Shown here piece after piece: positions 1 to 35,391 of a DNA stretch of 35,391 nt (position 1 is the stretch's first letter; each line of letters opens with the position of its first letter). The DNA comes from a virus. The DNA lies in the IMG/VR virus record IMGVR_UViG_3300025292_000113, positions 1-35,391 of that record. One strand, 5' to 3'. A model generated the notes under the pieces. That model was not told the DNA's origin. It saw only the letters and a program-made list of their open reading frames with translations, and made no database searches. The position numbers were made by a program, and so were the translations under genes.

Positions 1-786
1 GTTGCCCACCACGGTCAGCAGCCGGCCGTTGTAGTGCCGCACGATCTCACCGGCTGGCATGCTGGCGAGCAGCAGGGTCTGGCAGCGGATGCCCGAGGCC
101 GAGTGCGTCAGGACGTCGACGCTGGCGGCCGAGGTCTCCAGCTCGAGCGTGGGAATCTCGCCGTTCGGGCCGGTCATGTAGACGCGCACCTGGTCGCCCG
201 GCAGGCTGGAGAGGCGAATGCCACCGTTGGCCGGCACGTCAACCTGCACCGGCGCTGTGGCGGCGGACTCGCCGTCGGCGCCCACGACCGTGAGCGCCAC
301 GGTGTAGAGGCCGGCAGCCAGGCCCCCAGCGATCACGGTGAACACCGGCAAGCTGCCCAGCGCCTCGGTGACGACAGGGCCGTCCACGCCATCGCGGATG
401 CGGCCCATCACTTCGCCGTTGGCGTAGTAGATTGCGCCGTCGGGAAAGCGCTCGAAGGACATGGGGCGCCGGGCGGATACAACGGAACGCATCACCTCGG
501 CCTGCAACCCGTTTCCGCTGGACGTGAGCCGCACGAGGTCGGCGCCGATGACGGCGTATCCATCGTCGTGGCCATCGCCCCAGACCGAGTGCGCGGTGCC
601 GGCGGCGCGCAGCGTCTGCCCGCGGCGCCGGCGCACACCGCCGCGATCGTTGAGGTCGATGTTCACCCCGGCAGCCAGCGCCTGCAGTTTGACGCCGCGC
701 GCTGGCTCGGATTCGAGCTGCGACTGCTCCAGGCGGTTGTTGACGCCTGAGAGAACACCGATTGGGACCGAGCGTGTTCCGGGCAT
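1..786 (-). CDS. P22 gp10-like neck/tail protein (partial, C-terminus beyond the window)
   Basis: The frame is open from an ATG at 786 to the window edge (262 codons seen) and reads MPGTRSVPIGVLSGVNNRLE. Residues about 45-60 (GVNIDLNDRGGVRRRRGQT) match the opening of beta-propeller neck proteins that follow the adaptor in short-tailed phages (P22 gp10, packaged-DNA stabilisation). Repeated beta-type segments with Y/V-rich strands follow. It starts 2 bp after the stop of the adaptor gene, so the two are probably translationally coupled. By position (terS, terL, portal, scaffold, capsid, adaptor, this gene) it should be the tail tube or neck nozzle that plugs the portal. The family assignment rests on position and a short motif. 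The existence of the reading frame is well supported. Confidence 0.7.
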   Translation of the reverse strand, partial: MPGTRSVPIGVLSGVNNRLEQSQLESEPARGVKLQALAAGVNIDLNDRGGVRRRRGQTLRAAGTAHSVWGDGHDDGYAVIGADLVRLTSSGNGLQAEVMRSVVSARRPMSFERFPDGAIYYANGEVMGRIRDGVDGPVVTEALGSLPVFTVIAGGLAAGLYTVALTVVGADGESAATAPVQVDVPANGGIRLSSLPGDQVRVYMTGPNGEIPTLELETSAASVDVLTHSASGIRCQTLLLASMPAGEIVRHYNGRLLTVVGN

Positions 787-788
787 CT

Positions 789-1490
789 TCAAATCAACCA
801 CGCCTTGTTGTGATGGAGCTGACTGGCTTGCCAGTCCTTGCGCAAATCAGCGTCGGGTCGACGGCCAAAGTAATCCTCGAATGCCGCCAGAGCCAGCGCG
901 GACTTCTGGGGGTTCAGCGTTTCGCTGTCGGGCTTGCTGTACGCGCGATGCAGTACCCAATGGACTAGAAAGCGGTGGTGGATCGACGCAATCTCAGGCC
1001 TTGTGCTGCCATCGCTTTCTTCCGTGATCGGCGACAGGGGCGTTCGATAGCCCTCGAGCCGCAGCGTGTAAGCGCCATTCACTATGCCGGGGAGTACTGC
1101 GCGCGTGTCGTCCTGTATGAAGTGGGACGGTTGGCCCTCCCTGTCGCGCCAGCCGGGACTGACGGCATCGAGTTCGTCTCGGGTGGTGATATGAAGATCA
1201 CGAATCCACGCGCCATTTGGCGTAGCAAGCAAACGGGCTTTCGTGACCTCGAACATGCGCGGGTCGAGCGGATAGGAGCTCTGACGCGGCACCACGGCGA
1301 TCTGAACGATGCTCTCGGTGTAGTCATCGAAGAGCAAGCGCTTGCGGATCGCGGCCTCTTCCTCTGCCTCTCCGAAAAATCGCGCGAGCTCGGCGTCCTT
1401 CCAGAGGAGATCACGCTCGCCCCCTCGGACGCTCGTTGGAACGTCGTCCGCATCCACTCTGAATGAGGCGATGAGATCCTCCAAGGTCAT
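789..1490 (-). CDS. Head-tail adaptor-like protein (P22 gp4 position)
   Basis: This 233-residue protein begins MTLEDLIASFRVDADDVPTS. It is mostly helical in appearance: an acidic helix near residues 30-55 (KDAELARFFGEAEEEAAIRK), a central beta-rich part, and a C-terminal helical part ending in QLHHNKAWLI. The pattern 'YPLDPRMFEVTKARL' followed by 'GWRDREGQPSHFI' recurs in adaptor/neck proteins that sit after the capsid genes in podoviruses. Those proteins form the ring joining the portal to the tail nozzle. The start is 2 bp after the stop of the gene upstream. The adaptor role is inferred from length and location; I did not recognise a named domain with certainty. Confidence 0.65.
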   Translation of the reverse strand: MTLEDLIASFRVDADDVPTSVRGGERDLLWKDAELARFFGEAEEEAAIRKRLLFDDYTESIVQIAVVPRQSSYPLDPRMFEVTKARLLATPNGAWIRDLHITTRDELDAVSPGWRDREGQPSHFIQDDTRAVLPGIVNGAYTLRLEGYRTPLSPITEESDGSTRPEIASIHHRFLVHWVLHRAYSKPDSETLNPQKSALALAAFEDYFGRRPDADLRKDWQASQLHHNKAWLI

Positions 1491-1492
1491 GC

Positions 1493-1936
1493 TCAGGGCG
1501 CCCCGAACTGGTCCACGAAGCCCTTGACGCGATCACGCATCTTCTCGATGCCGAGGTTGCCAGGCAGCTCTTGCTGGAACTTCGTCTTCGTCCAGTCGCG
1601 CAGCGCCTGCTTGTCCATCTTGTCGATCTGCTGGTGCAGCTCGAACCGCTGGCCCTCCTTCTGGCGACGCTCCTCTTCAGCCTTCTGGGCGGCTTCGAGC
1701 GTCTCCGCCGTGTCGTCCTTCGGCGCGGCGGCCTTCTTGCTCTTCGCCGTCGCTTCAGCAGCCTTCTCGTCGGCCGCCTTGAACACGTCGGCGTGCAGCA
1801 GGAACTTGGAAGCAAGCTCGGCCGGCACCTCGCGGGTCTGGTCGGGGTCGAAGGTCAGGCGCGATCGGTAGATGCGGTCCTGGAACGGCGTTTCCGTGCC
1901 GATGTAGGTGATGGCGACGAGTTGGCTGGCGGACAT
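1493..1936 (-). CDS. Phage head-module protein of unknown function with C-terminal HeH/LEM-like helix pair
   Basis: The product has 147 residues. The N-terminal 50 residues (IYRSRLTFDPDQTREVPAEL, then a KFLLHADVF motif) resemble small phage proteins found between capsid and adaptor genes, which carry a 'vP..lA.kLL.HpDVf' pattern. Residues 55-100 are a charged Ala/Lys/Glu-rich coiled coil. The last 40 residues (MDKQALRDWTKTKF ... MRDRVKGFVDQFG) look like a helix-extension-helix (HeH/LEM-type) domain that could bind nucleic acid. The ATG is preceded by an AGAGGAGCAACCC leader with a good ribosome binding site. The gene is co-directional with the head genes, so it is probably a virion or assembly component, but no function can be named. 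Confidence 0.7.
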   Translation of the reverse strand: MSASQLVAITYIGTETPFQDRIYRSRLTFDPDQTREVPAELASKFLLHADVFKAADEKAAEATAKSKKAAAPKDDTAETLEAAQKAEEERRQKEGQRFELHQQIDKMDKQALRDWTKTKFQQELPGNLGIEKMRDRVKGFVDQFGAP

Positions 1937-2005
1937 GGGTTGCTCCTCTTGGATGTGACGAAGGGGCGGAGCACATGGCCCCGCCCCGCTCGACTCAGGT
2001 GTCGA

Positions 2006-2485
2006 TTACTTCGGACCGCTGCGCTCGCCGTGCACGATCACGTCCACGCGCGAGGCCTTCGCGTTGGCCGCACCGGCGATGGTCAGCACCAGCAGCGCGG
2101 GCTTGGGCAGCTTCACCGGCACCTTGGCGGTGGCGGCGCGCAGGCGGCCGGTCGCGTTGAGCGCCAGGCCGGCACCGAAGTACGCGGCGTCCTGCGGCAC
2201 GTCGGCGCTGTCCACACCGTCGGCGTAGATGAAGCCCAGCGAGCCGGTCACTGCGGCGGTCATCGCCGTCGACACGATCAGTTGCGCGTCTTCCAGCACC
2301 ATGCCCTCGGGCAACTTGTCGAGCACCACGACATCGCCGATGCCGAGGGGCGTGGCGCTGTCCGCGTTGAGCGCGCTACCGTCGGCCGCGGTCAGCAGCG
2401 CGGCGCGCAGCGTGGTGAGGTTGCCGTATGGGGTGAAGCCGCCGAATTGCTGCATGCCCAGCCCCAGTTTCTTAATGGTTGCCAT
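2006..2485 (-). CDS. Probable capsid decoration / minor head protein
   Basis: The protein has 159 residues, is rich in Ala, Gly, Val and Thr, and has no long charged stretch (MATIKKLGLGMQQFGGFTPY ... LVLTIAGAANAKASRVDVIV). This composition suggests a compact beta protein. It follows the major capsid gene by about 66 bp, the usual place of a decoration or cement protein in this type of phage. The ATG at 2485 has an AGGAGG-type ribosome binding site (CACAGGAGGCCAAC). I know of similar small proteins next to DUF4043-type capsid genes but cannot cite a characterised homolog. The role is inferred from position and composition. Confidence 0.6.
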   Translation of the reverse strand: MATIKKLGLGMQQFGGFTPYGNLTTLRAALLTAADGSALNADSATPLGIGDVVVLDKLPEGMVLEDAQLIVSTAMTAAVTGSLGFIYADGVDSADVPQDAAYFGAGLALNATGRLRAATAKVPVKLPKPALLVLTIAGAANAKASRVDVIVHGERSGPK

Positions 2486-2551
2486 GTTGGCCTCCTGTGT
2501 GATTCGAGAAAGGTGAAGGCGGAGGCCGACCGCAGCCGGCCCCCGAGGTCA

Positions 2552-3844
2552 TCAGCCGCGCGGCTTGATGATGCGAACGGCCGTGTCCAGCACCGTCACG
2601 CCGTGGTCGGTGAACTGGGTGCTGTCGCCGTGGTCCACTGCGAAGCGGATCTTCGACATGCCCAGGATGGCGCCGATCAGGATTTCGAGCTTGTCGCCGT
2701 GGTCGCCCTTCTCTTCCGACCAGAAGAACGGGATGCCGCTGTGCTCCGAGCTGCCGAAGGCCTGCGCCAGCGCCTGGCCGCCCAGGAGCAGCGCGCGGTC
2801 CACGGCGAAGGTGGTGCCGAACGACGCCGGTACGACGACGCTGGACTCGACCTCGCTGTCGTACGCAGCGCAGTAGTTGAGCTGGTCGCCAGCGTAGAAG
2901 CGGATCGCCTTGGGCATCTTCACGATGAGGATGCCGTTCCAGAGGCCCACGTCGCCGAGGAACAGCGGGTGGTCCTTCGCCAGCCGGGCGCGCGCATAAG
3001 CGTTGGCCTGGAAGCTGCGGAAGTCCGGGTTCGTGGCGAAGCCGCTGTACTGCGCGGGCGACACCAGCGCGACGCGGATCGGGCTGTCGGTGGCGGCCAG
3101 ATCGCCCTCGAACTCCACCGGGGGCGGCGGCAGCGGGATCTGGTCCATCCACGAGCGCAGCGAGTCCACCGCATCCATGGTGAACATGTCCGTCGTGGCG
3201 ATGGTCAGTTCGCCAGCGTTCGCCTTCACCTCGCCCACCGCGCCGCCGCCGACCACCAGGTGCCGGTTGCGCGTCGGCGCCTTCACCCGGTTCACCATGA
3301 TTTCCTTGAACTTCGGGTGCGAGGCGAGCGGCACGCGCCACTCGATCTTGTTGTCGTGGAAGCCACGGGCGCCAGCCATGTGAACGAGGATCGACTGGTC
3401 GATGTAGTCGTTCATCAACTGCTGCGCCTTGGGGCGGCCCAGGCGGCGCAGGTCGTAGGGGCTGCGGATCTGGGTCATGGTGTTGCCCATGTCCACCGGG
3501 AAGCGCGCCTGGTTGACGCGCAGCCGGTCTTCCGAGAACGACATGCCCACGCCCTTGCCTTCGGCGTATTCGCTGCCCATGATCGGGTAGCCGCTGATCG
3601 GGTTGTCGAGGTGAAAGGTGATCTCGTCACCCTTGTTCTTGCCCAGGTCGTCGGCGCGCACGATGGGCATCGTGGGCTTCGACTGACGCTTCGCGCCCGC
3701 AATGGCGTTCTCGATGGTGGGCATCTTGCCCGTGAGGCGGTTCAGCGTCGTGTTGCGCTGCATGCAGGTGTGGAAGACCCCTACCGCCTGCTGGATCATG
3801 GCGCCGGTGGCGCCCGACGGGACGTTCGTTTTGCTTTCGGACAT
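2552..3844 (-). CDS. Major capsid protein (DUF4043 / N4 gp56-like family)
   Basis: The 430-residue protein begins MSESKTNVPSGATGAMIQQA. The central pattern of 'KNKGDEITFHLDNPISGYP', 'EGKGVGMSFSEDRLRVNQAR' and 'RSPYDLRRLGRPKAQQLMND' is typical of the DUF4043 (N4 gp56-like) major capsid family, which forms the HK97-fold shell of several podoviruses. The C-terminal part (GDHGDKLEILIGAILGMSKI) also fits. It lies directly downstream of the scaffold gene and upstream of the decoration-like gene. A GAAGGAGGACTCC ribosome binding site precedes the ATG at 3844. The length is normal for the family. Confidence 0.85.
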   Translation of the reverse strand: MSESKTNVPSGATGAMIQQAVGVFHTCMQRNTTLNRLTGKMPTIENAIAGAKRQSKPTMPIVRADDLGKNKGDEITFHLDNPISGYPIMGSEYAEGKGVGMSFSEDRLRVNQARFPVDMGNTMTQIRSPYDLRRLGRPKAQQLMNDYIDQSILVHMAGARGFHDNKIEWRVPLASHPKFKEIMVNRVKAPTRNRHLVVGGGAVGEVKANAGELTIATTDMFTMDAVDSLRSWMDQIPLPPPPVEFEGDLAATDSPIRVALVSPAQYSGFATNPDFRSFQANAYARARLAKDHPLFLGDVGLWNGILIVKMPKAIRFYAGDQLNYCAAYDSEVESSVVVPASFGTTFAVDRALLLGGQALAQAFGSSEHSGIPFFWSEEKGDHGDKLEILIGAILGMSKIRFAVDHGDSTQFTDHGVTVLDTAVRIIKPRG

Positions 3845-3896
3845 GGAGTCCTCCTTCGATGGGATGGGCCTCGCCTCCCGGCGATGCCTGTTGCAA

Positions 3897-4949
3897 TCAG
3901 AGTCGCTTGTTCAGAAAGGCCTCGATCTGCGCCGGCGACATGCTTTCCATGGCCAGGTACAGGTCGCTGCCATCCATGCGCGCCATGCGCTCTTGCGGCG
4001 AGAGCCCGTCCGCGCGACCGCCCGGGATACCGGACAGGCTTGCAGGGGGCTCCACACGCGCGGAAGCAGCGGCGGCCGTGGCCGCAGCCTTGTCAGAGGC
4101 TGCGGGCGTAGGAGCTTCTTTGCCGACCTTGGCGAATGCGTCGAAGACCTCGACGATTTCCGCGGCCGTGCTACCCTTGTTGGGGTCGAACAGTTGCCAG
4201 TAGGCGTTGCGAACAGCGCTCGGGTGCGCGTCCACCCAGGCCTTGAACTCCGCGCTCTCCACGATGGAGTCAGCGTTGGGGTGCGCCTTGTAGATCGCGT
4301 CGTAGTGCGCCGTGGCCGCGTCCTGCTGCTGCTTGGCCTGCAGCGGTGCGACGGCCTTGCCGACGTGCACCTCCACCTGCTGTTGCACCAGCTTCGCGAT
4401 GCCGGCGGCGAGCGCCTCTTCCGAGAAATCGCCAAACAGGCTCGCGTCCACGCCCTTCTCGATGGCCGCCTCTGCCGCGGCGACCATGTTGTCGGTCTTG
4501 GTCGGTGCCTGGCCGGCTTCTGCTCGCGCATCAGCCTTTGCCCTGAGGTCCGTCAGCTGGCGCTGCGCCTCCTCTGCCTGAGCCTTCCAGTGCTGTTCGC
4601 CCTGGCGGGCCTTCTCCAGTCGGTCGTAGGGGATGGTGTGCTTGCCGTCCCGCGCCAGCACCACGGCATTCGCGGGGTCGATGACCTCGGCGCCGTCCTT
4701 GGTGCCCGCGCCTTCTGCGCCGGTGGTGGTGGTCTTGCCCGCGTCGGCGGGCTTGGCCTGTTCGTTGTCCGTGGGGGTAGCCGTCGTGGTGCTCGTGCTG
4801 TCCGTCGCAGCGGTGGTCGTGGGCGCGCCACCTGCATCCGGCTTGCCGCCGGTATCGCCCTGTTCCGCCAAGGCAAATGCCTGGGCAGCCTGCTCCGGCG
4901 TCAGTGCGCCGTCGATGCTGTCAAAGAAGTTCTCGTTTGTTGCCGTCAT
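3897..4949 (-). CDS. Capsid scaffolding protein
   Basis: The predicted protein has 350 residues from the ATG at 4949 (MTATNENFFDSIDGALTPEQ). Residues 30-90 are a Thr/Ala/Asp low-complexity linker. Residues 100-140 form a coiled coil rich in Gln, Glu and Ala. A helical middle part and a short Ala/Pro linker lead to a C-terminal helix (SPAQIEAFLNKRL) ending in basic residues, as in scaffolds that dock on the capsid shell. An upstream in-frame extension to 5084 exists but is Pro/Gly-rich and overlaps a strongly structured leader, so I rejected it. An in-frame ATG at 4964 is also possible. The gene is immediately upstream of the capsid gene, matching the usual scaffold-capsid order. Confidence 0.8.
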   Translation of the reverse strand: MTATNENFFDSIDGALTPEQAAQAFALAEQGDTGGKPDAGGAPTTTAATDSTSTTTATPTDNEQAKPADAGKTTTTGAEGAGTKDGAEVIDPANAVVLARDGKHTIPYDRLEKARQGEQHWKAQAEEAQRQLTDLRAKADARAEAGQAPTKTDNMVAAAEAAIEKGVDASLFGDFSEEALAAGIAKLVQQQVEVHVGKAVAPLQAKQQQDAATAHYDAIYKAHPNADSIVESAEFKAWVDAHPSAVRNAYWQLFDPNKGSTAAEIVEVFDAFAKVGKEAPTPAASDKAAATAAAASARVEPPASLSGIPGGRADGLSPQERMARMDGSDLYLAMESMSPAQIEAFLNKRL

Positions 4950-5158
4950 GCTCGTCCGCCACATATCGCCGTGGCCGCTGGGGACATCCGCATTCGGAGC
5001 ACTGGGCAGGGCCGAAGCCCTACCCGGTACACCTCCAGCAGGGGGAGTTCCTCGCACTCTTTCGAGGGAGGTGCCGGCTCTCACGAGCGGGCTGCTTCAC
5101 GATCCGCTCTCGCTTCACGCTTGAGCATGACTTTGCCGGGGTCTCGCTCACTCTCGAA
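4950..5158 (-). ncRNA. Structured leader RNA candidate upstream of the scaffold gene
   Basis: About 210 bp lie between the CCCCCTGTAGGG element and the scaffold start, with no credible gene on this strand. Read on the minus strand it can form several helices: GGGTTTCG with CGAGACCC directly at the presumed 5' end; GCTC-GTGA-GAGC with a GNRA loop; CCTCG with CGAGG; an ACCTCC/GGAGGT outer pairing; and GGGTAGGGC-TTCG-GCCCTGCCC, a 9-bp stem with a UUCG loop. No U-run follows, so it is not a simple terminator. It may be a stabilising or regulatory 5' leader, or a scar of the cargo insertion. The pairings were read by eye only. Confidence 0.4.
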
Positions 5159-5159
5159 A

Positions 5160-5171
5160 CCCTACAGGGGG
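5160..5171 (-). promoter_or_regulatory. CCCCCTRTAGGG element, copy 1 (upstream of scaffold leader)
   Basis: The minus strand reads CCCCCTGTAGGG followed by TTTCG. This is one of four copies in the window, all in the same orientation. Minus-strand genes downstream are the scaffold and the rest of the head operon, which the opposing cargo genes separate from the terminase end. On the plus strand the same bases (AGGGGG, 7 nt before TTG 5179) could act as a ribosome binding site for the ApeA-like gene, so the two readings compete here. Confidence 0.5.
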
Positions 5172-5178
5172 TGCAAAC

Positions 5179-6669
5179 TTGGCAACTGCAGTCGCTGACG
5201 CTGCTAAGGCAAACTCGCCGCTTCAGGCTCGCCTTTCATTTGTCAAACCCATGAAATCGATTCAGCTAGAAGACCGCGGTTTTTTCTGGACCGCTGAAGA
5301 AGCGCTACCGGATGGGGAGGTTCCACCGGGCGCGGTCCCTGGCCTGCTCACAATTGACTCCGAAGGGACAATTCAGCTCGAGCTCGACGGAATGTTTTCG
5401 GGCAGCGGCGACCCTTGGAAAGTCATCCTTGATGACACGAGGGACGACCTCAACGGCCGCACGTTCTTGGGGCTGTTGAAGAAAAGCAGCCAGTACGTCA
5501 AGCTAACCGGGTTGTTCAGAAATGGCGGGTCAGCTCGAAGCCGCGGGATTTCGTATGTGAGCTACCGTGTTGAGATTTGCCTGGTCGCGGGCGGACCGTT
5601 TCCGGACGAGGACCTTGTCAAAGACGTTCGCGAGGTCGAGGTCGATATTGCAGGATTCGAAGACTGGATCAGCCGAGGCGAACTGCAACCCAAGAAAACT
5701 TCTCGCACTCTGAGCGTTAAACACACGACGACCAAGCCCAAGCGCTATCGTCTAGACGACGGAAAGTTGGAGATCCGCTCTGAAGTTTTGGGACCGGCTG
5801 TTCCGCAAATCAGGCGTCACAGCGTAGAGCTCATAACTCGACACTTTATTGCTTGGATCCCTCAACATCCCTTCTCGACGGCTGACGCGATTGAGCGGTA
5901 CAGGATTCTTCAGGACTTGATGATTCTTCTGACCGGCTCCGACCGGCCGCTCGAATGGCCAACAGTCACGTTGGGCAAAAAGCGCCGAGTTGCTACCGCC
6001 TACTTCTACCGAATCGGAGGGAAGGCTGAAGCACCTCGTTGGCATGACCTTTTCACGCTCTTCGACCATGTGGCCCTTCAATTCGGAGAGCTTTATCAGC
6101 GCTTCATAAAGATGCGCCGGGACCTTGGCCCTGGAATCTATCTCTATTTGGCAACCCGCCGAGGCATGACCTTCTACGTCGAACATCGCTTTGCGAGTCT
6201 GATATGGGGTTTAGAGGCACTGCATCGGAGAAGCAAACCACCGCAGGTCACTCCGCTCGACGAAAAGATCGGCCGAATTCTCGGCGACATTCAACTAGAA
6301 AAAGACAAAACCTGGTTACGTAAGAGGCTAGCCCATGCGGGCGAACCGTCACTCGTAGAACGTCTATCCGAGCTTTTTTGCTCCTTACTTTTACCGCTTA
6401 ATGTCGACAAAGACGCGATCAGAAAATTTGCAAAACGATGCGCCGATGTGCGCAATTTGATTTCGCATTTCGGCGGCCGGCGGGATGCGAATAGCGAGTC
6501 ACTCACGACGGAGGCCCATGAGCTGGCCGAGGTGCTCGGATTCATCTATCACCTGTTGCTGCTTCAAGAACTGGGCATTGAATCGCCGCGACTGCGTTCG
6601 CTTCTGTATGACGCCCACTCGACCTTTCGCGCCCGCCACTGGTGCCAGCGGATTGGTCTCCTGCCGTAA
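5179..6669 (+). CDS. ApeA-like anti-phage defence protein (N-terminal ApeA domain plus C-terminal HEPN RNase domain)
   Basis: The product has 496 residues from TTG 5179, or 472 from ATG 5251. The N-terminal part (LEDRGFFWTAEEALPDGEVP, then PGLLTIDSEGTIQLELDGMF) has the 'G.FW' and repeated beta-strand pattern of the ApeA N-terminal domain. The C-terminal helical part carries RNLISH at residues 425-430 (TTG numbering), the RX4H motif of HEPN ribonucleases. ApeA is an experimentally known phage-defence protein, thought to act through HEPN RNA cleavage. TTG 5179 has AGGGGG 7 nt upstream; ATG 5251 starts right at the conserved domain but lacks a ribosome binding site. The gene opposes the late operon and is visibly AT-richer than its neighbours, which marks it as transferred cargo. 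Confidence 0.8.
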   Translation: MATAVADAAKANSPLQARLSFVKPMKSIQLEDRGFFWTAEEALPDGEVPPGAVPGLLTIDSEGTIQLELDGMFSGSGDPWKVILDDTRDDLNGRTFLGLLKKSSQYVKLTGLFRNGGSARSRGISYVSYRVEICLVAGGPFPDEDLVKDVREVEVDIAGFEDWISRGELQPKKTSRTLSVKHTTTKPKRYRLDDGKLEIRSEVLGPAVPQIRRHSVELITRHFIAWIPQHPFSTADAIERYRILQDLMILLTGSDRPLEWPTVTLGKKRRVATAYFYRIGGKAEAPRWHDLFTLFDHVALQFGELYQRFIKMRRDLGPGIYLYLATRRGMTFYVEHRFASLIWGLEALHRRSKPPQVTPLDEKIGRILGDIQLEKDKTWLRKRLAHAGEPSLVERLSELFCSLLLPLNVDKDAIRKFAKRCADVRNLISHFGGRRDANSESLTTEAHELAEVLGFIYHLLLLQELGIESPRLRSLLYDAHSTFRARHWCQRIGLLP

Positions 6670-6810
6670 GACGAAAGGCACGAGTCAGAAGCGGGGGGAC
6701 GGTCGAGTCCATCCTGAAGCAGGCGACCGGCCCACGGCCGTGACGCTATTCGCGATCCTTCGGGCATGCACCTACCCCAACAGATGGGCGTTGTTTGCTA
6801 GGCTCCGGAG

Positions 6811-7476
6811 ATGACCGAACAGAACTTGCCCGACTCCTGGTTCCTTCCTGCTGAGATTGCGATTGCGCGACTCGCCGCACTCTACGGAGGACACGAAGAG
6901 GTTTGGAAGAATGTGGAAGGACGACGTGCTGCTTTCAACACTGTTTGGGAACAGGACTCTGAAGAGTTGGGTCAGGTGCTTCATGCCCATTTGGTCGTGG
7001 AGTTTTTCCTCACGGAGTACCTCCAGCGCCTTCATCCCACATTGGACCTTGACCAACTCCGGCTGCGCTATGAGCAAAAGGTCGGGATGATTCCAAGCAC
7101 CAACGCCCTCCTGTCAAGCTCGAGGCCGGGTCTACGAGCGCTTGGAACAATTCGCAATCGAATGGCCCATGTCAGGCGTGTGCAAATCTCAAAGGATGAC
7201 ATCCAGGCTATCGTTGGAATCGCAATGTATTCGGCCTTCACCAAGGCAGGCGGCACCTTCGATTTGGCACAAGCAAGCCCCAAGGAGGTGGTCATCCACT
7301 TTTCCGAGTGGGTTGCCGGGATGCTTCACAGCGCGGCTGACCCCGACAAACAAAAATGGGCCAAAGCATTTGACCCATCGCAAGACGTTCCGGGCTACGA
7401 GTTCTTCCTGAAGCCACCACCTTCGGATGGTGTCCCTGGTGTGGGTCGAAAGCCCTCCCTTCTCGGCGGCTCCTAG
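6811..7476 (+). CDS. Small HEPN-domain protein, probable partner of the ApeA-like protein
   Basis: The 221-residue protein begins MTEQNLPDSWFLPAEIAIAR. It is all-helical in appearance. A helix HAHLVVEFFLTEYLQRL (residues about 53-70) and IRNRMAH contribute an RX4H motif (R115 ... H120), the signature of HEPN nucleases. The arrangement resembles MAE_28990/Abi-type HEPN proteins, but I cannot assign a subfamily. It lies 141 bp after the ApeA-like gene on the same strand with similarly low GC, so the two probably form one cassette. GGAG abuts the ATG too closely for a normal ribosome binding site, and a TGCTAGGCT extended -10-like string just upstream suggests a short-leader transcript. The gene converges on the portal gene with a 4-bp gap and no terminator. 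Confidence 0.7.
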   Translation: MTEQNLPDSWFLPAEIAIARLAALYGGHEEVWKNVEGRRAAFNTVWEQDSEELGQVLHAHLVVEFFLTEYLQRLHPTLDLDQLRLRYEQKVGMIPSTNALLSSSRPGLRALGTIRNRMAHVRRVQISKDDIQAIVGIAMYSAFTKAGGTFDLAQASPKEVVIHFSEWVAGMLHSAADPDKQKWAKAFDPSQDVPGYEFFLKPPPSDGVPGVGRKPSLLGGS

Positions 7477-7480
7477 TCGC

Positions 7481-9808
7481 TCAGGCTGGCACGTTATCGG
7501 CGGTGCGTGCAGTCTCGATGCCGTCAATACCGCTGGCCCCCTCCGCCGCGCGCGCGGGGAATGTCGGGCTGGTGTTCTCACGCACCGGCAGCGCTGCGCT
7601 CGCCTCCTCCTGCGCGTCGGGCACCACCAGCGCGGGCCCCTCCCCCTGGATGTACGGGTCCTTGATGTTCATGGCCGCCGTCTGCGCCGGCGTCGGGAAG
7701 TTCGGATCGTCGCCGCCCGGCATGGGCCGCTTGTAGCCAGCACCCTGCATGATGGCATCCGCGATGGGCGCGATCATGGGCATCTGCGCCACCTGCGCGC
7801 CACCCTGCATCGCCGCGAAGGCAGCCTGCACGCCCACCTGCACCGCATCCGCCATCAGCTTGCGGATCTCGGCTTCGGTTTTGCGCTCCTTCATGTCCAG
7901 CTCGCGCGCCTTGAGGTCGTTGCCGGCCTTGGCCAGCGCGTCGGCCACGGCCTTCTGGATGCGCTGCTCGACCTGCTCGGGCGACTCCTGCGCCGCCGCG
8001 TTACGCAGGGCCTCCACGAGGGCGCGCTTGAACGGCACGTCCATGAGGCTGGCCAGGAACGGCATGGCCGCGGCCTGGTACTGCGACGGTAGGCTCTTGA
8101 TCGACTCGGACAGCGCGTTGAGCTGCTGGCCGCGGTAGGTCGGCGAGCTCGGCACGTCTTGCAGGCCGACTTGCAGCATGGTGCGCTGCAGGTCGTTGGA
8201 GAGGTAGGGAACGCCGGTGAGCGGGTCCGCCTCTGGCTTGTTGAGCACCACAGTGCGGGCGGGCGTCACGTCGTCGCCCTCGATGACCACCGCGTGCGGG
8301 CTCGAACCGATGTCCTGCACGAGCATCGCCACCAGCATTTCGCCCACCTGGGTGCGCGCCCGCTTCTGGTTGCCCATCATGTGCGCGAGGGACTGGTTGG
8401 CCTGGTCTACCTGGGTCTGCTCCTGCACGCCGCTGTTCGCCGTGCCGCGCCGGCCGGAGAACGCACCCGCGGCCGCCGGGTTGATGCGCTCGATGGCGTT
8501 GCGTGCGTTCTGAAGCTGCTCGAGCTGCTGCGCATTCGCCTGGAAGTCGCGCTTCACCTCGAACTTCGCGCCAGGCTGCGCCATGTGGGCAGCGTTCAAC
8601 ACGATGTCCGCGTCGGGCCGATTGATCGTGCGGCGGAACACATCGTCCGGCATGTCCACCGCGCCCTTGGTGCGCTCAGTGCGATAGGAGCTCATGCCCC
8701 AGCGCAGCCGCGCGTTGCCGTTGTTCAGCGTGTCCTGCTGGTCGATCAGGTTGCGCACGTAGCCGAACGGCACGCCGGTGCCGTCCTCGCGGAACCCCCA
8801 GAACGGCACGTACGGGAAATAGCGGTGCGCGTAGGGGCTGGGGCCATCGAAGAGGACGTGCGGGCCCAGCCAGTAGCTGCGGCGGACCTTGGCTACCGTC
8901 GCGCGCACGAACTGCACGCGCCTGTTGGCCACAGCGAAGACGTGGGCCGGGTTGTTCTCGTCGAACTCCACCACGCGGCCGTCCGGGCTCTTGAGCACGA
9001 TGACATCGGACCACCGCCGGTACCAGAGCTCCGACGCGCACACCTCCCTGTTCATCGGGTTGAACCACCGATCCTCCAGCCGGGTCCACTCGCGCGCGAT
9101 GTCCCACGCCCGGTTCAGGCCCGTGCTGCCACCGCCGTATTGCGTCTCGTCGAACTCCGACCACCAGTTGATGCCCGCTCGGCCGTAGCGGCGGATCAGG
9201 TCCTTGTGGTCGGGGAAGACCCGGGCCAGGCGTGACGGGTGCATCCAGCGCTGACGGCGCAGCCACCGCGCGTCGCTCAGATCGTCCTTCGAGCTGGTCC
9301 AGTCCCAGTGGATCTCGTTGCGGTGAATCACGTTGCACTGGTACGGGTAGTCGAAGGGGTCGGAGTTGCGGCACACCTCCGCCCAACCGATGCCAACGGC
9401 AATCTGCGGATAGAAGGCCCCGCTACAAGCGTCATCGGCCTTGCTCTTGCGCTCGGCCTCGTTGAGCTTGAAGCTGATCGCGTCGGCCACGTCCTGGCCG
9501 CCGGGCTGCCCGTTGGACGTAATGCGCCAGTCGGTTCGGGTGGCCTCCTCGTAGCCGCGGATGCCCTCCAGCGATGCGCCGATCAGGTTCTCCATGGTGG
9601 TCGGGATGCCCTGCGCCTTCATCGCGCGGATGAGCTCAGTGTCGAGCTGGTTGCCGTCGGCGTAGTCCATTTCCCGGTCGGCCGTGCGGCGCCAGGTACG
9701 CGGCTGGTTGTCGATCTCGTCGAGGATGTCGCGGTACTCGGCGAGGGAGAGCGGCACGTCGCCGTCCGGGGTGTCGACGGGGTCGAGGTCGTTGGTCTGG
9801 TTGGTCAT
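7481..9808 (-). CDS. Portal protein (P22-like)
   Basis: The product has 775 residues from ATG 9808 (MTNQTNDLDPVDTPDGDVPL), with AAGGACC upstream. Typical P22-like portal features are visible. There is an N-terminal helical wing (DEIDNQPRTWRRTADREMDY, 'YADGNQLD'). The clip/stem region has the string 'YVPFWGFREDGTGVPFGYVR' and 'LIDQQDTLNNGNARLRW'. A long C-terminal helical barrel (QVEQRIQKAVADALAKAGND) ends in a flexible Pro/Ala tail. It forms the dodecameric DNA-entry ring at one capsid vertex and docks terminase. The gene starts 12 bp after the large terminase. The reading frame is open far upstream, through the terminase gene, but only the part from 9808 is credible. Confidence 0.88.
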   Translation of the reverse strand: MTNQTNDLDPVDTPDGDVPLSLAEYRDILDEIDNQPRTWRRTADREMDYADGNQLDTELIRAMKAQGIPTTMENLIGASLEGIRGYEEATRTDWRITSNGQPGGQDVADAISFKLNEAERKSKADDACSGAFYPQIAVGIGWAEVCRNSDPFDYPYQCNVIHRNEIHWDWTSSKDDLSDARWLRRQRWMHPSRLARVFPDHKDLIRRYGRAGINWWSEFDETQYGGGSTGLNRAWDIAREWTRLEDRWFNPMNREVCASELWYRRWSDVIVLKSPDGRVVEFDENNPAHVFAVANRRVQFVRATVAKVRRSYWLGPHVLFDGPSPYAHRYFPYVPFWGFREDGTGVPFGYVRNLIDQQDTLNNGNARLRWGMSSYRTERTKGAVDMPDDVFRRTINRPDADIVLNAAHMAQPGAKFEVKRDFQANAQQLEQLQNARNAIERINPAAAGAFSGRRGTANSGVQEQTQVDQANQSLAHMMGNQKRARTQVGEMLVAMLVQDIGSSPHAVVIEGDDVTPARTVVLNKPEADPLTGVPYLSNDLQRTMLQVGLQDVPSSPTYRGQQLNALSESIKSLPSQYQAAAMPFLASLMDVPFKRALVEALRNAAAQESPEQVEQRIQKAVADALAKAGNDLKARELDMKERKTEAEIRKLMADAVQVGVQAAFAAMQGGAQVAQMPMIAPIADAIMQGAGYKRPMPGGDDPNFPTPAQTAAMNIKDPYIQGEGPALVVPDAQEEASAALPVRENTSPTFPARAAEGASGIDGIETARTADNVPA

Positions 9809-9819
9809 GGTGGTGGTCC

Positions 9820-11502
9820 TTACACGCAGACAGGCTCGGGGGCCTCCACGTAGCTTCCGTTCTGGGTGAGGCTGCTCAGCAGGTCCAGCTCCTTGGCCTG
9901 GGCCCACTGGCGCAGGGCATCGGCGCCCTCGGTGCATCCATTGCTCTTGTCGGGCTGGTCGAGGAAGCGGTTCTCCGACTGGCTGTACTTCTTCCGGTAG
10001 CCCTGGATGCGCTGCATCCCCTCCTTCGTGCCGTCCAGGTCGAAGAAGGCGCTCTTCATGTGCTTGCGCACGGTGTAGATGCCGGTCATCAGCTCGGTGA
10101 CGCGCGGGACGATGAAGAAGGCCTGACCGGGCAGCAGGAGCTGCAGCTGCTCGCGGGTACTGCGGTTGTAGTCGCCGAGCCGCTTGTGGTCGGCGTCGTG
10201 CGGCAGGAAATGCCCGCCGTACAGGAAGCCGCGGTCTTGAAGGTGCCGCGCGTAATGGCGCAGGTCTTCCTCGTGCTCTTCGTAGTAGCCGATGAAGCGG
10301 TCCTCGCCGCGCAGCACCTGCATGAACCAGATGGCCGTGCCGTCGCTGTTGCCGATGTCCCAGAACGTGTAGACCGGCAGGTCGAGTACTGGCACCTGGC
10401 AGATGCCGCCGCGCTTGCGCAGCAGCACCAGGTCCTTGGCGTAGTAGTGGCCGGCCGTGGACTGTTGGAAGGCCTCTTCGGGCGTCGAGGGGTACTCCTG
10501 CCACATCTTCTCCTCCTTGCCGGAGAAGTCGTTTCGCAGCTTTTCCACGTACCAGGCGCGCTGCCCAAGGTCGATCTTGCACCCGCACGTCTGCTCGATC
10601 TCGTTGAAGTAGTCGTGCTGCTCGTTGCTGATCGGGACGCCGGCCGGGTCCATCGAATACGCCGGGTCTTGCCACCAGGCGTAGAAGTGGAAGCGGTACT
10701 GGCTGGCGGTGAGCTTGGCCGCGGACGCGACCAGCGCCTGGGCGCGCTGGCACATGTCGTAGAACTCGCCTTCGGTGCCCTCGGCCGTGCTCTCGATCAC
10801 CAGGATGCCGGACAGCGGCACCGCCTGTATCGAGCCGGTGACCACTTCGTTCGCCTTCGCCGGGAATTTGGCGCAGATCTTCCCGAACTCGGAAACGTGC
10901 AGGCGGTGAATGGTGCCGCCGCGCACGCTGGTCGCCACGCGGATGCTGCTGTTGTTGTGGCCGAACAGCAGCTCCTTGGTGCTGGCGCGCGCCAACGGGA
11001 AGCGCTCGCGCAGCTCCTCGGGCAGGTGGTCGTATGCGAAGACAACCTTGTCGCGGAAGATGGCCTCGGCCGTCTCGCGGTCCTGGGCGATCATGCCGCA
11101 CCGCTGGTTGCCGTTGAACAGCGCGTGGTCGAGCCAGAGGATGGCGATCAGCGTGGTGAATCCGAGCTGCCGCGCCTTCAGGATGATGTTGCGGTGCCAG
11201 AGCCTGCGAATGAAGCGCTTCTGCGCGCGGTTCGGGATGAAGGGCTGCACGAGGTCGTCGTCGCCTTCGTTCTTCCCCTTCACGATGATCTGGTACAGGC
11301 ACCCGCTGAACAGGCGCCATTCCGGGTCCTGAAGGCACCGCTCGAGCTCCGCCTCGTCCTGCGGCACGTGCGTGGGCGGGATGACCTTGATGCGCTTCAG
11401 GTCGCGCGGCTTGTCGGGCCAGAGCTGGCTGTCGATGGCCGCGCCGCCATGCAGCTCGGGCAGCCAGGCGTCGCGCTCTTCGTCCAGCACCTTGGCGGCC
11501 AT
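9820..11502 (-). CDS. terL: Terminase large subunit
   Basis: The 560-residue protein is the ATPase-nuclease motor that packages DNA. The adenine-binding and Walker A-like region is NRAQKRFIRR ... ILKARQLGFTT (K109-T117). The Walker B-like acidic site is LHVSEFGK (E205 following the hydrophobic strand), and LVIESTAEG (234-242) is the coupling motif. The RNase H-like nuclease starts at FWDIGNSDGTAIWF (D382, D388) and continues at FLPHDADHKR (D436-D438). The length is normal for a two-domain large terminase. The ATG at 11502 lies 2 bp after the small-subunit stop (TGAGCATG), so the pair is coupled. It partners with the portal encoded next. Confidence 0.93.
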   Translation of the reverse strand: MAAKVLDEERDAWLPELHGGAAIDSQLWPDKPRDLKRIKVIPPTHVPQDEAELERCLQDPEWRLFSGCLYQIIVKGKNEGDDDLVQPFIPNRAQKRFIRRLWHRNIILKARQLGFTTLIAILWLDHALFNGNQRCGMIAQDRETAEAIFRDKVVFAYDHLPEELRERFPLARASTKELLFGHNNSSIRVATSVRGGTIHRLHVSEFGKICAKFPAKANEVVTGSIQAVPLSGILVIESTAEGTEGEFYDMCQRAQALVASAAKLTASQYRFHFYAWWQDPAYSMDPAGVPISNEQHDYFNEIEQTCGCKIDLGQRAWYVEKLRNDFSGKEEKMWQEYPSTPEEAFQQSTAGHYYAKDLVLLRKRGGICQVPVLDLPVYTFWDIGNSDGTAIWFMQVLRGEDRFIGYYEEHEEDLRHYARHLQDRGFLYGGHFLPHDADHKRLGDYNRSTREQLQLLLPGQAFFIVPRVTELMTGIYTVRKHMKSAFFDLDGTKEGMQRIQGYRKKYSQSENRFLDQPDKSNGCTEGADALRQWAQAKELDLLSSLTQNGSYVEAPEPVCV

Positions 11503-11504
11503 GC

Positions 11505-12467
11505 TCAGTCCTCGCCTTCCACGTCCTGACGGGGCTGCATGCCGTTCGAGTCGGGCGAACCGGTGGCGGGCGCCTCGGGATCGTCGGCCACAGGTTTGAA
11601 GCCGTTGGCATTCCCATTCGAGATCCGGCGCAGCAGCGAGGCCAGTGGGTCGGTCTTCTGCTGGTTGTCCTTCTCGTAGAGGCCCAGGTGCTTGAAGAGC
11701 TTCTCCGCGAAGGCGGCCTTGTCGTGCATCTGCACCTCGATGCCGTACTTCGTCATCTTGGCGCCGGCGTACAGGGCGCGCGCCGCGGGCGACAGTTGGC
11801 GCGTGTCGGTCAGCACCGTGCGCGGGTAGCCATCGCCACCACAGTCCGGGCAGGCCGGATGCGGTGGCTTGAGCGGATCGAACCCGATGCCGCCCTTCTC
11901 GTCGAAGTCGGCCAGGTTGCCAGCCTTCAGGGCGTGCTGCTCGCGGTCGTGGTTGAACTCGCCCACGGTGCGCTGGAACTTGAACCCTTCGCCCCAGCAG
12001 TGCCGGCAGCAGCCGACCTTGATCTGCACCAGTTCACGCGGGTCGGCGAACACGATGTTCCAAGCCTCCACCACCACGCGATCGGCCTCGATGTGCGTGC
12101 GCGTCTGCTGGGCCTTTCGAGCTTCAGCGATGGCAATCTGGATGTACGGTTTTGACAGGTTCTCCGATGCCATCTGCCGGGCGGTGTCCGGGCTGTAGCC
12201 GGCTCGGATGGCAGCCTGCGTGCCGTTCAGGTCCACGAGGTACTCGTCGACGAAGCGCTGCTGGAGGTCGGTCAGGCCGAGCTGTGCGGGTTCTGCGGCT
12301 GGTGCTGGTGTTGCTGCTCGGGCCGGTCGGGCTGGCTTCTTCGGCTTGGCCGGCGGTGCGGCCTTCTTGCGCGCAGGTGCGCCCGCGGCCTTCTTGGCGG
12401 CTGCGGGCTTGGGGGTGGTCTTCTTCGGTGCGGGTGCCTGCTTCTTGGCCGGCTTGCGTGTTGCCAT
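11505..12467 (-). CDS. terS: Terminase small subunit with histone H1-like N-terminal tail and two DnaJ-type zinc motifs
   Basis: The product has 320 residues. Residues 64-110 (LTDLQQRFVDEYLVDLNGTQ, AAIRAGYSPDTARQMASENL) are the helix-turn-helix of Terminase_2-type small subunits, which recognise the packaging site. Residues 1-60 are almost only Lys, Ala, Pro, Arg and Thr, like histone H1 or AlgP tails. Residues 154-161 (CRHCWGEG) and 206-213 (CPDCGGDG) are CXXCXGXG motifs, probably one zinc site. The protein is about twice the usual small-terminase length because of the tail and the zinc insert. The start codon has no ribosome binding site; a 7-bp inverted repeat directly abuts it. The gene heads the late head operon. 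Confidence 0.85.
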   Translation of the reverse strand: MATRKPAKKQAPAPKKTTPKPAAAKKAAGAPARKKAAPPAKPKKPARPARAATPAPAAEPAQLGLTDLQQRFVDEYLVDLNGTQAAIRAGYSPDTARQMASENLSKPYIQIAIAEARKAQQTRTHIEADRVVVEAWNIVFADPRELVQIKVGCCRHCWGEGFKFQRTVGEFNHDREQHALKAGNLADFDEKGGIGFDPLKPPHPACPDCGGDGYPRTVLTDTRQLSPAARALYAGAKMTKYGIEVQMHDKAAFAEKLFKHLGLYEKDNQQKTDPLASLLRRISNGNANGFKPVADDPEAPATGSPDSNGMQPRQDVEGED

Positions 12468-12489
12468 GCGCGCGAGTGTTCCCGCGCGC
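12468..12489 (-). repeat. Perfect 7-bp inverted repeat abutting the terS start codon
   Basis: GCGCGCG and CGCGCGC are separated by 8 bases and end exactly at the terS ATG. In RNA this would be a very stable hairpin in place of a ribosome binding site. It may regulate translation or be an operator. A role as a protein-binding site on DNA (for example at the packaging start) cannot be excluded. Confidence 0.45.
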
Positions 12490-12504
12490 CGCCGGTCGGT
12501 CGAA

Positions 12505-12516
12505 CCCTATAGGGGG
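12505..12516 (-). promoter_or_regulatory. CCCCCTRTAGGG element, copy 2 (upstream of terminase operon)
   Basis: The minus strand reads CCCCCTATAGGG followed by TTCG. The GGG end is 38 nt before the terS ATG, the same distance as copy 4 to its tRNA. It is the only promoter-like element I see before the late head operon. The rest of 12490-12657 holds no credible gene. Confidence 0.55.
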
Positions 12517-12657
12517 ATCAAAGGAGTCAACGGCTCCGCACGCGACTGTTCGTCTGGAACAGGTAACTGCCCAATTGGAGACATTGATGCTGGCGCAGCC
12601 AAGTCTGAAACCTGTCCGAAGAGCGATTCCTTGCCGGCCGCCCTTCGATCAGCTTCC

Positions 12658-13584
12658 TCAACTTGTGACTGTCTGATCGCCGTCGCTTGATAAAGTTGCC
12701 CCGTCAGCGGGCGGCGCGGGGTCAACAGCTTGTTGCTCTTCGGCCCCAACAGAGGCTCTTGCAGCGAGAAGTTCCGTAAGACTTTCATTCGCCTTCCTTT
12801 CAGATTCCGCGTCAGCCTGGGCGTGCAGCTCGACCATCTGGCCATACACGATGTCGAACTCAGCCAACACGTGATCGCCAATATCGAAATGCTGACCTAA
12901 TCCGCGCACCCCAAACATGTCCGTGTCCTCGCCAACCCCCGGCGCTACTTCAGCCCTCTTCTTCGCACTGTAGGTCAGCCATAAAGTCTTCGTGAAGCCC
13001 GCATTCTTTCCGTGCCTTGAAAACATCAGGTGCGAGTTGGCGTGATACCAACCGTTGCCGATGGCCGCGAAGCCAGCTGCGTCGTGGCACGAGACCGTCG
13101 CCCCGTCGGCCACATAGATGTGCGCGCCTGTCCGATCCACGCCTGCAATGATCGCCTCCACTCGCGGGAAGGCCTTCGTGATCATTTCCGTAGCGAGGCT
13201 CGACACCAGTTGCGAGGACATCTCAGTTTGCCGCGAGAGAAACGTCTCCAACGACAGGCCGAGTGGGCGCAGAAACTCACTTTCCGCGCGCTTTGCGCGC
13301 AGTTCACTGTGCACTTGCGAGTACATCGCGGCGATCTCGCTGATGCGGAGCCAGTCGGGCGGGGGGTCGACACTTAGCATCGCGTAGAGCTTGTCCCTCA
13401 TGACGCTCACAATTTCAGCTTGAATCGTCATCTCGCCAGCGACCATCAGGACCGCTGAACTGGTAAGGGCATAGCACTTCGAAACCGGCGGCTGAAACTG
13501 GACGTTTCCAGCGGTCAGCATGCGATCTGAAGCGCCGATCACTGATTGGCTCCCCTCACAGATAGCGGCTACGCAAACGGTCAT
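12658..13584 (-). CDS. Proteasome-like Ntn-hydrolase family protein
   Basis: The 308-residue protein begins MTVCVAAICEGSQSVIGASD. The first 50 residues follow the N-terminal pattern of proteasome beta/HslV-type Ntn hydrolases. There is a Thr at position 2 that would become residue 1 after Met removal, a beta strand, then GASDRMLTAG (D20, R21), K36 in VSKCYAL, and MVAGEMT corresponding to the conserved 'MAG' turn. In that family Thr1, Asp17 and Lys33 are catalytic, and the spacing here is within two residues. The middle half (PRVEAIIAGVDRTGAHIYVA) also looks like this fold. The C-terminal 60 residues are a charged, low-complexity tail. GCAGGAGTGGGG precedes the ATG. A peptidase or amidohydrolase activity is inferred; the substrate is unknown. 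Confidence 0.65.
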   Translation of the reverse strand: MTVCVAAICEGSQSVIGASDRMLTAGNVQFQPPVSKCYALTSSAVLMVAGEMTIQAEIVSVMRDKLYAMLSVDPPPDWLRISEIAAMYSQVHSELRAKRAESEFLRPLGLSLETFLSRQTEMSSQLVSSLATEMITKAFPRVEAIIAGVDRTGAHIYVADGATVSCHDAAGFAAIGNGWYHANSHLMFSRHGKNAGFTKTLWLTYSAKKRAEVAPGVGEDTDMFGVRGLGQHFDIGDHVLAEFDIVYGQMVELHAQADAESERKANESLTELLAARASVGAEEQQAVDPAPPADGATLSSDGDQTVTS

Positions 13585-13639
13585 GATTCCCCACTCCTGC
13601 AGTCAGGATATCGGAAAGCCCGGACGTAGACCATGGGGT

Positions 13640-13926
13640 GCGTCACTCAAAAGAAAGCCCGCCAGGGTGGTCCTGGCGGGCGAACGTGCGGCCGAGGCCG
13701 CGCGAGGAGACAACTGGCCGGCGAAAGCGCCGAGGTCCGGTCCATCCGGCTACGCACGCGATGTGCGCTGGACCGTGCGGTTCTCATCCCGCCCTGAATC
13801 CCCTGGGATGCGCAAGGGGTCATGTGGAGTGGTTTGCCCCCCACTCCAGCGCCAGGGCTGACGCCAAGTTCGGGGACCGTGCTCGGTGCAGGAATGTTCT
13901 CGCTGCCCGCCGACGCGGCGAATCCC
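13640..13926 (-). ncRNA. Candidate structured small RNA or attenuated leader upstream of the Ntn-hydrolase gene
   Basis: This is most of the 377-bp gap between the divergent Ntn and DUF72 genes. From the CCCCCTGTAGGG element (GGG at 13926-13924) the minus strand runs through several possible hairpins: CGCCG-CGT-CGGCG, TGGAGTGG with CCACTCCA, GGTCCA enclosing GCGCAC/GTGCGT and closing with TGGACC, and GCGGCC-TC-GGCCGC. It ends in a clear intrinsic terminator. Two ORFs of 65 and 67 codons cross it but look like chance Arg/Pro-rich frames. A transcript here would be about 280 nt. It would either be a stand-alone RNA or a leader whose terminator controls the Ntn gene. Confidence 0.4.
13646..13681 (-). 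terminator. Rho-independent terminator, minus strand
   Basis: A perfect 10-bp stem GCCCGCCAGG / CCTGGCGGGC with a 5-nt loop (ACCAC on the minus strand) is followed by TTTCTTTT. It lies 62 bp upstream of the Ntn-hydrolase start, so it stops minus-strand transcripts before that gene. On the plus strand no U-run follows the stem. Confidence 0.75.
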
Positions 13927-13935
13927 TACAGGGGG
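13924..13935 (-). promoter_or_regulatory. CCCCCTRTAGGG element, copy 3 (between DUF72 and Ntn genes)
   Basis: The minus strand reads CCCCCTGTAGGG followed by ATTCG. The element points toward the structured region and the Ntn gene, and lies 26 bp upstream of the divergent DUF72 start. A CCCATTATGGG palindrome sits between it and the DUF72 ATG. Confidence 0.5.
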
Positions 13936-13961
13936 GCGGCTGCTGGTGCCCATAATGGGAC

Positions 13962-15098
13962 ATGACTCTCGTGGGGCATGCTTCCTGGGCCGAGAAGACG
14001 CTGATCGACTGCGGCCGCTTCTACCCTCCGGACTGCAAGACGCCGGAGGCGCGCCTGCGCTACTACGCCAGCATCTTCCCGCTGGTCGAGGTGGACAGCA
14101 GCTACTACGCCATCCCCTCCCAGACGAACACGCACAACTGGGCGGCGCGCACTCCCGAGGGGTTTGTCTTCAATGTGAAGGCCTTCCGCTTCTTCACCGG
14201 GCACCAGACCGACGTGCAGGTGCTGCCACGCGGTGTGAAGGATCTCTTGCCTGGCCGGAAGCGGCTGCTCTACCGGGACACCGCCGACGAGGTGAAAGAC
14301 GCGCTTTGGGAGGCCTTTCACCAATCGCTCGAGCCGCTGCGCCTGAACGGCAAGCTGGGGCTAATCCACTTCCAGTTCCCGCCTTCGGTGGTGCCGAGCC
14401 CTCGGGTGGTCGCTCATCTTGAGTCAATCCGCCAGAAGCTGCCGCTGGACACCATCAGCATCGAGTTCCGACACAGCAGCTGGTGGGACGGCACGAAGCG
14501 GACCGTCGAGACCTTGGCCATGCTTCGCGCCCTGAGCGCGGTGCACACCGTGGTCGACGGGCCACGGGGCTTCGACAACAGCGTGCCGCCGGTCTGGGAG
14601 GTCACGAACCCAAACTACACGCTGGTGCGCCTGCATGGCCGGAACACCGAGACTTACAACGCGGCGGTGTCCTCGCCGGCGGAGAGGTTCTCCTACGAGT
14701 ACTCCGACGCCGAGCTCAAAGGCATCATCGCCGAGACGGTGCGACTGGCCTACAAAGCGCGGAACGCCCACATGATCTTCAACAACTGCGACGAGGACAA
14801 GGGCGTGCGCAACGGCATGACGGCACTGAAGATGCTGGTGCAGTACGGCGACGGCCGGATGCCGGACTTGAAAGATCCATTCCACCCGAACGGCGTGTTG
14901 GCGAGCGTGTCGGTCGAGGAGCTGTCGGCCGCCTCGAAGCAGTTACCCGAGCCTGCGAAAGGACTGCCGGAGATGATGGAGGCCGAGGTCGACGTGGGGC
15001 GTATCGGGCGCGTGCGCATCACGTTCCAGCTACGGGAAATGCGGCACCACAAGAGCAGCCACATGCACTGGTCGGCCGTCTTCGCTCAGCCGATCTGA
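13962..15098 (+). CDS. DUF72 (YecE-like) family protein
   Basis: The 378-residue protein begins MTLVGHASWAEKTLIDCGRF. The pattern FYPPDCKTPEARLRYYASIF, then VEVDSSYYAIPSQTNTHNWA, then TPEGFVFNVKAFRFFTGHQT is the N-terminal half of the DUF72/YecE TIM-barrel family, and HFQFPPSV, IEFRHSSWW and VRLHGRN match later blocks. The biochemical role of the family is not settled. The last 70 residues (after DGRMPDLKDPFHPNG) extend beyond the usual domain. The gene is on the plus strand between minus-strand operons, diverges from the Ntn gene and overlaps the NinX-like gene tail-to-tail by 13 bp. Its GC content is like the phage's. It could be cargo (moron) rather than a lytic gene. Confidence 0.85.
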   Translation: MTLVGHASWAEKTLIDCGRFYPPDCKTPEARLRYYASIFPLVEVDSSYYAIPSQTNTHNWAARTPEGFVFNVKAFRFFTGHQTDVQVLPRGVKDLLPGRKRLLYRDTADEVKDALWEAFHQSLEPLRLNGKLGLIHFQFPPSVVPSPRVVAHLESIRQKLPLDTISIEFRHSSWWDGTKRTVETLAMLRALSAVHTVVDGPRGFDNSVPPVWEVTNPNYTLVRLHGRNTETYNAAVSSPAERFSYEYSDAELKGIIAETVRLAYKARNAHMIFNNCDEDKGVRNGMTALKMLVQYGDGRMPDLKDPFHPNGVLASVSVEELSAASKQLPEPAKGLPEMMEAEVDVGRIGRVRITFQLREMRHHKSSHMHWSAVFAQPI

Positions 15099-15379
15099 AG
15101 TTCCAGGCCGAATCGGGCTGCGACGATGGCGCGCCCGACTGCAATTCGCGGCGTCGGGCCCTCGATCCATGGACCGCCGGGAACGCTGGAGTTGGCCTTG
15201 CCCACCACCACCGCGCACCACTGGTGCCCCTTGCCAGGCATGGGGGCGGACTGAATCGCGTAGCGTTCGACCAGCTGCTCGAAGTCCGGCCAGATGGTGG
15301 CGAAGGCCCGGGCGCCCAGCGCCTTGGCAACCCATGATTCCAGTTCTGGGCCGGCCAGTTCGGAGGTCTTGATGTTCAC
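15086..15379 (-). CDS. DUF2591 (NinX-like) phage protein
   Basis: The product has 97 residues from GTG 15379 (VNIKTSELAGPELESWVAKA). The start KTSEL.GP.L...VA and the C-terminal pattern GPTPRIAVGRAIVAARFG are the signature of DUF2591, the family of phage NinX proteins encoded in nin regions. Function is unknown. A longer frame reaches 15523 but would run through the tRNA gene, so the GTG start is preferred. It is the last gene of the minus-strand early operon and meets the DUF72 gene tail-to-tail. Confidence 0.75.
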   Translation of the reverse strand: MNIKTSELAGPELESWVAKALGARAFATIWPDFEQLVERYAIQSAPMPGKGHQWCAVVVGKANSSVPGGPWIEGPTPRIAVGRAIVAARFGLELQIG

Positions 15380-15404
15380 CGGGCCATTGTCGCCGGTGCG
15401 TTGC

Positions 15405-15481
15405 TGGTGCCGCCAGCATGGATTCGAACCCGCGACCTGTCCCTTACAGGGGGAATGCTCTGCCGACTGAGCTATGGCGGC
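15405..15481 (-). tRNA. tRNA-Thr(TGT)-like gene with aberrant anticodon loop and T stem
   Basis: The gene is 77 nt. The acceptor stem GCCGCCA/TGGCGGC pairs perfectly, the discriminator is A and CCA is encoded. The D arm GCTC...GAGC is normal. The anticodon arm is TTCCC-CCTGTAA-GGGAC, giving anticodon TGT (Thr). However, position 33 is C instead of the near-universal T, and pair 27-43 is mismatched. The T loop TTCGAAT is normal, but its stem (GCGGG against CCATG plus one extra C) has only two of five pairs. It is either a decayed tRNA or a specialised or decoy one. It lies 25 bp upstream of the NinX-like gene. Confidence 0.7.
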
Positions 15482-15614
15482 GAAAGAAATGCGGGGCGTC
15501 GCTCGCAGGCGGATGCCATTCAAGGCCTCGGCCGGCTCGCCCTGCGCAGCTACCCGGCATCATGCATCTCGACCCGTGCTCAGATCACGGTTGAGCCCCT
15601 TCGGGGTGGTTATC

Positions 15615-15691
15615 TGGTTGCGGTGGTCGGCTTCGATCCGACGACAAACAGGGTATGAACCTGCCGCTCTACCTGGCTGAGCTACACCGCG
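15615..15691 (-). tRNA. tRNA-Met(CAT) with initiator-like C1-A72 mismatch
   Basis: The gene is 77 nt with CCA encoded. The acceptor is CGCGGTG/CACCGCA: six pairs plus a C1-A72 mismatch, the hallmark of bacterial initiator tRNA. The D arm is GCTC...GAGC. The anticodon arm is GCAGG-TTCATAC-CCTGT, anticodon CAT. It lacks the full set of three G-C pairs typical of initiators (29-41 is A-T). The T arm is GTCGG-ATCGAAG-CCGAC, a perfect stem but with A instead of T at position 54. The TAG stop of the upstream wHTH gene lies inside the tRNA's 5' end (10-nt overlap). A CAT tRNA modified to read Ile codons is an alternative. Confidence 0.85.
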
Positions 15692-16215
15692 CGTTCGAAC
15701 TTTGCCCCGTTGGCCGCCGTAGCGCCCGCCCTACAGGGGGTAGCGAACAGCTGCCCCTGGTTCGGATCGACGCGCACCTCCAGCGCCGTGACCTGGCGGC
15801 GGAGACGCTTGACCTCCTCGCCCAACTCGGCCGCGAGGAGCGCGGTGTTCCGGCCCGTCTCGATTGCGGCGGCCTGAGCGGCGGCACCGGCCATCAGGTT
15901 TGCCAGCGCGCGGTCTTCGCGCGGCGTGAGCGTGAGCACCTCGTCGCCGATCTCGATCTTCACGGTGCCGTCGGGCATCACGGTCTTGGACATGGGCCGC
16001 GCGGGCGCATGCCGCACCGCCGGCACGAACACGCCGCGCTGCACGCGCACGATGTCGCCCTCGTCCACCAGGACGCCGAGGCGGTCGTCGATGGTGGTGA
16101 GCTTCAGGCCGGTGAGCTCGGCCAGCGTCTCGCGGGTTACCACCTGCTCCTGGGCGTGCAGATCTTGCACAGCCTCCAGCACCACCAGCAGGGTTGATTT
16201 TTGGGCTTCAGCCAT
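15682..16215 (-). CDS. Winged-helix DNA-binding phage protein (candidate regulator)
   Basis: The product has 177 residues from ATG 16215 (MAEAQKSTLLVVLEAVQDLH), chosen because GAGGAG lies 6 nt upstream. Residues 15-65 (VVTRETLAELTGLKLTTIDD, then RLGVLVDEGDIVRVQRGVFV) form a clear winged helix-turn-helix. A beta segment (PDGTVKIEIGDEVLTLTPRE) and a C-terminal coiled coil (LAAELGEEVKRLRRQVTALE) follow. Many phages of this type carry such a gene near the end of the early operon. Because it precedes the late genes it is a candidate late-gene activator, but that is inference. One CCCCCTRTAGGG element lies inside its last codons, and its stop codon lies inside the tRNA-Met gene. Confidence 0.75.
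   Translation of the reverse strand: MAEAQKSTLLVVLEAVQDLHAQEQVVTRETLAELTGLKLTTIDDRLGVLVDEGDIVRVQRGVFVPAVRHAPARPMSKTVMPDGTVKIEIGDEVLTLTPREDRALANLMAGAAAQAAAIETGRNTALLAAELGEEVKRLRRQVTALEVRVDPNQGQLFATPCRAGATAANGAKFERAV
15729..15740 (-). promoter_or_regulatory. CCCCCTRTAGGG element, copy 4 (upstream of the tRNAs, within the wHTH gene)
   Basis: The minus strand reads CCCCCTGTAGGG followed by CGGGCG. The GGG end is 38 nt before the 5' end of tRNA-Met, the same spacing as copy 2 to the terS ATG. Unlike the other copies it lies in coding sequence and lacks the TTCG that follows the core elsewhere. Confidence 0.5.
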
Positions 16216-16229
16216 TCGTTCTCCTCGTT

Positions 16230-16763
16230 TTAAATCCTGGCCAGGGCCCATGCGGCGGCCCGGCGTTCCTTCGGTGTGGCCGGCTGCACGCCTGCCACGA
16301 TGTCCTGCCAGATGGCGACCATCCAGCGGTGGGCGGCGCCGAACCGCTCTACCTTCTCGGCGGCCGGCGCCGGCCCCTGGTCAAGCCAACGGTGGCATGC
16401 CGCGCACCCGTACACGTGCCACTGGTCATCCGCCTTGCGCGCGCCCGCCTTGCCGTGCATCGATTGGTTGCTGTGGCAGGCGACAGTGGTGGCCGGGTCC
16501 GGCTGGCACACACCGGGCACCTGCAGTAGGCAGCGCTGGCCGCGCGCCATTGCCAGCAGCGCCGGGTTGCGTTGCGGCTCGGTCTTGGGCACTGCGCCGC
16601 GGAAGTCGGAATCGTTGATGGCGACCATGCGGACGATGCGACCCGGCACTGGCATCACCTTCGCGATCACCGTGCGGTCTGGGCCCGAAGCGAGATCCAC
16701 GCCGATGACCTGCGGCCGGCGGCGCTTGAACTCGGTGCGCATCAACGGCGCGCTGCGCTTCAT
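16230..16763 (-). CDS. YbcO-type (DUF1364) nuclease
   Basis: The 177-residue protein contains the DUF1364/YbcO core: ARGQRCLLQVPGVCQPDPAT (C78, C86), TVACHSNQSMHG (H97) and YGCAACHRWLDQ (C120, C123, H124). The Cys/His set forms the zinc-supported HNH-like nuclease site of lambda-type phage YbcO, linked to recombination or junction processing. The N-terminal part carries VIGVDLASGPDRTVIAKV (residues 19-36), which resembles the first strand of an RNase H fold and is extra relative to short YbcO proteins. The gene overlaps ninB by ATGA. The neighbours (NinB, RuvC-like) support a recombination role. Confidence 0.82.
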   Translation of the reverse strand: MKRSAPLMRTEFKRRRPQVIGVDLASGPDRTVIAKVMPVPGRIVRMVAINDSDFRGAVPKTEPQRNPALLAMARGQRCLLQVPGVCQPDPATTVACHSNQSMHGKAGARKADDQWHVYGCAACHRWLDQGPAPAAEKVERFGAAHRWMVAIWQDIVAGVQPATPKERRAAAWALARI

Positions 16764-17260
16764 GGCGTGATCGCTCCGATGATCTCGCCCGTGTCAGGGT
16801 CCACCTGCATCCGCTCCCACTGCTCGAAGCTGGCTGGGAACGTCACGCCGAGCTCGCTGGCGGCGAAAGCGCTCACGCGGTCGATGAGCTGGCTGTACCC
16901 CTTCACGCCCAGCTGCTCGGTGCTGACGCGCTCGCGTCTGCGCACCTTCTTGCCGGTCAGCGGGTTCTTCGACGTGACAGTCTTCCAGCCGAGGTACTCA
17001 GCGCGGAAGTGCTCCTTCCAGACCTTCAGGGGGAACTGCTGGTCGTTCGGGCGCGCCTGCGCCGCGATGGTCTTCAACACCACGCCGTGGTAGTACTTCC
17101 GCTGGCGGTCGGTCTTCGCGTCCTCGTGCAGCCGAATCTCCAGCTCAAGGCGCCGGCCGGCGGCCCACTGCTCTTTGCACCAGGGTGCAACGCGCTCGAG
17201 CAGGCTGGTGCGCGCGCGCTCCTGATCGGGCCAGATGACTTGCAGGGCGATGTCTGCCAT
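16760..17260 (-). CDS. ninB: NinB-family recombination protein
   Basis: The 166-residue protein contains LEIRLHEDAKTDRQRKYYHG, the signature of NinB (lambda Orf), then TIAAQARPNDQQFPLKVWKE and a C-terminal segment ending in the VDPDTGEIIGA strand. NinB/Orf binds single-stranded DNA and SSB and can replace RecFOR loading functions. The length is slightly above lambda NinB. A GCGAGGACCGC ribosome binding site precedes the ATG at 17260. The stop overlaps the next ATG (ATGA), linking it to the YbcO nuclease. Confidence 0.88.
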   Translation of the reverse strand: MADIALQVIWPDQERARTSLLERVAPWCKEQWAAGRRLELEIRLHEDAKTDRQRKYYHGVVLKTIAAQARPNDQQFPLKVWKEHFRAEYLGWKTVTSKNPLTGKKVRRRERVSTEQLGVKGYSQLIDRVSAFAASELGVTFPASFEQWERMQVDPDTGEIIGAITP

Positions 17261-17272
17261 GCGGTCCTCGCG

Positions 17273-17857
17273 TCACGCGCCAGTGAGAAGGGCCTTGAGC
17301 TGCCGGAGCGTCTCGCATTCCTTGCCGGCAGCCTGAACCCGCGCTTCCACGTCGAGAGCGATGGCGTCGCACTCGTCGGCGGCGCGCCGCAGCAGCGCGC
17401 CCAGGTTCGCCAGGCGGGAAAGGGAATCGTCCCGCTCTGGAGCGGGAGGCTGGGGCTGCTGCGTAGCAGCGGGTCTGGCGGTGGCGGACATGTCGTGGAA
17501 CTCCTCGGTTGCTTGGGTGATGAGGCGAGCGATGACCCGGATGAAGCTGCCCCGACTGGGTTCCTTCACCAGGCCACGCTCGCAGAGAGTGATGAGGCAA
17601 CCGTCGACCACGGCGCGGTCAACCGTGGCCCCGGCGCGGCGCAGCTCGCTGACGATCTGTTCCTTCGACCAGGGCGCTTGGATGGGCACGGCGCCGAGCA
17701 CCTTCTTGGCCATGCTGTTCAGGCCGCTCTCGATGCGGGCCAACTTCGCTGCGTTCATCACGTCTCCAGGGTTTTGGACGCCTGCCATTCGGAGGCCTTC
17801 CATGACGCCGCGCCCAAAGGACATGCGGCGGGATTGCTCGGTGGGGGTGACCGTCAT
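17273..17857 (-). CDS. Winged-helix phage protein with C-terminal coiled coil
   Basis: The product has 194 residues from ATG 17857 (MTVTPTEQSRRMSFGRGVME), which overlaps the upstream stop by ATGA. Residues about 60-110 (APWSKEQIVSELRRAGATVD, then LITLCERGLVKEPSRGSFIR) look like a winged helix, and the tail LLRRAADECDAIALDVEARV is a coiled coil. The overall plan (wHTH, linker, coiled coil) parallels the 15682-16215 gene. No named family is recognised. A DNA-binding regulatory or replication-accessory role is possible. Confidence 0.65.
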   Translation of the reverse strand: MTVTPTEQSRRMSFGRGVMEGLRMAGVQNPGDVMNAAKLARIESGLNSMAKKVLGAVPIQAPWSKEQIVSELRRAGATVDRAVVDGCLITLCERGLVKEPSRGSFIRVIARLITQATEEFHDMSATARPAATQQPQPPAPERDDSLSRLANLGALLRRAADECDAIALDVEARVQAAGKECETLRQLKALLTGA

Positions 17858-18285
17858 GACTTCACGGCCCTCCGGTAGGGCCACGCGACCATTGCGGCGT
17901 CCCGTTCGTGCTGGTTGCTGCGCGCGGCCCAGCCGGTCACGAGCGCGAAGGCCTCGGCGTCCAGCTTCGCGCCCTTGGCGGTTGGGCTGATGCCGTGGGC
18001 AGGGATGCCCAGGTCACCGCAGATGGCGGTGATGAGGCTGCACCAGGCGTCGATCTGCCCGACGTTGCGGGCGATCTTCAGCGCCGCCGCGCGGCTGCCC
18101 GCAGCCGTCCAGACCTTGGACTCCAGCCGGCTGTCCTCGAAGACCACACGCGCCGGCTTGTAGTGGCGCAGGGTGTGCTCGATGAAGTGCGGCTCGATGG
18201 TCTTCAGAAAGCCGAGGGCGCCGCTGGTGAAGGCGGCCAGGCCCGTGCTCGCGCCGGGGTCGATTCCGAGGATGTGGACCGTCAC
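17854..18285 (-). CDS. RuvC-like Holliday junction resolvase
   Basis: The product has 143 residues from GTG 18285 (VTVHILGIDPGASTGLAAFT), with AGGGAG upstream and a 4-bp GTGA overlap with the previous gene. The acidic residues of an RNase H/RuvC fold are visible: D9 in GIDPGASTG, E50 in ARVVFEDSRLES, and D129 in HERDAAMVAW, which closes the fold. It is shorter than chromosomal RuvC, as are many phage versions. It would cut four-way or branched DNA during recombination or before packaging, in line with NinB and YbcO downstream. Confidence 0.78.
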   Translation of the reverse strand: MTVHILGIDPGASTGLAAFTSGALGFLKTIEPHFIEHTLRHYKPARVVFEDSRLESKVWTAAGSRAAALKIARNVGQIDAWCSLITAICGDLGIPAHGISPTAKGAKLDAEAFALVTGWAARSNQHERDAAMVAWPYRRAVKS

Positions 18286-18545
18286 AGCAATGCTCCCTGC
18301 GGCGAGGTCCGCTGCTGGTCGAGCCGCTGCGCGGCCAGCTTCACGGCGTCGTGCCCCTTCTTCCAGTCGGCGCCCCAGATGTTCCGGAGCGCGGCCTTGT
18401 ACTCCTCGCGAAGCGTGCCGTCCTGGCGCGAGCGCCAGTATTCGGGCCCGTTGGCGATGCCGCGCGCCAGGCATTCCCGGCAGTTCGCGGTGTAGCCGGG
18501 CCAGTCGGCGCGGATGCCTGCCTTGTCGCAGTTCGGGCACGTCAT
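18282..18545 (-). CDS. Small zinc-ribbon phage protein
   Basis: The product has 87 residues from ATG 18545 (MTCPNCDKAGIRADWPGYTA). CPNC near the N-terminus and CREC about 22 residues later form a four-Cys zinc ribbon. The rest is a basic helical region (EEYKAALRNIWGADWKKGHD). It overlaps its neighbours by 4 bp at both ends. No specific function is recognised. Its place before the resolvase suggests a DNA-transaction helper. Confidence 0.65.
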   Translation of the reverse strand: MTCPNCDKAGIRADWPGYTANCRECLARGIANGPEYWRSRQDGTLREEYKAALRNIWGADWKKGHDAVKLAAQRLDQQRTSPQGALL

Positions 18546-18976
18546 GCTGCAATGCCCTCCAACAGAGGCTCGAAGGAGGCCCAGTCCAGGTGTCCGGTCT
18601 TCAGCTTCAGCTCCAGGTCGCAAGCGGCATCGATCAGCGACTTGCGCTGCAGGCCGCCGACCAGACGATCACAGACTTCAAGCCCGGAGCGCAGCGATGC
18701 ACGGCGCGTTGGATCGATGATTGGCACGCCCGCCTGCTCGTACAGGGCGTTGCAGGCGCCGCGCACGATGCGCACGTCCGGCAGATCGTGGTCGATGTCT
18801 TCGGCCATGAGCGCGCCCAACACCACGAACAACACCCGGCCGGCGGCGGCTACGAACTGATCGCTGTCGTCGCCCAGCATGGCGTGAATCTGCGCGCGCA
18901 CGGCGGTCGCATGCCACTGCTTCTCGATGAGGGCCCGGGCGATCAGCCCGAGCGCGGCGGTGCGGCGGCGGGCCAT
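18542..18976 (-). CDS. Hypothetical early-operon phage protein
   Basis: The product has 144 residues from ATG 18976 (MARRRTAALGLIARALIEKQ). It is helical, with no metal motif or membrane segment. A central hydrophobic helix (AAAGRVLFVVLGALMAEDID) and a C-terminal amphipathic helix are visible. The start shares a base with the upstream stop (TGATG) and the end overlaps the next ATG. A longer frame to 19081 is available but would overlap the HNH-like gene. I do not recognise the family. Confidence 0.6.
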   Translation of the reverse strand: MARRRTAALGLIARALIEKQWHATAVRAQIHAMLGDDSDQFVAAAGRVLFVVLGALMAEDIDHDLPDVRIVRGACNALYEQAGVPIIDPTRRASLRSGLEVCDRLVGGLQRKSLIDAACDLELKLKTGHLDWASFEPLLEGIAA

Positions 18977-19503
18977 CAGCGCATCCCTCCCAGCATGTCG
19001 GCGCTGAAATCCCGACGGCTGCGGCCGCGTCGGATGTTCGAAGCAGTCCCGTTCCCGAGATTCCAGTTGCGGTCGAACCACATCGCCGGCTTCTCGCTCG
19101 TGCGGATCTCACGCACCATGTCTTCGGTGAGTCGCGACTTCGCACGTTTCGTGGCCGCCATCCGGCGGGCGGACAGCAGCGACTTCTTGACGCCCTTCAT
19201 CGCCGCAGCGCGCGTGCGCAACACCAGACAGTCCGGATGCACGCAGAGCTCGCAGCTGCACTTCACGCCCACCTGCCGGTTGGCTGGCACGAACCCGCGC
19301 GTGAGAACCCAGAGCACGCGGCGTACGTTGTAGACCCGCCCCGCCCTGCCACCGAGCTTCACCTGCGGGTGCAGGCCGCCAGCGGCGTGGCCGGTCCATT
19401 CGAGGCAGTTGCCTTCGGGCTCGGTGTGCTTCAGCAGGCGCGCGAGCGTCAGTTGCTCGAACACCTCGATCTCGGCATCCCAGGGATTGATCGACGGGAT
19501 CAT
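18976..19503 (-). CDS. HNH-like protein with substituted catalytic histidines
   Basis: The product has 175 residues from ATG 19503 (MIPSINPWDAEIEVFEQLTL). It shares its plan with the HNH gene at 34882: a CLEWTG block (CWPWKG there), a VRRVLW helix, a metal region GVKCSCELCVHPDCLVL, and a C-terminal helix-turn-helix (LTEDMVREIRTSEKP ... ASNIRRGRSRRDF). At the positions of the two catalytic-site His residues of the 34882 protein (H72 and H84) it has Lys81 and Cys92. It may therefore be an inactive or repurposed DNA-binding relative with a Cys-rich zinc site. Overlaps with both neighbours place it firmly in the early operon. Confidence 0.65.
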   Translation of the reverse strand: MIPSINPWDAEIEVFEQLTLARLLKHTEPEGNCLEWTGHAAGGLHPQVKLGGRAGRVYNVRRVLWVLTRGFVPANRQVGVKCSCELCVHPDCLVLRTRAAAMKGVKKSLLSARRMAATKRAKSRLTEDMVREIRTSEKPAMWFDRNWNLGNGTASNIRRGRSRRDFSADMLGGMR

Positions 19504-19730
19504 GCGTGCTCCGGGTTCTGCTCGAAAGCGAGGTCGTTGGCGGGCTGCAGCGCGGCGAAGTGCTCGGCGCACACGTCAAGGCGCGTACGCTCCACGGCCC
19601 GATAGGGGCCCAGCGCGGCCGCTGCGACCAGCGCGCCACGCTGGCGCAGCGAACGGTCGTACACGGCGATCTGATGCAGGTTGCGCTGTGCGGAGACAGC
19701 CACCTGGGCGATGGCGAGTGCGGTGCTCAT
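19500..19730 (-). CDS. Small hypothetical phage protein
   Basis: The product has 76 residues from ATG 19730 (MSTALAIAQVAVSAQRNLHQ), mostly helical and Ala-rich. ATGA overlaps at both ends fix its limits. No family is recognised; it may be a helper of the replication protein encoded upstream. Confidence 0.55.
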   Translation of the reverse strand: MSTALAIAQVAVSAQRNLHQIAVYDRSLRQRGALVAAAALGPYRAVERTRLDVCAEHFAALQPANDLAFEQNPEHA

Positions 19731-20707
19731 GCGGGTACTCCTTGTCGTTGCTCCACCGCCCGGCGGACGCGGGCCGTGTATTGCGGGAACGTTTCGCGGT
19801 CGGCGCTCAGGTCGTGCTCGTTCCATCGGCCCAGGCCGAGTTCCTCTCCCTTCGCTTCGATGGTCGAGCGGTTCTCGTCCCAGGGCTTCTCGGGCATGCC
19901 GGCGCCGGACGCGATGGCCGCAGCCTCGCCGAGCTGACGCTTGACGATGCCCAGCAGGTAGGCGAAGCCCTTGGGCGGCTTGGACTTCGCAGCGATGTCG
20001 GCAGCGGCCTCGAAGGTTTCGACGGGCACGCCCTTGTCGATGAGCGCCAGCAGCTCGGGACTCGACGGGTTCACGTCCGCGATGCCTTTGCTGCGCATGG
20101 CCTTGCATGCCTCCCCGGCTTTCGTCGGGCTTTGCCGATCACCCCCCACCGATCCGGACGTAGTTCGGGAAGTGGTGGTGGTTTCTTCTTTACTGGTACT
20201 GGTACTGGTTCCGGTTCTGGTTCCGGTGTCGTCTCTCCCGGTGTCATTCCGGGTGTCGTCCTGCTGGTGTCCGCCGGTTGTCCCGTGGGACAAATCCGGA
20301 TCACCACTGGTGTCCGATCTGCGCTCCGCCTCCTTCCGCTGGCGGTACTCCGCCTTCCGGCGACGCTCCGCCTCGCGGGCGGCCAGCATTTCCAGGACGC
20401 GCTTCGTCACGGTGTCGTGGTACAGGCGGCCGTCCTCGGCCGCCCACCAGCCGCGCATCAGCTTGGAGCGCACCTTGGCGAACGTCTTCATGGGCATGCC
20501 GATGCGCACGGCGATGAGCTCGTCTTCGTTGGGCAGCGAGCCGCACGGTTCCTGGCGCCAGGCCGTGACCCAAAGCATCAGCAGCCACGGCTTCACGTCC
20601 GCAGGCGCCAGCGCCCAGGTGTCCGACTGCTCGATGCGCTCGTGGTCCAGCTCGAAGCGCCAGCCCTTCGCACGGGTGTCTGCAGGATAGGGAACAGGTC
20701 GCGTCAC
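19727..20707 (-). CDS. DUF1376-type replication protein
   Basis: The product has 326 residues from GTG 20707 (VTRPVPYPADTRAKGWRFEL), which overlaps the methyltransferase stop by GTGA. The N-terminal domain (SDTWALAPADVKPWLLMLWV ... PNEDELIAVRIGMPMKTFAK) matches DUF1376-like winged-helix domains found at the position of phage replication initiators. A basic helix (AAREAERRRKAEYRQRKEAE), a low-complexity Asp/Thr/Gly/Ser linker and a C-terminal part with GFAYLLGIVKRQL follow. It probably starts phage DNA replication or loads the host helicase. The linker is encoded by short DNA repeats that could be the origin. Confidence 0.7.
   Translation of the reverse strand: MTRPVPYPADTRAKGWRFELDHERIEQSDTWALAPADVKPWLLMLWVTAWRQEPCGSLPNEDELIAVRIGMPMKTFAKVRSKLMRGWWAAEDGRLYHDTVTKRVLEMLAAREAERRRKAEYRQRKEAERRSDTSGDPDLSHGTTGGHQQDDTRNDTGRDDTGTRTGTSTSTSKEETTTTSRTTSGSVGGDRQSPTKAGEACKAMRSKGIADVNPSSPELLALIDKGVPVETFEAAADIAAKSKPPKGFAYLLGIVKRQLGEAAAIASGAGMPEKPWDENRSTIEAKGEELGLGRWNEHDLSADRETFPQYTARVRRAVEQRQGVPA
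20181..20265. repeat. Iteron-like repeat cluster inside the replication gene (candidate origin)
   Basis: Minus-strand units GACGACACC (two copies, one followed by CGG and one by GG), GGAACCAG (two copies) and TACCAG (two adjacent copies) lie together and are followed by an A-rich TAAAGAAGAAACC stretch. They encode the Asp/Thr/Gly/Ser linker of the DUF1376 protein. In lambda the origin iterons likewise lie inside gene O. The repeats may equally be just low-complexity coding sequence. Confidence 0.35.
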
Positions 20708-22641
20708 GCAGCCAGCCTTTCCTGCGCGTGGCCGAAGTCGCTGTAGTTCGCTGCCACCAGCAAGCGCATCGGCAGCGGGCTGACGGAGTTGCCGCACATG
20801 CGCACCTGCGCTGTCTTCGTGAGCACCTTCCCGCTCGCAGTGCGGTCGATGGTGTAGTTGCCCGGGAAGTCCTGAGCGTTGTAGAGCTCCCGCGGCGTGA
20901 GCATGCGCAGGCAGATGTCCACGATGACCCACGGTTCGCCCTTGAGCCACACTGTGACCAGCGCCAGCCGGTCGTGCGTGGTGATGGTGGTGGCCGGCTC
21001 GCGCAGGTCGGCCCACTGGCCGCCCGAGGCGTGATAGCGCATCAGAAACGCCGCGCAGCGCAGCGCACCCTCTTCGTGCTCTTTACCCAGGTGGTACTCG
21101 ACCAGCGCCTGGTGCTCGCCGCCGGCTGAGATTGTGGTCAGCGGTTCTCGGGCATCGCGGCCCTCGCTGTTGCGGCGCAGCGTGGTCAAGTGCGCGGTGA
21201 TGAGCTGCTGCTGGCTACCGGTGGTCGTCACAGCCGAAACCGATTCGCGCATGTCGCGCGCGTGCGTCTTGTTGAAGCCGCCATTGGCCTGAACCATGAA
21301 CGCTGTGGCGAGGCTCTGTCCACCACCGCTGGCAGTGATCGTGCCCAGCGAGCCCTCAATGTCGTTCGCGCCATGGCTCCAGCGCTTCCCGCCGTCCTTT
21401 CCCTCGCCGTGACCGGCCTGCACGAGGTATGCCGTTGTCAGGCCATGCTTCTTCCCGCCTGCGGTGACGGTGCCGAGCGCCTGCTGCAGGTCGAGCACGC
21501 GGGGCGCCTGGCCCTCGCGTTCTCCGTAGCCCATTTGCACCAGCACAGCCGCAGCCAGTGCCGTCTCGCCGCCCTTGGCGGTAGTGATGGTGCGCTGCGG
21601 CTGCTGCACGTCGTAGGCGGTGTCACGCGAATGGGTCACAGGAACCGGCGTGGGCGCCAGCAGCATCTTGTGCCCACCAGTCAGCACCGGCCCGATGGGC
21701 TCCGACACTGGCCGCGGCACGTTGTTCGCCATGTTGTTGACGATGAACGGCTCCGGGCAATCCAGCACGAACTTGCGCATGCCATGGGCGATGCGGCGCA
21801 TGGTGGCGTCGGCGAGCGGCTTCTTCCGGTTGAAGATGCTCTGCCCCTCGATGCTCCAGTTGATGCAGTCGGCCGCCGGGCGGTGGGCCTTCAGCTTGCC
21901 CTTCGGCTTCTTCGCGTGCGTTTTCTCCGGCCACACGATGGGCAGCCCGTCGCAACGCGCGATCATGTAGAGGCGTGTGCGCGTGCTGTGCGCGCCGTAG
22001 TCGGCGTTGCAGATGACGCGCCATTGCACGACGTAGCCCATCGCGCGCAGGCCTTCGACGAAGTGCTTCCAGTTGCGGCCGAGCTTCGTCTTGTCCGGCA
22101 CCAGGAACTGACGGTGCCGCGGCACGTACTCGCCTGGGTTCGCGACGCGAAAGGTCTTCCGCTTCGTCACCGGGTCGACCACTTCGTCGAGCGTCACCAC
22201 GCGGCCCGTTTCGGGATCTCGTTTCGCGATGAGCGGCGACCACTGCAGCATCTGCTCGACGTTCTCGAGCGTGATGACATCCGGTCGCACCTTGCCGGCC
22301 CAGCGATGCACTACCCACGCCAACGCGCGAATCTTCTTTGAGCGCGGTTGCCCGCCCTTCGCTTGGCTGTGGTCGGTGCAGTCGGGCGAGGCATGCAGCA
22401 GGCCCACCTGCTGGCCCTTCACCACTGCAAGCGGGTCCACTTCCCAGACATCGGCACGGTAGTGCCGGGTCTGCGGGTGGTTGATCTCGTGCATGCCGAT
22501 GGCGTCGGCATCGTGGTTGACGGCGATATCTACGTGCCTGCCGATTGCCTGCTCGATGCCCGTGCTGGCACCACCGCCACCGGCAAAGAGATCGATCACC
22601 AGCTTCGCGGACAGCGCGAGAACGAATTGAGGGGTCAGCAT
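20704..22641 (-). CDS. DNA cytosine-5 methyltransferase
   Basis: The product has 645 residues from ATG 22641 (MLTPQFVLALSAKLVIDLFA). Motif I is DLFAGGGGAS (17-26). The catalytic loop is ASPDCTDHSQAKGG (C88), with Asp where most enzymes have Pro. Motif VI is TLENVEQ (124-130), motif VIII is STRTRLYMIA, motif IX is RMLTPRELYNAQDFP, and motif X is MCGNSVSPLP. Between VIII and IX an enlarged target-recognition region holds at least five repeats of the kind 'TITxxGG...L.TA.LVQ' (for example LGTVTAGGKKHGLTTAYLVQ, LGTITASGGGQSLATAFMVQ). It probably protects phage DNA from host restriction. The frame is open further upstream, but the start overlapping the previous stop by 7 bp is the credible one. 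Confidence 0.9.
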   Translation of the reverse strand: MLTPQFVLALSAKLVIDLFAGGGGASTGIEQAIGRHVDIAVNHDADAIGMHEINHPQTRHYRADVWEVDPLAVVKGQQVGLLHASPDCTDHSQAKGGQPRSKKIRALAWVVHRWAGKVRPDVITLENVEQMLQWSPLIAKRDPETGRVVTLDEVVDPVTKRKTFRVANPGEYVPRHRQFLVPDKTKLGRNWKHFVEGLRAMGYVVQWRVICNADYGAHSTRTRLYMIARCDGLPIVWPEKTHAKKPKGKLKAHRPAADCINWSIEGQSIFNRKKPLADATMRRIAHGMRKFVLDCPEPFIVNNMANNVPRPVSEPIGPVLTGGHKMLLAPTPVPVTHSRDTAYDVQQPQRTITTAKGGETALAAAVLVQMGYGEREGQAPRVLDLQQALGTVTAGGKKHGLTTAYLVQAGHGEGKDGGKRWSHGANDIEGSLGTITASGGGQSLATAFMVQANGGFNKTHARDMRESVSAVTTTGSQQQLITAHLTTLRRNSEGRDAREPLTTISAGGEHQALVEYHLGKEHEEGALRCAAFLMRYHASGGQWADLREPATTITTHDRLALVTVWLKGEPWVIVDICLRMLTPRELYNAQDFPGNYTIDRTASGKVLTKTAQVRMCGNSVSPLPMRLLVAANYSDFGHAQERLAA

Positions 22642-23030
22642 GCGGCGCCCCCTTCCATCGAGGGGTCGTTCGCCGCCGCCGCGCGGCCACGGCCGACCGC
22701 CTTGGTGATGCGGAACTCGAACAGCCCCGCGAAGGCCGGGTTCAGCAGCGCGAACAGGCGCGCCAGGTACGGGGTGTGCCAGTCGTTGAGCTTCCACGGG
22801 CCGCCGTGCTCGGCCAGCGCGGAGTTGTGGCGCAGCACCTCGATGATGGTGCGGGCGCTGTAGTGCTCGAAGCCACGGCGAACCACCCGCATCGTCTCGC
22901 GCTCGAAGGCGTCGTAGACGTGGAGGTTCTCGGGCAGGTACGCGAGGAATCGTGGCGTGAACTGGTCGGCGTGCTGCTGGGCCATCAGCAGCGGCCGCTG
23001 CACGGGCGGACCGGGGATCGCGGCGGCCAT
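22635..23030 (-). CDS. Hypothetical conserved phage protein
   Basis: The 131-residue protein has a well-defined central block: FTPRFLAYLPENLHVYDAFE, then HYSARTIIEVLRHNSALAEH and NDWHTPYLARLFALLNPAFA. I recognise this block as common in early regions of Pseudomonas and Burkholderia phages but know of no function. It begins on the last base of the previous stop (TGATG) and overlaps the methyltransferase start by 7 bp. The N- and C-terminal tails are low in complexity. Confidence 0.7.
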   Translation of the reverse strand: MAAAIPGPPVQRPLLMAQQHADQFTPRFLAYLPENLHVYDAFERETMRVVRRGFEHYSARTIIEVLRHNSALAEHGGPWKLNDWHTPYLARLFALLNPAFAGLFEFRITKAVGRGRAAAANDPSMEGGAAC

Positions 23031-23344
23031 CAGTGGTGCCCTCCCCGCTGCGCGAATTCGGGGCCCTCAAAAGGCCCTGCCAGTTTGCGCAGAGCGCCGA
23101 TACGCTCCTCCTCATGCAACAGCTTCTCCGCCGCCATCGCACGCCACGTCTTGCCGTAGCAGGTCAGGTACACAAAGTCGCGCAGCAGCGTGCTCGCGTC
23201 GGTACCGCTCAGGGCGCAGTGCTGCCGGAATACCTTGTCAGTCGCCTCGTCAACCTTGGTCTTCAGGTCTTCGGTCAGCTTGCCGAGGGGCCCGGCGATG
23301 CCGCGGGCGAAGGCCGGCTCTTGGTCTTGGTCGATGGTGGACAT
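23030..23344 (-). CDS. Hypothetical early phage protein
   Basis: The 104-residue protein begins MSTIDQDQEPAFARGIAGPL. It is helical, with VFRQHCALSGTDASTLLRDF in the middle, a pattern reminiscent of ribbon- or helix-type DNA-binding phage proteins, but no confident family. It shares one base with the following start. The ribosome binding site is weak. Confidence 0.6.
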   Translation of the reverse strand: MSTIDQDQEPAFARGIAGPLGKLTEDLKTKVDEATDKVFRQHCALSGTDASTLLRDFVYLTCYGKTWRAMAAEKLLHEEERIGALRKLAGPFEGPEFAQRGGHH

Positions 23345-23371
23345 CTGGAATTGCAGGTTGGGGTGAAGTGG

Positions 23372-23551
23372 TCAGCCGACCGGCTGGAGGTCGGCGGTGC
23401 GAGCGAGGAACACGTCGCGAAAGACGGTGTGGCGCCAGGAACCCGGGGGGTACGGGTTGGCCAGGGCGAGCTCTTCGCCCCGCTCCGCGGCGTGCGCGGC
23501 GAGGTCGGCGACCTCTTCGTGGCTCAGTGAAGATAGAGGCTTGACGTGCAT
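23372..23551 (-). CDS. Small RMF/CrpP-like phage protein
   Basis: The product has 59 residues from ATG 23551 (MHVKPLSSLSHEEVADLAAH), starting on the last base of the cro stop (TGATG). The block AAERGEELALANPYPPGSWR HTVF has the 'G....NPY..GS..H' pattern of ribosome-modulation-factor-like (RMF/CrpP) short proteins seen in many phages and plasmids. RMF itself inactivates ribosomes as dimers. The match is short and the usual Trp is replaced by Phe, so the assignment is tentative. Confidence 0.5.
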   Translation of the reverse strand: MHVKPLSSLSHEEVADLAAHAAERGEELALANPYPPGSWRHTVFRDVFLARTADLQPVG

Positions 23552-23832
23552 CACGCGGCCTCCTTCGTGGTAGCGGCGAAGTCGAGCACCGGCCGGCCCT
23601 TGGGGTTCGGCCATGCCGTGTCGGGTATGCGGCGCCAGGGCTCATTCGGATTCAGCGTCTCGCAAGTCACGGCGCCGCCGGTGGCCCGCTCGATGGGCGG
23701 GCACCTCTCGGCTGGAACCGGCCGAGCGTCTGATGCCCACTGGGAGATCAAAACCGGGGAGACACCGATCTCGCGGCTGAGCCGAGAGGCGGCACCCCGG
23801 CCGGCGCCGGAGAGGTATGTTTTCAGGTCCAT
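23551..23832 (-). CDS. Cro/YdaS-like transcriptional regulator
   Basis: The product has 93 residues from ATG 23832 (MDLKTYLSGAGRGAASRLSR). The helix-turn-helix AASRLSREIGVSPVLISQWA and the following RPVPAERCPPIERATGG block are the YdaS/Cro pattern. It is the first gene of the minus-strand early operon and diverges from cI, so it should be the Cro counterpart that represses the cI promoter. An upstream extension to 23883 would cover the operators and promoter and is rejected. The C-terminus carries a W/P-rich extension (NEPWRRIPDTAWPNPKG). Confidence 0.85.
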   Translation of the reverse strand: MDLKTYLSGAGRGAASRLSREIGVSPVLISQWASDARPVPAERCPPIERATGGAVTCETLNPNEPWRRIPDTAWPNPKGRPVLDFAATTKEAA

Positions 23833-23839
23833 AGCCCTG

Positions 23840-23868
23840 AATTTAGCGTTACGCGAAAGCTCCGTCAA
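23840..23868 (-). promoter_or_regulatory. Early lytic promoter for cro (PR-like)
   Basis: On the minus strand, TTGACG (23868-23863) and TAAATT (23845-23840) are 17 bp apart, and the -10 ends 7 bp before the cro ATG, so the transcript would be almost leaderless. A GCGNNNCGC operator lies in the spacer and another abuts the -35. The arrangement is duplicated at 25451-25494. Confidence 0.75.
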
Positions 23869-23907
23869 TAGCGAAACGCGCATATACGTTTTTCGCGTTT
23901 TGCTATC
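23841..23907. promoter_or_regulatory. CI/Cro operator cluster (three sites)
   Basis: Three copies of T(A/C)GCGnnnCGCG-like sites lie between cro and cI: TTAGCGTTACGCGAA at about 23843-23857, AATAGCGAAACGCG at 23867-23880, and, inverted, CGCGTTTTGCTAT at 23894-23906. The first lies in the cro promoter spacer, the second abuts its -35, and the third is next to the cI start. TGCTATCGA (23901-23909) could be an extended -10 for cI, giving a nearly leaderless message. Confidence 0.75.
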
Positions 23908-23918
23908 GAATCCCGTTC

Positions 23919-24650
23919 ATGAAAGACATTGACGAGATCAGGCGAGAGAACCTGCGATTGATCGAACAGGAACGCGGCGGGCTCGCCGAGGCGGCTCGCA
24001 TCGTCAACATGTCGGCCGCCCAGTTCGCGAACTTGCGTGATGGCGCGAAAGACTCAAAGACAGGGAAGCCGCGCGGCATGCGAAAAGAGACCGCTCGTCG
24101 CATTGAGGAGGCGGCAGGGAAGCCCGAGGGCTGGCTGGATCAGGAACAGCAACCTTCGACCCTGCCCCCGTCACCCGCGCCAAGCGTGAACGAGAACGAG
24201 GTGGTGATCGTCCAGTACGAGGTCAGCGGGGGCATGGACACCCGCGGCAAGCTGCTGCTTGAAGCGGAGCCGCCCGGCATCATCAAGAGCTGGAAGGTGG
24301 ATCGCGAGTGGTTGCAGCTCAACGTGCGCTCGTACACCAGCCTGGCGAACCTCTGCATCGTCACCGGGTTCGGCCCGTCGATGAAGGGGATGTTCAACCC
24401 AGGCGACCCCTTGCTAATGGATCGCGGCGTAAATCGTGTCGATCACGAAGGGGTGTACTTTTTCCGCGTCGGCGATGAGGGTTACATCAAGATTTTGCAG
24501 CGCGTTCCAGAGTTCAATGGACCTGGGTTCGTCCTGCGCGTGATCTCGAAGAACAAAGACGACTTCCCGCCCTACGACATCTCCCCCAAGAATCCGCACC
24601 TCCACATCATCGGGAAGATCCTGACGGTGTGGAAGAGCGAGCAGTACTAG
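23919..24650 (+). CDS. cI: CI-type repressor with S24 (LexA-like) peptidase domain
   Basis: The 243-residue protein begins MKDIDEIRRENLRLIEQERG. Residues 20-65 hold a helix-turn-helix (GLAEAARIVNMSAAQFANLR), residues 75-93 a Pro/Ser linker, and residues 95-243 the S24 domain. Its catalytic Ser154 lies in GFGPSMKGMF and Lys191 in GYIKILQRV. Such repressors hold the lysogenic state and lose activity by RecA-stimulated self-cleavage after DNA damage; the likely cleavage region is around YEVSGGMDTRG. It diverges from cro across an 86-bp operator region. No ribosome binding site is visible, in line with a leaderless message. Confidence 0.9.
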   Translation: MKDIDEIRRENLRLIEQERGGLAEAARIVNMSAAQFANLRDGAKDSKTGKPRGMRKETARRIEEAAGKPEGWLDQEQQPSTLPPSPAPSVNENEVVIVQYEVSGGMDTRGKLLLEAEPPGIIKSWKVDREWLQLNVRSYTSLANLCIVTGFGPSMKGMFNPGDPLLMDRGVNRVDHEGVYFFRVGDEGYIKILQRVPEFNGPGFVLRVISKNKDDFPPYDISPKNPHLHIIGKILTVWKSEQY

Positions 24651-24667
24651 ACAGCAAAAGCACCACC

Positions 24668-24979
24668 ATGAGCGAATTTGACGTTCCCCAGATCAACCTG
24701 GAACACACCCCTTTGGTTTCGCGGATCGCACCAAGTTATCAGCGCATCACCCCTGACCATTTTGCGGTAGCAATGATCAAAAAGCGCAGTGGCGCGCTCT
24801 CGTTCGAGGTCCACCTTGGTCAAGATGTAGTGCTGCCCGTCGACGGGCAGTCACCCGAGAAATACGAGCGGGCCCTGCTCGCGTTGGCATGCCTGCAAAT
24901 GTCAGTAGACGACGCACAGCGCTTGGCTGACGCGCTCAATCGCTCCCTGGCCACCGTTCCGCAAGCCAATGCAGCCTGA
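24668..24979 (+). CDS. Hypothetical protein in the cI operon
   Basis: The product has 103 residues from ATG 24668 (MSEFDVPQINLEHTPLVSRI). It has mixed beta and helix character (DHFAVAMIKKRSGALSFEVH), with a C-terminal helix (VDDAQRLADALNRSLATVPQ). It is 17 bp downstream of cI and would be expressed in the lysogen, so it may be a lysogenic-conversion gene. The family is not recognised. Confidence 0.6.
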   Translation: MSEFDVPQINLEHTPLVSRIAPSYQRITPDHFAVAMIKKRSGALSFEVHLGQDVVLPVDGQSPEKYERALLALACLQMSVDDAQRLADALNRSLATVPQANAA

Positions 24980-25367
24980 CAACACAGTCATCTCGATCAC
25001 CACCGGCCGGCCAGTGGACCCAACCACCTCCGTGTCGATGACCCTCGACTACGCGGAGGCGCCGTTGCGCGGCGGACCACGGCCGCCGGATAATGGAGAT
25101 ATGGAAGCCCGTGTCGCCAAGCTCGAAGCCCTCGCTGAAAAGACCAGCGAGCGGATGACCAGCATCGACCTCCGTCTGGCAAAGATTGAGGGCAAGCAGG
25201 ACGAGTTCGGCAAGTACTACGCCACCAAAGCCGACGTTGAATCGGTGAAGACCTCGGTGTCCGAGGCGAAGTACAGCATCATCGTCTGGGTCGTAGGAGC
25301 CATCCTGTTCACGCAGGTACTCCCGGCAATGCCCGGCGTCTTGCGAGCGCTGGGCCTCATCAAGTAG
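24969..25367 (+). CDS. Coiled-coil protein with C-terminal membrane anchor
   Basis: The 132-residue protein begins MQPDNTVISITTGRPVDPTT. Residues 45-100 are a coiled coil (MEARVAKLEALAEKTSERMT, SIDLRLAKIEGKQDEF), followed by a transmembrane segment IIVWVVGAILFTQVLPAMPG. Similar small anchored coiled-coil proteins occur in many phages; some resemble XhlA-like proteins. It is the last gene of the cI operon, overlaps the previous gene by 11 bp and ends 21 bp before a terminator. As a lysogen-expressed membrane protein it could act in exclusion, but no motif proves this. Confidence 0.65.
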   Translation: MQPDNTVISITTGRPVDPTTSVSMTLDYAEAPLRGGPRPPDNGDMEARVAKLEALAEKTSERMTSIDLRLAKIEGKQDEFGKYYATKADVESVKTSVSEAKYSIIVWVVGAILFTQVLPAMPGVLRALGLIK

Positions 25368-25388
25368 CCCCCGCACGCCCCCAAGCCC

Positions 25389-25412
25389 AGCCCGCCGAGC
25401 GCGGGCTTTTTT
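25389..25412 (+). terminator. Rho-independent terminator of the cI operon
   Basis: AGCCCGC and GCGGGCT form a 7-bp stem with a 5-nt loop, followed by TTTTT. It lies 21 bp after the last gene of the cI operon and separates it from the promoter at 25466. Confidence 0.9.
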
Positions 25413-25450
25413 GCGTCTGCGACTTCCTTGATCGCGTCATTTCGTCTTTC

Positions 25451-25494
25451 TTTCGCGTTTCGCTATTGACAGTCATTTTGCGCTTCGCTAAATT
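25451..25494 (+). promoter_or_regulatory. Second early lytic promoter with CI operators (PL-like)
   Basis: TTGACA (25466-25471) and TAAATT (25489-25494) are 17 bp apart, a near-consensus sigma-70 promoter. The operators are TTTCGCGTTTCGCTATT (25451-25467), abutting the -35, and TTTTGCGCTTCGCTAAAT (25476-25493), in the spacer. Both match the sites at cro. It should drive the plus-strand recombination operon beginning at 25531 after a leader of about 30 nt. Confidence 0.85.
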
Positions 25495-25530
25495 ACTTCT
25501 CACGGCCAAAACGGCCCACGAGGAGCGCAA

Positions 25531-25731
25531 ATGCACAACAACCCCGGGCGAACTGCCCAGGCCAACCCGGCCGCGGTGTCACCCACCGCCCACGACTTCA
25601 CTGAAGAACAGCTGATCGCCTTCGACCGCGCCTATGCGGTCGCCAAGGACACCGGCGCGCTGGACCACTTGCAGGTCGCAGCCGCCGTCCGCCTGGAGCT
25701 CTCCCACAACCGCTCCGCTAGGCTGGCATGA
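25531..25731 (+). CDS. Small hypothetical protein, first gene of the plus-strand early operon
   Basis: The 66-residue protein begins MHNNPGRTAQANPAAVSPTA. A C-terminal helical half (FTEEQLIAFDRAYAVAKDTG, ALDHLQVAAAVRLELSHNRS) looks folded. The CGAGGAGCGCAA ribosome binding site is strong. It overlaps the next gene by ATGA. The family is unknown. Confidence 0.7.
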   Translation: MHNNPGRTAQANPAAVSPTAHDFTEEQLIAFDRAYAVAKDTGALDHLQVAAAVRLELSHNRSARLA

Positions 25732-25850
25732 AGGCAGTCCTGCAAGCCCAGCTGCTGGAAATCCAGCGCCAGATCGCCGCGATGCGGCGCCACTATGCCG
25801 AGGTGCGCCGCGAGCGCGCCATGGCTCCGTTCGCATGGTGCGCGGCATGA
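25728..25850 (+). CDS. 40-residue basic coiled-coil protein
   Basis: The reading frame runs from the ATG overlapping the previous stop to a TGA that overlaps the next ATG (ATGA at both ends). It encodes MKAVLQAQLLEIQRQIAAMR, then RHYAEVRRERAMAPF and a short Trp/Cys end. It forms one amphipathic basic helix. The exact coupling at both ends, filling the space between two accepted genes, is the main evidence that it is real. Confidence 0.6.
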   Translation: MKAVLQAQLLEIQRQIAAMRRHYAEVRRERAMAPFAWCAA

Positions 25851-26383
25851 ACGCAGCATTGCGCGCCGCCGGCCCGGGAGCCCTGTTGGGCGCCATCGCG
25901 ATGACCGCCCAGTTCAACAGCGAGACCCGGGGACGCCGCCCAGCTGCGGGCCCCATCACACCCTGGAATCCGTCGCGCCGCGCCGTTGCGCGCGTCACGA
26001 ACCCGTTGCCAGTGCCCGAGTGCTGCCCGCACTGCGCCTCGAAGGTCTGGATCGGCTCCAACAGCCACATCTACAACGGACGCGAATTCGGCGAATGGCC
26101 GTGGGCGCTGATGTGCACCGGCTGCGATTCATACGTCGGGCTCCACCCGTTCACGGGCATCCCGCTCGGCACGCTGGCCACGCCAGCCATGCGGCGCGCG
26201 CGCAGCGCTGCGAAAGATGCCTTCAACCCCCTCTGGCAAGGCGGCGCGATGACGCGCAGCGATGCCTACACCTGGCTGGCCGGCGCGCTCGGCATCGCCA
26301 ACGTCGAGCACTGCCACATCGGATGGTTCGACGTTGCGAAGTGCGCTGCCGTCGTGGCCGCCGTGAAGGCGAGGAAGCCATGA
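25847..26383 (+). CDS. DUF3268 zinc-finger-containing protein
   Basis: The product has 178 residues from ATG 25847 (MNAALRAAGPGALLGAIAMT). The block CCPHCASKV ... IYNGREFGEWPWALMCTGCD, then SYVGLHPFTGIPLGTLATPA and RSDAYTWLAGALGI ... EHCHIGWFDVAKC matches the DUF3268 zinc-finger family closely. The CPHC and CTGC pairs bind zinc. Members are frequent in proteobacterial phages; function is unknown. The start overlaps the 40-residue gene and the end overlaps the next gene, both as ATGA. Confidence 0.82.
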   Translation: MNAALRAAGPGALLGAIAMTAQFNSETRGRRPAAGPITPWNPSRRAVARVTNPLPVPECCPHCASKVWIGSNSHIYNGREFGEWPWALMCTGCDSYVGLHPFTGIPLGTLATPAMRRARSAAKDAFNPLWQGGAMTRSDAYTWLAGALGIANVEHCHIGWFDVAKCAAVVAAVKARKP

Positions 26384-26730
26384 GCTTCATGCACTTCATC
26401 GAACACCGCGTGACCGAAGCCGATCTGGTGGAGCTGCGCGAGTGGGAGGCAGCACGCGCGGTGCCGCGCGGCGTGAGCCCTCTCTGCCCGGCGCCGCTCT
26501 CGGCACCAGCGCAGTTCGCCGGCAGCGTCGATGCGACACACGAGCGCACCACCCCTTGCCCCCGCACCCTGGCCGAAGCCTTCGGCGATGCGAACGCCGG
26601 CGGCGTGATCGTGCCACTGCCCGACACCAACACCAGCCTCCACAAGGCCGACCGAATCGTGGTGCGCGCCAGCGCGCTCGCCGGCCTCTTCCTCCTCCTC
26701 TACCTGTCCATCGAAAGGATCGCATCGTGA
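26380..26730 (+). CDS. Small protein with C-terminal membrane segment
   Basis: The 116-residue protein begins MSFMHFIEHRVTEADLVELR. The N-terminal helix is followed by a Pro/Ala-rich linker and a last hydrophobic segment (ASALAGLFLLLYLSIERIAS) that should anchor it in the inner membrane. It overlaps both neighbours by 4 bp. No family is recognised. Confidence 0.6.
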   Translation: MSFMHFIEHRVTEADLVELREWEAARAVPRGVSPLCPAPLSAPAQFAGSVDATHERTTPCPRTLAEAFGDANAGGVIVPLPDTNTSLHKADRIVVRASALAGLFLLLYLSIERIAS

Positions 26731-26969
26731 GCGTTCGCCTCGTGCACCCGCCGCGCGTCAGCGCTGGCGACACCTCCCCCGCCGGCATGCCGGCCGCTGC
26801 CAACGACGACCACATGGGCGATCCGTGCCTGTGGTTCCCATCGACCGCGCACGACTACCTCATCGTCGGCGGCATCGTCGTGCTGCTGCTTCTCGCGGCG
26901 GTCCTGCTGGCTGTGTGCGGCACCGAGCCGCGCGATTCCTGGTTCGCTCTGTGGGGTATCGCGAAGTGA
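26727..26969 (+). CDS. Small single-pass membrane protein
   Basis: The product has 80 residues from GTG 26727 (VSVRLVHPPRVSAGDTSPAG), coupled by GTGA to the previous gene. A strong transmembrane segment (YLIVGGIVVLLLLAAVLLAV) occupies residues about 48-67, and a short tail with Trp residues follows. Two consecutive membrane proteins ahead of the recombinase genes may form a pair. Function is unknown. Confidence 0.65.
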   Translation: MSVRLVHPPRVSAGDTSPAGMPAAANDDHMGDPCLWFPSTAHDYLIVGGIVVLLLLAAVLLAVCGTEPRDSWFALWGIAK

Positions 26970-27778
26970 GCGCCGCACTCGCCCCCACCGAGCCCGAGGT
27001 TTTCGCACCCAAGGCAACGCTGGTGCTGCCGGCGCGCAACGAGATCGCCACCGTGCTGCACGCGATCACGGCCGCCGCCAACGACCCGAACGTCGACATC
27101 GACAAGATGGAGCGGCTGCTTGGCATGCACGAGCGCATGCACGCCCGGGCAAATGAACAGAAGTTCAACGCGGCGATGACGAAGGCGCAGGCCGCGATGG
27201 CTCCGATCTCGGCAGATGCGGTCAACCCGCAGACCCGCAGCACCTACGCCAGCTTCGCGCAGCTAGACCGCGTGCTGCGCCCGATCTACACGAAGAACGG
27301 CTTCGCACTGAGCTTCGACACGGACGACAGCCCGAAGGAGAACCACATCCGCGTGCTGTGCTACGTGTCACATGCCGCTGGGCACGTGCGCACCTACAGG
27401 TGCGACATGCCCGCCGACGGCAAGGGCGCCAAGGGCGGCGACGTGATGACGAAGACCCACGCCCAGGGCTCGGCGATGACCTACTCGCAGCGGTACCTGT
27501 TGAAGCTGATCTTCAACGTGGCCATCGGCGAGAACGACGATGACGGCAACGGCGCTGGATCCAATCCGAGCGACGTGAGGCAAGCCACCGATGCTGACCG
27601 GCTCGCTGACACGCTGTTTCATCGCCTCCGCGGGGTCAAAACCGACGGCGAGGCCGCTGCACTGTGGGCGGAGGGGGCGAACGCGCTGGCAGAGACGAAG
27701 CGCCGCGACCTCTACACCGAGTTCAAGGATGCGGTGATCGCGCACCGCCGCAAGCTGAAGGCGGGGGGCCGCCCGTGA
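26966..27778 (+). CDS. erf: ERF-family single-strand annealing recombinase
   Basis: The product has 270 residues from GTG 26966 (VSAALAPTEPEVFAPKATLV), coupled by GTGA. The ERF core is clear: STYASFAQLDRVLRPIYTKN, GFALSFDTDDSPKENHIRV, and GSAMTYSQRYLLKLIFNVAI followed by GENDDDGN. ERF proteins form rings on single-stranded DNA and anneal complementary strands. With the YqaJ exonuclease encoded next it forms a classic phage recombination pair (as lambda Bet/Exo). Confidence 0.92.
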   Translation: MSAALAPTEPEVFAPKATLVLPARNEIATVLHAITAAANDPNVDIDKMERLLGMHERMHARANEQKFNAAMTKAQAAMAPISADAVNPQTRSTYASFAQLDRVLRPIYTKNGFALSFDTDDSPKENHIRVLCYVSHAAGHVRTYRCDMPADGKGAKGGDVMTKTHAQGSAMTYSQRYLLKLIFNVAIGENDDDGNGAGSNPSDVRQATDADRLADTLFHRLRGVKTDGEAAALWAEGANALAETKRRDLYTEFKDAVIAHRRKLKAGGRP

Positions 27779-28698
27779 TCCTGCTGAACTATCCCCAAGG
27801 AAGCGAAGACTGGCTGCGCGCGCGATGCGGCGTGCCTACGGCATCGCGCTTCTCGGACGCGAGAGAAAAAGTCGGCGGGCTTACCGACCAGCAGCGCATC
27901 TACGTGGAAGCCCTGCAACTGGGCATGGAAGAGCCCGACGCGCGCGCAAAGGCGGGCTACAAGCTGAAGCCTTCTGCCGGCGCCATCACGAAGGCCCTCA
28001 ACGGCGAGCAAACGACGGAGCCCGGCGCGGCCGCAATCAAATACGCATGGCTCGTCGCGTTCGAGACCATCAGTCGCGAGCCGCTCGACGACACCTTCAT
28101 CACGTACGCGATGCGCCGCGGCCGTGACCTCGAACCTCGGGCCCGCCAGGTCTACGAGACGCGCACCGGCGCGCTGGTGGAAGAGGTCAGCCTGATCCTG
28201 ACCGATGACGAACGCTTCGGGTACTCCTCGGACGGCCTGATCGACGACGACGGCATGGTCGAAATCAAGTGCCCGATGGCCTGCGACAAGCTCGGCCAGG
28301 TCTGGGCCAGCCCGGAGACGGCACACCTTGAGTACATCGACCAGATCAACGGCGGTCTGTGGATCACTGGCCGCAAATGGTGCGATCTGGTCGTCTACTG
28401 CCCCTGGCTGGAACCCGTCGGCAAAGACCTGTTCGTGAAGCGCGTCTACCGCAGCGAGGACGCCATCGAGGCCCTCGAAGCGGACCTGATCGACTTCAGC
28501 CGACTGGTCGACAGCTACCTCGAAATCCTGCGCGCGCCGACCAAGATGTCCGGCGCGCCCAAGAACGCGCCTCCCGCGCCGCCGCACGCCACCGCCGCAC
28601 CGGCGCACACGCCCGCGCCGGCCCCCACCGCTCCCCTGTTCCCCGAGCCCGCCACGCCCGCGCGCGGCGGCCATGCAGTTGTCGAAAACCCGTTCTGA
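27775..28698 (+). CDS. YqaJ-family 5'-3' exonuclease with an inserted helical domain
   Basis: The product has 307 residues from GTG 27775 (VILLNYPQGSEDWLRARCGV), coupled by GTGA. The start 'GSEDWLRARCGVPTASRFSD' and the nuclease residues E120 (RGRDLEPRA), D153 (GYSSDGLID) and E163-x-K165 (MVEIKCP) define a lambda-exonuclease-type active site. Between TASRF and the E120 motif lie about 50 extra residues (LTDQQRIYVEALQLGMEEPD, ARAKAGYKLKPSAGAITKAL). They resemble the helix-turn-helix of small terminases. The C-terminus is a Pro/Ala tail ending in VVENPF. It should produce 3' overhangs for ERF. Confidence 0.88.
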   Translation: MILLNYPQGSEDWLRARCGVPTASRFSDAREKVGGLTDQQRIYVEALQLGMEEPDARAKAGYKLKPSAGAITKALNGEQTTEPGAAAIKYAWLVAFETISREPLDDTFITYAMRRGRDLEPRARQVYETRTGALVEEVSLILTDDERFGYSSDGLIDDDGMVEIKCPMACDKLGQVWASPETAHLEYIDQINGGLWITGRKWCDLVVYCPWLEPVGKDLFVKRVYRSEDAIEALEADLIDFSRLVDSYLEILRAPTKMSGAPKNAPPAPPHATAAPAHTPAPAPTAPLFPEPATPARGGHAVVENPF

Positions 28699-28706
28699 GA
28701 GGCCAT

Positions 28707-29795
28707 ATGTCCGATCTCGCCACCACTTCCGCCGCTGAAGTCAGTACCCAACTCACCAGCATCGCCCAGGCGGCGCTCGCCGTGTTCTCTCCGCTGGAGA
28801 GCGACATGGAGGCCCTCGCCACGCGGCACCGCAATGTCGTCTTCGACATGAGCACGCCGAAGGGTTTCAAGGCCGCGAAAGACGCGCGCCTCGAACTCCG
28901 CGAGTCCGGGCGCTTCGCCATCCAGCGCCTGCGCGACAAGACGAAGGACCAGCTCAACGACTGCAAGAAGGTCATCGACGGCGAGGCCACGCGCCTGATT
29001 GCCATCGTGGAGCCCGTCGAAACGTTCGTTGACGAGCAAATCAAGGTCCACGAGAAGAAGCTGGCCGACGAGAAGGCCGAGCGCGACCGCATCGAAGCGG
29101 AGCGCAAGAAGAAGCACAGCGACGCCATCGCGGTGATCGAAAGCTACGTGACGAAAGCTGAAGGTCTGCCCATCGAGCGCATCGAAGCCGGTCTGGAGTA
29201 CGTGCGCAACATCAACGTTGGTACCGATGTCTTCGAGGAGTTCGCTGTGCGCGCTGCCGCACAGAAGGACGCAACCATCAGGGCGCTGGAGAAGATGATT
29301 GCTGACGCGCGAGAGCGCGCCGCAGCCGAGGCTCAGCGGCTCGAGAACGAGCGTCTGCGGGCGCAGCTCGCCGAGCTGCAGAGCAAGCAGGCGCCCGCGC
29401 CGGCCCCCGCCACTGCGTCGCAGGAACAGGTTCCCGAGCCCCAAACCGCGCCGGCGCGCCCGACCCCCGCCGTGGTCAGCTACTCCACCAGCCGCGTAAC
29501 GCGCGCGACCGACCCCGCCCCCGCAGTCGCTCCCGTTCGCCAGTTCGAAGCCGGGGCAACCGCAGCAAACGAATCGACGGCGGCCGGCACACCGACGCTG
29601 CGCATCGGCGACATCGCCGCCCGGCTGGGTTTCACCCTCACTGCCGAGCAGCTGCGGGGCCTGGGCATTGAGCCCGTGACCCGCGAGCGCGGCGCCACCC
29701 TGTACCACGAGCACCAGTTCGCGGGCATCTGCGACGCGCTCATCCGTCGCGTCGCCGACGCCAAGGCCGAGCACGCAGAACGCCTCGCGGCCTAA
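28707..29795 (+). CDS. Large coiled-coil phage protein of the recombination operon
   Basis: The product has 362 residues from ATG 28707 (MSDLATTSAAEVSTQLTSIA). The N-terminal helices are followed by a coiled coil at residues about 105-140 (EKKLADEKAERDRIEAERKK) and a second at about 200-230. A Pro/Ala-rich linker precedes a C-terminal domain TLRIGDIAARLGFTLTAEQL, with a GATLYHEHQFAGICDALIRR block. The C-terminal domain recurs in phage recombination operons, possibly in DNA binding. A GAGAGGCC ribosome binding site precedes the start. No function is assigned. Confidence 0.7.
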   Translation: MSDLATTSAAEVSTQLTSIAQAALAVFSPLESDMEALATRHRNVVFDMSTPKGFKAAKDARLELRESGRFAIQRLRDKTKDQLNDCKKVIDGEATRLIAIVEPVETFVDEQIKVHEKKLADEKAERDRIEAERKKKHSDAIAVIESYVTKAEGLPIERIEAGLEYVRNINVGTDVFEEFAVRAAAQKDATIRALEKMIADARERAAAEAQRLENERLRAQLAELQSKQAPAPAPATASQEQVPEPQTAPARPTPAVVSYSTSRVTRATDPAPAVAPVRQFEAGATAANESTAAGTPTLRIGDIAARLGFTLTAEQLRGLGIEPVTRERGATLYHEHQFAGICDALIRRVADAKAEHAERLAA

Positions 29796-29907
29796 CCAGT
29801 TTCGGGCGATTCGTCGGTCGGACTCCCCTCCTCCATCCCTCCTCCCTTACCGATCGACCCGCGCGAACGGCGCCCTCTTTCTTCCCTCAACCACCAGAAA
29901 GGTGACC

Positions 29908-30279
29908 ATGCCCGAAGTATTGAAATCCCCAACGCCGCAGGCCAGGCGGCAGAGCTTCTCGGAGTTCCTCGAGACGCTCGACTACGGCTCCATTTCCGAG
30001 GAGGCGATGCACGAGCTCAACGAGCTGGTGCACGCCTGCACGGAAACCGGCAAGGGCGGCGAGCTCGTGCTGGCGATCAAGATCAAGCCGGTCGGCAAGG
30101 CCGGCCAGGTCGAACTCGACAGCAACCTCAAGGTGAAGAAGCCGAAGCCCGTTCGCGGCAAGACGCTGATGTTCGCCACCCCCGACAACAACCTGCAGCG
30201 CGAAGACCCGCGCCAGCGCACCCTCGACGGCGTGCGCTCGGTGTCCGAGGAGTCGCGCCAAGTCCGCGCCGTCACCTGA
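29908..30279 (+). CDS. Hypothetical conserved phage protein
   Basis: The product has 123 residues from ATG 29908 (MPEVLKSPTPQARRQSFSEF), preferred over the in-frame GTG at 29902 because AGAAAGG lies just upstream. It has a helical N-terminal half (SISEEAMHELNELVHACTET) and a beta-type second half (GELVLAIKIKPVGKAGQVEL) with a basic KVKKPKPVRGK loop. Such proteins are usually encoded right before DUF2303, as here. Function is unknown. The 112 bp before it are pyrimidine-rich and hold no gene. Confidence 0.7.
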   Translation: MPEVLKSPTPQARRQSFSEFLETLDYGSISEEAMHELNELVHACTETGKGGELVLAIKIKPVGKAGQVELDSNLKVKKPKPVRGKTLMFATPDNNLQREDPRQRTLDGVRSVSEESRQVRAVT

Positions 30280-30336
30280 TCGCGGGCGCCTCCCCTCATT
30301 CATTCCTTTTTTCCAACTTCTTCAACGAAAGAAACC

Positions 30337-31158
30337 ATGAGCGACGACATTCAACTCAACAACACCCAGGCCGTGCTCGACGCTGGCGCCGGCCTGAGCG
30401 CCATGAAGGCGGCCGAGCTGGGCAACCTCAACAACTCCTTCCCGTACGTGCTGCTGCCCGCGGGCTATCGCTACGAAGGCAAGGAAGAGATCCTGCCGGC
30501 GCCGATCCGCAAGCGCGGCGGCACCACGCTGCACGATGCCGCCAGCTTCATCGCCGTCGTCAACGACCAGAAGGGCGAAGCTACCCGCCTCTACTCGACG
30601 ATCAACCCGCCGACCTTCACCGCCATCTTCAACGACGTGGCGACGGCGCCCGGCTGGCGCGATCACACGGCCAAGTACAACGCCCCGCTGTCGCCCGAGT
30701 GGAAGACCTGGATCGCCTCTTCCGGCAAGGGCCAGAACCAGGCGGACTTCGCGCAGTTCATCGAAACCAACCTGCCGGACATCGCCGAGCCGGTCGGCGC
30801 CGTGGTGCTGGAGGTGGCGCGCACGCTCGAAGCGAAGAAGAAGGTCAACTTCGCATCGAGCTTGCGCCTCTCGGACGGCTCGACGCAGTTCACCTACGAG
30901 GAAGACGTGCAAGGCAGCGCGCAGAAGGGCCAGCTGCAGGTGCCGGAGGTCTTCGTGCTGGCGATCCCGGTCTTCGAGAACGGTGACCTGTGGCGCGTGG
31001 AAGCCCAGCTGCGCTACCGCATCGCCGACGGCGGCAAGCTGACCATCTGGTACGAGCTCGTGCGCCCGCACAAGGTCATCGAGACGGCCGTGAAGGAGCT
31101 GCGCACCACCATCGCAACTGAAACCGGTCTGCCCATCCTGGTCGGCTCGCCGAGCTGA
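30337..31158 (+). CDS. DUF2303 (YfdQ-like) phage protein
   Basis: The 273-residue protein begins MSDDIQLNNTQAVLDAGAGL. The blocks DAASFIAVVNDQKGEATRLY, TFTAIFNDVATAPGWRDHTA and YNAPLSPEWKTWIASSGKGQ are characteristic of DUF2303, as is the C-terminal strand-rich half. The family occurs in the early operons of many prophages, near recombination genes; function is unknown. It is one of the best-conserved genes of the operon. Confidence 0.88.
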   Translation: MSDDIQLNNTQAVLDAGAGLSAMKAAELGNLNNSFPYVLLPAGYRYEGKEEILPAPIRKRGGTTLHDAASFIAVVNDQKGEATRLYSTINPPTFTAIFNDVATAPGWRDHTAKYNAPLSPEWKTWIASSGKGQNQADFAQFIETNLPDIAEPVGAVVLEVARTLEAKKKVNFASSLRLSDGSTQFTYEEDVQGSAQKGQLQVPEVFVLAIPVFENGDLWRVEAQLRYRIADGGKLTIWYELVRPHKVIETAVKELRTTIATETGLPILVGSPS

Positions 31159-31174
31159 TCGGTTCCTAAAGCCC

Positions 31175-31196
31175 GCCCGCGCCGCAGGGCGCGGGC
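31175..31196 (+). other. 9-bp hairpin in the DUF2303-ASCH gap
   Basis: GCCCGCGCC and GGCGCGGGC form a perfect stem with loop GCAG, but ATTCCAAC follows instead of a U-run. It is more likely a processing or stability element, or a partial attenuator, than a terminator. Confidence 0.5.
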
Positions 31197-31215
31197 ATTC
31201 CAACAAGCAAGACAC

Positions 31216-31641
31216 ATGAAGGCCATCAGCATCCGCCAGCCCTGGGCTTGGCTCATCGTGCACGCCGGCAAGGACATCGAGAACCGGACGTGGGCCACGC
31301 GCTACCGCGGCCCGGTGCTGATCCACGCCGCCAAGGGCATGACCCGCGAAGAGTGGGAAGACGCATGGACGTTCGCCCAAGGCTCCGGGGCGTCGCCCAA
31401 GGCCCTCACCGCTGGCGTCACGCGCGACACCATCGCCCGCGGGGGCTTCGTCGGCATCGCCGACCTGACCGACTGCCGCGGGCCGGCGCTGGCCCACCTG
31501 AGCCGATGGCACATCCCGGGCTGCTTCGGCTTCGCACTGGCCAACGTCCGTCTCCTTCCCTTCACCCCCTACAAGGGCTCGCTCGGCCTGTTCGACGTGC
31601 CCGAGGGAATCGTCACCATCCCGGAGCCCACCAATGGCTGA
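31216..31641 (+). CDS. ASCH-domain protein
   Basis: The 141-residue protein begins MKAISIRQPWAWLIVHAGKD. 'SIRQPWA..I..G.K.IENRTW', 'RYRGPVLIHAAKG' and GGFVGIADLTDC are the conserved blocks of the ASCH (PUA-like) fold, which binds RNA or modified nucleotides; some members are nucleases or amidohydrolases. The length is that of a stand-alone domain. It overlaps the next gene by 8 bp. Confidence 0.87.
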   Translation: MKAISIRQPWAWLIVHAGKDIENRTWATRYRGPVLIHAAKGMTREEWEDAWTFAQGSGASPKALTAGVTRDTIARGGFVGIADLTDCRGPALAHLSRWHIPGCFGFALANVRLLPFTPYKGSLGLFDVPEGIVTIPEPTNG

Positions 31642-32110
31642 GACCACCTGCACCCGCCCGCCGGCCGGCTGGCATTGCACCCGCGCGGCGGGCCACGAAG
31701 GGGCGTGCGCGGCCGCGCCGAAGCCACAATGGCCGCAGCTCGAGCAGATCATCGACGCTCACGTCGACGGCTACGAACTGCATGGGGAAAACGAAGCGGG
31801 CTTCGATGTCCGCTACGACCCGACCGAACACGAGCGCTTTCTGATCCGCGATGCCATCGCCGGCCTGCTCGCCGATCCCGACTGGGCGGCGGCGTGGGGT
31901 AGGCACGTCAACGAAATCGTCGCGGCCCGGGTAGATCCGCAGCATGACAACGCTGCCCCAGCACCGAGCGCACATGCCGACTTGATGCGTTTCTACAACG
32001 TGGACACGCCCGAAACACTCATCGCGGCTCAAGCTGACCACATCGCGAAACTTCAATCCAAGTTGCAGCCAGCTCCGAGCCTCGCTCCTCAGCGTGTCCG
32101 AGAGGGCTGA
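31634..32110 (+). CDS. Hypothetical phage protein with N-terminal Cys/His cluster
   Basis: The 158-residue protein begins MAETTCTRPPAGWHCTRAAG. The start 'C..P.GWHCTR..GHEG.CAA' is a motif common to short phage and actinobacterial proteins and may bind zinc. Helical segments (YDPTEHERFLIRDAIAGLLA) and a C-terminal helix (PETLIAAQADHIAKLQSKLQ) follow. The role is unknown. Confidence 0.65.
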   Translation: MAETTCTRPPAGWHCTRAAGHEGACAAAPKPQWPQLEQIIDAHVDGYELHGENEAGFDVRYDPTEHERFLIRDAIAGLLADPDWAAAWGRHVNEIVAARVDPQHDNAAPAPSAHADLMRFYNVDTPETLIAAQADHIAKLQSKLQPAPSLAPQRVREG

Positions 32111-32113
32111 ACC

Positions 32114-32422
32114 ATGGCCGTCTACGTCGACGACATGCGCGCGCCCTTCCGAGGCATGGTGATGTGTCACATGGTGGCGGACACGCTGGACGAGCTCCAC
32201 GCCATGGCCGATCGCATCGGGATGCAGCGGCGCTGGTACCAGGGGCCGCCGGCCACGGCCTGGCCGCACTACGACATCGCGCTGACCAAGCGCGCGCTGG
32301 CTGTAGACGCAGGCGCAGTGGAGATCCGCTGGCGTGACGCGCCGGCCGTTGCTCGGCGCTGCCTGGCAGCAATGGCTGAAGCGCGCGCTGCCGCAGGAGG
32401 GCCAAATGCCCATCAAGCCTGA
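32114..32422 (+). CDS. DUF4031 family protein
   Basis: The 102-residue protein begins MAVYVDDMRAPFRGMVMCHM. The opening VYVDDMR.PF...MCHM.AD, the middle RIGMQRRWYQG, and HYDIALTKRALAVDAGAVEI are the DUF4031 signature. The family is widespread in phages and bacteria, and function is unknown. The ATG is 3 bp after the previous stop. Confidence 0.88.
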   Translation: MAVYVDDMRAPFRGMVMCHMVADTLDELHAMADRIGMQRRWYQGPPATAWPHYDIALTKRALAVDAGAVEIRWRDAPAVARRCLAAMAEARAAAGGPNAHQA

Positions 32423-32858
32423 GAACAAGGGCCGCTACCCTACCGACTGGCCGCAAATCCGGCAGCGTATCTTGGAGCGCGCTGGTCACCAGTGCGAGCA
32501 TCCAGGCTGCGCCGCCCGCCAGTACGCAGTCGGCCGCTGGCTGGACCAAGGCGTTCGGCACAACTGGTACGAACTGGAAGAGGCACCGCCGACGTATCAG
32601 CAGGCACGCCAACGCGCCGCCGAGATCTCTTTCGACCTGAACGGCGACGGCCCTGCCCATGCCAAGGTCATCGTGATCGTGCTGACCATCGCGCACCTCG
32701 ACCACCAGCCTGAAAACTGCGCCGACGACAACTTGCGGGCGTTGTGCCAGCGGCACCACCTGGCGCATGACCACCAGCACCACCTCGCCAACGCTCAGGC
32801 AACGCGCAGAGCTGGCCGAGCTGTCGGCGACCTGTTTGCGGAGGCGCCGCATGGATGA
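32406..32858 (+). CDS. HNH endonuclease
   Basis: The product has 150 residues from ATG 32406 (MPIKPENKGRYPTDWPQIRQ), overlapping the DUF4031 gene by 17 bp. The zinc pair C30/C35 (HQCEHPGCAA) and C114/H117 (LCQRHH), with the catalytic region IAHLDHQPENCADDNLRALC (H97, H100, N109), make an intact HNH site. A possible role is nicking during recombination or packaging, or it may be a homing-type passenger. The C-terminus is Ala/Arg-rich. Confidence 0.85.
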   Translation: MPIKPENKGRYPTDWPQIRQRILERAGHQCEHPGCAARQYAVGRWLDQGVRHNWYELEEAPPTYQQARQRAAEISFDLNGDGPAHAKVIVIVLTIAHLDHQPENCADDNLRALCQRHHLAHDHQHHLANAQATRRAGRAVGDLFAEAPHG

Positions 32859-33105
32859 GCAGAACGTTGTGCCATGGCCCAAGCCCGCCGGCCGCCCTGA
32901 GGTGGAGTTGCCGAGGCCGATCATGCGCCCATGCGACTGGAGCCTACAGAACGCAGTGAAAGCGCTCGAAACCCAGCTCGGCACCATCGAGGCCTACAAC
33001 CGGCTTGCGCTGACAGCGCACGCCCTGAAGGCGAAGATCGACAGTGGGCAGGCCCAGGCTCAGCACCCCATGTTCGCCGTCAGCACGGGAGCGCACGATG
33101 ATTGA
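32851..33105 (+). CDS. Small hypothetical protein
   Basis: The product has 84 residues from ATG 32851 (MDEQNVVPWPKPAGRPEVEL), chosen because GGAGG lies 6 nt upstream; an in-frame ATG at 32767 would overlap the HNH gene by 92 bp. The C-terminal half is helical (NAVKALETQLGTIEAYNRLA). It is the last gene of the plus-strand operon before two opposing genes. Confidence 0.6.
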   Translation: MDEQNVVPWPKPAGRPEVELPRPIMRPCDWSLQNAVKALETQLGTIEAYNRLALTAHALKAKIDSGQAQAQHPMFAVSTGAHDD

Positions 33106-33112
33106 TCGCAGC

Positions 33113-33355
33113 TCAGTCCGCTTCGAGGTCGAACTCCATCTGGGTCTGCCGGATCACTCGTGCGACAGCGGGCGTGTGCAGGTCACGGTTCCGAAGAATC
33201 GGCACCGTCCAGGTGGCGCCGCCCTCCCCTCCATCCATCCACCGCACGCCCCCCAGGTGCACGTCCGTGATCTGGCCGGCCATGCCCGGCAGCGCCTCAA
33301 TGCGGCCGATCAGGATCTCCTGCAGCTGGCGCGCGCTCCGCGTCGGCCGACTCAT
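33113..33355 (-). CDS. Small hypothetical protein, second of a minus-strand pair
   Basis: The 80-residue protein begins MSRPTRSARQLQEILIGRIE. Helix then strands: ITDVHLGGVRWMDGGEGGAT, WTVPILRNRD, ending in QTQMEFDLEAD. The composition is that of a real folded protein, unlike the Arg/Ser-rich opposite-strand frames. The start overlaps the previous gene by ATGA. The family is not recognised. Confidence 0.6.
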   Translation of the reverse strand: MSRPTRSARQLQEILIGRIEALPGMAGQITDVHLGGVRWMDGGEGGATWTVPILRNRDLHTPAVARVIRQTQMEFDLEAD

Positions 33356-33573
33356 TGGACGGCAGGCGCAGCCGATCGCCTGTCGATGCGATTTCTGGCG
33401 TCATGCGCTGCTTCCTGGATGGCGAGCTCCTCAGTCCGGCAGCCCGATTCGTCCAGCTTGTGCGTCTCTTCGCCATCGATCGAATACCACCAGCCGAACT
33501 TCTTGCCGATGGAGGTGACGTCGATCTCGACGTGGTGCCCTTTGTATTCAAACGACTTTTCTGGTTGGGCCAT
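33352..33573 (-). CDS. Small hypothetical protein, first of a minus-strand pair
   Basis: The 73-residue protein begins MAQPEKSFEYKGHHVEIDVT. Beta strands in the first half (WWYSIDGEETHKLDESG) and a helix in the second (EELAIQEAAHDARNRID). The layout resembles short phage proteins that sense or bind small ligands, but no family is certain. A CGGAGGTTCGGC ribosome binding site precedes the ATG. It diverges from the DUF4224 gene with a 29-bp gap. Confidence 0.6.
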   Translation of the reverse strand: MAQPEKSFEYKGHHVEIDVTSIGKKFGWWYSIDGEETHKLDESGCRTEELAIQEAAHDARNRIDRRSAAPAVQ

Positions 33574-33602
33574 GCCGAACCTCCGTGTGAAAGGAAGAAA
33601 GT

Positions 33603-33860
33603 ATGACCGCTCAGCTCGCGGCCAATGAACCCCTCGAACTCACTCCCGACGAGCTCAAGCGCCTGACGAAGCGAACCCGCTACACCGCCCAGGCGCGCGT
33701 GCTCGAGCACCTTGGCATTCCACACCACCGGCACCCCATCGATGGCTCCGCCATCGTCGGCCGCGACGCCGTGCGCACCGCGCTGGCTAAGGCCACAGAC
33801 CGTCCCGGCGAAGGCCGGGAAGACGCTTCCAACGGATTGAACTGGAGCAAGCGGGCATGA
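33603..33860 (+). CDS. DUF4224 protein, companion of the integrase
   Basis: The 85-residue protein begins MTAQLAANEPLELTPDELKR. 'LTPDELKRLTKRTRYTAQAR' and the short 'LGI...PIDGSAIVGRDAVR' block are the DUF4224 signature. Members are usually encoded just before a tyrosine integrase, as here, and may act as excision or regulatory factors. AAAGGAAGAAAGT precedes the ATG, and the stop overlaps the integrase start by 4 bp. Confidence 0.85.
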   Translation: MTAQLAANEPLELTPDELKRLTKRTRYTAQARVLEHLGIPHHRHPIDGSAIVGRDAVRTALAKATDRPGEGREDASNGLNWSKRA

Positions 33861-34885
33861 GACAACGTGATCGCCAATCGCAGTTCGGCCTGCTACCGCG
33901 CATGGAGGCGCGCCCGCTGAAGGACGGTGGTTTCACCTACCGGTACCACCCCATCGACGGCAAGCCAATCAACCTCGGCCGAGACAAGGGCAAGGCAATC
34001 CAACAGGTGTTGGATATGGGCAACAAGTCTACGGACGAGGGGCAGTTCTCCCGCCTCTGGCGCCTGTATCAGGAGCGGCCCGACTTCAAGCGGCTCGCGG
34101 AGAGCACGAAGGACCAGTACCGCGACAACTGGAAGGAGCTGGAGAAGGTTTTCGCCAAGGGTGTGGTGGCTGCCACCAAGCCGAAGGACATCGCACGCTA
34201 CCTGCGCGTGGAACGCGCCAGTGCGCCCGTGGTCGCGAATCGCGAGGTGGCGCTGCTGTCGAATCTGTTCAACCTGGCGGTCGAGCTCGGCGAGATCGAC
34301 CGCAACCCGTGCAAGGACGTGCGCCGCAACCCCGAGGAGTCCCGCGACCGGCTGGTCGAAGCGAAAGAATTGAGCGCTTTCGTCGCGTGGGCGCTACAGC
34401 AGGGGCCTAGCAATGTCGTGCTGGTCAGCATGGCGCAATTCGCGGCGCTCACCGGTAATAGGCGCGCCGAATTCCTGAAACTGCACTGGCCCCAGGTCGA
34501 CGAGGAAATCATTCGGGTGCAGCGCGCAAAGCAGCGCGGAAAGAAATCGAAGCGAGAGCTGATTGGCGTAAGCGCCGCTCTGCAGGAGGTTCTCGACCGC
34601 ATGAAGGCAATGGAAGGCTATTCGCCAATGGGCGCGGTATTCCGCGCGCCGCGCACGAACAACGCCTATTCAGAGCCCGGGTTTAAGGCCATGTGGCAGC
34701 GCCTAATGAAAAAAGCGCTCGACGAAAAAATTATCGAAGAGCGCTTCACGTTCCATGACCTGCGCGGCCACTACACGACCTACTTCAAGCTCAAATTTGG
34801 GGAGCTGCCAGAATTGCACGCCGACCCCAAGACAACGGCCGGCGTCTACGAACGCAGCCGAGAAGTTCGCCGGAACGCTCTATGA
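33857..34885 (+). CDS. int: Tyrosine-type site-specific integrase
   Basis: The 342-residue protein has an N-terminal arm-type DNA-binding part (residues 1-55), a SAM-like core-binding domain (about 62-160: LWRLYQERPDFKRLAESTKD) and the catalytic domain. The expected residues are present: R202 (TGNRRAEF), a Lys-rich beta-hairpin (KQRGKKSK), H300 and R303 (FHDLRGHYTT), H321 (ELHADPKTT) and the nucleophile Y331 (GVYERS). Spacing from R303 to H321 is short, as in related phage integrases. It catalyses attP x attB recombination. No att site is evident nearby. Confidence 0.93.
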   Translation: MRQRDRQSQFGLLPRMEARPLKDGGFTYRYHPIDGKPINLGRDKGKAIQQVLDMGNKSTDEGQFSRLWRLYQERPDFKRLAESTKDQYRDNWKELEKVFAKGVVAATKPKDIARYLRVERASAPVVANREVALLSNLFNLAVELGEIDRNPCKDVRRNPEESRDRLVEAKELSAFVAWALQQGPSNVVLVSMAQFAALTGNRRAEFLKLHWPQVDEEIIRVQRAKQRGKKSKRELIGVSAALQEVLDRMKAMEGYSPMGAVFRAPRTNNAYSEPGFKAMWQRLMKKALDEKIIEERFTFHDLRGHYTTYFKLKFGELPELHADPKTTAGVYERSREVRRNAL

Positions 34886-35391
34886 CCCCTCACACCGTAG
34901 AAAGCATCATGGCCGGCGCCGCCGAGTCGCCCTTCTGGTCCCAGGTGGACATGTCAGGCGGCCCCGATGCCTGCTGGCCGTGGAAGGGTCAGGTCGATTC
35001 GGATGGCTACGGCTACGAGGGTCGAGAACGCGCGCACCGCACTGCCTGGGAGCGCTTCAACCGGGAGTCGCTGAAGCCTGGCGAGGTAGTGATGCATTCC
35101 TGCGACAACCCGCCCTGCTGCCACCCCGACCACATCATCGCGGCCCGGCAGCGCGACAACAACGCGGACCGGGCAGCGAAAGACCGCGGCGCAAAGGGCG
35201 AGGAAAACGGGAGGGCTGTTTTGACTGAAGCCGAAGTCTTGGAGATATTCAATTCAATTGGGTCGTACGCCGCAATTGGAGAGAAATTCAATGTCAGCAA
35301 ATGGAGCGTTCGCGACATTAAGACCGGCCGAAACTGGGCTTGGCTTACCTCGTCAAATTCCCGAAACGGGAATAAAGTGACTAAGTCCTAG
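34882..35391 (+). CDS. HNH homing-type endonuclease with C-terminal helix-turn-helix
   Basis: The 169-residue protein begins MTPHTVESIMAGAAESPFWS. An HNH motif of the NUMOD/phage type is visible: CWPWKG (31-36), AHRTAWERFN, then VVMHSCDNPPCCHPDHI (H72, C74, C79, C80, H84), followed by RQRDNNADR. The C-terminal LTEAEVLEIFNSIGSYAAIG with FNVSKWSVRDI is a helix-turn-helix for DNA targeting. It overlaps the integrase stop by ATGA and ends exactly at the window edge. The second half is AT-richer, and the whole may be a mobile passenger. It shares its plan with the 18976-19503 gene. Confidence 0.85.
   Translation: MTPHTVESIMAGAAESPFWSQVDMSGGPDACWPWKGQVDSDGYGYEGRERAHRTAWERFNRESLKPGEVVMHSCDNPPCCHPDHIIAARQRDNNADRAAKDRGAKGEENGRAVLTEAEVLEIFNSIGSYAAIGEKFNVSKWSVRDIKTGRNWAWLTSSNSRNGNKVTKS

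Follow-up and report, generated by a model that had tools for sequence, protein, structure and literature searches.

Two adjacent genes, each coding for a protein with an RX4H motif, lie within the head genes of a virus. The stretch of DNA analysed, here called the window, is a 35,391 bp IMG/VR virus record. Both genes are located on the plus strand, 141 bp apart. A sequence-only reading assigned the first (gene 1) to ApeA and the second (gene 2) to a short HEPN protein, and proposed that together they form a bipartite ApeA-HEPN defence system. Is the pair one system, or are these independent genes that happen to share a site?

The phage and its two HEPN genes

The minus strand of the window encodes the small and large terminase subunits, the portal, a protein in scaffold position (phrog_479), the major head protein and additional virion genes. 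On the plus strand lie a CI-type repressor, Erf-like and RecE-like recombination genes and an integrase. The terminase shares 66% identity with those of the Pseudomonas phages 8P and F116, and among relatives whose host is named, the best match is a prophage of Variovorax sp. SG517 (TerL 92%, portal 90%). The window is therefore an F116-like temperate podophage, and its host is probably Variovorax-like. At the distal end of the late region, a DNA methyltransferase of ~800 aa (phrog_116) is encoded (20704-23142, minus strand).

The gene pair occupies a slot (5172-7480) between a scaffold-side sequence element and the portal stop. On one side lie the scaffold-position protein (3897-5084, minus strand; start possibly internal) and the major head protein. 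The other side holds the terminase and the portal (phrog_156; 7481-9814, minus strand), which forms the C-terminal end of a longer open reading frame (7481-11617) and aligns with its relatives. The GC content is 0.557 in the slot versus 0.659 in the remaining window. These flank assignments and GC values confirm the described setting between scaffold and portal, in an orientation opposite to the late genes and with a low GC content. The view of both genes as foreign cargo within the head module of this temperate phage is supported.

Gene 1 (5179-6669, plus strand) encodes 496 aa, with an N-terminal ApeA_NTD1 domain and a C-terminal HEPN domain carrying the motif RNLISH (R425 to H430). The Pfam match starts at residue 34, so that the in-frame ATG at 5251 is as good a start as the TTG at 5179. 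The N-terminal domain matches ApeA_NTD1 (PF18862) with an E-value of 7e-20 (72 bits, cut-off 25.5) and the C-terminal domain HEPN_Apea (PF18739) with an E-value of 7e-14 (52.8 bits, cut-off 24.4). PADLOC returned Cas13-ApeA models (E 1e-19) and also PDC-S58. R425, N426 and H430 are invariant across the ApeA alignment. Gene 1 is thus what it was taken for, a member of the already known defence family ApeA. It has both domains and the RX4H motif in common with known ApeA, and its relatives are likewise stand-alone, e.g. the solo genes on Methylocella and Thiothrix plasmids. It differs in its location in a podophage structural module, and the nearest homologues found share only ~35% identity. A collection of annotated phages contained no relatives of this ApeA or of gene 2.

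Gene 2 (6811-7476, plus strand; ATG start) encodes 221 aa with the motif RNRMAH (R115 to H120). As a single query it matched no family in Pfam or PADLOC, and single-protein scans of IMG/VR and of genomes recovered only a near-copy of the window. An alignment of the core motif, including a homologue from an Acinetobacter plasmid, revealed seven more viral loci and 16 genome loci, ranging from Variovorax to Bacteroidales and Acidobacteria. The majority of these homologues are located outside F116-like phages. Invariant in the 22-member alignment are L57, H60, L61, E64, K90, R115, N116 and H120; the RN-x3-H motif is constant at identities down to ~18-25%. Divergence by codon position follows the order 2<1<3, the pattern expected under protein constraint. 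With the Pfam and PADLOC matches of gene 1 and the invariant residues of gene 2, both open reading frames are intact, real and non-random. Gene 2 shares 56-57% identity with its counterpart in the Variovorax SG517 prophage, though the portals are 90% identical; either an exchange took place or its divergence was far more rapid than that of the genes around it. It is as distant from a chromosomal Variovorax copy as from this prophage copy. Four chromosomal relatives (L107, L111, L113, L114) are surrounded by small unrelated genes resembling integron cassettes, and a GTTAGGC sequence occurs upstream in L102. The 'integron cassette HEPN' (PDB 3jrt, PMC3710099) was absent from the results of the gene 2 profile search.

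Among solved structures, the best candidate relative in that profile search was HepS, at a weak E-value of 4e-4 with the RNxxxH residues aligned. An AlphaFold2 model of gene 2 reached a pLDDT of 86 with the family alignment and 42 without an alignment. In a structural comparison by VIA-align, the 15 best matches all belonged to the HEPN superfamily (Z 9.7-5.0) and unrelated structures appeared from 4.6, all values being below 13, a range in which helical folds reach middling Z by chance according to the warning of the tool. YggD and MtlR scored 9.7-9.0, HepS 8.6, Csm6 8.0, the sacsin HEPN domain 7.6 and the HepT type 6.4. Foldseek E-values were weak (HepS 0.53), and a viral fold library yielded no matches to the model. 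Motif, profile and predicted fold support gene 2 as a short HEPN protein, as had been suggested. It represents a new family within the known HEPN superfamily, for which neither Pfam nor PADLOC holds a model. PDB titles assign HepS to the Gifsy-1 prophage and describe its structure together with the lambda J tail tip (9oij, 9oik). HepS and gene 2 are both prophage-borne single HEPN proteins of ~210-220 aa, with a structural match over 144 residues; they differ in sequence (13% identity), and gene 2 originates from a podophage.

Directly upstream of the gene 2 start lies a conserved box, TTTGCTAGGCTC (6794-6805, plus strand). In 1.63 Mb of collected loci, the 12-base pattern TTTG[AC]TAG[GT]CTC was found exclusively upstream of gene 2 orthologues and their duplicate loci, namely in the window, the Variovorax SG517 prophage, L054 and the Variovorax chromosome L100. 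The chromosomal copy has the box though it lies outside any F116-like phage. This suggests that gene 2 moves together with an expression signal of its own. The sequence of the box resembles an extended -10 element and would be compatible with a leaderless start. A sigma-70 scan of the slot detected no promoters, so the box is regarded as a conserved motif and not as a proven promoter.

The portal-scaffold interval in related phages

In blastn comparisons, homology on the scaffold side stops at 5171-5177 in seven related contigs with other cargo (L022, L023, L025, L026, L027, L028, L059). On the portal side it stops between 7484 and 7547, near the portal stop; the homology of L026 extends through gene 2. 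From 210 portal relatives, 80 were collected, and the scaffold was located in 74 loci including two named phages. The portal-scaffold distance ranged from 73 to 3871 bp, with 26 of the 74 intervals at 310 bp or less, and 38 distinct fillings were counted. Among them are ApeA, GmrSD/HEC-06 (L027), a D12 methyltransferase accompanied by an AAA ATPase (L023, which shares its metagenome of origin with the near-copy of the window), a PIN protein (L063) and an ISL3 transposase (L087). Fillings on the late strand comprise an AAA_15/21 ATPase (L025), PDC-S31 (L022), NsnA (L076), PDC-S60 (L088) and genes with a C-terminal Tad2-like domain (L022, L026, L054, L056, L057, L072). The Tad2-like domain (PF11195) was confirmed in L026/L013 and L056/L014, and the others were identified by tblastn. 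These genes are candidate Thoeris anti-defence cargo; Phage_gp49_66 genes often follow them. A strand rule, placing defence genes antisense and anti-defence genes on the late strand, was rejected on account of the PADLOC-type cargo on the late strand.

A literature search found no description of a portal-scaffold hotspot in F116-like phages. The site adds a new example to a type already known. Like the defence hotspots of P2 and P4 (PMC9122126), it is a fixed backbone site at which the defence genes differ between isolates; it differs in its portal-scaffold position and in carrying Tad2-like genes too. Further defence and anti-defence genes may be harvested from such intervals by reading their contents.

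The scaffold-side homology break coincides exactly with the element CCCCCTGTAGGG (5160-5171, minus strand), located upstream of the scaffold. Its pattern, CCCCYTRTARGG, had 114 matches on the late strand and none on the opposite strand of 82 loci; in 34 of 74 loci, a copy lay no more than 400 bp upstream of the scaffold match. It is often found upstream of the scaffold and of late-strand cargo. Before gene 2 it is degenerate in the window and intact in the Variovorax prophage and L054, both of which carry a Tad2-like gene. The submitters of LKA5 annotated the element as terminators. It may be a promoter, a terminator arm or an exchange boundary. In the window, copies are found at 5160-5171, 12505-12516, 13924-13935, 15442-15453 and 15729-15740, and one adjoins a tRNA-like stretch near 15442. 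In F116-like phages, the element is mainly found in the gaps separating late units and at the borders of cargo.

Two modules or one system

Apart from the window, only one IMG/VR contig carries both genes, L020. Over 15,122 bp it matches the window at 100% identity and consequently represents the same phage rather than a further case of the pair. At the same site, three other F116-like phages (L026/L013, L054, L056/L014) carry gene 2 without ApeA. In these, gene 2 lies by the portal and other genes lie toward the scaffold, the late-strand neighbour of gene 2 being the Tad2-like gene. No ApeA was detected near the gene 2 family at any of 16 genome loci, including the Variovorax chromosome (up to 6 kb on each side), or at any of five satellite loci. 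In 399 genomes of one order, five had matches to the gene 2 family and two had matches to the ApeA of gene 1, with no overlap.

The tempting two-part reading therefore has to be corrected. A bipartite system, in which gene 2 would control, pair with or neutralise ApeA, would account for the adjacency, the common strand, the short spacing, the equally low GC and the presence of RX4H in both proteins. Against it stand the failure of the pair to recur at any second independent locus, the occurrence of gene 2 without ApeA at this site and elsewhere, the solo ApeA relatives and the private box upstream of gene 2. The pair as one system was rejected for this absence of co-occurrence, which had been named beforehand as the test, and a bipartite system is very improbable. 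For gene 2 as a regulator or antitoxin of ApeA, the unlinked genes elsewhere and the separate box give no support. The two proteins could nevertheless interact functionally in the window phage.

Since the slot exchanges many defence and anti-defence genes in related phages, the pair is read as neighbouring cargo. The preferred explanation, held at a probability of about 0.7, is that genes 1 and 2 are separate, self-contained, single-gene putative HEPN RNase defence modules, which adjoin in a hotspot of an F116-like temperate podophage. Both genes would be expressed in the lysogen, each from its own promoter, and both proteins, after being triggered, would block superinfecting phages through RNA cleavage. 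The trigger of ApeA is probably deoxydinucleotides from degraded DNA; a preprint in the reference list of PMC13405049 gives deoxydinucleotides as its activator in the title. Gene 2 probably responds to a phage component sensed directly, as for HepS and Tha; by analogy, this is the most economical guess. Four phages suggest an order of acquisition. As the relatives have gene 2 by the portal and a Tad2-like gene where ApeA now sits, the slot was probably first occupied by gene 2 or a relative, and ApeA would later have replaced the late-strand Tad2-like gene behind it.

Other roles of gene 2 have to be weighed against that of a defence nuclease. As a non-nuclease regulator or RNA-binding protein with a HEPN fold, it might act e.g. 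as a late-gene regulator or a superinfection factor. YggD and MtlR are the top fold matches by Z, HEPN folds are known in non-nuclease regulators such as MtlR, itself classed as HEPN (PMC3710099), and in F116-like phages gene 2 always adjoins the portal and faces the late genes. However, the RX4H motif has been lost from many members of the MtlR family (PMC3710099), whereas R, N and H are invariant in 22 homologues of gene 2; most homologues reside outside F116-like phages, and a regulatory role is unlikely. Slightly less probable still is a toxin with its antitoxin nearby. HEPN toxins are common in toxin-antitoxin pairs (PMC3710099), and the homologues in P4-like satellites follow a conserved gene of 275-285 aa with overlapping or nearly touching ends; yet no MNT nucleotidyltransferase or other constant partner was found in the window, where ApeA and the portal are the neighbours, in the F116-like phages or at the inspected genome loci.

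A further proposal concerns control and is compatible with the two-module explanation as a possible addition. In a noncontiguous operon like that of Tha, antisense late transcription would silence both genes at induction and spare the phage from self-attack. Tha, from S. aureus prophages, is likewise a prophage HEPN RNase gene with an RX4H motif and antisense to the lytic-phase transcript (PMC11087260), the arrangement of both genes in the late operon here. Unlike gene 2, it has an extra N-terminal region, and it is accompanied by an overlapping antisense inhibitor, while the antisense frames present in the window are indistinguishable from chance. Defence-type slot cargo is also encoded on the late strand (L025, L022, L076, L088), and the conserved element before the scaffold suggests a separate transcription unit; silencing by late read-through is thus uncertain, and this control is a minor possibility, a better prospect than either alternative role of gene 2.

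With odds somewhat short of even, gene 2 may further define a mobile family of HEPN defence proteins that has not been described before, acting as a stand-alone sensor-nuclease in phages and chromosomes and joined by the 275-285 aa partner in P4-like satellites, and the slot may be an undescribed F116-like hotspot in which defence and Tad2-like anti-defence genes interchange. Such a small HEPN family would have been overlooked by current defence models. The satellite pair is a candidate two-gene defence system. A search of E. coli genomes found no near copy of it, and the fold of the partner found no support in Pfam or PDB. An assignment of the partner as an Ntn hydrolase (proteasome/HslV type), considered for its M-T start, was dropped after a PDB profile search gave no support. 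The partner lies directly upstream of the gene 2 homologue, with an invariant T2 and an ATDSRL motif, and an integrase is adjacent. The pairs are located at 5022-6411 in L015, 5018-6411 in L016, 614-1949 in L017, 3567-4933 in L018, 3231-4597 in L019 and 5018-6411 in L103.
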